Shown here: one piece after another, positions 1 through 64,000 of the stretch
How the letters are laid out: the number at the start of each line of letters is the position of its first letter
Numbering within the stretch: the stretch's first letter is position 1
Assembly: GCF_040581405.1 (NCBI RefSeq)
Contig: NZ_CP137159.1
Coordinates: forward strand, 1 to 64,000
Length of the DNA: 64,000 nucleotides
Origin: Komagataeibacter sucrofermentans DSM 15973
GTDB lineage: Bacteria; Pseudomonadota; Alphaproteobacteria; Acetobacterales; Acetobacteraceae
Reading direction: 5' to 3'
Notes under the pieces: generated by a model
Database searches by the model: none
Told to the model about the DNA's origin: nothing
What the model saw: the letters and a program-made list of their open reading frames with translations, nothing else
Translations under genes and position numbers: made by a program

Positions 1-1260
1 GGGCGCAATCTTTACATATGTCATGACGACACCAAACGAATCATAGGGGCGACTTCTGATAAAACCACGATCCACAAAGGCCACATATGTTTCGTAGTTG
101 CGCAATGATGTGTGCGGATCATTATAGACCACCCCGCTCATTGCGGTCAGGCCGCCTTCGGCATTGGAATAGGAATGGTGGAGGATCTTCTGGTCAATTT
201 CAAACCATGTGCTCCATGTCTGCTGATGATTGCGGGCCGTTCTGCCAGAAAGAGCATAAGGCTGGCCTTGAGTATCATAGTAATTGTCGGGGTTGGGAGC
301 AGAGATCACCTGACCGCCAATCTTGTAATGTCCCGGCAGTTTATGCTGGTGGCCCAACAGGGGCTCCCAGCCTAGCTCAACTGGCGCAAGCTGTCCTACG
401 ATATTGGATGAATTGAAATGAAACCCGGTCCTGTGCTGGCTGTTCGCGTAGATTCCACGTTCGGCAAAATAAACACCGGCCTGTATGTAAATGTAGCGCG
501 ATGGACGGCCACGGACACGAAAGCCCCACTCTCCGGCCGGGTAGGACGTAATATACTGATTATCGATCGCCGCCTTGGGCCGCCCGCAGAAACCGTTGTT
601 CTGAAAATTGCAGAAAAGCGAACTGGCGCTGAATTCACTCATTGCAGTCAACCGTCCCCCGGCAATACTGACACGGCCACCGAGCAGGTTTTCTTCCCCA
701 TATGCCGTAACCAGATGAACAACAACATTGCCCCCTCCTCCATATATTTCCGATGAGTGTGCAAGCCAGTCTCCCATCATGCGGTTGGCGGTCGTGCCAT
801 ACCGACTGGTAAAAAGCGTATGGGTGGCAAACCCTTTCAGGCCGATGATTTTTTCCCAATTGATATGCAGGGCGGTATTCATCTGCCCTGCATTACTGGA
901 TCCCTGCTTGTAATTCGGATAACCCGGCGTTGGACTTGAAACTGCTGCCGTATATTCATTCGTGTTATCCATAGTCAACGCAATGCCACGTGCGCGCAGC
1001 CATGACGTCATGCCGAATGGGTCCGTAAACAGTGCTTCCGGCCGGGAAAATGGCGGAACCACAGGCCCGTCTGACGGATGGGCCATGAGTGGTGTCGCCA
1101 CACGCAGCCTGGCGTCACTGTTGGAGTTATCCTGAAAAGTCTGCGCGGTTGCCTGGCTGCACAGAATCATACCCGCGATGATAATGATGATCCAGGCTTT
1201 TGTTCCGAAAATGTGTTTTGGACGAAATAATATCATGATAACCATCAATAACGCACGCAT
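1..1260 (-). CDS. OprB-family carbohydrate-selective porin (3' end beyond window)
   Basis: Outer-membrane beta-barrel of the OprB type, expected to pass sugars or sugar acids into the periplasm. The leftward frame starts at ATG 1258-1260 and stays open for 420 codons to the window edge, so the C-terminus is missing. Residues about 22-40 form a hydrophobic signal sequence ending near SQATAQ. The following residues carry the OprB pattern: a GMTSWLRARGI opening strand, NWEKIIGLKG, then many aromatic-rich short strands. It lies downstream, in the same direction, of the 2-hydroxyacid dehydrogenase/MFS/Gfo-Idh set, which suits uptake of their substrate. The family is clear from the overall pattern; the substrate is inferred. 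Confidence 0.75.
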   Translation of the reverse strand, partial: MRALLMVIMILFRPKHIFGTKAWIIIIIAGMILCSQATAQTFQDNSNSDARLRVATPLMAHPSDGPVVPPFSRPEALFTDPFGMTSWLRARGIALTMDNTNEYTAAVSSPTPGYPNYKQGSSNAGQMNTALHINWEKIIGLKGFATHTLFTSRYGTTANRMMGDWLAHSSEIYGGGGNVVVHLVTAYGEENLLGGRVSIAGGRLTAMSEFSASSLFCNFQNNGFCGRPKAAIDNQYITSYPAGEWGFRVRGRPSRYIYIQAGVYFAERGIYANSQHRTGFHFNSSNIVGQLAPVELGWEPLLGHQHKLPGHYKIGGQVISAPNPDNYYDTQGQPYALSGRTARNHQQTWSTWFEIDQKILHHSYSNAEGGLTAMSGVVYNDPHTSLRNYETYVAFVDRGFIRSRPYDSFGVVMTYVKIAP

Positions 1261-1290
1261 CCATCCTGTTCCCGCTGGATTTATTGTTTC

Positions 1291-1325
1291 CTGAACAAAT
1301 ATTATTTTTCTGAATATTTGTTCAG
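1291..1325. promoter_or_regulatory. Perfect 13-bp inverted repeat upstream of the porin gene
   Basis: CTGAACAAATATT at 1291-1303 is matched exactly by its reverse complement at 1313-1325, with a 9-base T-rich loop. It lies 31 bases before the porin start and about 110 bases after the upstream gene's stop. The AT-rich stem fits an operator for the porin better than a classical terminator, although a weak terminator for the dehydrogenase gene is possible. Confidence 0.5.
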
Positions 1326-1435
1326 GATTTTTCGGAAATTATAGATGCCTGAAGCCACCCTGCCAGCAGGGATATCTTCAGTATGTGGTGGATACGCCCG
1401 GCTGCAGACGTATCTCACACAAGCAGCACGTCAGT

Positions 1436-2365
1436 TCAGATCACGGCAGTCAACAATGACTGACCTGCAAAATGGGCCGCAAGATTTTTAACAACCAGTT
1501 CTCCCATGGCCAGCCGCGTTTCTACGGTTGCGCTGGCACGATGGGGTTGCAGGACCACACGGGCAGACTGGCGGAGTGGCGTAGGCACGTCGGGTTCATG
1601 CTCGAATACATCCAACGCCGCACCCCCCATTTTCCCCGCATCAAGCACCTGTATCAGCGCCTGTTCATCCACGACCGAACCACGGGCAACATTGACCAGA
1701 AAACCATCGGGCCCCAGCGCTTCCATAATCTCGCGGTTGACCAGATGCCGTGATCCTTCACCACCCGATGCTGCAATGACCAGAATTTCGCTGTCCCGCG
1801 CCAATGTCGGCAGATCAGGCACGAAAGCATAATCCTCCAGTTCGAAATCTCGCAGGTCGGTATAGGATACCGGCATGCCAAAAGCCTGAGCGCGATGCGC
1901 AATCGCACGCCCCACCCGGCCCATGCCTATGATACCAAGTTTCCTGCCGGTTACCTTGCGCCCGAGCGGCAGGGCGGGTTTATCCCCCCATGCCCCGTCA
2001 CGAACATACCGGTCCCCTGCGGGCAGCCCGCGCAGAAGCGACAGGACAAGCCCCATGGCCATATCCGCCACATCATCGGTCAGGACACCCGGCGTGGTCG
2101 TGACATGGATATTGCGCTGCCTGGCTTTCTTCAGGTCTACGGCGTCCGTACCGATGCCGTTTATGGCTATGATCTCAAGGGCGGGCAGGCTGTCCATCAC
2201 GGCTTCAGGCACACCGGTCGCACCCCCTGTTGCAATGCCGCGTATCCTGCCCACGCTTTCCTTCAACTGCGCAACCGAGGTAAAACGATGCACGGTATAG
2301 GCGGCATCAAGCTGTTTTTCGATTTCGGGCATCATGGGTTCAATCAGCAGGATTTCAGGTTTCAT
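1436..2365 (-). CDS. D-2-hydroxyacid dehydrogenase, 2-ketogluconate reductase type
   Basis: NAD(P)H-dependent reductase of 309 residues, the usual family length. The Rossmann glycine motif GIIGMGRVGRAIA is near residues 143-155. The family active-site Arg is in VNVARGSVVDE, the Glu in DVFEHEPDVP, and the catalytic His in LQPHRASATVETR. N-terminal features (RGIATGGATGVP, INGIGTDAVDL) and the C-terminal LLTAVI ending resemble the 2-ketogluconate reductase of Gluconobacter as I remember it. That enzyme reduces 2-keto-D-gluconate to gluconate in the cytoplasm. Hydroxypyruvate or glyoxylate reduction is the alternative. It follows an MFS transporter in the same direction with a 130-base gap, so the two probably work as an uptake-and-reduce pair. 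Confidence 0.82.
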   Translation of the reverse strand: MKPEILLIEPMMPEIEKQLDAAYTVHRFTSVAQLKESVGRIRGIATGGATGVPEAVMDSLPALEIIAINGIGTDAVDLKKARQRNIHVTTTPGVLTDDVADMAMGLVLSLLRGLPAGDRYVRDGAWGDKPALPLGRKVTGRKLGIIGMGRVGRAIAHRAQAFGMPVSYTDLRDFELEDYAFVPDLPTLARDSEILVIAASGGEGSRHLVNREIMEALGPDGFLVNVARGSVVDEQALIQVLDAGKMGGAALDVFEHEPDVPTPLRQSARVVLQPHRASATVETRLAMGELVVKNLAAHFAGQSLLTAVI

Positions 2366-2496
2366 GATTTCATGTTTCCAGTTAAGGCAAGATGGGCACT
2401 TACGCTGCCAGTAGCAGAAAATTGGGTCATAACTTCGGTATCATGCCCGATAAAAACGATTTTGGTCTGCACTTTCCATAATGAAATAAAATACAA

Positions 2497-3891
2497 CTAT
2501 AGAATGTCGTTCTGCTCAACGAGATCACGGTTGCGGCATTCCGGTATGAAATAAGTTGTTCCAACGGTAATGCCTGCAAGAAAAATGACATAGCCCGCAA
2601 TTGGCAGCCACGACATCTGCCCCGGATGCGCCGCGGATGGCGAAAAGGTTGCAACCCACCTGATGATGCACGATCCGATAAGGGGCGTTATGCCCCCCGC
2701 AATCACGGCCGAGACTTCACGCGCCAGCGATACGGCCATGTACCGGTGCCGGGCGCCAAACATTTCCGGCAGCATGGCCGCCTGTGTGCCAAACATGCCC
2801 CAGGTGGTTACCCCAAGTGCGACGGACAGCGCGATAATGGCAGGCAGCGGGCGGCCGGTACTGAAAGCATACCATACCGGCAGCGCCGTGATGGCCTGCA
2901 GGATGGCAAAGGTGCGATATACCCTGATCCGCCCGAAACGGTCACTCAGTCGACCGGCAATCGGCACGGTAAAGCCGCCGACCACTGCAGCCGTTATCAG
3001 CGATGTCGTGCCCAGCAGTCCACCCAGACCCATGGTGTTGACAAGATAGCTGATCGCCAGAACCTGATAGATGGAAGAGCCGCCGTTTTCGGCCATTCTC
3101 ACACCGATCCCGGCCAAAATCGTGCGCCATGAGCCCTGGATGAGGGAAAAAAGCGATTCACGCTCTTCCGCCACCTTGCGCTGGATCACCTCGAAAGTGG
3201 GAGATTCCCGAAGTTTGAGGCGCATATAAAGCGCAACCACCAGAATGACGGCACTGACCAGAAACGGTAGCCGCCATATCCATGAATGCGTGATGTCCGT
3301 CACCCCGAACAGAAGGCTGCAATACACCACGGCTGCAATAATGGTGCCGATCTGGATGCCGAGGAATGGCAGCGAGGCATAAAACCCGCGCTGACCCACA
3401 GGGGCGTATTCCGTCATCATCACGGCGGCACCGGCCTGCTCCGCCCCTGCCCCGAGCCCCTGGAGCATCCGGGCCGTAATGAGCAGGATGGGTGCCCATA
3501 TCCCTATTGTCTGATAGGTCGGGATCAGGCCGATACCCGTGCTGGCCAGACCCATAAGGGTTATGGTCATCAGCAGGACCTTCTTGCGGCCGATATGGTC
3601 GCCTAGCCGACCGAACACGATCCCGCCAATGGGGCGCACGGCAAACCCGACAAAATAGGTTGCGAAACTGGCGATAAGGCTTGTCACCGGCGTGGCCGAA
3701 GGAAAGAAGAGCGGCCCGAAAACCAGTGCCGATGCCAGGCTGTAGAGTGCGAAGTCATAATATTCCAGCGCACTTCCCAACGAGCATGTCCATGCCGCGC
3801 GACGCAGTTCGCTTACCGTCAGGGCCAGGCGGACCGGGGGAGACATGATCGCGCCATCTGCGCCGATGGCCCCGAATGCTGCTTGTGTCAT
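2497..3891 (-). CDS. MFS transporter, metabolite:H+ symporter (MHS) family
   Basis: Inner-membrane proton symporter of 464 residues with about 12 hydrophobic segments. The loop between TM2 and TM3 carries the MHS/MFS signature GRLGDHIGRKKVLL, and a second copy (GRLSDRFGRIRVYR) begins the second half. The N-terminal pattern LGSALEYYDFALY is typical of the MHS branch that carries organic acids (KgtP, ShiA, CitA type). Its start overlaps the stop of the upstream Gfo/Idh/MocA gene by ATGA, so the two are translationally coupled. The neighbouring 2-ketogluconate-reductase-like gene suggests a sugar acid as substrate; this is inferred. Confidence 0.85.
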   Translation of the reverse strand: MTQAAFGAIGADGAIMSPPVRLALTVSELRRAAWTCSLGSALEYYDFALYSLASALVFGPLFFPSATPVTSLIASFATYFVGFAVRPIGGIVFGRLGDHIGRKKVLLMTITLMGLASTGIGLIPTYQTIGIWAPILLITARMLQGLGAGAEQAGAAVMMTEYAPVGQRGFYASLPFLGIQIGTIIAAVVYCSLLFGVTDITHSWIWRLPFLVSAVILVVALYMRLKLRESPTFEVIQRKVAEERESLFSLIQGSWRTILAGIGVRMAENGGSSIYQVLAISYLVNTMGLGGLLGTTSLITAAVVGGFTVPIAGRLSDRFGRIRVYRTFAILQAITALPVWYAFSTGRPLPAIIALSVALGVTTWGMFGTQAAMLPEMFGARHRYMAVSLAREVSAVIAGGITPLIGSCIIRWVATFSPSAAHPGQMSWLPIAGYVIFLAGITVGTTYFIPECRNRDLVEQNDIL

Positions 3892-4970
3892 GGGATTTCC
3901 ACTTCGACCTGACGGCCCGTAAGGGCCGATTCACGAATGGCCAGCGCTATGGCCAGTGCAGCAAGGCCATCTTCGCCGGTCGCGGCGGGTTGCCCCGTGC
4001 CACGCACCGCATTGCTGAATGCGGCAAGGGCGTAGTGATAGAGATTGTGATGGTGAACCGGTATTTCCTTTTCACCATCGGCATTACGCATGAACAGCCG
4101 CCCTGCGGCCCGCTGACTCATGCAGTCGCGCCCGATCAGGACACCATTACTGCCATAGAACTCGACCCCACCCTCAGAGAAGGGCACGGTATAGGAACCA
4201 TGGATCTGGACCAGCACATCACCGGGAAAGCGCATGACCACCATAATGCCGTCCTCCACGCCATCATGGGCAAGGCGACCGCTCTGGGTCATGGCCATGA
4301 CATGTGTCGGGTTGCTGCCGATCAGGAAACGGAGCGTGTCAATGTCATGAATCGTGCTGTCGAGTATCAGCCCGCCCCCGTTGGGGTCGTTGACACGCCA
4401 TCCCTGCAGGGCCTGGGGCAGGAAATTGGCATGGAATACCCGCACGGCATTGAGCTGTCCGATCGCCCCTGCTTCCAGAAGCTGCTGTAGTTTCTGGTGC
4501 ATGGCATTGCAGCGCAGATGATGGTTGACCGCCAGGACCACGCCTGCGTCACGGCAGGCGGCAATCATTTTCCGGGCATCATCAATGCTCAGGGCAACCG
4601 GTTTTTCGCACAGGATGTTTTTCCCGGCGCTGGCTGCCGCGAGTGTCTGGCTACAATGAAACTGGTTGGCGGTGCTGATATATACGGCATTCACGTTCGC
4701 GTCTGTCAGGATCGCGTCGATATCCGTCGTGTGGGCGGGGATGCCGTTTTCAGTTGCAAATCGGGCACCGCGTTCTTCGCTCGAACTCAGCACGTTCAGG
4801 ATCTCGCTGTCTGGCTGCGCACGAATGGCATCGACAATCCACTGTCGGGCAACATTGCTTGCGCCAATCAGACCCCAACCGATAGAGCTGCTCATGGGAT
4901 AATCAGGGACAATTGCAGGCCCTCTCCATAACGGGCACGCTTCCCCCACAGGGGGCGTGTCTTGTGGCAT
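3888..4970 (-). CDS. Gfo/Idh/MocA family NAD(P)-dependent oxidoreductase
   Basis: Cytoplasmic sugar or polyol dehydrogenase family, 360 residues. The N-terminal Rossmann fold starts at GWGLIGASNVARQW and the family EKP motif is seen in NILCEKPVALS. The C-terminal alpha/beta domain (GGGLILDSTIHDIDTLRF) carries the catalytic-region Asp and His. Residues 1-25 before MSSSIGWGL are not conserved in character, so translation may start there instead; neither start has a convincing ribosome binding site. It is the first gene of a leftward set with an MFS symporter and a 2-hydroxyacid dehydrogenase. The substrate cannot be read from the sequence. Confidence 0.8.
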   Translation of the reverse strand: MPQDTPPVGEACPLWRGPAIVPDYPMSSSIGWGLIGASNVARQWIVDAIRAQPDSEILNVLSSSEERGARFATENGIPAHTTDIDAILTDANVNAVYISTANQFHCSQTLAAASAGKNILCEKPVALSIDDARKMIAACRDAGVVLAVNHHLRCNAMHQKLQQLLEAGAIGQLNAVRVFHANFLPQALQGWRVNDPNGGGLILDSTIHDIDTLRFLIGSNPTHVMAMTQSGRLAHDGVEDGIMVVMRFPGDVLVQIHGSYTVPFSEGGVEFYGSNGVLIGRDCMSQRAAGRLFMRNADGEKEIPVHHHNLYHYALAAFSNAVRGTGQPAATGEDGLAALAIALAIRESALTGRQVEVEIP

Positions 4971-5116
4971 CAGGTATGGAAAACAACCGAATGTTGAATT
5001 TTTATTTATTGTTTATTTCAGAACGTCAGTAACAGGCGACGCTTGACTGAAAACGCCGCCCTACCGAACCAGTTTTGTCAGGCTAAAAACAAAATCGTGA
5101 ACATGGTGCGCCCAGA

Positions 5117-6061
5117 TCAGATATTCTGGGGCGGAAGGCCATCACCGGGGGCGGCAATGGTGCTGCCTTTTGCCAGCACGCTGACCACAAGCGCGGTCTG
5201 CCCCGCATTCCACGCCATATTGAGGAGACTGTAAGGAATTTCTTCGTTGCCCTGTGGCGCCAGCATTTCCATGGCGTAGCTGGTCAGGCGGCTGTACTGC
5301 CCTACCGTATATGTCATGCCGCGTTTCCCGCCTGGCCGGTGCGATGGATAGAGAAGAAACAGCGGATCATCCGCAAACATGACCGCAGGCGGAAAATCAG
5401 GCTCGTACCAGTCCACAACGGCATCATAAAAATGGTCGCGGCCCGGCTTCATCGGCACGTCCGCTCCGGCGGGTGCTACGACCAGAACCATCTGCACCCG
5501 GCAACGGGAACCGGCAATGGCCAGGGCGCTGTCCAGCCTGGACTTTAGCGAGGTCGGCGCTTCACCGCTGCCTGTTTCATGGCCTGTCAGAACGACGACA
5601 GCGCCACATTGCACCAGCCGTTCAGCCAGGGAAGGACCATCAGACACCCCGGCCAGCACGACATGCACCGCACCGATACGGATGCAGGCCAGTACCGCGA
5701 CGATACTTTCCATCATCAACGGCATATGGATCGCAACCCTGTCGCCACGTTGCACACCCTGATCCAGCAGGGCATTTGCAAGGCGGCAGACGTGCTCATG
5801 CAGTGCCTGATAGGAAACCCGTTCCTCTGGCCGCGCGCCTGATCCCGGCCAGATTAGCGCCGCCCTGTCCGCATGATCGCCCAGATGACGGTCAATGCAC
5901 AAAACGGACATATTCAGCATGGGCGCAGCATATTGCGGCAGCGGGTCGACAGGCGGCGAGACCGCGTAATCGGCCAGTTGAGTAGAGTGCTGCCGCGCAT
6001 GGATGGCAGGCAGAACGAACACGTTGTCATAAGTCCTGCTGATCATGGACCTGTTCCCCAT
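5117..6061 (-). CDS. Truncated acetyl/propionyl-CoA synthetase-like AMP-binding protein
   Basis: A 314-residue protein matching only the N-terminal half of acyl-CoA synthetases of the Acs/PrpE group, which are about 630-650 residues long. The opening (adenylation-domain entry, VSYQALHEHVCRLANALL) and the GDRVAIHMPLMMESIVAVLA core motif are recognisable. At the place of the AMP-binding P-loop, normally YTSGTTGKPKG, it reads YPSHRPGGKRG, so the loop is eroded. The adenylate-forming C-terminal half and the catalytic lysine are absent. The frame is still open and the family resemblance continues to the P-loop. It is divergent from an ScfR-type regulator of short-chain acyl-CoA metabolism. It is either a decaying gene or a non-catalytic paralogue. 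Confidence 0.6.
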   Translation of the reverse strand: MGNRSMISRTYDNVFVLPAIHARQHSTQLADYAVSPPVDPLPQYAAPMLNMSVLCIDRHLGDHADRAALIWPGSGARPEERVSYQALHEHVCRLANALLDQGVQRGDRVAIHMPLMMESIVAVLACIRIGAVHVVLAGVSDGPSLAERLVQCGAVVVLTGHETGSGEAPTSLKSRLDSALAIAGSRCRVQMVLVVAPAGADVPMKPGRDHFYDAVVDWYEPDFPPAVMFADDPLFLLYPSHRPGGKRGMTYTVGQYSRLTSYAMEMLAPQGNEEIPYSLLNMAWNAGQTALVVSVLAKGSTIAAPGDGLPPQNI

Positions 6062-6403
6062 TGTTCAACTGCTCCAGCACGGGTCACGCGTGATGCAGTC
6101 ATAAATTAAAAGAGAGGTGACGTGTGCTTTACGCGAAAAAACGCGATGACGGACGGACGCCTGCCTGACGGACACGCGCCGCCTGCCACAACCGGGAGCC
6201 GAAGCGGATGGTCATCACCCGCGCGGTCCGGTTCCATAAAAAACTGTTATCGATATGGGGCTGCGCCCCGTCATGGCATTTCATAAGCGGTGCTCTTGTT
6301 TGCTTTTGTTACCACGGACTGTGACAAATCGCGGTTGCGGACGGAAGATGTTTTGCCGTTTAAAGGGGCGAACGCCGCGGCGCGAATTGCAAAGGTTGCG
6401 AAG

Positions 6404-7849
6404 ATGAAAAAAGCCGCCACCAAAACCTTCACCGGGTCACGCATCCGTCATCAACGCAACCGTGTGAGCATGACACAGAGTGCGCTCGCACTGCGGCTGG
6501 GCATATCAGCCAGTTACCTCAACCAGATCGAACATGACATACGCCCCCTGCCGCTGCCTCTGCTTGGTGCCCTGTGCGACATATTTTCGGTAGGGGTGGA
6601 TTATTTCAGTGATACTGAAGAAACCCGTGGCATACAGGCATTGCGTGAAATACTGACCGACCCCGTATTCGACACGGACGCCATCAGGCTCGACAGTATC
6701 CAGGCCGCCATGCGCGCAGCACCTGATCTATGCGCCCAGTTTGTCCGGCTCTATCGTGCCTATCTGCTACGGCAGGAACAGGCTGCAGCCCCACTGATCG
6801 GCGCAACCGCACCATCGCACGCCAGACAGGATGATGCCCCGGATCGGGTGGAGCCTTATGAGGCCGTCAATGACTGGGTGCAGTTCCAGCGCAACTATTT
6901 TGATGAAGTCGACCGCACGGCGGAACGCCAGTTCGAGATGATGCGACTGGATGAAGGAAGCCCCCGGGAACAGCTTACCCGCTATCTTCTGGACCATCAT
7001 GGCATACGCACGGAAACCGATCTCAGCCTGGGGCAGCGGGGAGTAATGTGGCGGATGGACCGGCGGGCACGCATCATCTTCCTTTCGCGCATCCTCCCGG
7101 CAGAGAGCAGTACGTTCTGGATGGCGCAGGCGCTGGGGCAGATCGAGCATCAGGCCGTGTTTGCACGCACCATCCGCCGCTCCCGCCTGCGAGAAAGTGA
7201 GGCACGGGGACTGGCGCGTGTCTATCTAACCAATTATTTTGCCGGGGCGCTGCTCCTGCCTTATGAGCGTTTTCGGGTAACCGCACGTGAGGTCCGCCAT
7301 GATCTGGAACGGTTGCAGCGCCATTTCGGGGTCAGTTTCGAACAGGCATGCCATCGGCTCAGTACCATGCAACGTCCGGGAAGCGAGGGCATACCCTTTT
7401 ACTTTCTCAAGACGGATATCGCTGGCAATATTCTTAAAAGTTTCAGTGCAAACCGCTTTACCCAGTCCCGCTTCGGTGGTCCGTGCCCATTATGGAATAT
7501 TTTCCGTGCATTCAGCACGCCCCAGCAGTTACAGGTCCAGCTGTCACAGACAACCGACGGCGCCCTCTATCTCAACATAGCCCGTACTGTCGGGCGCAGC
7601 AGCATATCCTACCTTGACCGTCCGCGCCTGACCGCCGTGGTTCTGGGTTGCTCCATTACCGATGCCGAACACCTTGTCTATTCCGCGGGACTGGACCTGA
7701 ATGATCCGCGCATGATCATTCCCATCGGGCCGGGATGCCGTGCATGCACCCGCGAGGACTGTCATCACCGTGCCCTGCCCATGGTTGGCCACCGGGTTGA
7801 TATAAATAATGAAGGGCGCGGTATCGCTCCCTATCGCACGGCATTATAA
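6404..7849 (+). CDS. XRE-family regulator with short-chain fatty-acyl sensing domain (ScfR/RamB type)
   Basis: Transcription factor of about 481 residues from the ATG at 6404. An upstream in-frame ATG at 6290 would add 38 residues with no family character. The N-terminal helix-turn-helix is clear (MTQSALALRLGISASYLNQI). The middle has an ImmA/IrrE-like domain (region of RLRESEARGLARVYLTNYFAGALLLPYERF) in which the usual HExxH protease motif is not kept. The C-terminus carries a cysteine cluster (GCRACTREDCHHRA) typical of regulators of acetate, glyoxylate and propionate genes such as RamB. The family usually sits beside the genes it controls, so the divergent AMP-binding gene is the likely target. 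Confidence 0.8.
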   Translation: MKKAATKTFTGSRIRHQRNRVSMTQSALALRLGISASYLNQIEHDIRPLPLPLLGALCDIFSVGVDYFSDTEETRGIQALREILTDPVFDTDAIRLDSIQAAMRAAPDLCAQFVRLYRAYLLRQEQAAAPLIGATAPSHARQDDAPDRVEPYEAVNDWVQFQRNYFDEVDRTAERQFEMMRLDEGSPREQLTRYLLDHHGIRTETDLSLGQRGVMWRMDRRARIIFLSRILPAESSTFWMAQALGQIEHQAVFARTIRRSRLRESEARGLARVYLTNYFAGALLLPYERFRVTAREVRHDLERLQRHFGVSFEQACHRLSTMQRPGSEGIPFYFLKTDIAGNILKSFSANRFTQSRFGGPCPLWNIFRAFSTPQQLQVQLSQTTDGALYLNIARTVGRSSISYLDRPRLTAVVLGCSITDAEHLVYSAGLDLNDPRMIIPIGPGCRACTREDCHHRALPMVGHRVDINNEGRGIAPYRTAL

Positions 7850-8069
7850 AAATACTCCCTTTCACATGCCACCATGCCTCTGGTCATCCATGGGCGGACG
7901 GAACGGTGGCGGACCTCCTCCTTTTTTCATGGCGGAAACCAGAGTGTCTGTTGTCTCGTTACGAGCACGACCATCACCTTTTGCCATGCACTGTTCCAGG
8001 GCGATCATGCCAGCCTAACCCGTCCCTACGGAAGCGGCAGCCCTATGACAGGCGGGGAGCATCCTGAAC

Positions 8070-9131
8070 GTGTCCACTGAAGCAAGCCTGAAAAACGTCG
8101 GTTCCTGCCTGACCGAGGCACTGGTGATCCATGCGCCGCATGACCTGAGGCTGGACCCCGCTCCCGTTCCTCCTCCCGGACGTGATGAAGTGCGGGTAAA
8201 TATGGCCTGGGGCGGCATATGCGGTTCCGACCTGCATTATTTTGCCCATGGGGGCGTCGGGGCGTCCGTGCTGCACACCCCCATGATTCTGGGGCATGAA
8301 GTCTCGGGCACCATTGATGCGTTGGGCCACGATGTGAAAGATTTTTCCGTAGGTGAAGCCGTGGCCATCCATCCGGCACAGCCCTGTGGTCACTGCCCTG
8401 AATGTGTGCGCAAACAGCGCAACCTGTGCCGCAACATGCAGTTCCTGGGAAGTGCCGCACGTGATCCCCATACCAATGGCGGCTTTCGGCGGGCGATGAC
8501 TGTCAAGGCGACACAGCTCCATCCCCTTCCCCCCGGCCTGACTCTCCGCCAGGCCTGTCTTGCCGAACCGTTATCCGTAGCCCTGCATGCCATTGCGCGC
8601 GCAGGCGATGTACGCGGTCGTAACGTGATGGTACAGGGTGCGGGGCCAATCGGGCTGTTCATCGTGGCGGGGCTGGTCCACCACGGCGCAAAACGGATTG
8701 TGGCAACCGATCTGGAGGATTTTCCACTCCAGTGCGCAACCCGACTGGGCGCAAGCCAGTGCTACAACACCCGCCATGCCGCAGTGGAGGAAGAATTCGA
8801 TATCCTGTTTGAAGCCACAGGCGTGCCAGCCGCCCTGCCTGCGGCCATAGCCCGCACACGGCGGGGCGGCATACTGGTGCAGGTTGGCATGTTCCCGCCA
8901 GGCGACATACCCGTGCCGATTGCCCAGATCATCAGCCGTGAACTTGATTTTCGGGGAACATTCCGTTTTGACACGGAATTCGATGCCGCACTGGCCCTGC
9001 TGGCTGAACGGCCCGAAATTGCCGACATTGTGGTTACCCGGCAGTTTCCCCTGAGCGAATTTGCCGCAGCCTTTGCCCTCGCGCCAGACCGCAGGCAGGC
9101 TTCCAAGATCCTGCTATCCCTGGGCACGTGA
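8070..9131 (+). CDS. idnD: Zinc-dependent alcohol dehydrogenase, L-idonate 5-dehydrogenase-like
   Basis: Medium-chain dehydrogenase of 353 residues, cytoplasmic, expected to oxidise L-idonate to 5-keto-D-gluconate with NAD(P). The catalytic-zinc ligands are seen as Cys in GGICGSDLHY and His-Glu in LGHEVSG. The structural-zinc Cys cluster is CGHCPECVRKQRNLC. The cofactor fold carries VQGAGPIGLF. The start is a GTG at 8070 preceded by GGGGAG at 8055-8060. It ends facing a gluconate 5-dehydrogenase gene, the enzyme of the next step in the idonate/5-ketogluconate pathway. The gene name rests on family look and neighbour and is not certain. Confidence 0.78.
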   Translation: MSTEASLKNVGSCLTEALVIHAPHDLRLDPAPVPPPGRDEVRVNMAWGGICGSDLHYFAHGGVGASVLHTPMILGHEVSGTIDALGHDVKDFSVGEAVAIHPAQPCGHCPECVRKQRNLCRNMQFLGSAARDPHTNGGFRRAMTVKATQLHPLPPGLTLRQACLAEPLSVALHAIARAGDVRGRNVMVQGAGPIGLFIVAGLVHHGAKRIVATDLEDFPLQCATRLGASQCYNTRHAAVEEEFDILFEATGVPAALPAAIARTRRGGILVQVGMFPPGDIPVPIAQIISRELDFRGTFRFDTEFDAALALLAERPEIADIVVTRQFPLSEFAAAFALAPDRRQASKILLSLGT

Positions 9132-9137
9132 CAGGAC

Positions 9138-9176
9138 CCTGCCCATTCCCGCCCGGACGTGGCGGAAATGGGCAGG
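9138..9176. terminator. Bidirectional hairpin terminator between idnD-like and gno-like genes
   Basis: A 16-bp stem with one mismatch (CCTGCCCATTCCCGCC at 9138-9153 against 9161-9176) and a 7-base loop lies just between two convergent genes. It is followed on the plus strand by a T-run at 9184-9189. Position and stem strength indicate termination in both directions. Confidence 0.7.
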
Positions 9177-9191
9177 AAGTCCACTTTTTGT

Positions 9192-9962
9192 CTACACGGA
9201 AGCGGTTATGCCCCCGTCAACCATGAGCACATGCCCGTTGACGAAGCTAGAGGCATCGGAAGACAGGAAGACAGCCGCCCCGACAAGTTCCTCCACATTC
9301 CCCCACCGGCCGGCAGGCGTGCGCTGGCACAGCCATTGGGTGAAGGCCTGGTCGGCCACCAGCTTTTCATTCATTTCTGTTTTAAAATAACCCGGCGCAA
9401 GTCCATTGACCTGCAGACCGTGACGGGCCCAGTCCGTTGCCATGCCCCTGGTCAGGTTTTTGACCGCTCCCTTGGTTGCGGTATAGGGCGCGATGCCTGG
9501 TCGTGCCAGTTCGCTCTGTACCGAACAGATATTGACGATTTTCCCCCGTCCACGCGGCAGCATATGCTTTGCTACGGCCTGCCCGACAAAAAAAACCGCG
9601 TTCAGGTTCGTGGCGATCAGGGCATCCCAGTCCGCCCGGCTAAACTGGTCCAGCGGGGCACGGCGCTGGATGCCCGCATTGTTGATCAGGATATCAACTG
9701 GGCCGTATTCGGCCTCTATCTTTTCAACCCCCGCAATGACGGCGTCCTGATCAGTCACGTCAAAGGGCGCAATCACGGCCTCCACCCCTTCGCGTTCCAG
9801 CATGGCGCGGGCGGCCTCCAGTGGTTCGGGATGGCGGCCATTCAGCACAATTTTCGCCCCATGCCGGCCAAGGCCACGCGCCAGGGTCAGGCCAATGCCA
9901 CGGGAGGCTCCGGTAACAAGTGCGCGTCTTCCGGCAAGTGAAAAAAGGGGATCGTCCTGCAT
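9192..9962 (-). CDS. gno: Gluconate 5-dehydrogenase (SDR family)
   Basis: NADP-dependent short-chain dehydrogenase of 257 residues from the ATG at 9960-9962; a longer in-frame start would add 21 residues outside the family. It has TGASRGIGLTLARGL for cofactor binding, NNAG (in LINNAGIQRRAPL), the Ser in NICSVQSELARPGIAPY, and the catalytic YxxxK in PYTATKGAVKNLT. The whole sequence closely resembles Gluconobacter 5-ketogluconate-forming gluconate dehydrogenase as I remember it, including the ending ASSFVNGHVLMVDGGITASV. It interconverts D-gluconate and 5-keto-D-gluconate in the cytoplasm. It is convergent with an idonate dehydrogenase-like gene. Confidence 0.88.
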   Translation of the reverse strand: MQDDPLFSLAGRRALVTGASRGIGLTLARGLGRHGAKIVLNGRHPEPLEAARAMLEREGVEAVIAPFDVTDQDAVIAGVEKIEAEYGPVDILINNAGIQRRAPLDQFSRADWDALIATNLNAVFFVGQAVAKHMLPRGRGKIVNICSVQSELARPGIAPYTATKGAVKNLTRGMATDWARHGLQVNGLAPGYFKTEMNEKLVADQAFTQWLCQRTPAGRWGNVEELVGAAVFLSSDASSFVNGHVLMVDGGITASV

Positions 9963-10104
9963 GACAATGTCCGTCCGTATTATCAGGATCATGATCATAG
10001 CAGGACCACACGCCAATGCCCTCACACGTCTGCGCGTGCAACAGGGTCATCGTGCCACAGGCAGCCCGCGCTGGCTCATGATGTGGGGGAAAGCTGCGTG
10101 CCCA

Positions 10105-10390
10105 CACGGTGATGCGTTACCTGCGCCCCAGCACGCAGCAGGCTGACCGGGAAATATCCGATATCGCCACGGAACTGACCCGGGCCGGTCGGAAGGATTT
10201 TCGTTTTTCCGCAACAACGCCAACTTCCGCCGCTCGGTCGGGTTGGGCATCATGCAGCAGATCATGCAGCAGCTGATCGGCATCAACGTGCTGATGTATT
10301 ATGCGCCCAAAGTCTTTCAGGCCGCCGATTTTGGCGCATCTGCCGCAGGATGGAAAAATGTCCATACATCCATCTTCCTGAAACAGAACA
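10105..10390 (+). pseudogene. Remnant of an MFS sugar porter (GalP-like)
   Basis: A fragment of a sugar-proton symporter split by a frameshift near 10190-10200. The first part reads like the central loop (RYLRPSTQQADREISDIATE). The second frame gives FRNNANFRRSVGLGIMQQ followed by QLIGINVLMYYAPKVFQ, the conserved TM7 region of GalP/AraE transporters. It stops making sense about 30 residues later. The 5' and 3' parts of the transporter are missing. It lies between gno and the aldolase gene and indicates a lost sugar uptake gene in this metabolic cluster. Confidence 0.7.
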
Positions 10391-10405
10391 GCGAGGCAGG
10401 TAGAC

Positions 10406-10437
10406 AAAAAAACGGCTTCCGGAATGAACCGGAAGCC
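10406..10437 (-). terminator. Rho-independent terminator of the aldolase gene
   Basis: A perfect 9-bp stem, GGCTTCCGG at 10414-10422 with CCGGAAGCC at 10429-10437, has a 6-base loop. On the minus strand it is followed by seven T bases (10412-10406). It lies 32 bases past the stop codon of the leftward aldolase gene. Confidence 0.9.
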
Positions 10438-10469
10438 ATTTTCTATTTGAGATAAGGTAAGGACGGGTA

Positions 10470-11366
10470 TCAGATCTTCTGCGTCGAAGCCTTGAAGATC
10501 TGGTCGATGGATTTTGCAAGAGCCGCATCAAAATCCGCATCCGTCATGGTGTAGCGCAGGTCTTCGAGCAGCGCGCGTGAGAAGCTGGCGATCATGCCAT
10601 GGTTGGCTGCCAGTCGCTGGCAGGCTTCATCACGCGGGTACCCACCGGACAGCGCCACGACACGTTGCACGCGTGGGTGCCTGATCAGGTCAAGGTAAAG
10701 ATCGGCCTTTTCAGGGATCGAGACCTTGATCATCACCTGATAGTCACCGGGCAGCGTATCCAGCCCACGGTGCAGTTCATCATGCAGCAGGGCTTCCGCC
10801 CCTGCCTTGTCCGGGCTTTTGATCAGGACTTCGGGTTCCATGATAGGCACAAGGCCGCGTGCTGCAATCTGTTCGGCCAGGGTGAACTGCTGCTTCACAA
10901 TGGCGGCAACGCCTTCACGTTCGGCCAGGCGGATGACCGAGCGCGCCTTCGTGCCGTAAATACCCTTGCTGACCGCCTGATCCAGCATGGCTTCAAGGGT
11001 GGGAATGGGCTTCATCATCTGCACGCCGCCCGTTTCGGGCTCCAGCCCCTTGTCCACCTTCAGGAACGGGACAACCCCCTTTTCCTTCCACAGATAGGTG
11101 GGGACCGGCGTATCGTTGACCAGTCCGTTCATGGTCTGCTCGAACAGGATGGCGGCAAGGATCTTCTTGCCTGTAAAGGCCGGGGCGGTGATGACCCTGA
11201 CCCGCATTTCGTGCATGAGGGCAAACATCTGAGCATCGGTGCTGTAGGCGCTGTCGGGTATGCCGTAATGCCGCAGCGCACCCGGCGTGGATCCCCCGCT
11301 CTGATCCAGGGCCGCGATGAAGCCCCCGTTTTCCGACATGTTCTTGCTCATCTGGTCAATAGACAT
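10470..11366 (-). CDS. Class I fructose-bisphosphate aldolase
   Basis: Cytoplasmic Schiff-base aldolase of 298 residues, the usual length for the bacterial class I (Fda) group. It cleaves fructose 1,6-bisphosphate to dihydroxyacetone phosphate and glyceraldehyde 3-phosphate. It shows GGFIAALDQSGGSTPGAL near the N-terminus, the region VVPFLKVDKGLEPE with a lysine of the phosphate site, the VPIMEPEV motif, and MIKVSIPEK with the probable Schiff-base lysine. It is followed by a strong terminator and stands alone, with divergent transcription of an esterase gene across a 290-base AT-rich gap. Acetic acid bacteria often have incomplete glycolysis, so a plasmid-borne aldolase next to gluconate enzymes may serve the pentose or gluconeogenic routes; that is inference. 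Confidence 0.9.
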   Translation of the reverse strand: MSIDQMSKNMSENGGFIAALDQSGGSTPGALRHYGIPDSAYSTDAQMFALMHEMRVRVITAPAFTGKKILAAILFEQTMNGLVNDTPVPTYLWKEKGVVPFLKVDKGLEPETGGVQMMKPIPTLEAMLDQAVSKGIYGTKARSVIRLAEREGVAAIVKQQFTLAEQIAARGLVPIMEPEVLIKSPDKAGAEALLHDELHRGLDTLPGDYQVMIKVSIPEKADLYLDLIRHPRVQRVVALSGGYPRDEACQRLAANHGMIASFSRALLEDLRYTMTDADFDAALAKSIDQIFKASTQKI

Positions 11367-11658
11367 TTTTATTTGTCCTATGCTTTGTATTTATATGTGG
11401 TCGCGGTGATGAGTGCTTACCATATATGATTTCAGACACCTTAATTGATTGACAAGATAAAATATAGGTGAATAAAAATAAATACAAAAAAACGCATACA
11501 AGCATATTGTGGCATGAAACAATACGCCTGTGTGAACTGCCCCGGATTTACGAGCCTGAATTCCCTGAATAACACTTTCCGTTCAATCAGTTGGACGTGA
11601 TGATGCTTCTGATCCGATACCTTCTATCGTGAGGAAAAGATAACGCGGAGAAACTCTC
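11367..11658. other. AT-rich divergent intergenic region
   Basis: About 290 bases between the divergent aldolase and esterase genes. The stretch 11450-11500 is nearly all A and T and probably holds the promoters. A good ribosome binding site (GGAGA) precedes the esterase start. No further gene is seen. Confidence 0.5.
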
Positions 11659-12636
11659 ATGCCTCACAATCCCGTCGCCCCGGAATTTCGCGCAGCCCTG
11701 AAAGTCCTGCCCTCCTTTGATGGTCTTTCAGATGAAACCCTCGACGAAACACGCAAGGCATTCATTTCCGCCATCCGCAGCGTCAAGGTTACCGAATATC
11801 CTGACGTCAGGGTTGAGGAATGCCACGTGCCCGGGCCTGCGGGTGCTCCTGCTGTTCCTGTTGTGACCTACAGGCCCGTAGGCCGCCACCCGAACGCTCC
11901 TGCGCTGGTCTATATCCATAGCAGCGGTATTGTAAGCGGCACGCCGGAAGTCGATGATGCACGCTGTCGGCAGATGGTCAGCGAATTGGGTCTGGTGATT
12001 TTCTCGGTTGATTACCGTCTGGCACCGGAAGCCCCATACCCTGCCGCAATCGAGGATTGCTATGCTGCCCTGAAATGGGCACATGACCATGCAGCCGTAC
12101 TGGGGATTGATCAAAACCGCCTGATTATTGGAGGAGATAGCGCAGGCGGCGGCCTGACAGCCTGCCTTGCCCTGCTGGCACGCGATCGGGCGGAAATCAA
12201 AGTCCTTTTCCAGCTCCTGATTTATCCCATGCTGGATGATCGGACCGGAACAACACTCATGTCATCGCCCGCCTTGGGCGAATACATCTGGACGCGTTCC
12301 GCCAATCATTACGCATGGAACGCCTATCTTGGTCAAACGCCCGGAAGCGCGGGCATTTCAGAATATGCCGCAGCCTTTCGTGCAACGGACCTGACGGGAC
12401 TGCCTCCTGCCTATATTGGCGTAGGTTCCCTGGACCTGTTTCTGGACGAAGATCTGGAATATGCCCGGCGCCTGATGGCCGCTGGCGTGCCGACAGAAGT
12501 CTGTGTCATTCCCGGTGCCTATCACGTCTTTGACGTGTTCATTCCCGATGCCCCTATGAGCAGACAATTCAAAAACTCTTATTTTACTGCCTTGAAACGT
12601 GCCATTTCCTTAGATTCTTTTGAAAATCCAGTTTGA
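11659..12636 (+). CDS. Alpha/beta hydrolase, hormone-sensitive-lipase (HSL) family esterase
   Basis: Carboxylesterase-type enzyme of 325 residues, probably cytoplasmic because no signal peptide is seen. The nucleophile elbow is GGDSAGGGL (Ser near residue 165), with later Asp in VGSLDLFLDED and His in PGAYHVFD completing the triad. The oxyanion-hole motif, normally HGGG, reads HSSG (in VYIHSSGIVSG), a change from the family norm. The region VDYRLAPEAPYPAAIEDCY is strongly characteristic of HSL esterases. The start is preceded by GGAGA at a good distance. Substrate is unknown. Confidence 0.85.
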   Translation: MPHNPVAPEFRAALKVLPSFDGLSDETLDETRKAFISAIRSVKVTEYPDVRVEECHVPGPAGAPAVPVVTYRPVGRHPNAPALVYIHSSGIVSGTPEVDDARCRQMVSELGLVIFSVDYRLAPEAPYPAAIEDCYAALKWAHDHAAVLGIDQNRLIIGGDSAGGGLTACLALLARDRAEIKVLFQLLIYPMLDDRTGTTLMSSPALGEYIWTRSANHYAWNAYLGQTPGSAGISEYAAAFRATDLTGLPPAYIGVGSLDLFLDEDLEYARRLMAAGVPTEVCVIPGAYHVFDVFIPDAPMSRQFKNSYFTALKRAISLDSFENPV

Positions 12637-12685
12637 CTGACGCACCTCCCCTTTTTGTATCTACTCAAAAAGAGAGTTCCCGGTT

Positions 12686-12901
12686 TTATGGCTTGGGGTT
12701 GATGGCATGACAAAGGTTTCGGGGACATGTCCCTGAGCCTCTTGTCTGGCGGCCTGATCCGGTATTTTGAGATGTAAGACCTTTTCGCACCAGAAGACGT
12801 GTCAGGGTCAGGCGACTGTTTTCATCTTCCAGCACCTTTAACCGTTTGGCCTCGAATACCTCAAGACCATCATAGCGGGTCGTCCATGTGCAGGTAGTCA
12901 C
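12686..12901 (-). pseudogene. Fragment of IS3-family transposase OrfA
   Basis: A short leftward frame containing RYDGLEVFEAKRLKVLEDEN, the leucine-zipper region of IS3-type OrfA. The helix-turn-helix and the whole of OrfB are missing. It resembles the second, longer OrfA relic at about 58.69-59.01 kb. It abuts the left end of an IS5-type element, which probably cut it. Confidence 0.6.
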
Positions 12902-12908
12902 ATCACTT

Positions 12909-13671
12909 AGGGCGTGTCGTCAGTTAGCATCTTGCGCCATGAAGCTTGTACTCCCGTTTGCTCTGTGATGTTTTCTCCCTGTTTTCAGGGAGAAAATGAA
13001 TGCGACGATATGGCCTGAGTGACAACCAGTGGGAATAGATAAAAGATCTTCTTCCGGGTCGTGAAGGTCATGTCGGCGGAACGGCTGCCGATAACCGTCT
13101 GTTCGTGGAAGCGGTTCTGTATCGTTACCGTGCCGGCATTCCCTGGCGTGACCTGCCTGTCCGTTTTGGTGACTGGAAAAACGTCCACCGGCGACTGCGT
13201 CGCTGGTGCGAAAGCGGTGTGATCGAACGGATTTTCCGGCATCTGGCTGCTGATCGTGACAACGAATACATGATGATCGACAGCACGATTGTCCGGGCTC
13301 ACCAGCACAGCGAAAAAAAGGGGCGCGGATCAGGCCATCGGGCGGTCCCGTGGCGGACTGACTACAAAAATCCACGCTATTGTCGATGCAGCCGGAAAGG
13401 CGGTCGCCCTGTCCCTGACGCCCGGGCAGAGCGCGGACATCACGCAAGCAGAACCCCTGCTGGATGAGGTCGATCTCAAAGCCTTTATTGCCGACAAGGC
13501 TTATGATGCTGATCAGCTCATTGAAACGTTTGAAGGACGGAAGATCACACCGGTTATCCCTTCAAGTAAAAACCGATGCCATCCACGGAAAATCAGCTTC
13601 CAGCTCTCCAAAAACAGAAACATCATGGAACGCTTCTCCGCCATTATCGGAATTAACTGACGACACGCCCT
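12909..13671 (+). mobile_element. IS5-family insertion sequence (763 bp), decayed
   Basis: The ends are exact 18-bp inverted repeats: AGGGCGTGTCGTCAGTTA at 12909-12926 and its reverse complement at 13654-13671. Inside is a two-frame DDE transposase gene. No clean target duplication is visible, so the flanks have been rearranged. It lies next to the plasmid replication origin. Confidence 0.8.
12999..13660 (+). pseudogene. IS5-family transposase, interrupted
   Basis: The product begins MRRYGLSDNQWE and meets an in-frame TAG stop at codon 13, then continues with RAGIPWRDLPVRFGDWKN, the IS5/IS427-group N-terminal signature. A frame change near 13300 leads to the DDE part (GRSRGGLTTKIHAIVDAAGK, ADKAYDAD). 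Some relatives use programmed -1 frameshifting here. The C-terminal part with the catalytic Glu region is mostly missing: the last normal residues are near IMERF, and the frame runs into the right inverted repeat. With a nonsense codon and a truncated end, it is very unlikely to be active. Confidence 0.75.
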
Positions 13672-13856
13672 TGAAAGGCCAAGGTAAAAAAGACCGATCT
13701 ACATGTACAAAGATGATGACTTTTAGCCTGGATTGGAGATGAAAAGCAAGGAAGGCCGACTTATCCCCAACGAACGGGTTAGAAGGTTATTTTAAACTGT
13801 TAGAAAGTTAAAGACTAAAATACCCGTTTAATATCATTTGGTTATGACCTATTTCT

Positions 13857-13961
13857 GTGCGCGATATTCCGATATGACGTGCGCGATGTTCCGAAAGAAA
13901 ACGTGCGCGATATTCCGTTTGGATGTGCGCGATATTCCGATTTAATGTGCGGGATGTTCCG
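13857..13961 (+). repeat. Five direct iterons upstream array
   Basis: Core GTGCGCGATRTTCCG occurs at 13857-13871, 13879-13893, 13903-13917, 13925-13939 and 13947-13961 (the last has one mismatch). Start-to-start spacing is 22, 24, 22 and 22 bases, about two helical turns, as expected for cooperative initiator binding. Confidence 0.9.
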
Positions 13962-14093
13962 AATGAGAATCGCGTTCCTGTGAATAACGGGAGTAATCAT
14001 CGTCAACGGGGTAAAAGACATACCTTGCGACCGTCAGGAACAACTGCAACAGGCTACCAATTCTTGGGAATGGATATCAGGAATAGAAAACTT

Positions 14094-14440
14094 CGGAATA
14101 TCGCACACGCAGGAAACGGCATTAGACCAGATATTCGGAATATCGCGCACATTAATGATCTGCACCCTGCTGAGTCGGTTATCAAGCTCTTGCCTATAGT
14201 CGTTCGGTGTCTTTTATGAAGCCAGTCTCGTCCCAAACATCAGAGATTCGGAATATCGCGCACGTTTAAGCCAGGCCTCTGCCTGTGAACGTTTGTGCGT
14301 TTGATTCCTTGCGCGATAAGAAGTTATGGCATCCGATAATCAGCAGGTTTGGTATCTCAGATATTTTGCGCTTTGTCGGCGTTCACTGGCGCCTAGGAAA
14401 ACAAACGCTACAACGCCTTATGGTTCGGAACATCGCGCAC
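14094..14440 (-). repeat. Four inverted iterons, widely spaced
   Basis: The reverse complement of the same 15-base core lies at 14094-14108 (one mismatch), 14136-14150, 14249-14263 and 14426-14440. Spacing is irregular, unlike the direct array. Inverted copies often act in copy-number control by handcuffing; that role is inferred. Confidence 0.85.
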
Positions 14441-14462
14441 ATGTTCTGCTCATGTCTTATCG

Positions 14463-15281
14463 TTAAGATCGTACTTCTCGATGCTCAAAAATTACTACGG
14501 GACGCCCTCCCCTTGGGCCAACTTCGAGAGATAGCCGATAATCGGGGATAACGTCATCGCCTATAATTTTAAGAAGATCTCTTTTGAAAAATCGCAATTC
14601 GCGTGTAGTACCGATTTTCTTGGCAAGTTTATCTAGACCGATTTTCCATATTTCCTGATTACCAAGATGCTTCCGTCCGATCTCATAAATACGGCGCCCC
14701 AGGCCACTATCGAGACTAAAATAAGTGGGGTTGATTGTCAGCACCCTGCGTTCCTTGACGAGGGCACGAAACATCCAGTCATTGAGCGTAATTTCAATGG
14801 CTGCCATGATTTTACGTCCAGTCGATGTTTTCCGCTCGACCACGCGCCATGTCTCTATCCAGCCAAACCCGCGCCGGTCACGTTCGTCTGCGGATTCGAT
14901 TGTTGTCATGATATTTGTAGATCTCAGACGATGAAGTGCATCGAGTAAAAGATCGTAGCTGCGCTTACCTGTCCCACGGCCCGTGACGCGCAGGAGATCA
15001 TGTGCAGCGAAGCGAACTGTGTGGTCGACAGTCATGCCCCGCTCAATGCGTTCATTAATAAGGGAGACGACATAAAGAAGAATGTCTTTATCCCAAATTG
15101 TCGCAAGCCCTTTGGGGCCAGGTTCTATGGTGATCTGTATTTTTCCGTCGTCATATACCAGAGGCTCCATGCGCGGTTGCTTCTGAATGCTGAAGAACGG
15201 ATATTCCATAAGGGCTCTGTCATCCTTTAACGGAGCCCCTATCAGGGAGTCGACAAACAGGTCAGCTTCGTTGCTAGCCAT
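14463..15281 (-). CDS. repA: Plasmid replication initiator protein A (RPA family)
   Basis: DNA-binding initiator of 272 residues that should bind the neighbouring iterons and open the origin. It matches the RPA-type initiators of alphaproteobacterial plasmids: an early MEYPFFSIQKQPRMEP, then WDKDILLYVVSLINERIERG, a first winged-helix region near DLLRVTGRGTGKRSYDLLLD, and a second with YEIGRKHLG and LDKLAKKIGTTRELRFFKRD. The C-terminal stretch LSLEVGPRGGRPVVIF fits the family. A single iteron copy lies just before its start at 15304-15318, which suggests that RepA represses its own gene. The order parA-parB-repA in one direction is typical of such replicons. Confidence 0.9.
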   Translation of the reverse strand: MASNEADLFVDSLIGAPLKDDRALMEYPFFSIQKQPRMEPLVYDDGKIQITIEPGPKGLATIWDKDILLYVVSLINERIERGMTVDHTVRFAAHDLLRVTGRGTGKRSYDLLLDALHRLRSTNIMTTIESADERDRRGFGWIETWRVVERKTSTGRKIMAAIEITLNDWMFRALVKERRVLTINPTYFSLDSGLGRRIYEIGRKHLGNQEIWKIGLDKLAKKIGTTRELRFFKRDLLKIIGDDVIPDYRLSLEVGPRGGRPVVIFEHREVRS

Positions 15282-15303
15282 TATCTACCCCGCCTTGCCT
15301 TTT

Positions 15304-15318
15304 GTGCGCGATGTTCCG
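15304..15318 (+). promoter_or_regulatory. Single iteron in the repA promoter region
   Basis: One copy of the iteron core, GTGCGCGATGTTCCG, lies 23 bases before the repA start. It probably allows the initiator to regulate its own synthesis. Confidence 0.65.
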
Positions 15319-15370
15319 AATGCAACCAAACCGGTTAATGCGGCAGGGGTCAATGATTCTCTTGTCAGTG

Positions 15371-16252
15371 TTACGTATTTTCATCACCAAGTACCTGATC
15401 AATCTCGGCCCGGAGCCTTCGCAAGCGTTCACGGTCTTCCGAATTAAGGGGGAGTTGTTGGGCACGGACTTCACTTAGACGCTGAGCCATCCTGTCAACG
15501 GATGTAAATGTAAAGCCGGACGGTTTGCGGGTCGGTGCTGAGTCTGTCCGTTCAAGATCAGCGCGGCCCAGTCGAATAGCTTTCACCGTGAGTTGTCCGG
15601 TTCTGGCCTGTTCAATGAGTTCCTGCTGTCTCACAGGATCGGGAACTCGTGCGAGTTCCACCAGGGTATTTCGTGCCACACCCCGTTCTGACGTCAACTC
15701 CTCAAGGATTTCGGCTGGTAACGTCAGGATCTTCAAAATGGAACTGATTTCGCCACGACTTTTTCCAAGAACTTCGCTTGCCTGGCTCTGGTTCCAGCCT
15801 CTTTTTTCAATCAGTCGCTGAATACCCGTCGCTTCTTCAAGAGGGTTTAGGTCTACTCTCTGAAGGTTTTCAATGAGCGCTGCGACTTCAGCATCTCCAT
15901 CGTGCTCAATTGCGAGCATGTTGGACCAGCCTGCATGTTGTGCGGCCCGCCAACGGCGTTCGCCTGCAACTATGACCCACCGTTTGTTGGATGGTGAGCC
16001 CGTGATACGACGTACAAGAATAGGCTGAAGTTGCCCTTCAGCGACCATTGTTTCGGCCAGTGCAGCGATACTCTCATCGTCGAAATGTTTGCGTGGCTGG
16101 TCCGGATCTGGCGTGACTTCTGTCAAAGGAACTTCGAACGTATGTCGAAACTTGCCATCCTGACGAACGAAACTGTTGCTGGCGTCGTCAATAAGACCAG
16201 CAGCTACGCCAAGAATAGGAGACGGGGCTTTTGTTTTGCGTCGGGTCGCCAT
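15371..16252 (-). CDS. parB: ParB-family plasmid partition protein
   Basis: Centromere-binding protein of 293 residues. The N-terminal ParB/Srx domain is recognisable (LTEVTPDPDQPRKHFDDES, then AGERRWRAAQHAG, the CTP-binding GERRxRA box). The helix-turn-helix follows in LIEKRGWNQSQASEVLGKSR, the usual parS-reading element. Its start shares one base with the parA stop (TAATG), so it is translationally coupled. It should load on a parS site, for which two palindromes at 17575 and 18948 are candidates. The C-terminus is basic and helical, suited to dimerisation. Confidence 0.9.
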   Translation of the reverse strand: MATRRKTKAPSPILGVAAGLIDDASNSFVRQDGKFRHTFEVPLTEVTPDPDQPRKHFDDESIAALAETMVAEGQLQPILVRRITGSPSNKRWVIVAGERRWRAAQHAGWSNMLAIEHDGDAEVAALIENLQRVDLNPLEEATGIQRLIEKRGWNQSQASEVLGKSRGEISSILKILTLPAEILEELTSERGVARNTLVELARVPDPVRQQELIEQARTGQLTVKAIRLGRADLERTDSAPTRKPSGFTFTSVDRMAQRLSEVRAQQLPLNSEDRERLRRLRAEIDQVLGDENT

Positions 16253-17274
16253 TACGCATTACCTTCAGGCTGTTCGATTTCTGCAAGAGGAAGGTCTGTC
16301 TTTGTTTGGAGTGCTCGTGCCAGCTTAAGGTATGGCGCCGTTGCAGCTGCTGTAGGAGAGGACTCCAGTGCAATCCGGCCTGCGCGTGCAGCATGACCAT
16401 ACACAGCGCTTGAAGGCACGGGTTCCAGAACTGGCGCACGGTCTTTCATCATGGAACATAAATGTTGTAGGACTTCGCGGTCCACCGATTTGCGTGCGTT
16501 ATATTGGGTCGGTAGAATACCAAGGAGCCGAAGCCCTGGATTCAGACGACGTTGGATTTTACCGATCGTGCCGATAATCAGGCCAACGCCCATCGTATCG
16601 TAAGGCTCGGTTCTCACAGGGACGATTGCATCATCGGCAGCAGCAAGGCTCATCCATGTAAGCATGCCGAGATTGGGAGGTGCATCGATCACGATCCAGT
16701 CGTAGTCTTCACGGACAGGATCAATGGCTTCCCGTAGCGCGGCGTCAAAGCCGGGCTCTCTCCGGCCGTCCGTTTCGGCTAGGTCAATATGGCTGGCGAT
16801 AAAATCAAAGGGTAGTTCACGCCCGTCTGGTAGCGTACCTGCGGCAACTACGATTTCAGAAAGAGGTTTTCCGCCAAGAATGAGGTGGGCGGTTGTTTTG
16901 CCCTGATGATAAAGTTCAACACTGGCACCTGCGAGTATCCCGGCCGTAGCTGTGGCCTGGGGATCCATGTCAATGAGAAGAACGCGTCCTCCCAGTGATG
17001 ACAATGCATATGCGAGATTGAGCGAAGACGTTGTTTTCCCAACGCCACCCTTTTGATTTGCCATTACGAGTATTCTTGCAGAATCTTGAACTGCCCCAGC
17101 CATATTACGTATCACCTCGGCCACATCATCCGGGATCGGTTCTTTATCGTTTTCCCAGCGGCTGATTTTGGGTTTATCATAGCTTCGGCCAAGTCTACGG
17201 TTGAGTTCATCTTTGATGTCGGCCTGACTTAATCGCAAGGTCAGTCGACTATTTCGAAATGTTTGACCGTTCAC
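16252..17274 (-). CDS. parA: ParA-family partition ATPase with N-terminal helix-turn-helix
   Basis: Plasmid-segregation Walker ATPase of 340 residues. Residues about 10-48 form an XRE-like helix-turn-helix (LTLRLSQADI and KPKISRWENDKEPIPDDVAE), as in type Ia ParA proteins that also repress their own operon. The deviant Walker A motif is KGGVGKTT at about 75-82, the A' region is VLLIDMDPQATAT, and Walker B is in YDWIVIDAPPNLGML. The protein is coupled to parB downstream. A perfect 12-bp-arm palindrome lies 40-70 bases before its start and is the natural operator. Confidence 0.92.
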   Translation of the reverse strand: MNGQTFRNSRLTLRLSQADIKDELNRRLGRSYDKPKISRWENDKEPIPDDVAEVIRNMAGAVQDSARILVMANQKGGVGKTTSSLNLAYALSSLGGRVLLIDMDPQATATAGILAGASVELYHQGKTTAHLILGGKPLSEIVVAAGTLPDGRELPFDFIASHIDLAETDGRREPGFDAALREAIDPVREDYDWIVIDAPPNLGMLTWMSLAAADDAIVPVRTEPYDTMGVGLIIGTIGKIQRRLNPGLRLLGILPTQYNARKSVDREVLQHLCSMMKDRAPVLEPVPSSAVYGHAARAGRIALESSPTAAATAPYLKLARALQTKTDLPLAEIEQPEGNA

Positions 17275-17313
17275 TATGACTTCTCCAGACAGACTTTTAA
17301 TGCGTAAAATAGC

Positions 17314-17344
17314 ATCAACATCAACGATGATGGTTGATGTTGAT
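17314..17344. promoter_or_regulatory. Operator-like palindrome upstream of parA
   Basis: ATCAACATCAAC (17314-17325) and its exact reverse complement GTTGATGTTGAT (17333-17344) are separated by 7 bases. Each arm contains a tandem ATCAAC repeat. The position, just before the parA start, and the helix-turn-helix in ParA suggest autorepression of the par operon. Confidence 0.7.
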
Positions 17345-17676
17345 TGTTATGAGTCTTGCTTGTCAAGGAAAAATTTGATCGCATATGAGGCGAGGTTCTA
17401 AATTGATCTTCGGAGAATACGATCAATGTGCGCTTAACTGCCCCTACCCGAGCCGCGGAATTCAGTCCGGTCAGAGCGACAATACAGGATTGTGTTATAT
17501 GTTCCTTGTGTCCGGAATGAGGCTTTGTCGAAGTAGGCAAACCACTAAAAGCTTCACATACATCAGTAGGTCTAATGTTCGGACGTCAGAACATCCATAA
17601 ACAGAATTTGTAAGGTCGTCCTAGAATGGGAGGTGATGCGGAGTTTAGTTTATGAGGTGAACTGTATTTTTATGCC
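17345..17676. other. Non-coding stretch between par promoter and IS element
   Basis: No convincing gene is seen. It holds one copy of the 21-base palindromic repeat described separately (17575-17595), and otherwise unremarkable sequence up to the left end of the IS5-type element. Confidence 0.5.
17575..17595. repeat. Candidate parS-like palindrome, copy 1
   Basis: The core GTTCGGACGTCAGAAC is a 16-base near-palindrome (one mismatched pair) centred on GACGTC. The palindrome extends to 20 bases with ATGTTC/GAACAT arms. An identical 21-base copy occurs at 18948-18968. Size and symmetry resemble ParB centromere sites and it lies upstream of parAB. A recombination site or another regulator's operator is possible. 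Confidence 0.5.
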
Positions 17677-18509
17677 TAGGCTCAGGACCCATTGATTTGA
17701 CTGAGGAAATCTGATTCAGGCTCTGTGAGGAGACTGGAGATGAGCGACTTGTTTTGGCTGACGGACGAACAAATGGAGCGTCTGCGGCCCTTTTCCCCAA
17801 AGAGCCACGGTAGAGCCCGCGTTGATGACCGCCGTGTGCTGAGCGGCATCACTTTTGTCAATCGGAACGGCTTGCGCTGGCGCGATGCGCCCCGGGAATA
17901 CGGTCCACATAAGACGCTCTACAACCGTTGCAAGCGCTGGGGCGCCATGGGATCTTTGCCCGGATGATGGACGGTCTGGCTGCCGGAAAGGCAGAATTCC
18001 AGACCATCATGATTGATGCGACGTGTCTCAAGGCACACCGCACGGCTTCGAGCCTGCGGCTAAATAAAGGAGATTCAAGTTGCCTGATCGGCCGCACCAA
18101 AGGTGGCATGAACACGAAGTTGCATGCGATCACCGACCAGAGCGGACGACCGCTGAGCTTTTTCATGACTGCGGGACAGATCAGCGCTCATACTGGTGCT
18201 GCTGCCCTGCTGGACAGTCTTCCTGCAGCACAATGGATGCTGGGAGATCGCAGGTATGACGCCGACTGGTTCAGGGACGCCCTGGAAGCGAAAGGGATAA
18301 AGCCCTGCATTCCATGACGGAAATCTCGCGGAAAACCGGTCAGATACGACAAGAGAAAATATAAACGCCGCAATCGCATCGAGATCATGTTCGGAAGGCT
18401 CAAGGACTGGCGGCGGGTTGCAACCCGCTATGACAGATGCACGACCGTATTCTTCTCAGCCATCTGCCTCGCCGCAACCTTCATGTTCAGGCTATGAGTC
18501 CTGAGCCTA
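17677..18509 (+). mobile_element. IS5-family insertion sequence (833 bp), inactive
   Basis: The inverted ends match at 15 of 16 bases: TAGGCTCAGGACCCAT at 17677-17692 and the reverse complement of TAGGCTCAGGACTCAT at 18494-18509. The same right end recurs at 18869-18884 (one change), 40513-40528 and 58657-58672, so this is the commonest element type in the window. Confidence 0.8.
17740..18497 (+). pseudogene. IS5-family transposase with frameshift and nonsense codon
   Basis: The product starts MSDLFWLTDEQMERLRPF, the typical N-terminus of this acetic-acid-bacterial IS5 group, and continues through RDAPREYGPHKTLYNRCKRW. It shifts frame near 17940 to HGIFARMMDGLAAGKAEFQ and the DDE core (GMNTKLHAITDQSGRPLSFF, LGDRRYDADWFRDAL). 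An in-frame TGA after KPCIP breaks the C-terminal domain, which is otherwise well kept (NRIEIMFGRLKDWRRVATRY). The number of lesions makes it inactive. Confidence 0.75.
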
Positions 18510-18884
18510 GGGCTGGTCTGTTCGCCCTCATGTGACTGCGGGACGGTCAGTGACTTCAGAGGCGCAGACGTGCTTCTGGCAGATCTCTCCGACGAGACAG
18601 AAGAAGTCATCGGGGATAGAGGCTATGACAGCAACCGGATCAGGTTATCGCTTGCAGAACGCCATATCACTCCTTGTATTCCCCTGAAAAAGAACCGGAA
18701 ATCAAAGCCACCTTACAACTGACATCTGTATAAAAAGCATCACCTCATCGAAAACATGTTCGCAAAACTGAAAGACTGGCGACGTATTGCGACCAGATAC
18801 GACCGCTGTGCTTATACATTCATGTCTGAAATCCATATCGCAGCAAGCTTCATTTTCTATCTCAAAAAATGAGTCCTGCGCCTA
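18510..18884 (+). pseudogene. C-terminal relic of a second IS5-type transposase
   Basis: The fragment reads LLADLSDETEEVIGDRGYDS, then RHITPCIPLKKNRKSK, an in-frame TGA, and HLIENMFAKLKDWRRIATRY. It has the same ending as neighbouring elements, with a right end at 18869-18884. It belongs to a different subgroup from the element on its left. Confidence 0.7.
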
Positions 18885-18947
18885 GAATAGGAATAAATAG
18901 ATACGATTTCAAAATATGGGAACTTCAGGGCATGAGAGCATATGCTG

Positions 18948-18968
18948 ATGTTCGGACGTCAGAACATC
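18948..18968. repeat. Candidate parS-like palindrome, copy 2
   Basis: This 21-base sequence is identical to the copy at 17575-17595. The two copies bracket the IS5 element and its relic in direct orientation. This could reflect paired centromere sites separated by insertions, or a duplication caused by an insertion. Confidence 0.45.
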
Positions 18969-19776
18969 AGAGGTCGCGCACCGGGTTTTTTATGAACAGC
19001 GGTTCTGGGCTGCCGAGATCGTGACCCCCATACAACTTCAGTCTTAGGTGTTTAGTCCCGGGCTTTGTCAGGCGATGTTCGATCCCGTTGGCCTCGCAGA
19101 TCATGTCGAAACGCATGGAACGTGACCACGCCATGTCCCGGTTACAGGGCTGCTCGGCGAATTGGATGCCATTATCGGTCAGGATGGTATGAATCCGGTA
19201 GGGCACAACACGCAGAAGATGTTCGAGAAATTCCCAGGCGGTTCTTCTGTTGGCCTTATCTGCAAGTTGCACCATCGCAAACTTGCTTGTCCGGTCTATG
19301 GCGACGAAAAGATGCAGCTTGCCTTCGGCGGTCTGGACCTCGGCGATGTCGAGGTGGCAGAACTCGATCGGGTAGCGTTTGAAGCGATGGTGCTTCGGTT
19401 TGTCCCTTTCAATGTCAAGTAGGTGTGAAATCCCATGACACTGAAGACAGCGATGCAGGGCTGAGTGTGTCAGATGCGGGATGGTGGCCTGCAACGCATA
19501 AAGGCAATCGTCCAGCGGCAGTAAAGTAGGCCGCCGGAAAGTCACGACATCGCTTCGTCCGTCTCGGATAGAACCGTTGAGCGCAGCTCTTCTGGGATCG
19601 GTATTCTGATCCTCGACAGGCGGACGCTTCCGCCATTTCGCCACCATTTTTGGATTGATCCCGAACTTCTCGCTCAACGCCGAGAGCGAAGCCTGCGATC
19701 GCTGTATTGCTGCTCGCACCGCGTGCGTGGTCGTAGCGCTGCCATGACGTATCTGTCCCATAATGCTTCCTTCCAC
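18967..19776 (-). pseudogene. IS481-family transposase, C-terminally truncated
   Basis: A 269-residue frame with an N-terminal helix-turn-helix (SALSEKFGINPKMVAKWRKR) and the first two acidic residues of the DDE core (FCHLDIAEVQTAEGKLHLFV and HTILTDNGIQF). It should continue to the third acidic residue (usually NGxxERxN), but after NGIEHRLTKPGTKH the sequence turns into the element's end and unrelated DNA. The catalytic Glu is therefore missing and the gene is dead. Confidence 0.75.
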
Positions 19777-19817
19777 TCGCGTGAAAATGCCACATCATCA
19801 AACGCCGGGATTAAACA
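19049..19817 (-). mobile_element. Internally deleted IS481-type element
   Basis: Both ends carry a similar inverted sequence, TGTTTAGTCCCGG at 19049-19061 and the reverse complement of TGTTTAATCCCGG at 19805-19817 (12 of 13). The transposase frame runs directly into the left end, so the 3' third of the gene has been lost while both ends remain. Confidence 0.5.
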
Positions 19818-19860
19818 CCCAAGGGTCAGGCCAATGACTTCAGAAGGCCAGCCGGGCTTC

Positions 19861-20502
19861 TCAACGCATCAGAAAAATGATGACGCCTACAGCCAGCAGA
19901 ATCAGCATGGCACCGGAAATGCGCTCCAACCACGGCAGCGCCCGCGCGAAGTGCCGCAGGATTGTCTGGTTGCCGATCATGACCGCCACCAGCAGATCCC
20001 ACAGCAGCACGACGCTGAACATCCAGATGCCATAGATCGCTTTCCAGCCCGCGCTGGCGTGCGGCCCAGGCAGCATTGCAGCCAGACTAGCGTAAAATAG
20101 TGCGTTCTTGGGGTTAAGAATCCCTGACAGGAAGCCCATGCTGGCGGCGCGGCGCCAGGCAGCGAAGCAAAGACGGGATCGTGCGAGATGGCTGTCCTGA
20201 GTCAGCACACTTCCTAACCCACTGGTGCCAGCATGGCGAATGAACAGCACGCCGAGATAGAGCAGATAAGCGCAGCCGGTCAGTTGAAGGATCACAAACC
20301 ATGCGCTTTCTCGGCTCAGCACGGCAATTCCGGCGAATGCGGCTACGATGAACACACCATTGGCGACAGCAATACCCAGACAGGCACCGCTGGCGACCCG
20401 CCAGCTGGAAGATAGCGAGTTTCGGGCGATCAGGAAGAAGTCGGGGCCGGGAGAAAGCAGCGCCAGGAAATGCGCTGCGGCGATCATCAGGAATGGCTGC
20501 AT
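19861..20502 (-). CDS. LysE/RhtB-family amino-acid exporter
   Basis: Inner-membrane exporter of 213 residues with about six hydrophobic segments. The family signature near the N-terminus is FLALLSPGPDFFLIARNSLS, and the second conserved site is GFLSGILNPKNALFY. Members export amino acids such as lysine, threonine or homoserine lactone-like compounds. The next gene upstream in the same direction, 89 bases away, is an AraC-family regulator of the type often paired with LysE transporters and probably controls it. Confidence 0.88.
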   Translation of the reverse strand: MQPFLMIAAAHFLALLSPGPDFFLIARNSLSSSWRVASGACLGIAVANGVFIVAAFAGIAVLSRESAWFVILQLTGCAYLLYLGVLFIRHAGTSGLGSVLTQDSHLARSRLCFAAWRRAASMGFLSGILNPKNALFYASLAAMLPGPHASAGWKAIYGIWMFSVVLLWDLLVAVMIGNQTILRHFARALPWLERISGAMLILLAVGVIIFLMR

Positions 20503-20591
20503 TCAGGACACACTCGTCGTTTTTTCCACGCAGTGTGCTGGCCAAAGCATCTTTTGTATTGAAGAAAATTGCAGCCGCGCCGCCATCAGCA

Positions 20592-21452
20592 TTAGGCTCG
20601 AAAGCGGCCAGGCGTCACGCCGGTATGCGCCTTGAACACTCGCTGGAAGTGGGCCTGATCCGCAAAACCAAGGTGCTGGGCCACGTCTGCGAGGCTGTTC
20701 TCGTTTTGAATCCACTCTTTGGCAAGGTTGACGCGCTGGTTGAGTTGCCAAGCGTGTGGTGTCATGCCGGTGACAGTACGGAATGCCCGGATGACTTGAT
20801 AGCGGCTCATGCCTGCCAGGGCTGCCAATTTGTCCAAGGTAGTACTGACGGTGGGCCGGGCACACAGATAGTCCAGGGCCGGTTGGATCTGTTCGGCCAT
20901 GTTTGGGGGAACAAGCGGTCTTTCAATAAGAAGCCCCTGTTTGCTGTCGTAGTCTTGGACACACTCGATCAACGCGGCCTCCTTCTCAATCGGATCGGCT
21001 TCTTCGAACAGCAGCGTATTGAGGCGGCAGAAGCGGGCATAGATCCCCGGATTGGTCACAATACGCACCGGCTCATCTTCCATCAATTCGGCTCGCGCAT
21101 AATCCCGCCGAACAGTCTGGAGCCACGCGGCATCCAGATGCAGCATCTGATAGCTCCATGCTGTGTCGGGAGCCGGGTTACATGCATGAACACGTGATGC
21201 CGGTATGAAGACGAGCGTTCCAGAAGACAGGAGAACCGGGCCACCGGCAGCGCCTGTGAAAACGCTGGTGCCACCATCGACAGCACCAATGGAAAAGGTC
21301 GGGTGATGGTGGGGCCTGTAACAGGCCCCACTCTGGCAGGCGCGGCGGCTCTCGACAAAAGGCAAGGTCTGATCGCGCCAGAATGACTGGGTATCGCTGC
21401 GTTGGTCTGGACAGTTCGGACGGCTAGTCATTATTTTAAAATCGACATCCAT
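20592..21452 (-). CDS. AraC-family regulator next to LysE transporter
   Basis: Regulator of 286 residues. The N-terminal cupin-like ligand domain (YRPHHHPTFSIGAVDGGTS) is followed by the paired AraC helix-turn-helix domain. The first helix-turn-helix is in LDKLAALAGMSRYQVIRAFR and the second in SLADVAQHLGFADQAHFQRV, ending GVTPGRFR. An in-frame ATG seven codons downstream (21431) is an alternative start. The gene order and direction with the LysE gene suggest that it controls export of a small metabolite sensed by the cupin domain. Confidence 0.85.
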   Translation of the reverse strand: MDVDFKIMTSRPNCPDQRSDTQSFWRDQTLPFVESRRACQSGACYRPHHHPTFSIGAVDGGTSVFTGAAGGPVLLSSGTLVFIPASRVHACNPAPDTAWSYQMLHLDAAWLQTVRRDYARAELMEDEPVRIVTNPGIYARFCRLNTLLFEEADPIEKEAALIECVQDYDSKQGLLIERPLVPPNMAEQIQPALDYLCARPTVSTTLDKLAALAGMSRYQVIRAFRTVTGMTPHAWQLNQRVNLAKEWIQNENSLADVAQHLGFADQAHFQRVFKAHTGVTPGRFRA

Positions 21453-21573
21453 ACAGTCCTCGTAAATTTTTGTTCCAAAAATGGATCATACAGTTTCTTG
21501 TTGAGCAGGACATAATCGGCATCTGTTCAATATATTTGAAGCAGAAAGACGATAGCCGCCTTATCCGGCAGCA

Positions 21574-22488
21574 TCATAGCTTCCTATAGTCGCGGGGGCT
21601 CATGCTCGTTTCCTTGCGAAATACCTGTGCGAAATGGCTCGGGCTCTCATAACCAATGGTCAGGGCAATCTCGATCACGGATCTGTTGGTCTTGGATAGA
21701 AGTTCCTTCGCATGTTCCACACGCCGCTGGATAAACCAGCGTGATGGGCTTTGCCCCATGGTGTTGTGAAATGACCGGCTGAAATGAAACCGGCTCATCG
21801 CGCACAACCCGGCCAGAAAATCGAGATCGAACGGTTCGGCGAGATGGGCCTCCATATGATCAAGCGCCTTGCGCAGCTTCCACGCTGGCAGTTGTGCGGG
21901 TCTGGGCGTGGGCGAAGGCTGTGCGCGGGCATAATGACGCAGAAGATGGACGGTCAGACCTTCCAGAAGTCCGTTCACAAATAGAGAACTGGCCGAATGA
22001 GGCGTCTTGATCTCAGCCGTCAGGCCTGTCAGCACGCCAGAGATGAATGCGTCCTGAACACCGGAAATGTCGCGTATGGAGAGGTGTGACGGATTAAGCC
22101 CCAACGATCGGGCGGCCCGGTTCACCAGAGTAAGGCCTAGATAAAGATGCAGGACTTCAAACGGACGGTCCGGATCAGCCTGCCAGCGCATGAGGTAAGG
22201 TGCATCGGTCTGTGTCAGGAAAAATGATCCGGATCTGGCCTCACTTTTCGTCCAGTCCCCTGTCAGTTCGCGTTCCTCGATCTGGGCTTCTCCCGAGATG
22301 ACCCAGACCAGCAAAGGTTCGGCCACGGCCGGAACTAGCACCTCATCTTCGTGTTGCGGTCGACGGAATATCTGCGCCTCAGCCTCGTTCCATGCCGCCC
22401 CCTGGCTTTGTCCGATTTTGCGGCCCGGAATACGGTCCTCCAGAGCATAACTGGCGGCGTGCAGCGAAGAACGATGCGGGTGCAGCAT
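21574..22488 (-). CDS. AraC-family regulator divergent from an SDR gene
   Basis: Regulator of 304 residues. The N-terminal half is a cupin-like sensing domain (EDEVLVPAVAEPLLVWVISG). The C-terminal AraC domain has FDLDFLAGLCAMSRFHFSRS and SVIEIALTIGYESPSHFAQV, ending SMSPRDYRKL. It is divergent from a short-chain dehydrogenase gene across 153 bases, the usual arrangement of an AraC regulator and its target. Confidence 0.87.
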   Translation of the reverse strand: MLHPHRSSLHAASYALEDRIPGRKIGQSQGAAWNEAEAQIFRRPQHEDEVLVPAVAEPLLVWVISGEAQIEERELTGDWTKSEARSGSFFLTQTDAPYLMRWQADPDRPFEVLHLYLGLTLVNRAARSLGLNPSHLSIRDISGVQDAFISGVLTGLTAEIKTPHSASSLFVNGLLEGLTVHLLRHYARAQPSPTPRPAQLPAWKLRKALDHMEAHLAEPFDLDFLAGLCAMSRFHFSRSFHNTMGQSPSRWFIQRRVEHAKELLSKTNRSVIEIALTIGYESPSHFAQVFRKETSMSPRDYRKL

Positions 22489-22641
22489 CCGGTTTACCTT
22501 TCAGCCGTGCCGTGAATTGTCCAGATCAACTTACAAAATCGCAAAATCACAATGGTTTTAGCAAGAGGGCGAGAGAAGCCATCTTCCGTGGTCTTTACCT
22601 GTTTCCCCGATCTTTTTTAAACAAATTGCGCGGAGATTATC

Positions 22642-23388
22642 ATGAGTATCAAGGGTAAGGTCGCACTTGTTACCGGCGCTTCCAGCGGGATAGGCGCTGC
22701 AACAGCACGCAAACTTGCAACAGAAGGCGTTATTGTCGGTCTGGCAGCACGGCGCAAGGACCGTCTGGACGCACTGGTGACGGAAATCACCGGGGCAGGC
22801 GGCAAAGCGGTTGCCCTTCCAACCGACGTTACGGATCTCACGTCATGCAAGGCTGCAGCAGACATCCTTATCGCCCGGTTCGGCAGGATTGATGTGCTGG
22901 TCAACAATGCGGGCCTGATGCCTCTGTCAAACGTTGACAGCCTGAAAGTGGATGAATGGCAGCGTATGGTGGACGTCAACGTGTCCGGTGTTCTCAATGC
23001 AACGGCGGCGGTTCTTCCACAGATGATCGCACAGCATTCAGGCCATATCTTCAATATGTCTTCGATTGCGGGCCGGAAAGTCTTTACTGGCCTGGCTGTC
23101 TATTGCGCCACCAAGGCTGCTGTCACGGCGTTTTCCGATGGGCTCAGGATGGAGATCGGGCCAAAGCACAATATCCGCGTCACCTGCATTCAACCGGGCG
23201 CCGTGAAGTCGGAACTGTACGAGCAGATTACGGACCCCGCTTACCGCAAGCAGATGGATAACCTGGCCGCTTCCATGACCTGTCTGGAAGGCGAGGATAT
23301 TGCTGACACAATCCTGTTTGCGCTGAAATCACCATCCCGAATGGATGTCGCAGAACTGTTCGTTCTGCCCACCGAACAGGGATGGTGA
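22642..23388 (+). CDS. Short-chain dehydrogenase/reductase (SDR)
   Basis: NAD(P)-dependent classical SDR of 248 residues. It shows [21 protein letters not shown] (in [13 protein letters not shown]), the catalytic Ser in [12 protein letters not shown], and YxxxK in [12 protein letters not shown]. It resembles the clavaldehyde-dehydrogenase/YdfG-like group in length and in the ending region [16 protein letters not shown]. The substrate is not readable. It is probably controlled by the divergent AraC gene and is followed by a strong hairpin. Confidence 0.88.
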
Positions 23389-23452
23389 ATATCGGGATCA
23401 TAAAAAAACTGTCGCGAGAGCAATTTCTTTCAGAACATTAAAGTTCAAGGTC

Positions 23453-23484
23453 GGAAAGTCCCGGATAATCATCCGGGACTTTCC
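23453..23484. terminator. Strong hairpin between convergent SDR and MFS genes
   Basis: A perfect 13-bp stem, GGAAAGTCCCGGA at 23453-23465 against 23472-23484, has a 6-base loop and lies between two convergent genes. No long T-run follows, but position and stability suggest a bidirectional terminator. Confidence 0.65.
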
Positions 23485-23578
23485 TCGGGGAGCAATGGAA
23501 CAGTTGGTCACCGGTGTTAACAAGGTCAATCGCCTTCGCCATTGCCTTGCTACTCACCAACCCGTTCCCATCGAATTT

Positions 23579-24793
23579 TTAGCTCTCGCCCCCATGTCCG
23601 AGCCGGTGGCCGGGCCGAAATCCGTGGGACCGGGCCTGCCATGCGATCAGGAAGCCGACAGCAGCGAGCCCCATCACGGCCCAGGGGAATGACGCCGCAC
23701 CCCATGTGTCGAGCAGCACACCGCCCAGAAGGCCCCCACCGGCTATGGCACTATTCCATGCCACCACATTCATCGACAGCGCGACATCCGCGCCATCGCC
23801 AGCCGCATCGGCAAGTGCTGTCTGGAGCAAGGTTGCGGCGCCACCAAATGTCAGTCCCCATATCGTGACACCGATCATGATGACCGCAGGTGATGCTGAT
23901 CCGACGGCAAATGCCGCTGCGACGACCGCGAATATGGCAAGGCTGAGCAGGACGGACAGGCGCAGGGCGTGATCGACCGTGCGGCTGGTCAACCAGATGC
24001 CGATGAGGGCGGCGACCCCGAACAGCAGCAGAATGCGATCTGCTTGCCCCGCCAGCCCGGCCGGTGTCACGAACAGCACGATGTAGGTGTAGAGAACATT
24101 ATGCGCGAGCATCCAGGCCATCACGACACCGAGGACAGACCGCACGCCGGGCATGTACAGAACATGTCGGAACGGCAGACGTTCGTCATGCGCGGCACCG
24201 GGAAAATCTGGAACCTTGGCCAGCACCCATGCGATCAGCAGCACGGTCAGGCCCGACATGATCCAGAAAGCCAGACGCCAGCCGACTGCAGCGCCCAGCC
24301 ATGTCCCGGCGGGGACACCCAGCGAGAGCGCGATCGGCGTGCCCACCATGGCGATGGCCAAAGCACGCCCCTGTTGCGCGCGCGTCACCATCCGACGCGC
24401 GTAGCCTGCCAGCAACGCCCAGGCGAGACCTGCCGCGGCACCTGCTCCATACCGGGCCACAAGGGTTGCGCCGTAATGCGTCGAAAACGCGGTAATGGAA
24501 TTGAACGCCACGAAACCGATGATCGCTAGCAGCAGAACCCTCCTGCGCCGCCATCGCTGCGTGGCGAGTGTGAGCGGGATCGCTGCACTCAGTGAGCCTA
24601 TGGCATAGGCTGTCACCATCTGTCCGGCGAGAGCCGGAGAAATATGCAGACCCGCGCCGATCTCGGGCAACAGACCCGCTGGCAGGGTTTCAGTCATGAT
24701 ACAGATGAAGCCGGTCATGGCCAGCGCGAGCAGGCCAGCGACCGGCAGGTGCTCATCGGTTTTTTGGATGGGCGATGTGATGGTCGGGTTCAT
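23579..24793 (-). CDS. MFS efflux transporter (DHA1, sugar-efflux/arabinose-export type)
   Basis: Inner-membrane transporter of about 404 residues from the ATG at 24791-24793; longer starts add 19 residues without family character. There are about 12 hydrophobic segments. The opening LALAMTGFICIMTETLPAGL with LLPEIGAGLHISPALAGQMV is typical of the YdhP/AraJ-like DHA1 efflux group. The loop between TM2 and TM3 is WRRRRVLL. It is divergent from a TetR regulator 105 bases away, the usual arrangement for a repressor and its efflux pump. Confidence 0.87.
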   Translation of the reverse strand: MNPTITSPIQKTDEHLPVAGLLALAMTGFICIMTETLPAGLLPEIGAGLHISPALAGQMVTAYAIGSLSAAIPLTLATQRWRRRRVLLLAIIGFVAFNSITAFSTHYGATLVARYGAGAAAGLAWALLAGYARRMVTRAQQGRALAIAMVGTPIALSLGVPAGTWLGAAVGWRLAFWIMSGLTVLLIAWVLAKVPDFPGAAHDERLPFRHVLYMPGVRSVLGVVMAWMLAHNVLYTYIVLFVTPAGLAGQADRILLLFGVAALIGIWLTSRTVDHALRLSVLLSLAIFAVVAAAFAVGSASPAVIMIGVTIWGLTFGGAATLLQTALADAAGDGADVALSMNVVAWNSAIAGGGLLGGVLLDTWGAASFPWAVMGLAAVGFLIAWQARSHGFRPGHRLGHGGES

Positions 24794-24898
24794 GGGGCGC
24801 TCATATATGGATCGAACGATACGCATATAGAGGGACAGTAACCTTGGCAATCACTTCTGGATCACTTAATATGGAAGTCTTCTGGAAGGAGCAACAGC

Positions 24899-25546
24899 AT
24901 GGCGCGGACCGGGCGTCCCCGTGAATTTGACCGCGACAGGGCGATTGACGCTGCCACGGCGCTTTTCTGGGCGCAGGGGTATGAGCCGACCTCCCTGACC
25001 CAGCTCAAGGCCAGCATGGGCAATATTTCGCCCGCAAGCTTTTATGCCGCGTTTGGCTCGAAAGAAGCCCTGTTCCGGGAAGTCGTGCAGCATTATCTGG
25101 CAACGTATGGGCAGGTCATGGCACCTTTGTGGGATGAAAGCCTGCCCCCGCGTGAGGCTATCGAGCGGGCGTTGCGCGGCTCGGCACGCATGCAGTCTGC
25201 CTGCACGCATCCGACCGGGTGCCTGGTCGTGTCAGGCGCCAGCAATTGTTCACCTGAAAACGAGCCCGTCCGCGCCCTTCTTGCGGCGGAACGACAGCGC
25301 ACGCGTACGGGCATCAGGGCTTGCGTGCAACGTGCCATCGCCAATGGCGAATTGAACGCATCCCCGGCGACAGATGTGCTGCCCGATATTCTCACGACTT
25401 TCTTCCACGGCATGACATGCGAAGCCCGGGACGGGATGCGTCCGGACACTCTGGATGCGGCCGTCACGTCTCTCCTGACATTGTGGGATATCAACGTGGT
25501 AAAGCAGGGAACAGAAAAGCGGGCTAAAAAAACGCTGACGGGTTGA
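24899..25546 (+). CDS. TetR/AcrR-family transcriptional regulator
   Basis: Repressor of 215 residues. The N-terminal DNA-binding domain includes PREFDRDRAIDAATALFWAQ, then LTQLKASMGNISPASFYAAFGSKEAL split by the turn. The C-terminal part (TGCLVVSGASNCSPENE) matches the TetR_C ligand domain seen in regulators near MFS pumps and SDRs. The start has a strong GGAAGGAG site at 24884-24891. It lies between a divergent MFS gene and a downstream set of oxidoreductases in the same direction, and may control both. Confidence 0.87.
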   Translation: MARTGRPREFDRDRAIDAATALFWAQGYEPTSLTQLKASMGNISPASFYAAFGSKEALFREVVQHYLATYGQVMAPLWDESLPPREAIERALRGSARMQSACTHPTGCLVVSGASNCSPENEPVRALLAAERQRTRTGIRACVQRAIANGELNASPATDVLPDILTTFFHGMTCEARDGMRPDTLDAAVTSLLTLWDINVVKQGTEKRAKKTLTG

Positions 25547-25696
25547 TGGCGGCGAGACGATCCGGATTCATTGCGAGCATTCCATATCAGTCGGTCCACA
25601 AATCCTTGACCCTGCTTCATGTCCATATTATGGATCGATTGGTATGGAAGTGGCGTTTACGGAACGCGACGCCATGCCTCCTCAAGGAATCCGATT

Positions 25697-26458
25697 ATGA
25701 GCAAACCAAAAATCGCATTCATCACGGGTGCCAATCGCGGCATCGGCTACAGTATCGCGAAGCATCTGACAGCCGCCGGTATCAACGTGATCGGCACTTA
25801 TCACGCTAATGAAGACGAAGCGAAAGCAGCCGAGATCGCCCTCAGCCACGAGGGCGCAAAGCTGCGCATGCTGCAACTGGACATCGCGAACCATGCGTCG
25901 TTCATGAATTTTGCAGGGCGGGTCAAAGCCCTTCTTGCAAACGAGTTCGGGCAGGGGGAACTGAATTATGTTGTCCAGAACGCGGGCAACATCATCCACA
26001 CCCGCTTTGATGCCGCGACATCCGAACAGCTCGACAATCAGTACAACATTCACTTCAAGGGCCCGTACCTGCTGACGGTAGCCCTTCTGCCCCTGATCCG
26101 TGATGGGGGCCGCATTCTCAACATCACCTCTGCCGCGACGCGCTTCTATCTGCCGGATCATGGGCCCTACGCGGCCATGAAAGCCGCGACCGAAGTCATC
26201 TCGCTCTATATGGCAAAAGAACTGGGCGCGCGGGGCATTACCGTCAATGCTGTTGCCCCCGGAGCGGTCGCATCGGACTTCGGCGGCGGTCTGGTCCGTG
26301 ACGATGCCACGGTCAACAAAAGCCTCGCGGAGATTACGCCGCTGGGGCGTGTCGGCCAACCTGACGACATTGGAGCCGCGGTCCATGGTCTCCTGTCCGA
26401 CGACATGCACTGGGTAAATGGCCAGCGCATTGAGGTGACGGGAGGCCAGTCACTTTGA
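25697..26458 (+). CDS. Short-chain dehydrogenase/reductase (SDR)
   Basis: Classical SDR of 253 residues from the ATG at 25697, preceded by AAGGAA; an earlier in-frame start would add 26 unrelated residues. It has TGANRGIGYSIAKHL, QNAG in the NNAG position, a Ser in NITSAATRFYLPDHG, and YxxxK in PYAAMKAATEVIS. It ends with MHWVNGQRIEVTGGQSL. It is the first of four closely spaced rightward genes (SDR, SRPBCC, SDR, aldo-keto reductase) after a TetR gene, probably one operon for reduction of carbonyl compounds. Confidence 0.87.
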   Translation: MSKPKIAFITGANRGIGYSIAKHLTAAGINVIGTYHANEDEAKAAEIALSHEGAKLRMLQLDIANHASFMNFAGRVKALLANEFGQGELNYVVQNAGNIIHTRFDAATSEQLDNQYNIHFKGPYLLTVALLPLIRDGGRILNITSAATRFYLPDHGPYAAMKAATEVISLYMAKELGARGITVNAVAPGAVASDFGGGLVRDDATVNKSLAEITPLGRVGQPDDIGAAVHGLLSDDMHWVNGQRIEVTGGQSL

Positions 26459-26489
26459 ACGCGCACAGAAAAGGGCAGGGGGAGTCCGT

Positions 26490-26942
26490 ATGATCCACGT
26501 TATGGCCAGCAGCGTCCTGAATGCACCCATATCATCCGTCTGGGGGCTGATCCGTGATTTCGGCACCCTTGGTCGATGGTTGCCGGGCGTGAAAAGCTGC
26601 GTGATCGAAGGCGATGATCCCGGCGACCGTGTCGGCGCAATCCGCCGGGTTGAAATGGGTGATGTCGGTGTCATCCGTGAACAGCTTCTGGCGTTGTCCG
26701 ACGTGGATCATGCGGTGACGTTCTCGATCATTGAATCGGCTCTGCCGATCCGGAACTACCGCTCAACCATTACGCTTTTGCCCATAACGGATGATGATCG
26801 CACGTTTATCCGCTGGCGCGGTCAGTTCGAAGCATCGGCCGAACACGCTGCCAGCATGGAGGCCAGAATGCCGACACACATCTACCAGCCAGCGTTCGAC
26901 AGACTGGCGGAAATTCTGGCGTTGAGGGAAACGCGGTCATGA
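26490..26942 (+). CDS. SRPBCC-family (START/Bet v1-like) protein
   Basis: Small soluble protein of 150 residues with the polyketide-cyclase/START fold pattern. It begins with a SSVLNAPISSVWGLIRDFGT helix region and continues LGRWLPGVKSCVIEGDDPGDR and GAIRRVEMGDVGVIREQLLA; the C-terminal helix is near YQPAFDRLAEIL. Members bind hydrophobic ligands or act as cyclases. It shares an ATGA overlap with the next SDR gene, which indicates translational coupling and a common role in the oxidoreductase operon. The ligand is unknown. Confidence 0.8.
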   Translation: MIHVMASSVLNAPISSVWGLIRDFGTLGRWLPGVKSCVIEGDDPGDRVGAIRRVEMGDVGVIREQLLALSDVDHAVTFSIIESALPIRNYRSTITLLPITDDDRTFIRWRGQFEASAEHAASMEARMPTHIYQPAFDRLAEILALRETRS

Positions 26943-27652
26943 CCAGCTTTCATGGTAAATCCGTTCTCGTGCTGGGCGGCAGTCGCGGGATTGGGGCCGC
27001 CATCGTGCGTCGCTTCGCAACGGATGGCGCGAAAGTCGTTTTCACGTATCTGTCCTCCCCTGATGACGCCCAGGCTTTGGCGGCCGAGACCGGAAGCAGG
27101 GCCCTGCGTGCCGACAGTGGCGACCGCGACGCTCTTATCGCGCTGATCGCTTCGCTCGGTGCCTTGGACGTGCTGGTCGTCAATTCCGGGATTCTTGGTG
27201 CGGGTGATCCACTGGACATGCCGCCGGACGCCATCGACCGGCTTTTCCGCATCAATATCCACGCGCCTTATCATGCGGCGGTTGCTGCCGCACGGACCAT
27301 GCCCGACGGGGGCCGCATCATCCTGATCGGTTCCGCCAATGCAGACCGGATGCCGATGACTGGCCTTGCTGCCTACAGCGCCAGCAAGGCGGCACTGAAA
27401 GGCATGGTCAAGGGACTGGCGCGTGATTTCGGGGCGCGCGGCATCACCGTCAACGTTGTCCAGCCCGGCCCCACCGATACCGACATGAACCCTGCCGATG
27501 GGCCGCTGAAGGATGTGATGCACGACTTCATGGCGATCAAACGCCATGCCACGGGCGCGGAGATTGCAGGACTGGTCGCGTATCTTGCCGGGCCAGAAGC
27601 TGGCATCATCACGGGTGCCGCATACAACATCGATGGTGGCTTCGCAGCCTGA
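26939..27652 (+). CDS. Short-chain dehydrogenase/reductase (SDR)
   Basis: Classical SDR of 237 residues. The cofactor motif is GGSRGIGAAIVRRFA, with the NNAG site changed to VNSG (VLVVNSGILGAGDP). The catalytic Ser is in ILIGSANADRMP and YxxxK in AYSASKAALKGMV. The change of NNAG to NSG is seen in the CusB/BdcA-like branch. It is coupled to the upstream SRPBCC gene and is 39 bases before a shortened aldo-keto reductase. Similar SDRs reduce quinones or aldehydes; the exact substrate is unknown. Confidence 0.87.
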   Translation: MTSFHGKSVLVLGGSRGIGAAIVRRFATDGAKVVFTYLSSPDDAQALAAETGSRALRADSGDRDALIALIASLGALDVLVVNSGILGAGDPLDMPPDAIDRLFRINIHAPYHAAVAAARTMPDGGRIILIGSANADRMPMTGLAAYSASKAALKGMVKGLARDFGARGITVNVVQPGPTDTDMNPADGPLKDVMHDFMAIKRHATGAEIAGLVAYLAGPEAGIITGAAYNIDGGFAA

Positions 27653-27691
27653 CGGAATGACTGATCCCCACCCATTCGCTGGAAAAAAGGA

Positions 27692-28390
27692 ATGAGGGCC
27701 ATGACCCATTCATTCGCTAACGCCGCCCACGCGGGCACCTTTACGATCGGCGGCGATCTCGCCATTCATCGGCTTGGCTTTGGCGCGATGCGCATCACAG
27801 GCCCGGGCATATGGGGACCGCCCGCCGATCACGACGAGGCCATCCGCACGCTGAGGCGCCTGCGCAATCTCGGCGTCGAGCAGATCGATCTGTGGCAGTT
27901 GCACCGGATCGATCCCAAGGTCCCGGCCGATGAACAGTTCGATGCGGTCAGGTCTTTCATCGACCAGAAACTGATCCGTCACGCGGGATTGAGCGAAGTA
28001 TCCGTCGACGACATTAAGGCGGCGTCGAAGTTCTTTGACGTAGCAACCGTTCAGAACCGCTATAATCTTGTCGATCGCACCAGCGAGGACGTGCTCGATT
28101 ATTGCACGGCGCAGAACATCGGGTTTATCCCCTGGTTTCCGCTCGCCGCAGGCGATCTCGCGAAGCCGGGCTCAATCCTAGACATCATGGCAGGGAAATA
28201 CGGCGCGCACCCAAGCCAGATCGCACTGGCATGGATCCTGAAACGCAGCCCGGTGATGCTGCCAATCCCCGGCACATCGAAGGTCGCGCATCTGGAGCAG
28301 AACGTTGCTGCTGCCAGCATCACACTGTCCGATGAAGATTTTGCGGCATTGGATTCAGAAGGACGAAAGGCGTTTCAGTCAACGCCGTAG
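27692..28390 (+). CDS. Aldo-keto reductase with internal deletion
   Basis: Resembles the AKR family used for oxidation/reduction of aldehydes, but has only 232 residues where the family has about 280-290. The start ([20 protein letters not shown]) and the C-terminal half ([20 protein letters not shown], then [17 protein letters not shown], and [16 protein letters not shown]) are intact. At residues about 46-58, [11 protein letters not shown] joins directly to [10 protein letters not shown]. That skips about 50-60 residues that normally carry the catalytic Asp, Tyr and Lys. The frame is kept, so a protein may be made but should lack the tetrad. It is the last gene of the SDR operon. An alternative start is ATG 27701. 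Confidence 0.75.
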
Positions 28391-28485
28391 GGGAGCGCTG
28401 CCGGACAGTCCCTGTGCCGAAAGGCTGGGGGAATGTCCGGATAACGCCTGATATTTTCGCTTTCGATGCCAATAAGGCTGCTCCA

Positions 28486-29133
28486 ATGAAAATTTATGAC
28501 TGGCCCACAGGGCCCTATCCAGCCCGTGTGCGGATTGCCCTAGCAGAAAAGAATCTTCTATCCCACGTCGCGTTCGTGCCGATCAACCTGTGGAAGGGAG
28601 AACACAAGACACCTGCTTTCCGCGCCAAAAATTATTCCGGAACGTTGCCAGTTCTTGAACTGGATGATGGAATTTGCCTCGCTGAATGTACGGCAATCAC
28701 GGTCTATCTTGATGTGCTCGACGGCGAACCCACACTGACCGGCCGAACGCCGCTTGAGAAGGGTGTAATCCAGATGATGACAAAACGCGCCGAGATCGAG
28801 ATGCTGGACGCCATCAGCGTCTATTTTCATCATGCCACACCAGGTCTCGGTCCCGATGTGGAAGTCTACCAGAACCGGGAATGGGGCCTACGCCAGCGCG
28901 ATAAGGCTCTGCGCGGAATGCACTATTTTGATGGGGTGCTGCAGAAACAGCCTTTCATAGCCGGTGAGGCTTTCTCAATGGCGGATATTGCAGTCATTGG
29001 GGGTTTTATATTCGCCAATGCTGTAAAATTGCCGATCCCGCAGGAGTACGTGGCGCTTTTAGCCTGGTTCGCGCGAATGCAGGAGCGTCCGAGTGTTCGT
29101 GAGCAACTGGCCATTGTTCCGCCAAAACATTGA
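28486..29133 (+). CDS. Glutathione S-transferase family protein
   Basis: Cytoplasmic GST-fold protein of 215 residues from the ATG at 28486; an upstream in-frame start would add 24 residues outside the fold. The thioredoxin-like N-domain has PYPARVRIALAEKNL and the cis-Pro motif GTLPVLELDDG, with the family ECTAITVYLD helix. The C-terminal helical domain includes FIAGEAFSMADIAVIGG. It follows the SDR/AKR operon by 95 bases and could belong to the same detoxification unit, though codon use and base composition look a little more AT-rich. The substrate is unknown. Confidence 0.82.
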   Translation: MKIYDWPTGPYPARVRIALAEKNLLSHVAFVPINLWKGEHKTPAFRAKNYSGTLPVLELDDGICLAECTAITVYLDVLDGEPTLTGRTPLEKGVIQMMTKRAEIEMLDAISVYFHHATPGLGPDVEVYQNREWGLRQRDKALRGMHYFDGVLQKQPFIAGEAFSMADIAVIGGFIFANAVKLPIPQEYVALLAWFARMQERPSVREQLAIVPPKH

Positions 29134-29370
29134 AACGCAAAGTAATCCCGGGCTGACGGCTAGCATACGCCCTCATCTGGGATACTTGGATTTTTCCGGG
29201 AGGGAACTGATTGATGCAGTTGCCAGAATGGTCTGATTGTCGGACTGTTTAAGAACGAAAGATTTCTTTTTTGTCGAAAACACCGGGCTGCGAGGCGATA
29301 AGTCCGACTGTCAACGCTCGCCCTCATCTCGGATCAGGCAAGACAACCGCGACTATTCCTAAAGCGGACA

Positions 29371-30312
29371 TTACCACACAGACCTCATCTCTTTGGTAGC
29401 TTGATGATCAGCTCGGAGATTTGTGGCCAGATAGTCGACAAAGACACGCACTCTTTGCGGCATATAACGATTGGGTCCCATAAAGACGGCGTGCACGGTC
29501 TGTGGCTCCCGCGCGGCAAATCTTTCGAGCACTGGGACAAGTTTCCCTGCCGCGAGGTCTTCGTGAACCTGAAACAGCGAAAGCTGTGCAATCCCGGTGC
29601 CTGCGAGCGTCAGGCGGCGCATGCTTTCTCCATCTCCCAAAAGGAGATTGCCCCTTGGGTTGAAGGTTCGTGGCTGTCCGGTTTCATCGCGGAACTTCCA
29701 CTCAGGCATTTGCCGTCGGAAAGCGAACGTCAGACAGTTATGTTTTTCCAGTTCATTGACCGTTTCAGGAGTACCATGGCTCTCCAGATATGACGGAGTG
29801 GCCACGGTGACGAAATGCGTCTCCATGAGCTTGCGCTGCAGAAGTCCTGAATCCCGCATCGGACCGACACGAATGGCGACGTCGGCATGATGCTCTACAA
29901 GATCCACAACCTGATCTGTCATATCCACACAGAGCCGGATTCCCGGATAGCAGGCCAGAAATCCGGGCAGAAGATCAAGCACGCACTGAAGACCGAACGG
30001 CAGGTTCATGTTGACCCGAACGTCTCCCGTCGGTTGGGGCGTTTCATGCAAAAGCCCCTCTTCCAGCGCCGTCATCTGGTCCAGAATACACAGGCTCTCG
30101 CGATGGAAGCGCTCACCTTCGGTCGTCAAATCAATGGACCTCGTTGAGCGGTTGAGCAGCCGTGTTTCCAGCCGCGCCTCCAGACGTGACACCAACTTGC
30201 TAACGGCAGAGGGTGACATGTCAAGCCGGCGCGCAGCTTCGGAAAACGATCCGGCTTCCACAACAGCCACAAATACTTCCATTTCACCCGACCGGTTGAC
30301 GTCTCTCAACAT
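29371..30312 (-). CDS. LysR-family transcriptional regulator
   Basis: Regulator of 313 residues. The N-terminal winged helix is clear (FVAVVEAGSFSEAARRLDMS, PSAVSKLVSRLEARLETRLL, NRSTRSIDLTTEGERF). The effector domain follows (VRVNMNLPFGLQCVLDLLPG, IRVGPMRDSGLLQRKL) in the CrgA/AaeR-like branch. It is divergent from an NAD-dependent epimerase/dehydratase-like gene across 108 bases and probably controls it. Confidence 0.9.
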   Translation of the reverse strand: MLRDVNRSGEMEVFVAVVEAGSFSEAARRLDMSPSAVSKLVSRLEARLETRLLNRSTRSIDLTTEGERFHRESLCILDQMTALEEGLLHETPQPTGDVRVNMNLPFGLQCVLDLLPGFLACYPGIRLCVDMTDQVVDLVEHHADVAIRVGPMRDSGLLQRKLMETHFVTVATPSYLESHGTPETVNELEKHNCLTFAFRRQMPEWKFRDETGQPRTFNPRGNLLLGDGESMRRLTLAGTGIAQLSLFQVHEDLAAGKLVPVLERFAAREPQTVHAVFMGPNRYMPQRVRVFVDYLATNLRADHQATKEMRSVW

Positions 30313-30420
30313 ATCTGTGCTCTGAATTCATAGTGATTGTGAATTCATGATCTCTAGTCCATTCATCGTTCAAAGAGCAAGTTTCTGGAGACGATCCAAA
30401 CTCTTTGGAGACAGTGAAAC

Positions 30421-31326
30421 ATGAAAATCTTTCTCACAGGCGCAACTGGCTACATTGGCGGTTCCGTTGCACGCTATCTGACAGACTTCGGCCATGAAGT
30501 CCGTGGTCTCGTGCGTCAGGCTAAAAAGGCACAAGCCCTTCAGGAAATCGGTATTTCACCTGTTCTGGGATCGCTGGATGACGCCGCTCTTCTGGCGGAA
30601 GAAGCCAGGGCTGCTGACGCCGTCATTCATGCGGCCAACTCCGATCACCTGGCATCTGTCCAGACGTTTCTTGAAGCCCTGAAAGGCAGTGGCAAGGCTT
30701 TCATCCACACATCCGGATCGAGCGTTGTCGGCGATGATGCCCGGGGAGCCTATGAGCGGCGGGATGTCTTCGCGGATGACACTCCTTTTGTCCCGATGGA
30801 CATCCGCAAGGATCGCGTTGAAATCAATGAAATCGTCCGGATTGCCGGAGTCCGCGACGGAATCAGGACCATCGTTTTCTGCCCGACAATGATCTACGGG
30901 GAATCTCTTGGGTTGTCGGCAAAAAGCGATCAACTCCCCAAGCTGTATGCACAATCGCGGAAAGTCGGTGCCGGTGCTTATATCGGAACAGGGCTGAACC
31001 GCTGGTCGAACGTCCATATCCGCGACCTTGCAGAGCTTTATCGTCTGGCTTTGGAAAAAGCGCCCTCAGCGTCCTATTTTTACGCCGAAAATGGCGAGGC
31101 GTCTTTCATCGAGATCGCAACCGCCATCAGCAATGCGCTTGGCTTTGAAGGAAAGACCCAGAGCTGGCCAGCAGACGACGCCATTGCAGAACTGGGCGAC
31201 TGGGCACGCTTTGCCATTGGCTCCAACAGTCGGGTGCGGGCCGTCAATGCACGACGGCTGCTTGGATGGGCGCCTCAGCACACATCCATCCAGAAGTGGA
31301 TCGAAACAACCGATGTCGCCTGGTGA
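30421..31326 (+). CDS. NAD-dependent epimerase/dehydratase family (extended SDR) protein
   Basis: Cytoplasmic extended SDR of 301 residues. The N-terminal cofactor motif is TGATGYIGGSVARYL, and the middle contains HTSGSSVVGDDARGAYERRD, with the downstream FCPTMIYG region. The family YxxxK is not obvious, as in the atypical SDR5 group of NAD(P)H-binding proteins that reduce or isomerise small carbonyls. It is divergent from a LysR gene and ends at a good terminator (31343-31380), so it forms a single transcription unit. The substrate is unknown. Confidence 0.82.
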   Translation: MKIFLTGATGYIGGSVARYLTDFGHEVRGLVRQAKKAQALQEIGISPVLGSLDDAALLAEEARAADAVIHAANSDHLASVQTFLEALKGSGKAFIHTSGSSVVGDDARGAYERRDVFADDTPFVPMDIRKDRVEINEIVRIAGVRDGIRTIVFCPTMIYGESLGLSAKSDQLPKLYAQSRKVGAGAYIGTGLNRWSNVHIRDLAELYRLALEKAPSASYFYAENGEASFIEIATAISNALGFEGKTQSWPADDAIAELGDWARFAIGSNSRVRAVNARRLLGWAPQHTSIQKWIETTDVAW

Positions 31327-31342
31327 AGGCAGTCTGATGATG

Positions 31343-31380
31343 TCCGCTGCGCAGGTTTGCCCTGACGCAGCGGATTTTTT
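31343..31380 (+). terminator. Rho-independent terminator after epimerase-like gene
   Basis: A 9-bp stem, TCCGCTGCG at 31343-31351 with CGCAGCGGA at 31366-31374, has a 14-base loop and is followed by six T bases at 31375-31380. It is 17 bases past the stop codon. Confidence 0.9.
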
Positions 31381-31407
31381 CTTCTCATACTTCCTTAGGA
31401 GCTTTCC

Positions 31408-33153
31408 ATGACCGGCCTTGACATGAGTCGCCGAAGCTTATTCCCTCTGGCTGTTGGATTCTGGGCGAGCGCATCTGCATCAGCTCGGGCTCAATCCCGC
31501 GCCCCATGGTGGAAGAGCAGCGTGTTCTACGAGATTTATCCCCGTTCCTTTCAGGATGGAAATTCTGACGGTATCGGGGATTTTATCGGTATGAAAGACA
31601 GGCTGGAATACCTCGCGGAACTGGGCGTTAATGCGATCTGGGTTGCTGCCTGTTTCGACTCTCCCAATGTCGATAACGGGTATGACGTGCGAGACTATCG
31701 CAAGATCATGCCGGACTTTGGCACCATGGAAGATTTTGATGCCTTTCTGGCGGGGGCGAAGCAACTTGGGATTCGTGTCATTCTCGATATGGTTTTCAAT
31801 CATACGAGCGACCAGCATCCATGGTTTATGGAAAGCAGATCATCCAGAAATAATCGCTACCGCAACTTCTATCACTGGCACGATGGGAAAAATGGCGGTC
31901 CGCCCACGAACTGGCAGACGCAGTTTGGGGGGGCGGCCTGGACCCTGGATCAGAAGACAGGCCAGTATTATCTGCACTCGTTTGAAGCACAGCAGCCGGA
32001 TCTGAACTGGGAGAACCCTGAAGTTCGTGCCGAGCTTTACGCGATCCTGAAGTTCTGGGCCAGCAAAGGTGTTGCTGGTTTCCGGTTCGATGCGATTACC
32101 TTCATCGCGAAACCGGAAAAGCTGTACGATCTCACTCCGGAAGAAATTCCGGCGCGGAAGACGTTTGCCGATCATGGAGACCGGCTCAGTTTCTATCTGA
32201 AAGATATGTACGAGCACGTTTTCAAGAACACAGAACTATATTCTGTTGGCGAAAACTGGGGCGTGAACCGCGATGAATATGCGCGCATTACAGATTCACG
32301 AAACAAGGAACTTTCGTCTGGATTTCGCTTCGATTTTCAGATCAAAGATAATGTCGATGCATGGCGTAAGGGAACTTTTCATCTAAGCGACCTGCGCGCA
32401 TTCAATCGTGATAACAGTTTTGACGATCACCCCACGACGTGGCCCGTTGTCTGGCTGGAAGACCATGATTACTCACGCTCGGTGTCACGTTATGGATCGC
32501 AATTACCCGAATACAGAGATCGCTCGGCGAAACTTCTGGCAACGATGATGCTTTCCCTGCGTGGCACGCCATTTATCTACCAGGGGCAGGAAATTGGCAT
32601 GACCAATTTTCCGTTCAGATCAATAGATCAGTTCGACGATGTATTTGCGCATAATGAATGGCGCCTGCAGGTTGAGTCGGGACGAATTTCCTCCCGGGAA
32701 ATGCTTGCAAATCTGGCCGCAACGACACGGGACAATGCCCGAACACCCATGCAATGGAATGAAGGGGCTAACGCCGGATTTTCAGCGGTGAAACCCTGGA
32801 TGCCCGTCAATCCGAATTTCCGCACAATCAATGGCTCCCGAGAATCTTCTGACCCCGGATCCGTACTTTCCTTTTACAGGAAAATGATCCGGACAAGAAA
32901 ACAGTTCCCTGTTCTGATCCATGGAACATACAAAGATATTTCTCCGGATGGTTCGCAGATCTATGCCTATATCCGGGAAGATTCTACAAACAGAGCACTG
33001 GTTGTTCTGAATTTCTCTGATAACGAAAAAACGTTTCCCTTGCCTGAGGGGCAAAAAGTAAAGCGTGTTATTGCAAGTAATATGGATAGAAAACAGATTG
33101 AGGGCAGCGCCATCCGTATGCAGGCATGGGAGAGTATTGTTGTCATTATATAA
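31408..33153 (+). CDS. Exported GH13 alpha-glucosidase (oligo-1,6-glucosidase-like)
   Basis: Glycoside hydrolase family 13 enzyme of 581 residues that should hydrolyse alpha-1,4 or alpha-1,6 glucosides. A twin-arginine-like leader (MSRRSLFPLAVGFWASA) ending near SARAQ suggests export to the periplasm. Catalytic regions: ILDMVFNHTSDQHPWF (region I), the nucleophile Asp in GVAGFRFDAITF, the acid/base Glu in YSVGENWGV, and the stabilising Asp in WLEDHDYSRSVSRYG, where the usual NHD reads EDHD. The segment RDNARTPMQWNEGANAGF is a strong oligo-1,6-glucosidase marker. A beta-sandwich C-terminus follows. It stands alone between a terminator and a long gap. Confidence 0.88.
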   Translation: MTGLDMSRRSLFPLAVGFWASASASARAQSRAPWWKSSVFYEIYPRSFQDGNSDGIGDFIGMKDRLEYLAELGVNAIWVAACFDSPNVDNGYDVRDYRKIMPDFGTMEDFDAFLAGAKQLGIRVILDMVFNHTSDQHPWFMESRSSRNNRYRNFYHWHDGKNGGPPTNWQTQFGGAAWTLDQKTGQYYLHSFEAQQPDLNWENPEVRAELYAILKFWASKGVAGFRFDAITFIAKPEKLYDLTPEEIPARKTFADHGDRLSFYLKDMYEHVFKNTELYSVGENWGVNRDEYARITDSRNKELSSGFRFDFQIKDNVDAWRKGTFHLSDLRAFNRDNSFDDHPTTWPVVWLEDHDYSRSVSRYGSQLPEYRDRSAKLLATMMLSLRGTPFIYQGQEIGMTNFPFRSIDQFDDVFAHNEWRLQVESGRISSREMLANLAATTRDNARTPMQWNEGANAGFSAVKPWMPVNPNFRTINGSRESSDPGSVLSFYRKMIRTRKQFPVLIHGTYKDISPDGSQIYAYIREDSTNRALVVLNFSDNEKTFPLPEGQKVKRVIASNMDRKQIEGSAIRMQAWESIVVII

Positions 33154-33537
33154 TGAATAATGAGGAAGCGGGGGCTATAATTTGTTTTCTATAAACCATA
33201 TAGTCCCCAAAATAAGCTACGGGCCTCTATTGTCCATATAGACTTTCTCTTACCAGACGAGATTTTCGCAGACTAATGGGGGCGAAAAATTCTTTGATAA
33301 ATGTAACTCTGTCTGAATGGAATACTTTCGGGAAGATCATAAATTGATGCGTCCGGTCTGTGCTTCTGTGGTTTGAGAGTGGACAATCCGCTTTCCTCCA
33401 AAGCTGTCCGTCGGCTTCAAGAATTAAGCAGATAGGCAACACTCACCTCAAGTCAGACGAGGTAGTAGGCCTCCTGTTGTTATCCTCGTGAGTCTTCCGC
33501 AGTTCATAGGAACTGCGTCTTTTAGGAAGGATCTGTC
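33154..33537. other. Intergenic region between alpha-glucosidase and Old Yellow Enzyme
   Basis: About 380 bases without a convincing gene. A GC-poor hairpin-like run lies near 33170-33215 after the glucosidase stop and may be a weak terminator. The strong hairpin at 33498-33517 is listed separately. Confidence 0.4.
33498..33523 (+). promoter_or_regulatory. Hairpin with T-run in the leader of the Old Yellow Enzyme gene
   Basis: A perfect 8-bp stem, CGCAGTTC at 33498-33505 and GAACTGCG at 33510-33517, has a 4-base loop and is followed by TCTTTT. It ends right before the AGGAAGG ribosome binding site (33524-33530). It looks like a terminator placed inside the leader, so it may attenuate the gene or simply end upstream transcription. 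Confidence 0.5.
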
Positions 33538-34611
33538 ATGCCCAGCCTGTTTGAGCCGATCGAACTGGGAAGCATTTACGCCAGAAACAGAATTCTCATG
33601 GCACCGCTCACACGCGCCCGGGGCACCCGTGAGCATGTGCCCACTCCCATCATGGCAGAATATTACGCGCAACGCGCTGGAGCCGGTCTGATCATCTCGG
33701 AGGCGACCGGGATCAGCCGCGAAGGTCTTGGCTGGCCTTATGCGCCGGGTCTATGGTCGCAGGAACAGGTGGAAGCCTGGAAGCCCATCACCGCTGCAGT
33801 CCACGCCAAGGGCGGAAAAATCGTGGCCCAACTTTGGCATATGGGTCGGATGGTGCATTCCAGCGTGACGGGCCAGCAGCCTGTGTCCTGCTCGGCGACA
33901 AAAGCACCTGAAGCTCTCCATACTTATGACGGCAAACAGGCTCCCGAAATCGCCCGTCCTCTCACCAGGGAGGACATTGCCCGCATTCTGAACGACTATG
34001 AAAACGCTGCTCGCAATGCCCTTCAGGCAGGCTTTGACGGTGTGCAGATTCATGCCGCCAACGGTTATCTGATCGACGAATTCCTGCGGGATGGCACCAA
34101 TCACCGTTCCGACGAATATGGCGGTTCGCCGGAAAACCGCATCCGCTTCCTGCGTGAAGTCACGGAACGCGTGATCGCAACGATTGGCGCGGACAAAACG
34201 TCAGTAAGGCTTTCCCCTAATGGCGATACAGAGGGCTGCATCGACAGCCGTCCCGAGCAGGTTTTTGTGCCGACGGCAAAGCTGTTGAACGACCTTGACA
34301 TCGCTTTTCTTGAACTGCGCGAACCCGGACCGGATGGCACGTGCGACAAGATCGATCAGCCCAAGCTGCATGGTCCGATCCGCGAAGTCTTCAAGAAGCC
34401 GATGGTTCTGAATCTGGGCTACACACGGGATGAAGCGGTCGAGACAATCGCAACCGGTGTCGCGGACGCCATTTCATTCGGCCGTCCATTCATCGCTAAT
34501 CCGGACCTCGTGCGTCGTCTGGAAAACAATCTGCCCCTGAACAAGGACGATATCCGCACCTGGTATTCGCAGGGCGTAGAAGGCTATACCGATTATCCAC
34601 TTGCTCGTTGA
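33538..34611 (+). CDS. Old Yellow Enzyme family alkene reductase (NemA-like)
   Basis: FMN-dependent ene-reductase of 357 residues, cytoplasmic, reducing activated C=C bonds or nitro groups with NADPH. It has LFEPIELGSIYARNRILMAP at the start, a flavin-binding region QLWHMGRMVHSS, and the His-Asn catalytic pair in QIHAANGYLIDEFL. The family signature NHRSDEYGGSPENRIRFL follows, and the C-terminal FMN phosphate site is in ADAISFGRPFIANPDLV. The start is ATG 33538 with a strong AGGAAGG. It is a single-gene unit. Confidence 0.92.
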   Translation: MPSLFEPIELGSIYARNRILMAPLTRARGTREHVPTPIMAEYYAQRAGAGLIISEATGISREGLGWPYAPGLWSQEQVEAWKPITAAVHAKGGKIVAQLWHMGRMVHSSVTGQQPVSCSATKAPEALHTYDGKQAPEIARPLTREDIARILNDYENAARNALQAGFDGVQIHAANGYLIDEFLRDGTNHRSDEYGGSPENRIRFLREVTERVIATIGADKTSVRLSPNGDTEGCIDSRPEQVFVPTAKLLNDLDIAFLELREPGPDGTCDKIDQPKLHGPIREVFKKPMVLNLGYTRDEAVETIATGVADAISFGRPFIANPDLVRRLENNLPLNKDDIRTWYSQGVEGYTDYPLAR

Positions 34612-34978
34612 TACCCTATTGTCTTCGCAAGCTTTTTACAGTAAAAGAAGATTGCATTTTAAATATAGAAACTATTTAGATGCCTACGTTATAATTGTCG
34701 CGTGCTGGATGAAGCCACCTGAATAGTTCTATGCCCCGTCATGAATGTGAATACTGAGAAAGGCTGTTTTTGGTAGCCCTTATCGACAGTTGACTGTCCG
34801 TTTCCTCCCTTAAGTCAGACATTCCATTCCGGCTGTTCATGCAGGGAAAAATTATCTTCGAATAGGGCAGGCATGATCTACGAAGCGGATATATCCGCTG
34901 GTGCCTCGTGTCTGCCCGGGGCATCTTCACACCTGAAGGCGAGAGGAGGCACTTTCAGAAGAAGGGGTCGAGACAGGC
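34612..34978. other. Intergenic stretch with no recognised gene
   Basis: I see no gene here. Composition falls to AT-rich just after the Old Yellow Enzyme stop and then returns to normal. It ends at a recombinase relic. Confidence 0.4.
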
Positions 34979-35071
34979 TCAGAATCTCGACCTTCCCGGG
35001 TGCCGGGCCTTGATGCTGGCCTTGTCGATATAGGTCTCGACGACCTGAAGACTTTTGTGCCGCGAGACGCG
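34979..35071 (-). pseudogene. C-terminal scrap of a tyrosine recombinase
   Basis: The minus strand immediately after the TetR stop encodes RHKSLQVVETYIDKASIKAR and a stop codon. This resembles the C-terminal His-x-x-Tyr end of XerC-like recombinases (GHKSxQxxxxYI). The rest of the enzyme is absent. It suggests a past integration event here. Confidence 0.4.
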
Positions 35072-35073
35072 CT

Positions 35074-35682
35074 TCAATCGCTGCAGCTCATGCCATTCAG
35101 CAACACGTCCAGCGCCGCCGGGACTGGCGCTGGCCCGACCTTCTCTTCAAGCAACTGGTTACTGATTGCCAGCATGGCCAGGCCGTGTACCTGTGCCCAG
35201 CTTGCTGCCGCCAGAGTGCTGACGGCAACCGGCCGGAAGCTGCCGTCACGTTGCCCCTTTTCCAGAAGCCTCAGAAGCACCCCGAAGGTCTTCATGGCCG
35301 CATCATGTAGCGGCGCGTCTATTGTCTTGTCGGCATCGGAACTGAACATCAGGCGATAAAGACCGGGATTTTGACAGGCAAACCCGATACAGGCCTGCGC
35401 CGCGGCCATGAATTGCGCGCGCGTGGAAGGCAGCCCCAGAGACATGGCCCCTGTCAGGCTCTCCCCAAGCCTGACAAACCCGATCCGGGCCAGTTCACGC
35501 AGCAGCATCTCGCGATCCTGGAAATGCTTGTAAGGGGCCGCGTGGCTGACACCCGTGCGCCGCGCCACTTCCCGCAAGGTGAATGTCCAGTTCTGGTCTG
35601 CCGCCAGCATGTCCAGAGCGGTATCGATCAGGGCGCGGCGCAGGTCACCGTGATGGTAGGGGCGGTCTTTGGTTTCACTCAT
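35074..35682 (-). CDS. TetR-family transcriptional regulator
   Basis: Repressor of 202 residues. The DNA-binding domain is clear (ALIDTALDMLAADQNWTFTL, REVARRTGVSHAAPYKHFQD). The C-terminal ligand region LAAASWAQVHGLAMLAISNQ matches the TetR_C domain of WHG type. It is divergent from an aldehyde dehydrogenase operon across 100 bases, so it probably represses that operon until an aldehyde or related aromatic is present. Confidence 0.88.
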   Translation of the reverse strand: MSETKDRPYHHGDLRRALIDTALDMLAADQNWTFTLREVARRTGVSHAAPYKHFQDREMLLRELARIGFVRLGESLTGAMSLGLPSTRAQFMAAAQACIGFACQNPGLYRLMFSSDADKTIDAPLHDAAMKTFGVLLRLLEKGQRDGSFRPVAVSTLAAASWAQVHGLAMLAISNQLLEEKVGPAPVPAALDVLLNGMSCSD

Positions 35683-35782
35683 TCGTGAGGCCCATGTTTA
35701 CACAAGAAACTTTCATTGACACCAGATCGTCATGCTTCATACCCTGCCCGCATAAGTTACTCCTGTAAACATGGAGGCCGCA

Positions 35783-37189
35783 ATGTCCGATATTACATCC
35801 GCTGACCTGCACCGTATTCTTGACCGTCAGCGCACCGCGTTCCTGCAGGCCGGGCCACCCGACCTGAAACAGCGCCGGACCGACCTGCGGCGCCTGAAGG
35901 CCGAGATCCTGAAACGGCGCACCGAGATCGTGCGCGCCCTGAACACGGATTTTGGCCAGCGGTCGGAACACGAAAGCGCCATTGTGGAACTGATCCCGCT
36001 GGTGCAGTCGATCAATTACATGATCGCCCATCTGGGCCACTGGATGAAACCGCAGCGTCGCCACGTCTCGGCCTATTTCCAGTGCGGTCGCGCCTGGGTG
36101 GTGCGGCAGCCTGTGGGGGTTGTGGGCATTATCGCGCCGTGGAATTATCCGGTCTCTCTGGCCCTTGTGCCGCTGGCGACAGCAATCGCAGCCGGCAACC
36201 GGGCTATGCTCAAACCCTCTGAATTCACACCGGCGACATCAGCGGTGATTAGTGAGATCGTTCAGGCCATCTTTCCAGCGGAGCAGGTTTCTGTCGTGAC
36301 CGGCGGTGGCGAAGTGGGCGCTGCGTTCTCGGCCCTGTCGTTCGATCATATCCTGTTCACGGGTAGCACGGCAGTCGGAAAAAAGGTCGCCGAGGCAGCC
36401 GCTCGCAATCTGACCCCGGTGACGCTCGAACTGGGCGGCAAGTCGCCCGTAGTGATCGCGCCCGGTTTTTCCATGCAGCGGGTGGCGGAGCGCGTGGCAT
36501 TCGGCAAGCTGACCAATGCCGGGCAGACCTGCATCGCGCCGGATTATGTGCTGGTTCATGAAAACGACAGGGACGCTTTTGCCGCAGCCTATCAGGACGC
36601 CGTGAAAAAGCAGCATCCGGGTGGTTATGTAGGGTCACCCGATTATACAGCCATCCTCAACCAGCATCATTACGAGCGGCTGAGCGGTCTGATCGGCAAT
36701 GCTGAAACACAGGGCGCGCGGGTGATCCGGCTGGGGAGCGACTCAGCTACGGATCATGTTCTGGCGCCAGCGCTGCTGCTTGATGTGACACCGCAGATGG
36801 CGGTGATGCAGGAGGAGATTTTCGGACCCGTCCTACCCGTGCTGACCTACAGGAGCCTTAACGAAGCGATTGCCTTCATCAACGCACGACCCCGACCCCT
36901 GGCCCTGTATTATTTTGGCGATAACCGCGTTGAACGCGACAGGGTGCTGAAGAACACGGTTTCAGGGAATGTTACGATCAACGGCACATTGATGCATTAT
37001 GTGCAGGACGATCTGCCGTTTGGCGGTGTGGGAGACAGTGGCATCGGGGCCTATCATGGAAAGGAAGGCTTCATTGCGCTCACCCATGCCCGTGGCGTGT
37101 ACCGACAGGGGCGTTTCAATGCGGCAACGCTGCTTCAGCCACCCTTCGGCAAGCTGACCGACGTCATCACCAATCTGATCCTGAGATGA
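35783..37189 (+). CDS. Aldehyde dehydrogenase (coniferyl-aldehyde dehydrogenase type)
   Basis: NAD(P)-dependent aldehyde dehydrogenase of 468 residues from the ATG at 35783; the earlier ATG at 35771 adds four residues. It has the proton-relay Asn in IIAPWNYPVSL, the Glu in VTLELGGKSPVV, and the catalytic Cys in TNAGQTCIAPDY. The absence of an N-terminal extension and the features near the start (DLRRLKAEILKRRTEIVRAL) match the class 3/coniferyl aldehyde dehydrogenase group. These oxidise medium-chain or aromatic aldehydes. It overlaps the next gene by ATGA, so both form a two-gene operon under a divergent TetR repressor. Confidence 0.9.
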   Translation: MSDITSADLHRILDRQRTAFLQAGPPDLKQRRTDLRRLKAEILKRRTEIVRALNTDFGQRSEHESAIVELIPLVQSINYMIAHLGHWMKPQRRHVSAYFQCGRAWVVRQPVGVVGIIAPWNYPVSLALVPLATAIAAGNRAMLKPSEFTPATSAVISEIVQAIFPAEQVSVVTGGGEVGAAFSALSFDHILFTGSTAVGKKVAEAAARNLTPVTLELGGKSPVVIAPGFSMQRVAERVAFGKLTNAGQTCIAPDYVLVHENDRDAFAAAYQDAVKKQHPGGYVGSPDYTAILNQHHYERLSGLIGNAETQGARVIRLGSDSATDHVLAPALLLDVTPQMAVMQEEIFGPVLPVLTYRSLNEAIAFINARPRPLALYYFGDNRVERDRVLKNTVSGNVTINGTLMHYVQDDLPFGGVGDSGIGAYHGKEGFIALTHARGVYRQGRFNAATLLQPPFGKLTDVITNLILR

Positions 37190-37857
37190 CAACGCGCGCT
37201 CTGCTTATCGGTGGTACCGGCCTGATCGGGCATCTTGTTGATGCGAACCTTGCCCCGCGGCCTGATACCGTCGTCACCAGCCTGACGCGCCGGAAATCAT
37301 CCGGTGCCGATCATGTCATTGATTTCGAACGCCTGTGCGCGGCACCTGACGCGACATTACGGGCTGTAGCCCTAACTGGCTCTGACGTGGCGATTTCCTG
37401 TCTGGGCACGACAATTCGTGCCGCGGGATCGCAGGCGGCCATGTTCCGCGTGGATCATGACTACGTCCTCGCTTTTGCCAGAGGTGCGCATGCGCTTGGC
37501 GCGCGCCGGTTTATTCTCGTATCTTCCGTGGGAGCGGGTGGTCCCGGTTTTTACCTCAGGACCAAAGGCGCGATCGAACGGGATATCAGGACGGTCGGTT
37601 TCAGCCGTGTGGACATCCTGCGCCCCGGCATGCTGCTGGGCCACCGTGCACAGGCACGACCGATGGAGGCAATCGCCCAGCGATTGGCGACAACACTGGC
37701 GCCGCTCATGGCCGGCAGGCTTGCCAGATATGGCGCAATTGACGCAGAAACCGTCGCGAAGGCGATTATTGGACTTGTGGGGCAGACGATTGCTGGATAT
37801 CGGGCATATGACAATACGGCCCTGTGCCGCATTGCCGGTCAGACTGCCCACTCATGA
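37186..37857 (+). CDS. NAD(P)H-binding Rossmann-fold protein
   Basis: Atypical SDR of 223 residues, with GGTGLIGHLVDANL for cofactor binding, ISCLGTTIRAAGSQAAMFRV, and FILVSSVGAGGPGFYLRTKG, where the YxxxK pattern reads YLRTK. It resembles the HTATIP2/NAD(P)H-binding oxidoreductase group. It is translationally coupled to an aldehyde dehydrogenase, so it may act on the same aldehyde or its alcohol. The substrate is unknown. Confidence 0.78.
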   Translation: MTTRALLIGGTGLIGHLVDANLAPRPDTVVTSLTRRKSSGADHVIDFERLCAAPDATLRAVALTGSDVAISCLGTTIRAAGSQAAMFRVDHDYVLAFARGAHALGARRFILVSSVGAGGPGFYLRTKGAIERDIRTVGFSRVDILRPGMLLGHRAQARPMEAIAQRLATTLAPLMAGRLARYGAIDAETVAKAIIGLVGQTIAGYRAYDNTALCRIAGQTAHS

Positions 37858-38352
37858 GATGACCCGGTTCAGAACCACTGAGATCAGGAATTAAGTGGAC
37901 AGGCGGCACTCGCCTCATGGCGGACTTATTCGCGTGGATGCAGTTATTCCGAAAGCCGATATTTTAAGGCGAGCACGGCAGCCCGCTTTTAATGATCGTG
38001 AAGCAGATAGCGGACATGAAATCAAGTATTCGCATTTCAGCTTGCCCAGAACTGACAGCTTAGGCTCAGTGGGGCCTGACCCTCGCATCCGCCTAGGCGA
38101 GGATCGTCGCTGATAAATCTTAATTCCAGACATGTTTTCGACGTTTGCGGCCATTCTATCGTATCGGTAACCGGAGTATGGTCAGGACAGGCGTGACATG
38201 GGGATGAGTTCATTCTGTCAGAAGTTCGCAAATCGGCATTCATCAGGCGTGGCACCAGTTTCTCGTTCGGGCAGACAGCCTATCCTGACGGGGGTGAATT
38301 CCGCATAACCAGCCGCGCTTATGCCTGTCTGCTCCTGCTGGAGGCAGGCACC
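37858..38352. other. Intergenic region, and probable lost 5' part of the AraC gene
   Basis: No complete gene is seen in the first 350 bases. From about 38213 the plus strand keeps the reading frame of the AraC-like gene and encodes FIRRGTSFSFGQTAYPDGGE, which looks like the start of the AraC ligand domain. No ATG or GTG start is visible in that frame after the TGA at about 38194. The AraC gene's own start may therefore be damaged, or it may use a rare start codon. Confidence 0.4.
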
Positions 38353-39993
38353 ATGAGCACCGTGATCGATGGCGGCAGGCGGGAACTTCATGCAGGTGAG
38401 TGTGGCATCTTCATCAACACCACTGGCCGGCGTTCCACCTATGCACCGGGCAGTCAGGTTCAGTGGTGTGAAACGCCGCTGCTGGAGTTACCTGCCCCTG
38501 TAGAGCAGGATTTCCTGGGTGACCGGATCCGAGCCTCTCCGCGCATCCGCACGCTTTTCCGGGAAGGGATCGGGTGTGGTCCGTACGTCTCGCCAGCTCT
38601 TGATACGTTGCGCAACGCCCTGGGTGAGGCCCTGTTCGCGGCATGGCGCATCGAGGCGGGAGAAGGCATGGCCGGACACATGCCCGCGCCGCTTCTCGCG
38701 GCCAGATCCTATATCGATCTGCATTATGCCGAAAAGCCGGACCTTGAAACACTGGCCGCTGTGGCCGGCATTACGCCACCCTACCTGATAGACCTGTTCC
38801 GTCGGCATCAGGGCACCACGCCCATGCGCTACCTGCGGGCCGTGCGTGCACAGGCTGCGCTGCGCCTGATCCGGCATACCGACATGTCACTGGCCAGCAT
38901 TGCGGACAGTACGGGCTATGGCTCTGCCTTTCACCTGTCACGTGAGATCAGGCAGTTCCATGGCCTCAGCCCGCGCCAGATACGCCAGCAGGGCACTCAT
39001 TCCAATCCGTCCACCCAGACAGGTGACGCCGAACGCCTGTTTGCAGATAACCGGTTTTCTCCCGGTCCTGAGGTAAAAAGGAGCCGTCCCATGACCCATA
39101 ACATCCCTGTTATCGACATTGCCCCCCTGCGCCAGGGTAACGATGCAGAGCGGGAGGCCGTGGCCAGCGCCATCGGCAGGGCCTGCCGCGAGACTGGCTT
39201 TTTCTACATTACCGGCCACGGCGTGTCTCCCGATACGATAGCGAAGCTTTTCGAGGCCTCGCACACGTTCTTCACCCAGCCCGCCGCCGCCAAGGAAGCC
39301 GTGGCCATGAGCCGCGTGGGCCAGAACCGGGGCTATGTAGGGCTGGGGGTCGAACGGCTTGATACGACTTCCCTGCCTGATCGCAAGGAAGCCTTCAACA
39401 TCAGCCCTAACCAGCCCGATGGCCAGGACGCATGGCCTGCTCTACCGGGATGGCAGGATCTGATGATGGCATATTTCGCCACCTGCCTTGATCTCGGCGC
39501 GGCACTGCATCGCGGTTTTGCCCGTGATCTGGGGGTAGATGAGGATTTCTTTGCCGATAAATTCAGGCACCCCATGGCCACGCTACGCCTGCTGCGCTAT
39601 CCGCCCGCATCACAGGCCAGCACGGCACCGGGAGCGGGTGCCCATACCGATTACGGCAATGTCACGATCCTTGCGGTTAATGGCGTATCGGGCCTGCAGG
39701 TACGTCCGCGCGGTAGCGACTGGACGGACGCCCCGCTGATTCCCGGCACGTTCATCTGCAATATCGGTGATTGCCTGATGCGGTGGAGCAATGATGTGTA
39801 TGTCTCGACCCCGCACCGGGTATTGCGCCCTGCAGGTGAGCGGTATTCGATCGCTTTCTTCCTCGATCCCGATGCGGATGCATTGGTCGAGCCGATCGTA
39901 ACCCGCTCCGGCGAGCAGGCGCATTATCCCCCCGTCACCGGGCATGACTACCTGCAGGAAAGACTGCAAGCGACATACGGGCATAAAAACTAG
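38353..39993 (+). CDS. AraC-type regulator read through into a 2OG dioxygenase (single open frame)
   Basis: One uninterrupted frame of 546 residues. Residues 1 to about 215 form the end of an AraC ligand domain and the AraC DNA-binding pair (LETLAAVAGITPPYLIDLFR, then SLASIADSTGYGSAFHLSRE), closing with GLSPRQIRQ. A 30-residue linker without a stop leads to an intact isopenicillin N synthase-like dioxygenase beginning MTHNIPVID. A strong ribosome binding site precedes that internal Met, so the enzyme can be made separately and the fusion may simply reflect a lost AraC stop codon. The AraC part also lacks a normal start, so it is probably degenerate. Neither the fusion nor its expression is proven. 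Confidence 0.55.
   Translation: MSTVIDGGRRELHAGECGIFINTTGRRSTYAPGSQVQWCETPLLELPAPVEQDFLGDRIRASPRIRTLFREGIGCGPYVSPALDTLRNALGEALFAAWRIEAGEGMAGHMPAPLLAARSYIDLHYAEKPDLETLAAVAGITPPYLIDLFRRHQGTTPMRYLRAVRAQAALRLIRHTDMSLASIADSTGYGSAFHLSREIRQFHGLSPRQIRQQGTHSNPSTQTGDAERLFADNRFSPGPEVKRSRPMTHNIPVIDIAPLRQGNDAEREAVASAIGRACRETGFFYITGHGVSPDTIAKLFEASHTFFTQPAAAKEAVAMSRVGQNRGYVGLGVERLDTTSLPDRKEAFNISPNQPDGQDAWPALPGWQDLMMAYFATCLDLGAALHRGFARDLGVDEDFFADKFRHPMATLRLLRYPPASQASTAPGAGAHTDYGNVTILAVNGVSGLQVRPRGSDWTDAPLIPGTFICNIGDCLMRWSNDVYVSTPHRVLRPAGERYSIAFFLDPDADALVEPIVTRSGEQAHYPPVTGHDYLQERLQATYGHKN
39091..39993 (+). CDS. Isopenicillin N synthase-like 2OG-Fe(II) dioxygenase
   Basis: Cytoplasmic non-haem iron oxygenase of 300 residues from the ATG at 39091, with AAAAGGAG just upstream. 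The N-terminal DIOX_N domain is clear (IPVIDIAPLRQG, ACRETGFFYITGHGVS). The iron ligands are His and Asp in GAHTDYGNVTIL and a second His in VSTPHRVLRPAGERYSIAFF, which also carries the 2OG-binding RxS. It continues an AraC-like frame. Its stop codon, TAG, coincides with the first three bases of an IS5-type inverted end at 39991, so a few C-terminal residues may have been replaced by the insertion. The substrate is unknown. Confidence 0.82.
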   Translation: MTHNIPVIDIAPLRQGNDAEREAVASAIGRACRETGFFYITGHGVSPDTIAKLFEASHTFFTQPAAAKEAVAMSRVGQNRGYVGLGVERLDTTSLPDRKEAFNISPNQPDGQDAWPALPGWQDLMMAYFATCLDLGAALHRGFARDLGVDEDFFADKFRHPMATLRLLRYPPASQASTAPGAGAHTDYGNVTILAVNGVSGLQVRPRGSDWTDAPLIPGTFICNIGDCLMRWSNDVYVSTPHRVLRPAGERYSIAFFLDPDADALVEPIVTRSGEQAHYPPVTGHDYLQERLQATYGHKN

Positions 39994-40528
39994 GTTCAGA
40001 CCTATTAATTTGTTGGATTGAGCATGTTCTACGATTCATAGGGCTTCCGGAGGATAAGCCTACGAGTGATGTGTTTTTGTTGTTTAAGAGCCAGATGGAT
40101 AAGATTACGTCGTATTTTCCTCTGGTTCACGGGGTGGCGCATGTGGATGATTGCAGCGTGCTCAAGAGGATCGTGTGTGTGATCCGTAACGGGCTTCAGT
40201 GGAAAGATGCGCCGGAAGCATATGGTCCGCACAAGACCTGGACTTGTAACGGATTTGTACCGTCTCGGCCGTGGTCGGTTCCGGTTCCGGTTGCGCGCCC
40301 GCGTCCCACCGCGCCTGCTTCCACCAGTCGTGCAGGCTGTCTCCCGAACAGCCAGCCTTGCCACCAATCTAGCGACAGGCCGCCGATAGGCTCGGGTAAT
40401 CCGAGCGGTGCTTGTCCAGAAAGCGCACAGCGCACTCACGGAACTCAGGCGAATAACGCGATGTCTTCTTCTTATCAGCCATCTGCCTCGCCGCAACTGT
40501 CATGTTCTGGCTATGAGTCCTGAGCCTA
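39991..40528 (+). mobile_element. Composite IS relic (IS5-type ends with an IS3 fragment inside)
   Basis: The right end at 40513-40528 (ATGAGTCCTGAGCCTA) is identical to that of the IS5 element at 18494-18509. The left end begins TAGGTTCAGACC at 39991, a diverged copy. Inside, 40087-40245 keeps an IS5-type N-terminus (VIRNGLQWKDAPEAYGPHKT) and the last 50 bases keep the C-terminal tail. Between them lies an unrelated minus-strand IS3 OrfA piece. The element is dead and sits between the dioxygenase gene and the giant gene. Confidence 0.65.
40242..40470 (-). pseudogene. IS3-family OrfA fragment
   Basis: The minus strand reads RYSPEFRECAVRFLDKHRSD, an in-frame TAG, and then GGKAGCSGDSLHDWWKQARW. 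This is the helix-turn-helix part of IS3-type OrfA. It has a nonsense codon and no OrfB, and is embedded in the IS5 relic. Confidence 0.55.
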
Positions 40529-40534
40529 GACAGT

Positions 40535-40583
40535 CAAAACAGGTGATTCACAGGCCTGCCTCCATGCAAACCTGTGAATCACC
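40535..40583 (-). terminator. Terminator of the giant surface-protein gene
   Basis: A perfect 13-bp stem, GGTGATTCACAGG at 40542-40554 against 40571-40583, has a 16-base loop. On the minus strand it is followed by TGTTTTG. It is 39 bases past the stop codon of the 3451-residue gene. Confidence 0.8.
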
Positions 40584-40621
40584 AATGGTTTTTCAATTCA
40601 ATAAGTTGATGAACCCTGAGG

Positions 40622-43600
40622 CTACTGATTAATCAGGTTACGACCATGCGCATGCGCTGCTCTGTGGCCAATCTGGCGCATCTGCGCCCGCAGTCCCTTT
40701 TTGCCGTGAACTGCCTCGGCAGGCTGATGGCTGGCACGATGGAAGTCGGGGTTGAAGGCGAGCCAGTCCATGTCCTGCTCCACAACCTGCATCGCCCGCT
40801 CCACCGTCTGTGGAATGGACTGGTCATCGGCCATCTGCCACGCAGGATGTTCGTGCCCGATTACCACATGCACATCAACCTCTGCCTCATGGCCATATTC
40901 ATCACGGCCAATAAGGGTCAGGTCGATGGAGCCGGTGGCGTCATCGGGCGCAATCATGGAAAAGCAGCGGCGATCCGCATCGAACGAGACCCAGTCAGGC
41001 AGTGGCGCACCGCCTGACTGACGTGCCGTAATGGTCAGGTTGAGGTCCGTTCCATCCGAACTGATAAAAGCACCGGCAGGCACATCAACATCATATTGCT
41101 GGTTGGTTGTGACAAACCGATAGAGCGACGTGCCGCGTATCCATGTCTGGTGCGCAACACCAAAGCCACGCTGGAACTCGTTCTCGAACCCGTCTTCCAC
41201 CGATGTCTTGAGCAGGTCGGAAGAACTGAGGTCATTATTGAGGGTCGAACCCGAAAGGGCAGGATTGCCCTCCTGCTGCGTCACGTTTGTGTTCAGTGCA
41301 ACGACGGTCTGCGAGACATGGCTGGTCTCATCGGCCATGAGTGCCGAGACATCGGCCACCTGTGCCGCCGTGCCCGTGGCCAGCGTGCTGTTGGTCTCGA
41401 CCAGTGCTGCAGACAGGCCACCCGGCGTGCCGGTAAAGCCTGTTACCGGTGCAAAATGCAGCTCCGCGCTGGCAGGTAGCACAAGAGCGGCCGTGGCGGA
41501 AACCGAGGTGCTGACATTCTTCCACGTCCGGCCACCATCGGTTGAATACTGCCATGTGCCCTGCGTTGCCGGGTTGGCCGTATTGCCCACAATGGCAACG
41601 CCCTGCAGATGGTCGGCCACCGAGCCATCAGGGTTGGCAGCACTGCGCTGCTGATCGGCCTGATCAGAGAAAGTCGGCCCGAACAGGCTCGACACGCTAT
41701 CGCCCCTGACCTGCTGGTTGCTGGTATCGGCCGAGGGCAACGTGGCGCTGCCGCTGGCTACCGGTGCGTCATTGACCTGCTCAACACCGGTGCTCACCTG
41801 CACCGGCACCACATCAAGCGCGGTGCCGCCGCCGGTATTGCTGACATCAACCCCTGTTGCAACGCCGGTTATGGCATTACCTGCCACCGCCTTGCCATCC
41901 GCCCCCGTGAAGGCGGTGGCAGTCGTATTATCGACCACCGTTGCCGTAAACGAGATGTTGGACGGATCACCATTGAAGTTGGGCGTAGGCTGGAACCAGA
42001 TCTGCGCATCCTTGGGCAGTACGACCGCACTGGTGGCGGAAAGATCAGTCGGCAGCGCCTGCGCCGTGCCACCGGGCACGGAATACATCCATGTCCCTTC
42101 GCTGGCGGGCGTGGCATTGCCGGTAATGGCAACGCCGCCCACGCCATTCGGGTCGGTGGTGGTGAACAGTTGCGAGACAGTTTCCTTCGTGCCTGGCTGG
42201 TCTTCCGTGCCTGGCGTAATGTTTACTGCCGTATGGGCGTCCTGGTTAACCGTGACATCAAGCGGCTGGCTATTGGTACTGACCGACCCGTTGGGGTGAT
42301 CGTGCTGCATCTGGGTTATGTTCACGCCCGTCAGGGCCGTGGCGGTGCCATCGAGCGCCTGCCCGGTCACGCTGGTGGCAACGCCATCGCTGCTGCCGGT
42401 CAGGGGCACGTCAGCCGAGGTCTCGACAACCTGCGTGGTCAACCCGCCTGGCGTGCCGGTAAAATTTGGCACGGGGTCAAAGCGTACCTTAGCCTGATCG
42501 CCCAGCACCACGGCATTGCTACCTGAAACATTGGCGGGCACGTCCGTCCATGTCTTGCCGCCATTGGTGGAATACTGCCACGTGCCCTCGGTCGTGGGGT
42601 TGGCCGTATTGCCGGTAATGGCCACGCCAGCCAGGTGGTCGGCGGTGGACCCGGTGGGGTCACCCGCACTCTGCTGGGCATCGGTCCGGTCCTGCACGGC
42701 GTTGGAGTACAGGCCTGCAACCGTGGTGCCCGTATTGGCACTGTCAGCACTGTTGGATGTCACATCAGGCAGCGTGTAGGGGCCTGCCGCCATGGTAGGC
42801 GGATCATTGACCGGCATCACCGCGGTGGACAGGTCAACCGTGCCCGCGCTGAGCGCGGTCTGCCCGCCACGGGTCGAGACATCGGCACCGGCAACCGCCA
42901 TCGTGCCGGAATCGAGCACGGCACCGGTCAGCGACGTGCCATCTGCCATGGTCAGGGCCTGCCCGTTCGCGCCCACCAAGGCCGGGGTGTCCGATGTGGT
43001 GCCCGAATTGTCGATCAGCACGACCTTGAGGTCATCCCCGCTGATAGGCTGGCCGTTATAGTTGGCTGCAGGCGTAAACTGCAGTTGCGCATCCTTCGAC
43101 AGCAAGAGTGCATTCGTGGTGGAAACGGAAACCGAAAGCTGCGTCCATGTCTTGCCGCCATCAGTGGAATACGACCATGTGCCCGCCGCCGAGGGCGTGT
43201 AGCCCACCACGGCCACGCCCGCCATGGTATTGGCGGTGGAACCATCGGGGTTGGAGGCACTCTGCTGCTGATCGGTCTGGTCCGAGAAGTAGCTGCCGAA
43301 CAGACCCTGCACGCTTGTTGCCTGCGGCGTGTCTTCCGTCACCTTCCACGAGGCGGGCTGGTCCCCCGTGACCGGGGTTGCGCCGGGGATGGTGTTATCA
43401 GCCACCACGTTCGGGGCGTCGTTTACGTTGTCATTTATCAGCGCAACGCTATCTGTGGCCGCTGAATAGGCCGAACCCGGCGTGTTGGTGCCCGTGCCCA
43501 GCCCTGCTGTGGCCGGCAGCGCGGAGATGGTGCCATTGGTTGCGCCGTCAAACTGGTCCCATGCGCGGAAGGTCAGGGCATCATTGACCTTGCCGTTCCA

Positions 43601-46600
43601 GTTCGGGTCAGTGGACTGGAAATAAATTCGCGCCTGCCCGTTATCGATCAGGTGCAGAGCATTGCCACTGCCAACCGCGCTGCCTGCGCCGCTACCGGCA
43701 AATTCACTCCATGTCTTGCCGTTATCGGTGCTGTACCACCATGTGCCATGGGTGCTATCAGCACTGGTAATGGCAATGCCGGGCAGCGAAGGAGTGCCTG
43801 CGGCACTCTGGCCTGTCAGGCCCGCGCCATCGGGGTCGGTCACGTTGCCCGCGCCGTCCGCTGCACCCGTATAACCCACCAGTTGCGAGACTGCGGTGCC
43901 CACCGCTCCCTGGGGTGGAGCTGAATCTTCCTGCGCATCGTTAAGGGAAACCGGGGCCGAGGGATCGAGTATCGGGGAGTCATTGGCGGCAGCCACCGCA
44001 ATCGTGCCGTGTGTGACGATGGGAGCGTTCGCCCCATTTTCAAAGACCGATATGCTTACATTCCGCGTGCCCACGATGGGCGTATCGGAACTGTCGTAAT
44101 ATTTCAGGCTGCTCAGCGTGCTCTGCCAGTTCTTCAGCGTAGTGCCGGTTCCTGCGGTCAGTGTCAGGGTGCCGGTCGCGCGGTCCATGCTGGTGGTAAT
44201 GCCGCCTGCCGTGGTGGCGGCCAGCACGTCCTCCGCCGTGGCGGAGCCGATCTGCACCGTCACTTTCTGGATCGAACCCACACCCGTGCCTGATGCGTCC
44301 TCCACCGAGATATAGGAGCCGAGGGCGGTCGCCGACGCTGTGGCCGGGGTATCATTGGGTTCGGTAAAGGTGGTGGCAAAGGGGGTGCCCCCAACACTCA
44401 CGCGCGTGAACATGGGTGTGCTGGTTTGTACGCCACCCGTGCCCTGCGCGCCGGTTGCAACTTGCTGGCCCGCAAGGTTGGTATTGCCATCGGAGAACGT
44501 AGCCCCCAGCGTGACATCCATCTGTGTTGCTGGATTGGTCGCTGCAGGCGTGTATGTATAGGTCAGATCCTGTGCGAGTGTGGCGATGCTGCCCTTGGTG
44601 GCGGATGCATTGAACGTGACCTGCAGCACGCCGCCCTTGTCGGTATAGGTGCCGATGGCGGTGCCGTTCACACTCACCTGGCCACCGGCCATGCTCACCC
44701 CGGTGCCTGCCAGCGCGCCGAAACTGTCAGTGGCCGAAGGCGTGGCCGTGCCATCGACATAACGTTGCACCGTAAGGGTGGTGTTGGCATAGGAGTAGGT
44801 ACCGCCCTCGGCGGTTATCAGCCTGTCCAGTTCGCTATCGGCCACCTGCACACTGCCATCTGCGAGGGCCGTGGCAGTGCCTGCGGTGGTGACGTGGGGC
44901 GTGGTGTCCTGCCAGCCTGCAATGGTGGGGGCGGTGTCGGGCAGTTCATAGGCCAGGTCGGCATGGGTTGCATTCATGCCGCCCGTGGTATCGGGGTTAA
45001 TGGCGGTGACCGTGCTGCCTGCCGTACCGTCGCGGTTATAGACTTCCGTCTCGTTGGCGGGCACGCCATCCGTTCCGCCCGTGGCGGGTACGCTGATTTC
45101 GGCAATGGAGGATGTGGGCGTGCCATAAACGGGCACCAGTGCCGCATAATCGCCGCTGGCATCGGTGGTGATGCCTGACTGCACAAGGCCGGAAGCATAT
45201 GTGCCATCCTGCCCACGCGCGATAACCGTAACCCTTACCCCACCCAGCGCGGTATCAATGGCGCTGTCATAGGTGGCAGGCGTATTGCCCAGCGCCTGCC
45301 ATATCTGGCCCGACAGGGTACCCAGCCCCATCGTGACGGTACGCGCGTAGGTATTGGCGCTGTTGGTGCCTGCCGTGCCAGCCTGCCCGGCCGAGCCGTC
45401 ACGGCTCTGGTCCGTTCCGCCAGAGTTCTGGGGGGTGACGTTGTTCAGTGATTCCCACGTCACACCTGTCGTGGTCTGCGCCAGCCCCTTCTGCAGGTCG
45501 GACAGCTTGACCGTATAGGTTACGGTCTCGCTGGCGCCCGAGGCCAGGGTCAGGCCGCTGGTGGTAACGGCGTTCGCACCTGCTGCCGCCACGCTGCCGG
45601 TAGAATTGATCGCGGCATTCAGCGTGCCCCCGCCCTTAGCCGTGACCGTGCCATCAAGGGCTTCCTGCCCTGCAAGCAGCGGGTCATCAAGGGCGACATC
45701 ATAGGCCGTGGCATTGCCAGTATTGGTCAGGGTATCAACAAAGGTGACGGTATCATTCTGGTAGTCGATTTCACTGACCGTCTTGCCCAGCGTAAGGGTT
45801 GGCTCCTTTACCGTCTCGGTTGCAGCAGCGGATTTTGCGCTGGTGCCCGATGTACTGACGGACAGCGTCTCCGCCAGTCTGGTGCCGTCCTTGGTCGCCG
45901 TTGTGTTGGCCACCGTGCCCGCCACCTGGATGATGGCATAATTGGGCGTGGTGGACGTATCGTTATTGGCAACGGTGCCGAGGTCGATTTTCAGCAATGT
46001 CTGACCGCTGGCCGTAGTGGTCGAGACCACGCCTGAAATGCTATCGGGATTAACCGTCAGTCCCGATTGCGCCGCGCTGCTGAGCACGAACGTCTTGCCA
46101 TTGCCCGACAGGGTCAGTGCCGTGCCATCCGTCCCTTCGTTGAACTGCACGCCGGTGGCATCGCCCAGCGTGGAAGATGTGATCAACCCGGACTCACTGG
46201 CCAGCAGCAGGCGCAGCGAACTCATGTTCAGGTCCACATTACGGGGTACCGCGATGGTCAGCACCATATTTTGGTTCTGTCCCTTGGGAATCGTGACCTC
46301 ACCCTGCAGGGTAATCGTATCGCCCGGCACCGTATTGGCGGCCGTGACGGGTGTGGTGGCCGAAATACCGCTCGTGGTACCATTCCCTTCGCCCACAATG
46401 TCCAGCACGGCCGTGTAATTGCCAACCTTGGGGGTATCGCTCGCCAGGGCCGTATAATGCTGGGGCGTGTCGACTGTCTTGCCATTTTCCGTCAGCGTGC
46501 TGGTTGTGGGGGCGGAGTTCCAGCCATAGTTGTCCGTAACCCGCAGGGGTGTGTTGGCCGGGAGGTCCGATTTGACCGTGCCGGTTATGGTATAGGTTTC

Positions 46601-49600
46601 CGACTGGCCGGGCGCCAGGCTTGCCAGCGTGCTGGTGCTGTCAAATGTCGAACCATCCCTGGCAGGCTTGATGGTGACATTATCAAGATCCGATGAAATG
46701 CTGGGATCATGCGTAATGTCATATGCCGTGACCTTGCCGGTATTGCTCAGGGTTACGGTGTAGGTGACATGCTCGCCACTGTACAGCGATTTACCGCCGC
46801 TGTTATCCTTAATGGTTTCGGCGAGGTGGGGCGTGCGTTCGGTCACGGTTGCCGTGGCCGGGCCGGATGTACGCGCGGTGTCCGTGCCGGTACCATCCTG
46901 TGCGGAATAGTTCAGCACGGCGGATGTGGTGATCTGCTGACCATCGGCCGGAGCGTTGTTCTCACCATAATAGGCATTATAGGTCAGGGCTATGCTGCCC
47001 GAGGCATCCGTATTGGCATTGGTGACCTTCTGGCCCAGGTCGAAGGTCAGGGTCGTGGTGCCATTGGCATTCTTTACAACCGTCGGTTCAGCCAGCTTGC
47101 CGGCAGAAGACGTGACCCCGCTGCCCATGGTGTAGGTAAAGGAACCGGGCACATAATCCTCACCCTTGGGCAGGGTTTCGGTCACGGTTACATCGTTGCT
47201 GCCATTCGACAGCGAACCCTCTGGCAGTGCGACGGTAATGGTTGTGGGGCGCGTCTCACCGCTGACAATGGTGCCGCTGGATGTGCCCGATGCATCCACC
47301 CCGTCATTGACCGGCAGATCGGATGCGCCAATGGTCTTGCTGATGGTAGGCGACGAAAGGGTTACACTTGCCGGATCAGTCAGGTCCGATGCCTGACCGC
47401 CAAGCGGCACGCCATTGGTAACGAATCCATCGCCCTTCGCCACTGCACCGGGGCTGTTGCCAAAGTTCACCACCTGTGCGCTGGCCGTAAGCGTATCGCC
47501 CGCATTCTGCCCCGAAGGGAGCGTCAGATCGTAGGTAATGGTCAGGTCCTGCTTCTGGGCAAGGACAGCCGCAGTCGCTGATGTGGCCGGTATGGTCAGA
47601 CCGCCAGTAGTAAAGTAACTGGCGGCAGCGGTCGATGCATCGGATGCGGAGGAATAGACCACGGTGCCATCAGGGCGCGTGACCTGAAAATCCTTCACAT
47701 CGGCCGCGCTGAACCCGGCAGGCAGGGTGCCTGCCACCGTCAGGTCATACATGCCGCTCGACCCGGTATTTTCCACCGTGGAGGCAATACGTACGGTATC
47801 GCCACCATTGGCGCCGGTGGCGTTCAGGTCATCCACGGCGCTGATGCCGCTGGCGGGCGTGCCGGTATAGGCCCCGCCTGTGGTGCCGGCAGCATTGAAG
47901 GTTGCGGTGGGGTCGGTGCTGCCTGCCTCGCCTGCAGTCTGGGGGGTGTAGGTTACGGGCTGGTTTGCGCCGCTGTCATTCGTAACCGACACGATACCGG
48001 TCTTGAGTTCCGCCTCCGGCTCCCCAACGGTGATCGATTGCAGCGTGGACTGGGCCGTCTGGGTATTCTGCCCGTTGGTGAAGGTGGACTGTTCCTGACT
48101 GGTCAGGGTCAGGCCATCGGCAAACGGACTGGAGGTTGCCTTGAGGGTAAACAGTACGGCCACCTTGTCATTCGAAGTGACGGTGGTGGTGCTTCCCATG
48201 TCGAAATTGATGCTGTTGGTCGAACCCTGCGTCGAGACCGTGACATTACTGGGGGCCGGGTTGGATGCGGGGTCGGTATCGCCCGGCATGCTCAGCACGC
48301 TGTAGGTGCCTGCCGCCTGGTCAGCCAGGGCGGTGCTGCTGGCTGCGGTGAAGCCGGATTTGCCGTTGCCGGTCGGATCGGTCGTATCATAGAGCGGCAG
48401 CGGCAGGTAGGAGGCCAGGTTTAGGCCGTTGTAAGTGCCGGTTTGAAGAGCATAAGTCGCCTCATAGGTCACCGCATCGCCTGCGTGGATGACCGGCGTG
48501 CCATCGGCCGGATCAACGGGCTGGCCGTTGATGGCCACGATCTGCAGCCCGGTAGAGCCTTCGGGCACGGAAAGCGTACTGCCCGAACCATCCTGCACGG
48601 TGGAAACCTTGCCATCCGGCCCCGTTGCATCCGCACTGACCGTAACGGTACTGCTGACCGTATCGCCTTCCGTCACGGGTTTCAAAGGTGAGGTGCCCAT
48701 GTAATTATTCAGGATCGTGCTGGCGTAGCTGATCGTGCCCTGCTGACCTGCCCCCATGACGGGCAGGTCATGGTCGGCCAGGTACTTGCCAATATTCATC
48801 GTGACCGTGGTCTGCCCGTCCGTTCCCTGACTGTAAGACCAGTATACGTTCGAGCCGGATGTCTGGATCGTCTCACCATTGATGGTCTGGGTCATCGCAT
48901 TGGTTACGGCCCCGAGTTGCACGGTATGCGCAACACCCGTGGCATCGGTGTAGGTAAAGGCCGGGTTCGTGCTGGCCTGCAGGGTCTGGCCATCGCTCAG
49001 GGTCGTGTTCAGCACCGTGTTGGTGCTGGAATAATAGTCTGAATTCTCGATATGGATATCGTGCGTAACGGTATCCCCCGGCATGGCCTGATTGTCTGCC
49101 AGGCCAGTCGAGGTGCCGTCTGCATTGGTGATGGTATCCGTCTCCTGCACCGCGAACGCCTTGGCATTGAACGTGGTGGGCGATGTATCCACCGTCTGGT
49201 TCAGCGCAATCGGCGTGGCTGTCTGGCCCTGCGCCACGGGCGGGGTCCAGCTGCCGGTATAGGATACGGTGCCCCCCGCAATGGTGGTGGCCGATGTCGT
49301 GCCGCCAGAAGAATTGAGAATTGAATTCCGGGCCGCATCCGTCTGGCCGACATAGACCGGGATATTAATCTTGTAAGGCGCACTCGCGCTGGCGGCCACG
49401 CTATCGAGCGTAATCTTGACAGACCCGCCTTGCATTGAGCCATCAGCGGGCGGCACATAGGTGGCGGTGCCACTTATGGTCGAGCCATCGGCTCCCGTCA
49501 GGGTAATGGGGCCATTGGTGTAATTGACGTTGTCGGGCAGGGTGACATTGAGCGTCATGTTCTTGATGGCGTTAGCCTGCGTCACTTCGGCAGGCGTGAC

Positions 49601-50977
49601 GCTGACCTCGTAGGTGGCGGGATAATCCGGGCCGGTCGGTACTTCATCCTCTCCACGCGGCGAGGTGATGACACCGGCAGTCACCCGCATGATATTCTGG
49701 TCAATGCTATTGGTCGCGATCACGCCCTGAATGGTCGGGTCTGTACCGGGATCGTTCAGCGCATCGGCGCCATACTGGTAGCCACCGGCCGCCGCTATGG
49801 TAACAGGCGCACCCGCACCGGTGGGCGCACTGACGGGCTCAGTGGTATTATTTGCAAAATTTGCCGTAAGCGTAATGGCAGGCTGCCCCGGCGTGTAACT
49901 GCCAAACGGCAGGGAAACCACATACATGGTATCCCCCGCCTTGAAGCCCGCAGGTGCGCCCACGAACTGTGGCTTGCCATCCGTGCCGCTGCTGTACGGA
50001 TTATAGGCCCCGACCTTGCCATCAACATCCACCAGCGTGACAGCCTTGGCGGACAGGTTCTGGCCCAGATAGGTTACAGAGGTAAGTGGCGTATCCTGCG
50101 TTGCGTTGGTGGGCGCGAATATCTCGACAAAGGGCGCATAGCCCACACCATTGGCCGCACTGTTGGAAAAGGTAATGTTCTGGGAAAAGGAATTGCCCAG
50201 CAGGTTGCTGGTGCCGCTGGTGTTCGCAATGGTGACTGTAGCCGTCGGGCTGTCCAGCACGCTGTCATAACCGGCCTCGGCCGTGGTGGAGAACGGTGCG
50301 TCCACCGCATTGCCGTCCAGCCCTGCCGTGCGCTCCAGTGTCCAGTCACCCCCCATGGCCCCGAGGCCCGTGGCATCGGTCGAGGCGGCAACGCCGGCGC
50401 CGGTCAGGGTATGCAGGTCCTCGACAAGCGCCCGGCCTGCAGCGCCCTGCCCCACGTCGCAACCCCAGAACAGGATCTGCCCCTTCGCCCCCAGCGCATC
50501 GCCCCAGTGGGCAACCTGCGTGCTATCGGCCATGAGGGTGGCAGCGTTTATGGTCGTGCCGCCAAGCTCTATCTGCCCTGCCTGCCCGTAGGTGAGAAAG
50601 CTGACACTGTTGAGGTTCTGCTGGTGCGACAGCACGCGTGAGACAACGGACATACCATCGCGCGTGTTGTCCACCACCACCACGCCCACGTTATTGCCCA
50701 GTGAGGCGGTGAGCTCACGCCAGTCGCTGACGCGGGAATCTACAAAAACGATATCGGTAAAATTGTCTTTTTTACCACCATCGCGCTCATGCATCGACCG
50801 ATTTGTACCAGCGGTTGCAGGTATATCGGACAGGGAACCGACGGCTTCATCCACAACGGGCGTATCATGGGCATTTTCGCCCTGATTCTCGTGATGATGC
50901 CTGTCTGCCCCGTGGTGATGGGAGACATGCGCCACGCTGCCATCAAAGAGATATCTCTGCTCAAGAATCAGACGCAT
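40622..50977 (-). CDS. Giant extracellular-type protein: DUF4347 head with Ig/cadherin-like repeats
   Basis: A 3451-residue protein, probably a secreted or surface-attached adhesin. Residues 5-14 (LEQRYLFDGS) match the short leader motif, LEPR-x-L-L-like, that opens many DUF4347 giants; there is no ordinary signal peptide. A His-rich stretch follows (17-39). DUF4347 spans about 75-238 (DIVFVDSRVSDW, LFWGCDVGQG). Residues about 400-1900 carry DUF11-type repeats (DTVTFVDTLTNTGNATAYDV and relatives). An SdrD-B-like domain (LGGVRVTVIARGQDGTYASG) follows, and five cadherin/Ig-like repeats in the C-terminal third include TWQYSTDGGRTW. The C-terminal 200 residues contain an Ig-like fold (LPDWVSFDADRRCFSM) and end in a basic His/Arg-rich tail. 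No GGxGxDxL RTX repeats are seen, and Cys is nearly absent. It is divergent from the TolC/HlyD/M50 cluster. Confidence 0.85.
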   Translation of the reverse strand: MRLILEQRYLFDGSVAHVSHHHGADRHHHENQGENAHDTPVVDEAVGSLSDIPATAGTNRSMHERDGGKKDNFTDIVFVDSRVSDWRELTASLGNNVGVVVVDNTRDGMSVVSRVLSHQQNLNSVSFLTYGQAGQIELGGTTINAATLMADSTQVAHWGDALGAKGQILFWGCDVGQGAAGRALVEDLHTLTGAGVAASTDATGLGAMGGDWTLERTAGLDGNAVDAPFSTTAEAGYDSVLDSPTATVTIANTSGTSNLLGNSFSQNITFSNSAANGVGYAPFVEIFAPTNATQDTPLTSVTYLGQNLSAKAVTLVDVDGKVGAYNPYSSGTDGKPQFVGAPAGFKAGDTMYVVSLPFGSYTPGQPAITLTANFANNTTEPVSAPTGAGAPVTIAAAGGYQYGADALNDPGTDPTIQGVIATNSIDQNIMRVTAGVITSPRGEDEVPTGPDYPATYEVSVTPAEVTQANAIKNMTLNVTLPDNVNYTNGPITLTGADGSTISGTATYVPPADGSMQGGSVKITLDSVAASASAPYKINIPVYVGQTDAARNSILNSSGGTTSATTIAGGTVSYTGSWTPPVAQGQTATPIALNQTVDTSPTTFNAKAFAVQETDTITNADGTSTGLADNQAMPGDTVTHDIHIENSDYYSSTNTVLNTTLSDGQTLQASTNPAFTYTDATGVAHTVQLGAVTNAMTQTINGETIQTSGSNVYWSYSQGTDGQTTVTMNIGKYLADHDLPVMGAGQQGTISYASTILNNYMGTSPLKPVTEGDTVSSTVTVSADATGPDGKVSTVQDGSGSTLSVPEGSTGLQIVAINGQPVDPADGTPVIHAGDAVTYEATYALQTGTYNGLNLASYLPLPLYDTTDPTGNGKSGFTAASSTALADQAAGTYSVLSMPGDTDPASNPAPSNVTVSTQGSTNSINFDMGSTTTVTSNDKVAVLFTLKATSSPFADGLTLTSQEQSTFTNGQNTQTAQSTLQSITVGEPEAELKTGIVSVTNDSGANQPVTYTPQTAGEAGSTDPTATFNAAGTTGGAYTGTPASGISAVDDLNATGANGGDTVRIASTVENTGSSGMYDLTVAGTLPAGFSAADVKDFQVTRPDGTVVYSSASDASTAAASYFTTGGLTIPATSATAAVLAQKQDLTITYDLTLPSGQNAGDTLTASAQVVNFGNSPGAVAKGDGFVTNGVPLGGQASDLTDPASVTLSSPTISKTIGASDLPVNDGVDASGTSSGTIVSGETRPTTITVALPEGSLSNGSNDVTVTETLPKGEDYVPGSFTYTMGSGVTSSAGKLAEPTVVKNANGTTTLTFDLGQKVTNANTDASGSIALTYNAYYGENNAPADGQQITTSAVLNYSAQDGTGTDTARTSGPATATVTERTPHLAETIKDNSGGKSLYSGEHVTYTVTLSNTGKVTAYDITHDPSISSDLDNVTIKPARDGSTFDSTSTLASLAPGQSETYTITGTVKSDLPANTPLRVTDNYGWNSAPTTSTLTENGKTVDTPQHYTALASDTPKVGNYTAVLDIVGEGNGTTSGISATTPVTAANTVPGDTITLQGEVTIPKGQNQNMVLTIAVPRNVDLNMSSLRLLLASESGLITSSTLGDATGVQFNEGTDGTALTLSGNGKTFVLSSAAQSGLTVNPDSISGVVSTTTASGQTLLKIDLGTVANNDTSTTPNYAIIQVAGTVANTTATKDGTRLAETLSVSTSGTSAKSAAATETVKEPTLTLGKTVSEIDYQNDTVTFVDTLTNTGNATAYDVALDDPLLAGQEALDGTVTAKGGGTLNAAINSTGSVAAAGANAVTTSGLTLASGASETVTYTVKLSDLQKGLAQTTTGVTWESLNNVTPQNSGGTDQSRDGSAGQAGTAGTNSANTYARTVTMGLGTLSGQIWQALGNTPATYDSAIDTALGGVRVTVIARGQDGTYASGLVQSGITTDASGDYAALVPVYGTPTSSIAEISVPATGGTDGVPANETEVYNRDGTAGSTVTAINPDTTGGMNATHADLAYELPDTAPTIAGWQDTTPHVTTAGTATALADGSVQVADSELDRLITAEGGTYSYANTTLTVQRYVDGTATPSATDSFGALAGTGVSMAGGQVSVNGTAIGTYTDKGGVLQVTFNASATKGSIATLAQDLTYTYTPAATNPATQMDVTLGATFSDGNTNLAGQQVATGAQGTGGVQTSTPMFTRVSVGGTPFATTFTEPNDTPATASATALGSYISVEDASGTGVGSIQKVTVQIGSATAEDVLAATTAGGITTSMDRATGTLTLTAGTGTTLKNWQSTLSSLKYYDSSDTPIVGTRNVSISVFENGANAPIVTHGTIAVAAANDSPILDPSAPVSLNDAQEDSAPPQGAVGTAVSQLVGYTGAADGAGNVTDPDGAGLTGQSAAGTPSLPGIAITSADSTHGTWWYSTDNGKTWSEFAGSGAGSAVGSGNALHLIDNGQARIYFQSTDPNWNGKVNDALTFRAWDQFDGATNGTISALPATAGLGTGTNTPGSAYSAATDSVALINDNVNDAPNVVADNTIPGATPVTGDQPASWKVTEDTPQATSVQGLFGSYFSDQTDQQQSASNPDGSTANTMAGVAVVGYTPSAAGTWSYSTDGGKTWTQLSVSVSTTNALLLSKDAQLQFTPAANYNGQPISGDDLKVVLIDNSGTTSDTPALVGANGQALTMADGTSLTGAVLDSGTMAVAGADVSTRGGQTALSAGTVDLSTAVMPVNDPPTMAAGPYTLPDVTSNSADSANTGTTVAGLYSNAVQDRTDAQQSAGDPTGSTADHLAGVAITGNTANPTTEGTWQYSTNGGKTWTDVPANVSGSNAVVLGDQAKVRFDPVPNFTGTPGGLTTQVVETSADVPLTGSSDGVATSVTGQALDGTATALTGVNITQMQHDHPNGSVSTNSQPLDVTVNQDAHTAVNITPGTEDQPGTKETVSQLFTTTDPNGVGGVAITGNATPASEGTWMYSVPGGTAQALPTDLSATSAVVLPKDAQIWFQPTPNFNGDPSNISFTATVVDNTTATAFTGADGKAVAGNAITGVATGVDVSNTGGGTALDVVPVQVSTGVEQVNDAPVASGSATLPSADTSNQQVRGDSVSSLFGPTFSDQADQQRSAANPDGSVADHLQGVAIVGNTANPATQGTWQYSTDGGRTWKNVSTSVSATAALVLPASAELHFAPVTGFTGTPGGLSAALVETNSTLATGTAAQVADVSALMADETSHVSQTVVALNTNVTQQEGNPALSGSTLNNDLSSSDLLKTSVEDGFENEFQRGFGVAHQTWIRGTSLYRFVTTNQQYDVDVPAGAFISSDGTDLNLTITARQSGGAPLPDWVSFDADRRCFSMIAPDDATGSIDLTLIGRDEYGHEAEVDVHVVIGHEHPAWQMADDQSIPQTVERAMQVVEQDMDWLAFNPDFHRASHQPAEAVHGKKGLRAQMRQIGHRAAHAHGRNLINQ
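41400..43890 (-). repeat. Five tandem Ig/cadherin-like repeats within the giant gene
   Basis: Copies lie near 41400-41705, 41930-42190, 42440-42730, 43010-43315 and 43560-43890. Most share a start like LFGxxFSDQxDQQxSAxNPDG, then GVAIxGNT, TWxYSxDGGKTW, a Val/Leu strand and FxPxxNFxG. The copies differ enough at the DNA level to be stable, but still force the region into one codon bias. Confidence 0.75.
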
Positions 50978-51318
50978 GAAAAATCCATTTTTATCAACAC
51001 TTTGTTCATGAATGCCAGATTATGGATAACATATGGTTTCCATAACCTGAATCATTACCACGCTGCAGGATGCTACGGTTGCATATTCAATTCCCGCATT
51101 TCATCTACAATTTTTTTTCCCGTGTTACAACAAATGAAGTTGACAGAAATGTGACGACACCATAATTACCATACAGAAATTGGACATCGAGCACGACGCA
51201 ATCGTAATCAGGCTGGAAATTTCAGGTCATTTCCGTTTGCGTTCAGGTAATTATCAGACCTGCTCCCGTAGCTTTGATTGAATTTGTTTCTTGCTGACCT
51301 GAACATAACCCGGAATTT
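50978..51318. promoter_or_regulatory. Divergent control region of the giant gene and its export cluster
   Basis: An AT-rich 340-base gap between the leftward giant gene and the rightward TolC-like gene. It should hold both promoters and any shared operator. Only the rightward promoter below can be pointed to with some confidence. Confidence 0.6.
51140..51168 (+). promoter_or_regulatory. Sigma70-like promoter for the export cluster
   Basis: TTGACA at 51140-51145 and TAATTA at 51163-51168 are separated by 17 bases, the ideal spacing. A start near 51175 would give a leader of about 145 bases before the TolC-like gene. Alternative promoters in this AT-rich region cannot be excluded. Confidence 0.5.
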
Positions 51319-52980
51319 ATGGTAAATCCTGTGACGCATCAGCTTACCCGTGGCAGATTACGTCTGACCTCCTGTGTTGCGCTTTCCACAACCGTGCTTC
51401 TGGCAGGGTGTGGCATGCGACCCAAGCCCATGCCGCTGGCCGACCATATAAAACGTGCCGATGCAGATCACGCCACGATCGAGGCCCGTTACCTGCCGCT
51501 CAACGGTGACCTGACACTGGGCACAGCCATCGCGCGTGCGCTCAAGTTCAATTATGACTCACAGGTTGCCAAACTCGAGATCAACCAGCAGGAAAAGCAG
51601 CTTGATCTGGCGCTGATGCAGATGCTGCCGCACCTTGCGGCCGATGCAGGCTATACGGACAGAAGCAACAACAATGCTGCTGAAAGTATTGATGAATTCA
51701 GCAACCGGCGCTCGCTGGATTATTCCTATTCCGAAATGCCGAGCCATGGCAGTGGCGATATCAGCTTTTCATGGAACGCGATGGATGCGGGGATCAGCTA
51801 TTTCTCTGCCCGCCAGCAAGCTTTCCGTGCGCTGATTGCCGTCGAGCGCCGCAGGCGTGCCATCAACGATTTGGTCAAGGCCGTTACCACCAATTACTGG
51901 GAGGCCGCGGCAGCCCAGGTCATGCTACCCCGGCTCGACCCCATCATTCATGATGCGGAAACCATGCTGGCAGCCTCACAGGATGCAGGTAACGCGCACC
52001 TGCAGTCTCCCCTTACGCTGCTTGATTACCAGCAGAACATCATCCAGATCCTGGGTGAAATGCGACGCATAAAAGATGAACTGGTCGGCGCGCAGATCCA
52101 GCTTGCCTCGCTGATCAACGTGCCGCAGGACGAAAAGCTCAACCTTGCCACCCACCCGCAGGATGTGCAGCCGCTCGGCAACCTCGACATCCCCACGCTG
52201 GAGCGCATGGGGCTGGTCATGCGCCCTGAACTGCGCATGGAAGTGTACCAGCAGAAGGTTGACCGGCAGGATGTCTATAAGGAAATCCTGAAGATGATGC
52301 CCGGTATCGGCGCCATCGGGAACGGCAACTTTGATTCAAACGCCCTGCTCTACCACCACATCTGGGGGCAGATCGGGGTCAGGGCAACCGTCAACCTGAT
52401 CAACATGATCCAGGGGCCGCGCGCCATTGCGGTGGCCAAGGGCAATGTCAAACTCTCGGAAATGCGCCGCCTTGCACTGAGTGTCGCCATTCTGGCCCAG
52501 ATCAACCTGAGCGCGCAGAAATACGTTACGGCGGTGGATTTCCTCAAATCCTCGCGGCAGATCAATGATGTCAGCCTGCAGATGGAGCAGCTTGCCGTAT
52601 CCGCCTCAGCAGCAGGCGCACAGTCCGAGGCCAATCGCGTGCGCCACCAGATGGCGGCCCTGTTAGGTCAGCTTGAATACAGCCGCAGCCTTGCGCATAC
52701 CCATCAGGCACTCGCCAACCTGTATGCCTCCATCGGGGTGGATCTTGTACCCGCCAATGCCGATATTCAGGATCTCAAGCACCTGACGGCGCAGGTTGAA
52801 CATTCCATTTCCCTGTGGGAAAACGGCCGCCTGCCTGACCTGACCCTGCCCGACAATATCAAGAAACCCGATGCCGGCAGCAGCACGACGCCCGTCGCGG
52901 TGCCGGTGAAGCAGGCTGCGCCGCCTTCCACCCCTGTTGCGCAGACGGACACAGCACAGCCGAATCCCGGGCCGGTCTAG
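51319..52980 (+). CDS. TolC-family outer-membrane efflux lipoprotein
   Basis: Outer-membrane channel of 553 residues. A lipobox LLAGC places the lipidated Cys at residue 31 after a signal peptide. The body has long amphipathic helices with the TolC/OEP repeat pattern (LTLGTAIARALKFNYDSQVA at the start; QVMLPRLDPIIHDAETMLAA and VSLQMEQLAVSASAAGAQSE later). The C-terminal tail is Pro/Ala/Thr-rich. It would form the outer-membrane exit duct with the two adaptor proteins encoded next. It is the first gene of a rightward cluster of four; the other three form no ABC exporter. A drug or peptide efflux role is possible, but the divergent giant gene suggests export of that protein. Confidence 0.87.
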   Translation: MVNPVTHQLTRGRLRLTSCVALSTTVLLAGCGMRPKPMPLADHIKRADADHATIEARYLPLNGDLTLGTAIARALKFNYDSQVAKLEINQQEKQLDLALMQMLPHLAADAGYTDRSNNNAAESIDEFSNRRSLDYSYSEMPSHGSGDISFSWNAMDAGISYFSARQQAFRALIAVERRRRAINDLVKAVTTNYWEAAAAQVMLPRLDPIIHDAETMLAASQDAGNAHLQSPLTLLDYQQNIIQILGEMRRIKDELVGAQIQLASLINVPQDEKLNLATHPQDVQPLGNLDIPTLERMGLVMRPELRMEVYQQKVDRQDVYKEILKMMPGIGAIGNGNFDSNALLYHHIWGQIGVRATVNLINMIQGPRAIAVAKGNVKLSEMRRLALSVAILAQINLSAQKYVTAVDFLKSSRQINDVSLQMEQLAVSASAAGAQSEANRVRHQMAALLGQLEYSRSLAHTHQALANLYASIGVDLVPANADIQDLKHLTAQVEHSISLWENGRLPDLTLPDNIKKPDAGSSTTPVAVPVKQAAPPSTPVAQTDTAQPNPGPV

Positions 52981-53077
52981 GTCGTATCACTTAACTTATT
53001 ATTAATCAGCAATGATATAAAGCTGCATTGCCTCGGGCGGTGCTGGCGCCTTTTATCAAGGAAGGCCGGTTGTACAC

Positions 53078-53878
53078 ATGCGTACATATTCATTTATCCC
53101 CGCACTGGTGCTTACCCTTGTGCCCGGCACGGTCCTTGCCCAGGCGGTGCAACCGGTTGCACCCGCAGCTACGGCTCCGCAGCCCGAACTCCCCACTGCG
53201 CCAGAGCCGGAAAGCACGGCCACCCATGCTCCCAGCGTGCAGGTCACCGCTCCCATGAGCGCTCAGATCAGCGCCAGCATGTCGGGACAGCTTGAAAAAT
53301 TCCCTTTCCGGGACGGTGACCATTTTCACAAGGGCGATGTGCTGGCCGGGTTCCGCTGTGGCCAGCAGAAGGCAACCCTTGCGCACGCCCATGCCGAATA
53401 CATCAAGCGCCGTGGCCTGCTCGATGTGCAGAACAAGATGAAGGCGCTCGGGCAGTGGAGTGTATCGGACCTGCGCTCGGCCGCGGCTGATGAACAGGCA
53501 GCCAATGCGGACCTGGAAATGGCCAGTGCCGTTGTGGCCCAGTGTGTGATCGAGGCCCCGTTTGACGGGCGTGTCTCCAATACCATGGTGCATAATTACC
53601 AGTATCTTTCAGCCGGAACCCCCATGCTGGAAATACTGGATGATACTTCGCTTGAACTGTCCATGATCGTCTCATCGATGGAACTGCCCCACCTGCAGCC
53701 CGGCACGCCGTTCAAGGTTCACATACTGGAGACGGATGCCACTTATACGGCAAGCGTCAGCCGCCTTTCGGGCAAGGTGGACCCGGTCAGCAAAACCATC
53801 AAGGTGTATGGCAAACTGACGCAACCTGCCCCGAACCTGCTGCCGGGCATGACGGGCGAAGCCCGGTTTGGCCAGTAA
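53078..53878 (+). CDS. Short periplasmic adaptor (membrane-fusion) protein, HlyD/RND type
   Basis: Periplasmic adaptor of 266 residues with a Sec signal (FIPALVLTLVPGTVLAQA). It has a lipoyl/barrel-sandwich half (GQLEKFPFRDGDHFHKGDVL), a short helical hairpin (HAEYIKRRGLLDVQNKMKAL), a second half (VVAQCVIEAPFDGRVSNTMV), and a beta-barrel ending at PNLLPGMTGEARF. It is shorter than classical HlyD proteins. It follows the TolC-like gene by 97 bases and precedes a membrane-anchored adaptor, so it should bridge the inner-membrane complex to the outer-membrane channel. Confidence 0.85.
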   Translation: MRTYSFIPALVLTLVPGTVLAQAVQPVAPAATAPQPELPTAPEPESTATHAPSVQVTAPMSAQISASMSGQLEKFPFRDGDHFHKGDVLAGFRCGQQKATLAHAHAEYIKRRGLLDVQNKMKALGQWSVSDLRSAAADEQAANADLEMASAVVAQCVIEAPFDGRVSNTMVHNYQYLSAGTPMLEILDDTSLELSMIVSSMELPHLQPGTPFKVHILETDATYTASVSRLSGKVDPVSKTIKVYGKLTQPAPNLLPGMTGEARFGQ

Positions 53879-53898
53879 GGCCAACTGGTTGACAGATC

Positions 53899-55230
53899 AT
53901 GACCACGCCTGATCCTGCACGCACGCAGCAGGGACGGCAGGCTGCGTTGCTGCGGCTGTCGGCCCTTGTGCATCTATGCGAACGCCTGCGGACCTGCACG
54001 CCCGATGAGCTGGATTTCGTGCTGGTCAACGAGAGCCATAATCTTCTTCCCTATCAGCAGGCAGCCCTGTACCGCACCGATAAGGCAGGGATTACCGCCA
54101 TATCCGGCACGGCGGTGTTCGATCCCGCCGCCCCCTATGTGCGCTGGCTGAGCCAGGTATTCGGCAGCATCACGCTCCTGAGGGAGCCCACGACCATTGA
54201 TGTCGCGGCCCTGCCCGCCGCACTGCGCGATGAATGGGCGCAATGGATGGCCCCACACGCCGTGCTTATTCCGCTGGCCGGGCGGCATGGCCGCGTCGGC
54301 ACGCTGCTTGTTGCGCGGCCGGATGCGTGGACACAGCCCGATATTCAGGCCCTGTGCATGATTGGCGGCGAATATGCGGAAAGCCGGCAGCTTATCGCCG
54401 CCCAACCGCCCGGACCACGCGATACACGCTTACGCCGGCGGGTCGGTGCCATACTCGCGGCCGCACTGCTTGTGGCGTTCTACCCGGTACATTCATGGGT
54501 TCTGGCCCCGGCCGAGGTCGTGCCTGTTGCCCCTGCCTATGTGCGTGCACCCTTTGCCGGTATTGTCCACCAGCTTGATGTCGCCCCCAATACCGCAGTG
54601 CATGCGGGCACACCGATGGTGGAACTGGAGCGCGCGCAGCTTGAAAGCCAGTACCAGGTGGCCCGCAAGGCGCTGGAAGTGGCCCGGACCCAATATGATG
54701 AAGCCATTCAGGCAGGCATGCTCGATGCCAAGGCCCGCGCGCAGGCTGGTGAACTCAAAGGCCGTATCGACGAGGAAGCCGCCCAGATGCGCTACCAGAG
54801 CGAACTGCTGCACCGCGCTACCCTGACCGCCCCGATAGACGGACTGGCACTTTATAACGATCCCTCAGAGTGGGTGGGCCGTCCGGTCGAAGCAGGCGAG
54901 CGTATCCTCATGGTCGCCCCTGCCCTGTCTCGCCGGATCGAGATCCGCCTGTCCACAACCGAAGCTGCACACTTCGCGCCCGATGCACGCGTGCGTTTTT
55001 TTGATAATGTGCATCCCGATCATCCGACACAAGGGCATCTGGTCTTTACCTCCTACGCAAGCACGCCCACGCCTGCGGGCACACTGGCCTATACCCTGCG
55101 TGCCGACATGAACAGCGACATCCGCCTTGGCCTGCGCGGCACGGCACGCATCTATGGCCCACGACACATGCTGTTGCTGTGGGCCCTGCGCAAACCGCTG
55201 GGCGTAATACGGCAATGGCTTTCCTTTTAG
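53899..55230 (+). CDS. Inner-membrane HlyD-type adaptor with GAF-like cytoplasmic domain
   Basis: A 443-residue protein with an unusual layout. Residues about 1-165 look like a cytoplasmic GAF-like sensor (LVNESHNLLPYQQAALYRTD, then HAVLIPLAGRHGRVGTLLVA). One membrane segment is at about 182-200. From about 205 a periplasmic HlyD barrel-sandwich/hairpin part follows (VRAPFAGIVHQLDVAPNTAV, with a coiled-coil near 240-300 and LTAPIDGLALYND). It starts 20 bases after the previous adaptor and is followed 19 bases later by the M50 protein, so all are in one operon. The GAF-like half may bind a partner or a small molecule. Confidence 0.78.
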   Translation: MTTPDPARTQQGRQAALLRLSALVHLCERLRTCTPDELDFVLVNESHNLLPYQQAALYRTDKAGITAISGTAVFDPAAPYVRWLSQVFGSITLLREPTTIDVAALPAALRDEWAQWMAPHAVLIPLAGRHGRVGTLLVARPDAWTQPDIQALCMIGGEYAESRQLIAAQPPGPRDTRLRRRVGAILAAALLVAFYPVHSWVLAPAEVVPVAPAYVRAPFAGIVHQLDVAPNTAVHAGTPMVELERAQLESQYQVARKALEVARTQYDEAIQAGMLDAKARAQAGELKGRIDEEAAQMRYQSELLHRATLTAPIDGLALYNDPSEWVGRPVEAGERILMVAPALSRRIEIRLSTTEAAHFAPDARVRFFDNVHPDHPTQGHLVFTSYASTPTPAGTLAYTLRADMNSDIRLGLRGTARIYGPRHMLLLWALRKPLGVIRQWLSF

Positions 55231-55249
55231 CTGGCCCGGGGGGCGGAGC

Positions 55250-57355
55250 ATGAATGCACCTGCCCCCTGGCCCGCCCTGCGTGATGACCTGGAACTGTTG
55301 CAAGGCCCCGTTGTAAGCGGCGCGCCGACATGGACACTCTATGACCCTGCCCGCCACCGTTACGTGCGCCTTGGCAGCATGGAAATGGAAATCCTGCAAC
55401 GCTGGGACCTGGCTGACCCGAACACGATTGCTCGCGTTGTGCGTGAGCAGACCACGTTTGATGCACAGCCTGCCGATGTCACGGCCCTTGCCGCCTTCCT
55501 GCGGCAGGGAGGGCTGACCACGGCGCAGACCAGCGTGGACAGTGCCCTGCTGGCCCGGCAGGCACGCAGGCCGCCATTGCTGTCATGGATCCTGCATCAT
55601 TACCTGTTCCTGCGGGTCAGGTTGTGCAATCCCGATCCAGTTCTCAAACGCTGCGTGCCGTTTACAAATTGGCTTTTTACCCGCCCGTTTTGTGCCGGGC
55701 TTGTAATGGCGGTGGGGCTGGCGGTCGTGCTGGTCATGCAGCAATGGAGCCTGTATGCTGCGGGGTTCATGCATCTCGTCACCCCACAGGGCGCGATCGG
55801 GATTGCGCTGGCGCTGACATTAAGCAAGACGGTGCATGAACTGGGCCACGGCATTGCGGCACGACATTTTGGCTGCCGGGTGCCAGCCATGGGGGTCGCC
55901 TTTCTGGTCCTGTGCCCCGTTTTATGGACCGATACAACCGATGCATGGCGACTGGTCCGTGCGCGTGACCGGCTGGTGATCGACTGTGCCGGCATGGTGG
56001 CCGAAATCATGCTGGCTACGCTGGCCACCATTATCTGGAGCATTGTACCCGACGGGCCGCTGCGTGATGGCCTGTTCACGTTAAGCAGTTCAACATGGAT
56101 TTTGACCCTATCGGTCAATCTCAGCCCGCTGATGCGGTTTGACGGGTATTATATCCTCTCTGACCTGATGGGTATTCCCAACCTGCAGGAGCGTGCATTT
56201 GCATGGACACGCTGGCGCACCCGCAGGTTCCTGTTTGGTATGGACACGCCTCCACCTGAGGTCTTTCCCGCACGCAGGGGCATCATGCTGGTAGGCTACA
56301 GCCTTGCCACATGGCTTTACCGTTTCTTTCTGTTCACCGGCATTGCGCTGGTTGTCTATCATGCGGTCTTTCCCGCGCTGGGCGTGGTTCTGATGGGAAT
56401 TGAAATCTGGTTTTTCGTTGCCCGACCCATCATGGGAGAGCTGGCGCAATGGGCACAGCAGGCCCTGCATGCACCTGGCAGCCGCCGCGTGCATGTTACG
56501 GGCGTGGGTTTTGTCATACTGCTTGCACTCCTTGTATTTCCATGGAGTCATTCCATCCGCGCGCCTGCCGTATTGCGGGCGGAAGGGCAGAGCATGCTTT
56601 ATACACACGACCCGGGCGTGGTGGTGCGCCTGCTCCCTACGGGCAGCGTGGTACAGGCAGGCGAGGCCGTGGTAGAACTGCGCTCCCCCCAGCTTGACCA
56701 TGACCGTGCGGTTTCAATCGCACGGCTGACAACACTGGACGCCACGCTGTCGGAACGGATGTTTGGTGCAGAAGATACGGCCTCGCTGGATGATACACGT
56801 GACAAAATCGAGCATGAAACCGCCGAACGCCTGCGTGCTGAAGCCGCGATAAGACAGTTGACCATCCGCGCCCCCTTTGCTGGCATGCTAGTCGATGTTC
56901 CACCGGAAATCCATGCGGGTGATACGCTGAAACAGCATGACTATATCGGCTCGGTCATCACGCCGGGGCACCCTGCCATCGAGGCATACGTGCATGAAAC
57001 GGATATAGGCTTCATACAACCCGGCGCACAGGCCAGTTTTATAGCCGATAGCCCTGATACTGCGCGGATAACAGGGCATGTGCAGTCGATCTCGGTCGCA
57101 TCGGTTCCTGAAATTGATGCTCTGGAACAGGCATCGCCCTATGGCGGCCACATCAAGGCACATAAGGACGAAACCAGTCACGCAATGGTGCCGGAAGAAA
57201 CGGTCTATCAGGTTATTGTCCTGCCCGATCGGCCACTGCCACAGCTAAAACGGCGCATGATGGGGATGGTACGAATCCACGCCACCGCCACCAGCTTTGT
57301 GCAACGGACCTATCGCAAGATTGTAGCAGTTTTTATGGGAGAGGCAGGTCTCTAA
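55250..57355 (+). CDS. M50-family zinc metalloprotease fused to HlyD-type adaptor domain
   Basis: Multi-pass inner-membrane protein of 701 residues. The first 100 residues resemble a PqqD-like (RiPP-recognition-type) winged fold (YVRLGSMEMEILQRWDLADP, DVTALAAFLRQGGLT). The site-2-protease motif HELGH is at 196-200 and the second M50 signature, NLSPLMRFDGYYIL, at about 290-303, so the zinc and Asp ligands are kept. Further membrane segments follow to about 440, then a periplasmic HlyD barrel-sandwich and hairpin (DPGVVVRLLPTGSVVQAGEA, IRAPFAGMLVDVPPEIHAGD). It completes a four-gene cluster with no ABC ATPase. It may cleave or thread the giant protein or act as the inner-membrane gate. Decayed transposons follow. 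Confidence 0.82.
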   Translation: MNAPAPWPALRDDLELLQGPVVSGAPTWTLYDPARHRYVRLGSMEMEILQRWDLADPNTIARVVREQTTFDAQPADVTALAAFLRQGGLTTAQTSVDSALLARQARRPPLLSWILHHYLFLRVRLCNPDPVLKRCVPFTNWLFTRPFCAGLVMAVGLAVVLVMQQWSLYAAGFMHLVTPQGAIGIALALTLSKTVHELGHGIAARHFGCRVPAMGVAFLVLCPVLWTDTTDAWRLVRARDRLVIDCAGMVAEIMLATLATIIWSIVPDGPLRDGLFTLSSSTWILTLSVNLSPLMRFDGYYILSDLMGIPNLQERAFAWTRWRTRRFLFGMDTPPPEVFPARRGIMLVGYSLATWLYRFFLFTGIALVVYHAVFPALGVVLMGIEIWFFVARPIMGELAQWAQQALHAPGSRRVHVTGVGFVILLALLVFPWSHSIRAPAVLRAEGQSMLYTHDPGVVVRLLPTGSVVQAGEAVVELRSPQLDHDRAVSIARLTTLDATLSERMFGAEDTASLDDTRDKIEHETAERLRAEAAIRQLTIRAPFAGMLVDVPPEIHAGDTLKQHDYIGSVITPGHPAIEAYVHETDIGFIQPGAQASFIADSPDTARITGHVQSISVASVPEIDALEQASPYGGHIKAHKDETSHAMVPEETVYQVIVLPDRPLPQLKRRMMGMVRIHATATSFVQRTYRKIVAVFMGEAGL

Positions 57356-57367
57356 CACAGGCAAGCA

Positions 57368-58549
57368 CTACTTTGGCAGAATACGTTTTGGGGTCTGGAG
57401 TAGAAGGTTTCCACAGTGCGGGCATTGCCCGATAGGTGGTCGCAGGATGCGATCAAGAATGGCCTGTCGTATTGCTGGCAGACTGGGCTGTGGTGGTGGG
57501 CCGGTGACTCTTTTTTCCCGTCCGACCGCCGTGAGGCGCCGGGAGTGGAGAAAGGCGTAGGCCATCATGGGCATCAGGGCGTGCCAGTGCAGGCCTGCCC
57601 ATGATCGCCCCTCAAAGTGATCGAGGCCCAGTTCCTCCTTGAGTTGCTGATGCGCCTGTTCGCAAACCCATCGGGCCTTGATCGCAGCGGCAGTAGCCTG
57701 AGGGAGGTGTCGGCAGACAGGTTGGACAGATACCGGTGGAACGGTGCTCGCCAATCAGCCAGACTTCATCCCCGGGCATATGCTGGGTCGTCCGGCCAGC
57801 GTTTGGTCCCACGACGCCAGTTGACCCTGCGCCATGTTGCAGTTTCCAGTATCTTATGGGCAGGAACGGATTGCTGTTCCGGTACCGGATGTATCCGGGA
57901 TGGGCCGCGCTTTCTGGCCGGGAAAACCAGCTCCACATCGGGGGAATAGACTTTCTGATGACGTGGTATCCCGACTGCCCAGCGCAGGTTCCGCACGCTC
58001 AGAGCCTGACGGAACCGGGCAGACAGGCATAACCGGCATCCGCAAGAACACAGCCAAAACGGACACCTGCGGCACAGAGGCGATCAATCTTTTCGATAGC
58101 CATCTCCGGTTTGGTCCTGGAGCCCTGATGTTCCAGTGGAATACCGGCCCGCTTCACACATGCCGGATCCGCTGTCCAGATGTCGGGCCGGAACAGACGG
58201 GGTGACAACATCAGTGGCACTTCTCACTCGAAGCCAGTGTCACGGACACCAATGTCTGACAATTTGCTTTCTTGCCCAGGGTCGAAGCATCTTGGGGCGC
58301 CACGCCAACAGAATGTTCTCCCTTCTTGGGAAGGGAGGTATCATCAATGATCATCCACGAACGCTCGCCGCCCACCAGATGGTCAGCATGATGCCACAGA
58401 GCAGCCTCAAGTGGCGCACTGTCCCACACACCGGCACTGACGAAATGATGCAGTCGGTCATAAGGGATATCGCCATTGCGTGCAGCCATGGGCTGCACGC
58501 TCGTGCGGTCACCAGGTCCGATCAGGCCTGCAATATAAACCGGACACAT
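57368..58549 (-). pseudogene. IS701-family transposase with several frameshifts
   Basis: Four successive minus-strand frames together cover most of an IS701-type DDE transposase. The N-terminal part (MIIDDTSLPKKGEHSVGVAP) contains the first catalytic Asp. The middle (CVLADAGYACLPGSVRL), the strand with RNLRWAVGIPRHQKVY and the C-terminal part (QAHQQLKEELGLDHFEGRSW) are each in a different frame. It is therefore inactive. Confidence 0.75.
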
Positions 58550-58564
58550 CGCCCGCTGCGCTTT

Positions 58565-58672
58565 GTGACCCAGTGCGACCAGATACGACCGCTGCGCTCA
58601 TACATTCATGTCTGCAATCCACATCGCAGCAAGAGCTTCATCTTCTATCTCAAAGAATGAGTCCTGAGCCTA
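58565..58672 (+). pseudogene. IS5-type transposase C-terminal scrap
   Basis: A short stretch encodes CDQIRPLRSYIHVC in one frame and RYDRCAHTFMSAIHIAARAS in another. It ends with the same inverted end (58657-58672) as the other IS5 elements in the window. Confidence 0.6.
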
Positions 58673-58689
58673 GAAAGGGCACAGGCACG

Positions 58690-59014
58690 GCGTTCACTAC
58701 GGGCCAGAGCCTCCTGAATGTGTCGGACCGCCTGCCGCGAAGCAGCAGGCGTCACCACTTTTTTCAACAATTTCCTTTAGCGCTGCATTATCCAGCATGG
58801 CATCTGCCAGAAGACGTTTCAGGCGACTGTTTTCACTTTCCTGCGCCTTCAGCCGTTTGGCCTCGGACACCTCAAGACCTCCATGGCGGGTTTTCCATTA
58901 GAAGGTCGCGTCACTGATCCCGTGTTTTCGGCAAAGATCAGAGACCTTCAGACCAGATTCCTGTTCCTTCAGGATCCCCATGATCTGCTCTTCCGTATAG
59001 CGACTGCGTTTCAT
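58690..59014 (-). pseudogene. IS3-family OrfA relic
   Basis: The minus strand begins MKRSRYTEEQIMGILKEQES, the typical IS3 OrfA start, and continues VSDLCRKHGISDATF to an in-frame TAA. It then reads WKTRHGGLEVSEAKRLKAQE, which matches the OrfA fragment at about 12.7-12.9 kb. OrfB is missing. Confidence 0.7.
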
Positions 59015-59283
59015 CCGTCCGTATTCTTATCGATCGGCCTCTACTTTCAAATGGGCACATTTTCGGGGGGCACGTCACTCGGCTTGCGGCCCGGTACCGC
59101 TCGCACTCATAAGCGCCGTGTTTGGTGAGGCCATATCAGCTGTCGCCCAGCAGGTGATAAATGTGGGTGTTCTGGTTGAACCACAACACAGTGTCGCCGG
59201 GGCAGAATGGAATGATCTGGCTTCCGGCCTCAAAAGTGAGCCAAGCTACCATAATGATGGGTGCGGTCATAAATATATAGAAT

Positions 59284-59313
59284 AAGGATATCATATAATT
59301 TAGGCTTATCCTT
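59284..59313. promoter_or_regulatory. Inverted repeat in the luxR promoter region
   Basis: AAGGATA (59284-59290) and TATCCTT (59307-59313) enclose TATAATTTA, which could be the -10 element. It lies 28 bases before the LuxR gene and may be an operator. Confidence 0.4.
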
Positions 59314-59340
59314 GAATGGCATCATGGGGCAACGCAATAG

Positions 59341-60051
59341 ATGGCGGGATTAACAATCGACCTCCTATCGAAGCTGCATGACTTCGAGAACGCAAGCACT
59401 AAACACGATCTTCTAACCGCCTACCTTGACGCCGCCTTGACCGTTGGCGGCGTCCATATAACCATTGTGGAATTAAATAGGACTGAAGATCCTAAGGAAA
59501 ATTTTATACATGTCGGCTACCCAGAGGCATGGGTAAATTTTTATATTGAGAATGATTACATAAGTTCTGATCCAATAATAAAAAAATCTAGATTTATGAG
59601 TCATCCGTATTTCTGGCATGAAATTCACAATATAAACCAAAAAGAAAAAAAGATAATCAGGGATGTATCAGAATTCGGTATAAAAAAAGGAATGACAATA
59701 CCATTCCATACACATGACAGATTGGTTTATGCCATATGTTTTGCATTTACAGACAAAAACGTAGATCAAGAAGTTGAAATTTATCTGCGTGCCTTATCTA
59801 ATTTTTTCATTGCCAGTTATAAAAAGCTGGATGAACCGGCAGATGTGTTGGACCCTATTCTTACCCCGCGTGAAAAAGAATGTCTGAGATGGACAGCCAA
59901 GGGTAAAAGCTCATGGGAAACCGGGATGATTGTTGGTGTCAGTGAGAGAACCGTTAATTTCCATATTAACAATGCACTGCTGAAGCTGAAATGTACAAAT
60001 CGTATCATGGGTGTGGTGAAGGCCATCTGCGCCGGTCTGATTGAACTGTAA
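59341..60051 (+). CDS. LuxR-family quorum-sensing regulator (autoinducer-binding type)
   Basis: Transcription factor of 236 residues. The N-terminal domain keeps the acyl-homoserine-lactone pocket residues: W64, Y68, D77 and P78 (in WVNFYIENDYISSDPI), W92, and the Gly near 113-117. The C-terminal HTH_LuxR domain spans about 174-235 (PREKECLRWTAKGKSSWETG, VSERTVNFHINNALLKLK). Lengths and residues fit a true AHL receptor like GinR of Komagataeibacter. No luxI gene lies next to it in this window. The gene is AT-rich compared with neighbours, which suggests transfer. A near-perfect lux box follows its stop codon. Confidence 0.9.
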   Translation: MAGLTIDLLSKLHDFENASTKHDLLTAYLDAALTVGGVHITIVELNRTEDPKENFIHVGYPEAWVNFYIENDYISSDPIIKKSRFMSHPYFWHEIHNINQKEKKIIRDVSEFGIKKGMTIPFHTHDRLVYAICFAFTDKNVDQEVEIYLRALSNFFIASYKKLDEPADVLDPILTPREKECLRWTAKGKSSWETGMIVGVSERTVNFHINNALLKLKCTNRIMGVVKAICAGLIEL

Positions 60052-60052
60052 A

Positions 60053-60072
60053 ACCTGTCAGACCTGACAGGT
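60053..60072. promoter_or_regulatory. lux box (LuxR-type operator)
   Basis: ACCTGTCAGACCTGACAGGT is a 20-base palindrome with 9-bp perfect arms around AC. It shares ACCTGT...ACAGGT with the canonical Vibrio lux box. It begins one base after the luxR stop codon and lies 58 bases before the likely start of the first small gene, so it can activate that gene in cis. Confidence 0.8.
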
Positions 60073-60130
60073 AACCTGACTGTCGATTTTCATGAATAAT
60101 CCTCTTACCCAACAGCAAGAGGGCGTATCC

Positions 60131-60343
60131 ATGATCGAAGCCGTAACCGCGTCCTCAATAATGACAGCATTGAGCACCAGAATGCAGCATAACAATATGA
60201 ATGAAGATACGAAAACGAAAGCAAATGATATCAAAGCCGCGTTATCGTTTCTGCGCGAAGAAGCGAGAAGGTGCGGCCTAACACAGACTGATAACTCGCT
60301 CTCCATCACAGAAATAATAATTAATATTGAAACAAATAAATAA
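60131..60343 (+). CDS. Small hypothetical protein downstream of a lux box
   Basis: A 70-residue protein from the ATG at 60131, preceded by AGAGGG at a suitable distance. A longer start at 60092 (83 residues) has no ribosome binding site. The product is helical and polar (ALSTRMQHNNMNEDTKTKAN, DIKAALSFLREEARRCG), has no signal or membrane segment, and I do not recognise a family. The position directly after LuxR and its lux box recalls the small GinA proteins of Komagataeibacter quorum sensing. I cannot claim homology by eye. Confidence 0.6.
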   Translation: MIEAVTASSIMTALSTRMQHNNMNEDTKTKANDIKAALSFLREEARRCGLTQTDNSLSITEIIINIETNK

Positions 60344-60364
60344 AATTTTAAGAGGAGTAGTAAA

Positions 60365-60541
60365 TTGTTTATCCGCGACGGTGATATTGAATACCTCGCA
60401 AAGAAACTGTTCTCACAACGCTATCCATTTCGAAAATGGGAGGTCGCGTCGAATTTGACATCCGGTGGCGCTACAGAAGATGAAAAGGAAAAGTTTATGG
60501 ATATGGCCCGGCGTCAATTATCAAGCTGGCATCCGGTGTAA
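60365..60541 (+). CDS. Very small hypothetical protein with TTG start
   Basis: A 58-residue frame begins with TTG at 60365, with a strong AGAGGAG at 60351-60357. The product (FIRDGDIEYLAKKLFSQRYP, then a polar middle and DMARRQLSSWHPV) is soluble and of unknown family. It is 21 bases after the previous small gene, so both could be on one lux-box-driven transcript. The strong ribosome binding site and clean frame argue that it is real. Confidence 0.55.
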   Translation: MFIRDGDIEYLAKKLFSQRYPFRKWEVASNLTSGGATEDEKEKFMDMARRQLSSWHPV

Positions 60542-60902
60542 GTTATAGGTCGCTCCACCCGAAACCGCCTAGTTTTCTACACGATCAACTCACGCTTCCT
60601 CATCTTCTTCTCCCTCAGCGGCATGACCTGCCTCCGTCGCAGCAAGTTCTGCCGCGCCCGCTCGACGCGAGGGCAGGTGCCCCGGTTCTTCTTGATATTC
60701 AGCAGGAACAGGACCGCCTTCATCTTGGCATGCAGGTTGTCCGGCTCGGCCTGATCGATCCGGTCCTACCCGCTACAAGTTCAATTACTGGCGGCATCGC
60801 GAATATGCTGGGCACATTCTGAACGACCTGACAGTTCGAGCGAGCCATCCAATGACTACAGGCTTAAAGATAATTTGTAAGATATGACCCTAAATTAAAA
60901 TT
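60542..60902. other. Mixed intergenic region with an unidentified degraded coding fragment
   Basis: On the minus strand, from about 60764 down to 60577, a frame encodes a basic tail (MKAVLFLLNIKKNRGT, then RRRQVMPLREKKMRKRELIV) with no start codon visible. It may be the end of a lost gene or transposon. Otherwise nothing is recognised. Confidence 0.35.
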
Positions 60903-61724
60903 TTATTTAAAGTTTTGTTTACTTTTTCTGTGCCGCATCCATCTTGCTGTATCAATAACAAAATGTGGAAGTATGTTCCGCATGAATATTTCTGCCATCT
61001 GCATGGTCGATTGTCTGCTGTTGGATAGATAGATCGTGCTGTTTGCCGTCCTGTCGGCTTTTATTTTTGGTGCCGTATAAAAATATGTAATGAGTGTCCG
61101 CCGTAGATACCCTTCTTGCGCGCCCTGGGGGTGTCCATGCCATGAATCAGGCGACTGGAGCATGAGAACGCTGCGCCCAAACTGGGGAACAATTTTTCTG
61201 ATAGGTCGGGTTGGATTTTTCTGCCATAGTTCCAGTAGGCCGCCATATTCTGGCTTCCAGTCATGATTGAGGTAAGTCAGCAAAGCCAGGCGATTTTCAA
61301 GACACGTATGGGGGTGATAACGAAAATCGGTATGAACCTGAAAATGTCCCTGCCCCGCGACTTCGTGCATGCCGCCCCCATAAAGATAAGGGTCGGGAAG
61401 CAGATTCATGATTCCTGTCAATCTGGTCAGTAGCCGGAGGAACGGTGCACCGTTCACAATATCAAAATATCGTTGTATTGCAGCAGGCATGACGGATTGT
61501 GTGCTAGTCGAGCGCTTTGACTGAAGCTGGTTCTGGAATACATTTACATTGTTTACGTGATCGAGATTAAAGGCCTGCAACGCTTCGTTCAGCAGGGAAT
61601 CACAGAACATTCCGTCCATGACCAGATGTGGAAATGGCCTGGCTGTCTTGAACTCTTGCGCAAGACTGTTCATCCGGGAAGTATCGGACCAGTCCATTCT
61701 TTTTAACAGGGGTACGTACGACAT
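60903..61724 (-). CDS. Prolyl-4-hydroxylase-like 2OG-Fe(II) oxygenase
   Basis: Predicted cytoplasmic dioxygenase of 273 residues. The iron ligands appear as H131 and D133 (in HFQVHTDFRYHPHT) and a distal His at 196 or 198 (SPDSWHGHPQG). The 2OG-binding Arg is in RRTLITYFY. The region YLNHDWKPEYGGLLELW matches the P4Hc-type fold (2OG-FeII_Oxy_3/4). Such enzymes hydroxylate protein side chains or small metabolites. It is separate from the lux-box unit and in the opposite direction. The substrate is unknown. Confidence 0.82.
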   Translation of the reverse strand: MSYVPLLKRMDWSDTSRMNSLAQEFKTARPFPHLVMDGMFCDSLLNEALQAFNLDHVNNVNVFQNQLQSKRSTSTQSVMPAAIQRYFDIVNGAPFLRLLTRLTGIMNLLPDPYLYGGGMHEVAGQGHFQVHTDFRYHPHTCLENRLALLTYLNHDWKPEYGGLLELWQKNPTRPIRKIVPQFGRSVLMLQSPDSWHGHPQGAQEGYLRRTLITYFYTAPKIKADRTANSTIYLSNSRQSTMQMAEIFMRNILPHFVIDTARWMRHRKSKQNFK

Positions 61725-61812
61725 CTGCTATCCTAATAATAGCCTTTCCAGGTACGGCAGAGTATCAGAATTTTTTTTAGTGAATCCTATCTGCTGCGTA
61801 GACAAGGAAAGT

Positions 61813-62427
61813 TCAGAAGGGACTTCGATTCTGTATCTGTGACGATGCGACTACATATTTATGATGTACTGTTTCAATATGACACCACGCCTCGCCATAT
61901 TTGGCAGGAATGGTGCCCTTGCCGGCCAAGGTATTCAGCATGCTTTCCAGTTCCGGGAGGAGAAGGGCATGGTCCTGCAGGGGGGCCATCAGTGGCACCT
62001 TGTAGGGGAGCAGGAAATGGCCCGTCACGGGAACGGGGGTTCCGTCCTGTGTCGGTAATGGATCATTTATGGTGGTGCTGACGACCTCTGCCAGTTTCAG
62101 GAAACTTTGCAGGAAATCATTATTATAGGCAAAATTTCCAGCCCCACCCTGCGACCGGATTTCTTTTTCGGGAGAAGGCGCATTGATCCACGCGATGTAA
62201 TGTTTAGCATGTAAGGTATGCAACCCGTCTGCGCTGGCAAATATGTGGTCAATCTCCACACGTTCGTCTGTACCAACTGGCAAGATAATGCCATGCATTA
62301 CGGGTAGGCCACTTGCCACAAGCATCTGCGCAACGGGATCATCCGCGGCAGGCTCGCCGCATAGTTTCTGCCACAGGGTGGCATCTCTATCTGCGGGGAA
62401 ATCTGGATTGCGGTGTGCACGTGTCAT
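61813..62427 (-). CDS. NERD-like (nuclease-related) domain protein, probably inactive
   Basis: A 204-residue soluble protein. Residues about 48-80 follow the NERD pattern (MHGIILPVGTDERVEIDHIF, GLHTLHAKHY). The core acidic site, normally ExK in a VxETKxY motif, reads LHAKHY, so the Glu appears to be His. The C-terminal half (FLKLAEVVSTTINDPLPTQD) is not recognised. NERD proteins are thought to process DNA. The altered motif argues against nuclease activity, and the assignment is tentative. Confidence 0.5.
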   Translation of the reverse strand: MTRAHRNPDFPADRDATLWQKLCGEPAADDPVAQMLVASGLPVMHGIILPVGTDERVEIDHIFASADGLHTLHAKHYIAWINAPSPEKEIRSQGGAGNFAYNNDFLQSFLKLAEVVSTTINDPLPTQDGTPVPVTGHFLLPYKVPLMAPLQDHALLLPELESMLNTLAGKGTIPAKYGEAWCHIETVHHKYVVASSQIQNRSPF

Positions 62428-62495
62428 GTCCGGTCCTGCAACAGATAAAGCTCCAAATCCGATAAGAAGGCTTTTATTGTAAAGAATTGGTAACC

Positions 62496-62510
62496 GGGGA
62501 GCGTCTCCCC
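62496..62510. terminator. Short GC hairpin after the GGDEF-EAL gene
   Basis: A 6-bp stem, GGGGAG/CTCCCC with a 3-base loop, lies 28 bases past the gene's stop. It has no T-run and is a weak candidate terminator. Confidence 0.3.
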
Positions 62511-62537
62511 TTCGTCACGCCGCTATTAATGTCCGTC

Positions 62538-64000
62538 TCATGCAGCATCATGCTGGCTGCCGGGCTGTGAGCACCCGGTATCGGGGGGCGCCTGCAGCCA
62601 TGCTTCAAGATCCCGCGCATCCAGGGGCCTGGAAAAGAAATATCCCTGTATCACGTCGCAGTTGATCTGCCGGAGCAGGTCAAGCTGTGCCTGCGTTTCC
62701 ACGCCCTCCGCCACCACGGTCATGCCCAGGCTCCGCCCGATACGGATGATGGCGGTGACCACAGAGTGAACCTTGCCCGTCGGTTCAAAGCCATCCATGA
62801 AGCTCCGGTCAATCTTGAGCTCGTTAAGTGGCAGGTTTGCAAGGTTCGACAGGCTGGAAAAACCGGTTCCGAAGTCATCCATGGAGAGCCCGATGCCCAT
62901 GGCCCGGATCGCCTGAGCGGCGATGAGGGTCTGATCGTAATTTTCTATCATCGCACTTTCCGTCAGTTCGATGGTCAGACGATATGGGGGAATGCCACTT
63001 TCGTGCAGAATCTCGCCAATCAGGCGTGGCAGGTCGGGATTTCTGAAATGCAACGCGGATATGTTGACCGATACGACCGGAACGTCCACCCCTGCCTGCA
63101 TCCATAGGGCCATCTGTCGACAGGCCGTCTGCAGTGACCACAGCCCGATTGCCTCGATCTGTCCGGTTTCTTCCGCCAGGGGGATAAAACGGCCCGGTGA
63201 TATCATGCCCAGGGCAGGATCGGTCCATCGTGCCAGGGCTTCCACCCCTTCCAGCCGGCCGGTCGCGGCATGGACCTGCGGCTGGTATACCAGATAGAGC
63301 TGGTCCGTCCTGATTGCCTCCTTCAGCGCGTTGCCCAGCAGGATCTGGTCCGCCGCCTGCCGGTTCATTTCCTCGCTGAAGAAACGGTAGCAGTTACAGT
63401 CGGCATTCTTCGCCTGCGACAGGGCCGTTTCTGCCTGCTGCATGAGTATTTCCGTCTCCCGCCGGCCGCCGTCATTATCCGCAATGCCGATACTGGCCGT
63501 AATGGTAACAGGAACCTCGTCAATCACGACCGGCTCCGCTACGGCTTTCATGATGGCATCGGCCAGTGCCGTGGCCCGTTCCACCCCACCGGTCGTGATC
63601 AGGGTGAATTCGTCTCCCCCGCTGCGGGCCAGCAGGTCATCACTGGAAATGAGGCCGGATAGCCGCCGGGCCAACGCAGCTAGCAACATGTTGCCTGCCG
63701 GGCGTCCCAGTCCGTTATTGATGGCCCGGAACCGATCCAGGTTGATGATCAGGGCCAGCAGGTTTTCATGCCGCGCGCGTGCCGCCCGCCGCCTGATACC
63801 GTGCCGCAACCCGGTCCGATTGGGCAGGCCCGTCAGGGTGTCATACTGCGTAAGCCGCGCGATATCCTCACGCGAGCGCTGCTGTTCGATGGCAAGCGCG
63901 CATAGATGCAGGCAGGCATCAGCAATCCGCCGGTGCCATCTGCCCGGTGCGCGCTTGGCACGGAAATAGAAAGCCAAGCTGCCGCCTACCCGGCCGTCAC
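62538..64000 (-). CDS. GAF-GGDEF-EAL cyclic-di-GMP enzyme (5' end beyond window)
   Basis: Cytoplasmic protein that may make or break the second messenger cyclic di-GMP, which in this group controls cellulose production and surface attachment. The frame remains open to the window edge, with a GAF-like end (DGRVGGSLAFYFRAKRAPG). The GGDEF domain keeps the active motif in ARSGGDEFTL. The EAL domain keeps EGVEALARWTD, with later EAL-family signs such as SMDDFGTGFSSLSNLANLPL and VVAEGVETQAQLDLL. Both catalytic motifs look intact, so it may be bifunctional. The N-terminal sensor is cut off. It stands alone on its strand here. Confidence 0.9.
   Translation of the reverse strand, partial: DGRVGGSLAFYFRAKRAPGRWHRRIADACLHLCALAIEQQRSREDIARLTQYDTLTGLPNRTGLRHGIRRRAARARHENLLALIINLDRFRAINNGLGRPAGNMLLAALARRLSGLISSDDLLARSGGDEFTLITTGGVERATALADAIMKAVAEPVVIDEVPVTITASIGIADNDGGRRETEILMQQAETALSQAKNADCNCYRFFSEEMNRQAADQILLGNALKEAIRTDQLYLVYQPQVHAATGRLEGVEALARWTDPALGMISPGRFIPLAEETGQIEAIGLWSLQTACRQMALWMQAGVDVPVVSVNISALHFRNPDLPRLIGEILHESGIPPYRLTIELTESAMIENYDQTLIAAQAIRAMGIGLSMDDFGTGFSSLSNLANLPLNELKIDRSFMDGFEPTGKVHSVVTAIIRIGRSLGMTVVAEGVETQAQLDLLRQINCDVIQGYFFSRPLDARDLEAWLQAPPDTGCSQPGSQHDAA

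Follow-up and report, generated by a model that had tools for sequence, protein, structure and literature searches.

Comparison of a lux locus in Komagataeibacter sucrofermentans DSM 15973 with its counterparts across the genus indicated, with a probability that we put at about 85%, that the locus is what remains, with the receiver side only, of the known GinI/GinR type of quorum-sensing system, arranged as ginR, a deleted ginI, orfA and ginA. It almost certainly arose by a deletion within ginI (luxI).

The window (the whole 64,000-nucleotide stretch analysed) is part of C3, a 197-kb contig of the source genome (G000), which was represented here by a single assembly and comprises 3.44 Mb in five contigs, with an estimated completeness of 99.99%. 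The genus comparison covered 18 other Komagataeibacter genomes (19 with the source genome), seven of which carry luxI, specifically K. xylinus CGMCC 21569 (G003), G004, K. nataicola (G006), K. xylinus K2G30 (G008), K. diospyri (G011), the type strain of K. europaeus (G012), and G013. In a comparison of the window with PLSDB, made to tell plasmid from chromosome, the best places in all 10 matching records were confined to an IS-like sequence of ∼77-84 bp at 59000-59083. This sequence matches plasmid stretches, some of them annotated as IS3 family transposase, and the region 57368-59144, to the left of the point at which synteny with the two K. xylinus genomes starts (59145), appears by eye to consist of broken insertion-sequence fragments. 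Downstream of the lux locus, a 2OG-Fe(II) oxygenase-like protein is encoded on the minus strand (60903-61724).

The missing luxI and its deletion scar

A profile search with PF00765 (Autoind_synth) returned no match in the source genome and none in 14 control genomes; the model itself does work, with matches in 17 of 120 relatives, 15 of them over the cut-off. Within the genus, luxI was found in seven of the 18 other genomes and lies directly after luxR in all seven. When a relative's luxI was used for a DNA search, full-length or nearly full-length copies were recovered from these seven relatives; in the source genome only the last 40 coding bases were found (60150-60189), with no further copy or fragment in the assembly.

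The source genome is collinear with G008 and G003 at 59145-60149 (96.7 and 96.5%, respectively) and again at 60150-64000 (96.1 and 92.4%), and between these two blocks it lacks 568 bp, corresponding to 90% of luxI, which places the deletion scar at 60149-60150 relative to both genomes. On the plus strand, the scar is preceded by 19 nt of luxI counted from the start codon (60131-60149), with one substitution relative to G008, and followed by the last 43 nt of the gene including its stop (60150-60192), identical to G008; the remnants and the missing segment add up exactly to the full luxI of that genome (19 + 568 + 43 = 630 nt). No open luxI frame is left, nor the Autoind_synth domain by which a LuxI-type synthase is recognized. 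A substitution 8 nt before the scar is absent from all seven relatives, and no microhomology was seen at the join, with ACCG present on either side nearby. Because luxI is also present in more distant relatives, loss of the gene is a simpler explanation than gain.

The receptor and the lux box

The luxR gene, a ginR-type regulator of 236 amino acids, occupies 59341-60051 on the plus strand, ends with TAA at 60049-60051, and appears intact. The protein contains an autoinducer-binding domain (Autoind_bind, PF03472, E 1e-20) and a LuxR-type helix-turn-helix (GerE, PF00196, E 6e-17), both over the Pfam cut-offs, and no other autoinducer-binding protein was found in the source genome. Orthologs with 60-97% identity were recovered from seven of the 18 other genomes, the same seven that carry luxI, with G003 and G008 as the closest (96-97%); the remaining matches within the genus are paralogs or fragments (23-48%). 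Two adjoining luxR-like stretches in another genome, one with an in-frame TAG (G009:C3:306727-307430), possibly represent a broken luxR paralog.

All nine positions that are invariant in AHL-responsive LuxR proteins are kept, as judged from motif context in a mapping made by hand, for which the residues were placed in TraR numbering through alignments of LasR, QscR, and SdiA and by reference to TraR. The list of invariant residues is the one given in the accessible text of PMC4338825. The dN/dS of luxR is 0.14-0.15 between the source genome and G003 or G008, and 0.154 between G003 and G008.

A lux box, ACCTGTCAGACCTGACAGGT, lies one base past the luxR stop (60053-60072, plus strand). It is the sole zero-mismatch match to ACCTGTC-N6-GACAGGT both in the window and in the whole source genome, whereas the reversed pattern, used as a control, had no match in any of the 19 genus genomes; with up to three mismatches allowed, the window contains six sites versus 2.06 expected. 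The pattern is present at the equivalent place in six of the seven luxI-bearing relatives and therefore belongs to luxI, and on this comparative ground the box is the old luxI promoter box. The exception is G013, with the most diverged lux locus in the genus (on the 118-kb contig C2), where luxI and orfA are present, the box is degenerate, and no relative of the second small gene was found.

The earlier note on this DNA was correct in describing a luxR followed by a near-canonical lux box and in finding no luxI. Its proposal of a LuxR solo controlling microproteins stands in part: the locus counts as a LuxR solo by definition, because the genome search recovered no synthase, and both domains and the nine hand-mapped residues agree with the AHL type; however, it was not purpose-built, since the box was that of luxI and the first small gene is a chimera (see below). 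The note had also allowed that a luxI just outside the window might explain the box; none was found elsewhere, but an explaining luxI evidently did adjoin the box and has since been deleted.

Further candidate elements were sought around the box and elsewhere. AATAAT at 60095-60100 (plus strand) is a possible -10 element, guessed from its spacing to the box; a sigma-70 promoter scan of 59200-60700 listed no plus-strand promoter, this motif included. The Shine-Dalgarno-like AAGAGGG of the former luxI (60117-60123, plus strand) is apparent from both sequence and alignment. An RNA hairpin over it, suggested by a minus-strand match in a terminator scan, was rejected, as folds in five of eight genomes showed no clear gain over shuffled sequences (z -0.19 to -1.67). 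G004 has a second perfect box (C1:354254), to which the source genome offers a near match (C1:2140091) with 92% identity over the surrounding 3 kb. This box was likewise set aside; it lies inside a long open frame, by the look of its translation a polysaccharide-type epimerase, and is thus probably a coding coincidence. Looser matches to the box core numbered 138 genome-wide versus 108 for the reversed control, which is too near chance for further lux-box targets to be named.

Two small genes downstream of the scar

The earlier note had described two small genes with ribosome binding sites, one of them starting with TTG; both open reading frames exist and the second does start with TTG, but the first probably starts at 60131 and not at 60092. 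As now read, ORF1 encodes 70 amino acids (60131-60343, plus strand) and consists of the luxI start fused to a downstream gene, here called orfA, whose 53-amino-acid core spans 60182-60343 on the same strand. In all seven luxI-bearing relatives, a counterpart of orfA follows luxI; among the relatives, orfA is a separate gene (53-55 amino acids) with a start ATG overlapping the stop of luxI. In the 83-amino-acid form that begins at 60092, the beginning of the LuxI frame aligns with residues 1-23 and this separate gene with residues 19-83. Since 568 is 1 modulo 3, the frame opened by the luxI start codon now continues across the former overlap into orfA; of the three join phases tried, only the present one keeps orfA in frame with that start. 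By sequence, ORF1 is accordingly a chimera, created by the deletion, of the beginning of luxI and orfA. The longer form is unlikely because the frame from the matching ATG in G011 ends in TAG (the ATG with AAGAGGG in that genome corresponds to 60131), because the equivalent codon is GTG in G004, G006, and G012, and because no purine-rich ribosome binding site precedes 60092. In the alignments, orfA is conserved as a protein, with a dN/dS of 0.04 against both G003 and G008 (seven substitutions each), 0.07 against G011, and 0.26 against G012.

ORF2 (60365-60541, plus strand) encodes 58 amino acids, is preceded by a Shine-Dalgarno-like AGAGGAG (60351-60357, plus strand), and retains its TTG start in all six relatives that have the gene. 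The earlier note had suggested looking for the two small proteins next to luxR in related genomes; both recur near luxR, where they follow luxI: orfA in seven of the seven luxI-bearing relatives and, after it, ORF2 in six. In five of those six, a stop closes the ORF2 frame 15-21 nt upstream of the TTG; only in K. europaeus (G012) does the frame remain open to an ATG, which gives a protein of exactly 89 amino acids. According to the accessible text of PMC7889782, GinA of K. intermedius has 89 amino acids, is unique to acetic acid bacteria, and is encoded downstream of ginI, and the same length appears in the available portions of PMC5908849 and PMC6695853. The match to this published length suggests that ORF2 is ginA. 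No listed start of orfA gives 89 amino acids in any of the eight genomes; on the other hand, unrelated frames overlapping ORF2 reach 90 amino acids in G008 and 87 in G003, so that length alone is weak evidence for GinA. Taking position together with the one exact length match, we regard ORF2 as a probable ginA ortholog. The parallel with GinA drawn in the earlier note was thus apt, and it is probably one of orthology instead of analogy. If so, ginA may start at the TTG and encode 58 amino acids rather than 89.

The dN/dS of ORF2 is 0.07-0.08 against G003 and G008, with 8-9 substitutions each. ORF2 had no match in Pfam or NCBIfam (E ≤ 1) or PHROGs (E ≤ 0.1); ORF1 had weak matches only (E 0.03-0.07 in Pfam, NCBIfam, and PHROGs, including the single weak PHROGs match), none above a curated cut-off. 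Profiles of orfA and ORF2 were run against 150 genomes of the family from 102 genera, and among the matches listed only this genus was represented (G000, G013, and G018). The structure predicted for ORF2 consists of two helices modelled at moderate confidence (mean pLDDT 75.7) with no match in the PDB at E ≤ 0.001, and such a fold gives no mechanism for GinA. A diverged ORF2 paralog (41-44% identical) occurs elsewhere in seven of the 19 genomes, including the source genome, where it is a 92-amino-acid frame on the main contig (C1, around 929515); the 331-amino-acid open reading frame beside it resembles, by its translation, a ribonucleotide reductase small subunit.

Receiver function, alternatives, and significance

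The closest described counterpart is the GinI/GinR/GinA system of Komagataeibacter (Gluconacetobacter) intermedius NCI1051, which likewise combines a LuxR-type receptor with one or more small genes downstream of the synthase position, and whose GinA matches in length the 89-amino-acid ORF2 frame of K. europaeus. Unlike in that system, the synthase gene has lost 90% of its length here, and what is left of its start has been joined to orfA. Where a gin system has ginR next to ginI, the source genome retains just 19 nt and 43 nt of ginI, and the locus is therefore a derivative of the gin system and not a complete member. The origin of LuxR solos with conserved binding domains through loss of luxI has been proposed in the accessible text of PMC4338825. 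Solos of this kind, for example SdiA, likewise have a receptor without a synthase and relatives with both at the equivalent place, but here every base of the scar is still legible and the receptor remains joined to the former luxI operon. A cellulose-producing relative, G. xylinus CGMCC 2955, is also described as having LuxR solos (LuxR/AsaR), with luxR present and luxI absent, although that strain is reported to make AHLs (PMC5908849, PMC6695853, accessible text); the comparison is with the published description. No description of the scar or of orfA was found in the accessible literature on gin genes, Komagataeibacter quorum sensing, LuxR solos, and luxI loss, subscription papers lying mostly outside it, and the five quorum-sensing terms tried are absent from a comparative-genomics paper on the genus (PMC6528568). 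The locus is best classed as a LuxR solo that a still-readable deletion produced from a GinI/GinR-type locus, through a luxI-loss route that had itself already been proposed.

In the preferred reading, a single internal deletion of 568 bp removed ginI from a ginR-ginI-orfA-ginA operon and left standing the receptor, the lux box, the site where luxI translation began, and the two genes downstream. LuxR, still working, would bind long-chain AHLs from neighboring bacteria, and the AHL-bound receptor would sit on the box and turn on ginA together with the orfA fusion. Grown alone, the strain would leave the brake that GinA puts on acetic acid formation disengaged, like the published ginI knock-outs. 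That LuxR may answer the AHLs of neighbors is suggested by the nine retained residues and by a luxR dN/dS like that of the luxI-bearing pair. A low dN/dS is no proof of selection after the deletion, because most of the divergence may predate it and the small genes carry only 7-9 substitutions, and the deletion may be so young that decay does not yet show. From these sequences we give even odds that AHL from outside can still trigger the receiver circuit. The accessible text of PMC7889782 reports faster growth in ethanol medium and a higher output of acetic and gluconic acid for knock-outs of ginI or ginR; on these reports, the source strain would be expected to resemble a ginI mutant when alone and the wild type among AHL producers. 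The more specific proposal of a natural signal-negative, receiver-positive strain, in which a once self-stimulated brake is let loose only by neighbors' AHL and orfA is translated from the old luxI start, is speculative and, taken as a whole, rather unlikely.

A minority possibility is that the deletion broke the circuit and that LuxR and the small genes are functionless here, surviving only through recency. The deletion could indeed be recent, as the flanks are 96% identical to those of G008, and the orfA start no longer overlaps an open luxI frame, an arrangement that in the relatives points to translational coupling; however, luxR, orfA, and ORF2 contain no stop or frameshift, the luxR dN/dS is not raised, the box is intact, and the join leaves orfA readable from the luxI start codon, which the other two phases tried would not do. 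It is improbable that the strain makes its own AHL through another synthase family and keeps the circuit self-stimulated: G. xylinus CGMCC 2955 is AHL-positive with luxR alone found, according to the accessible text of PMC5908849 and PMC6695853, but LuxM-type synthases (PF17327) had no match in the 19 genus genomes, a weak negative given that no control genome matched either. A LuxR solo that evolved for the purpose of controlling two microproteins, possibly through a non-AHL ligand, would account for adjoining luxR, box, and small open reading frames in a genome where no synthase was found, but is highly improbable and, as to origin, largely refuted by the presence of luxI at this spot in all seven other genus genomes with LuxR, by the precise scar, and by the nine hand-mapped AHL-type residues. 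Also highly improbable is an assembly or laboratory artefact, with luxI present in the living strain or removed deliberately, which would draw on the reliance on one assembly and is opposed by the completeness and contiguity of that assembly, the failure to find a luxI copy or fragment elsewhere, a deletion length that does not divide by three as that of a usual designed in-frame deletion would, and the private substitution 8 nt before the scar.

The receiver-only relic would show at base level one way in which LuxR solos originate, with the synthase cut out and the receiver circuit left, and the gin operon of the genus appears to include a second conserved small gene, orfA, beside the probable ginA. 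A similar scar could explain the luxR without luxI reported in a related cellulose producer. The source strain and the two luxI-bearing K. xylinus strains represented here provide a natural comparison for the known influence of GinI on the formation of acetic acid and for its influence on cellulose, which is speculated on in the accessible text of PMC5908849. If the receiver still functions, scar-bearing strains would be free of the brake when grown alone but subject to it in the mixed communities of vinegar or kombucha.
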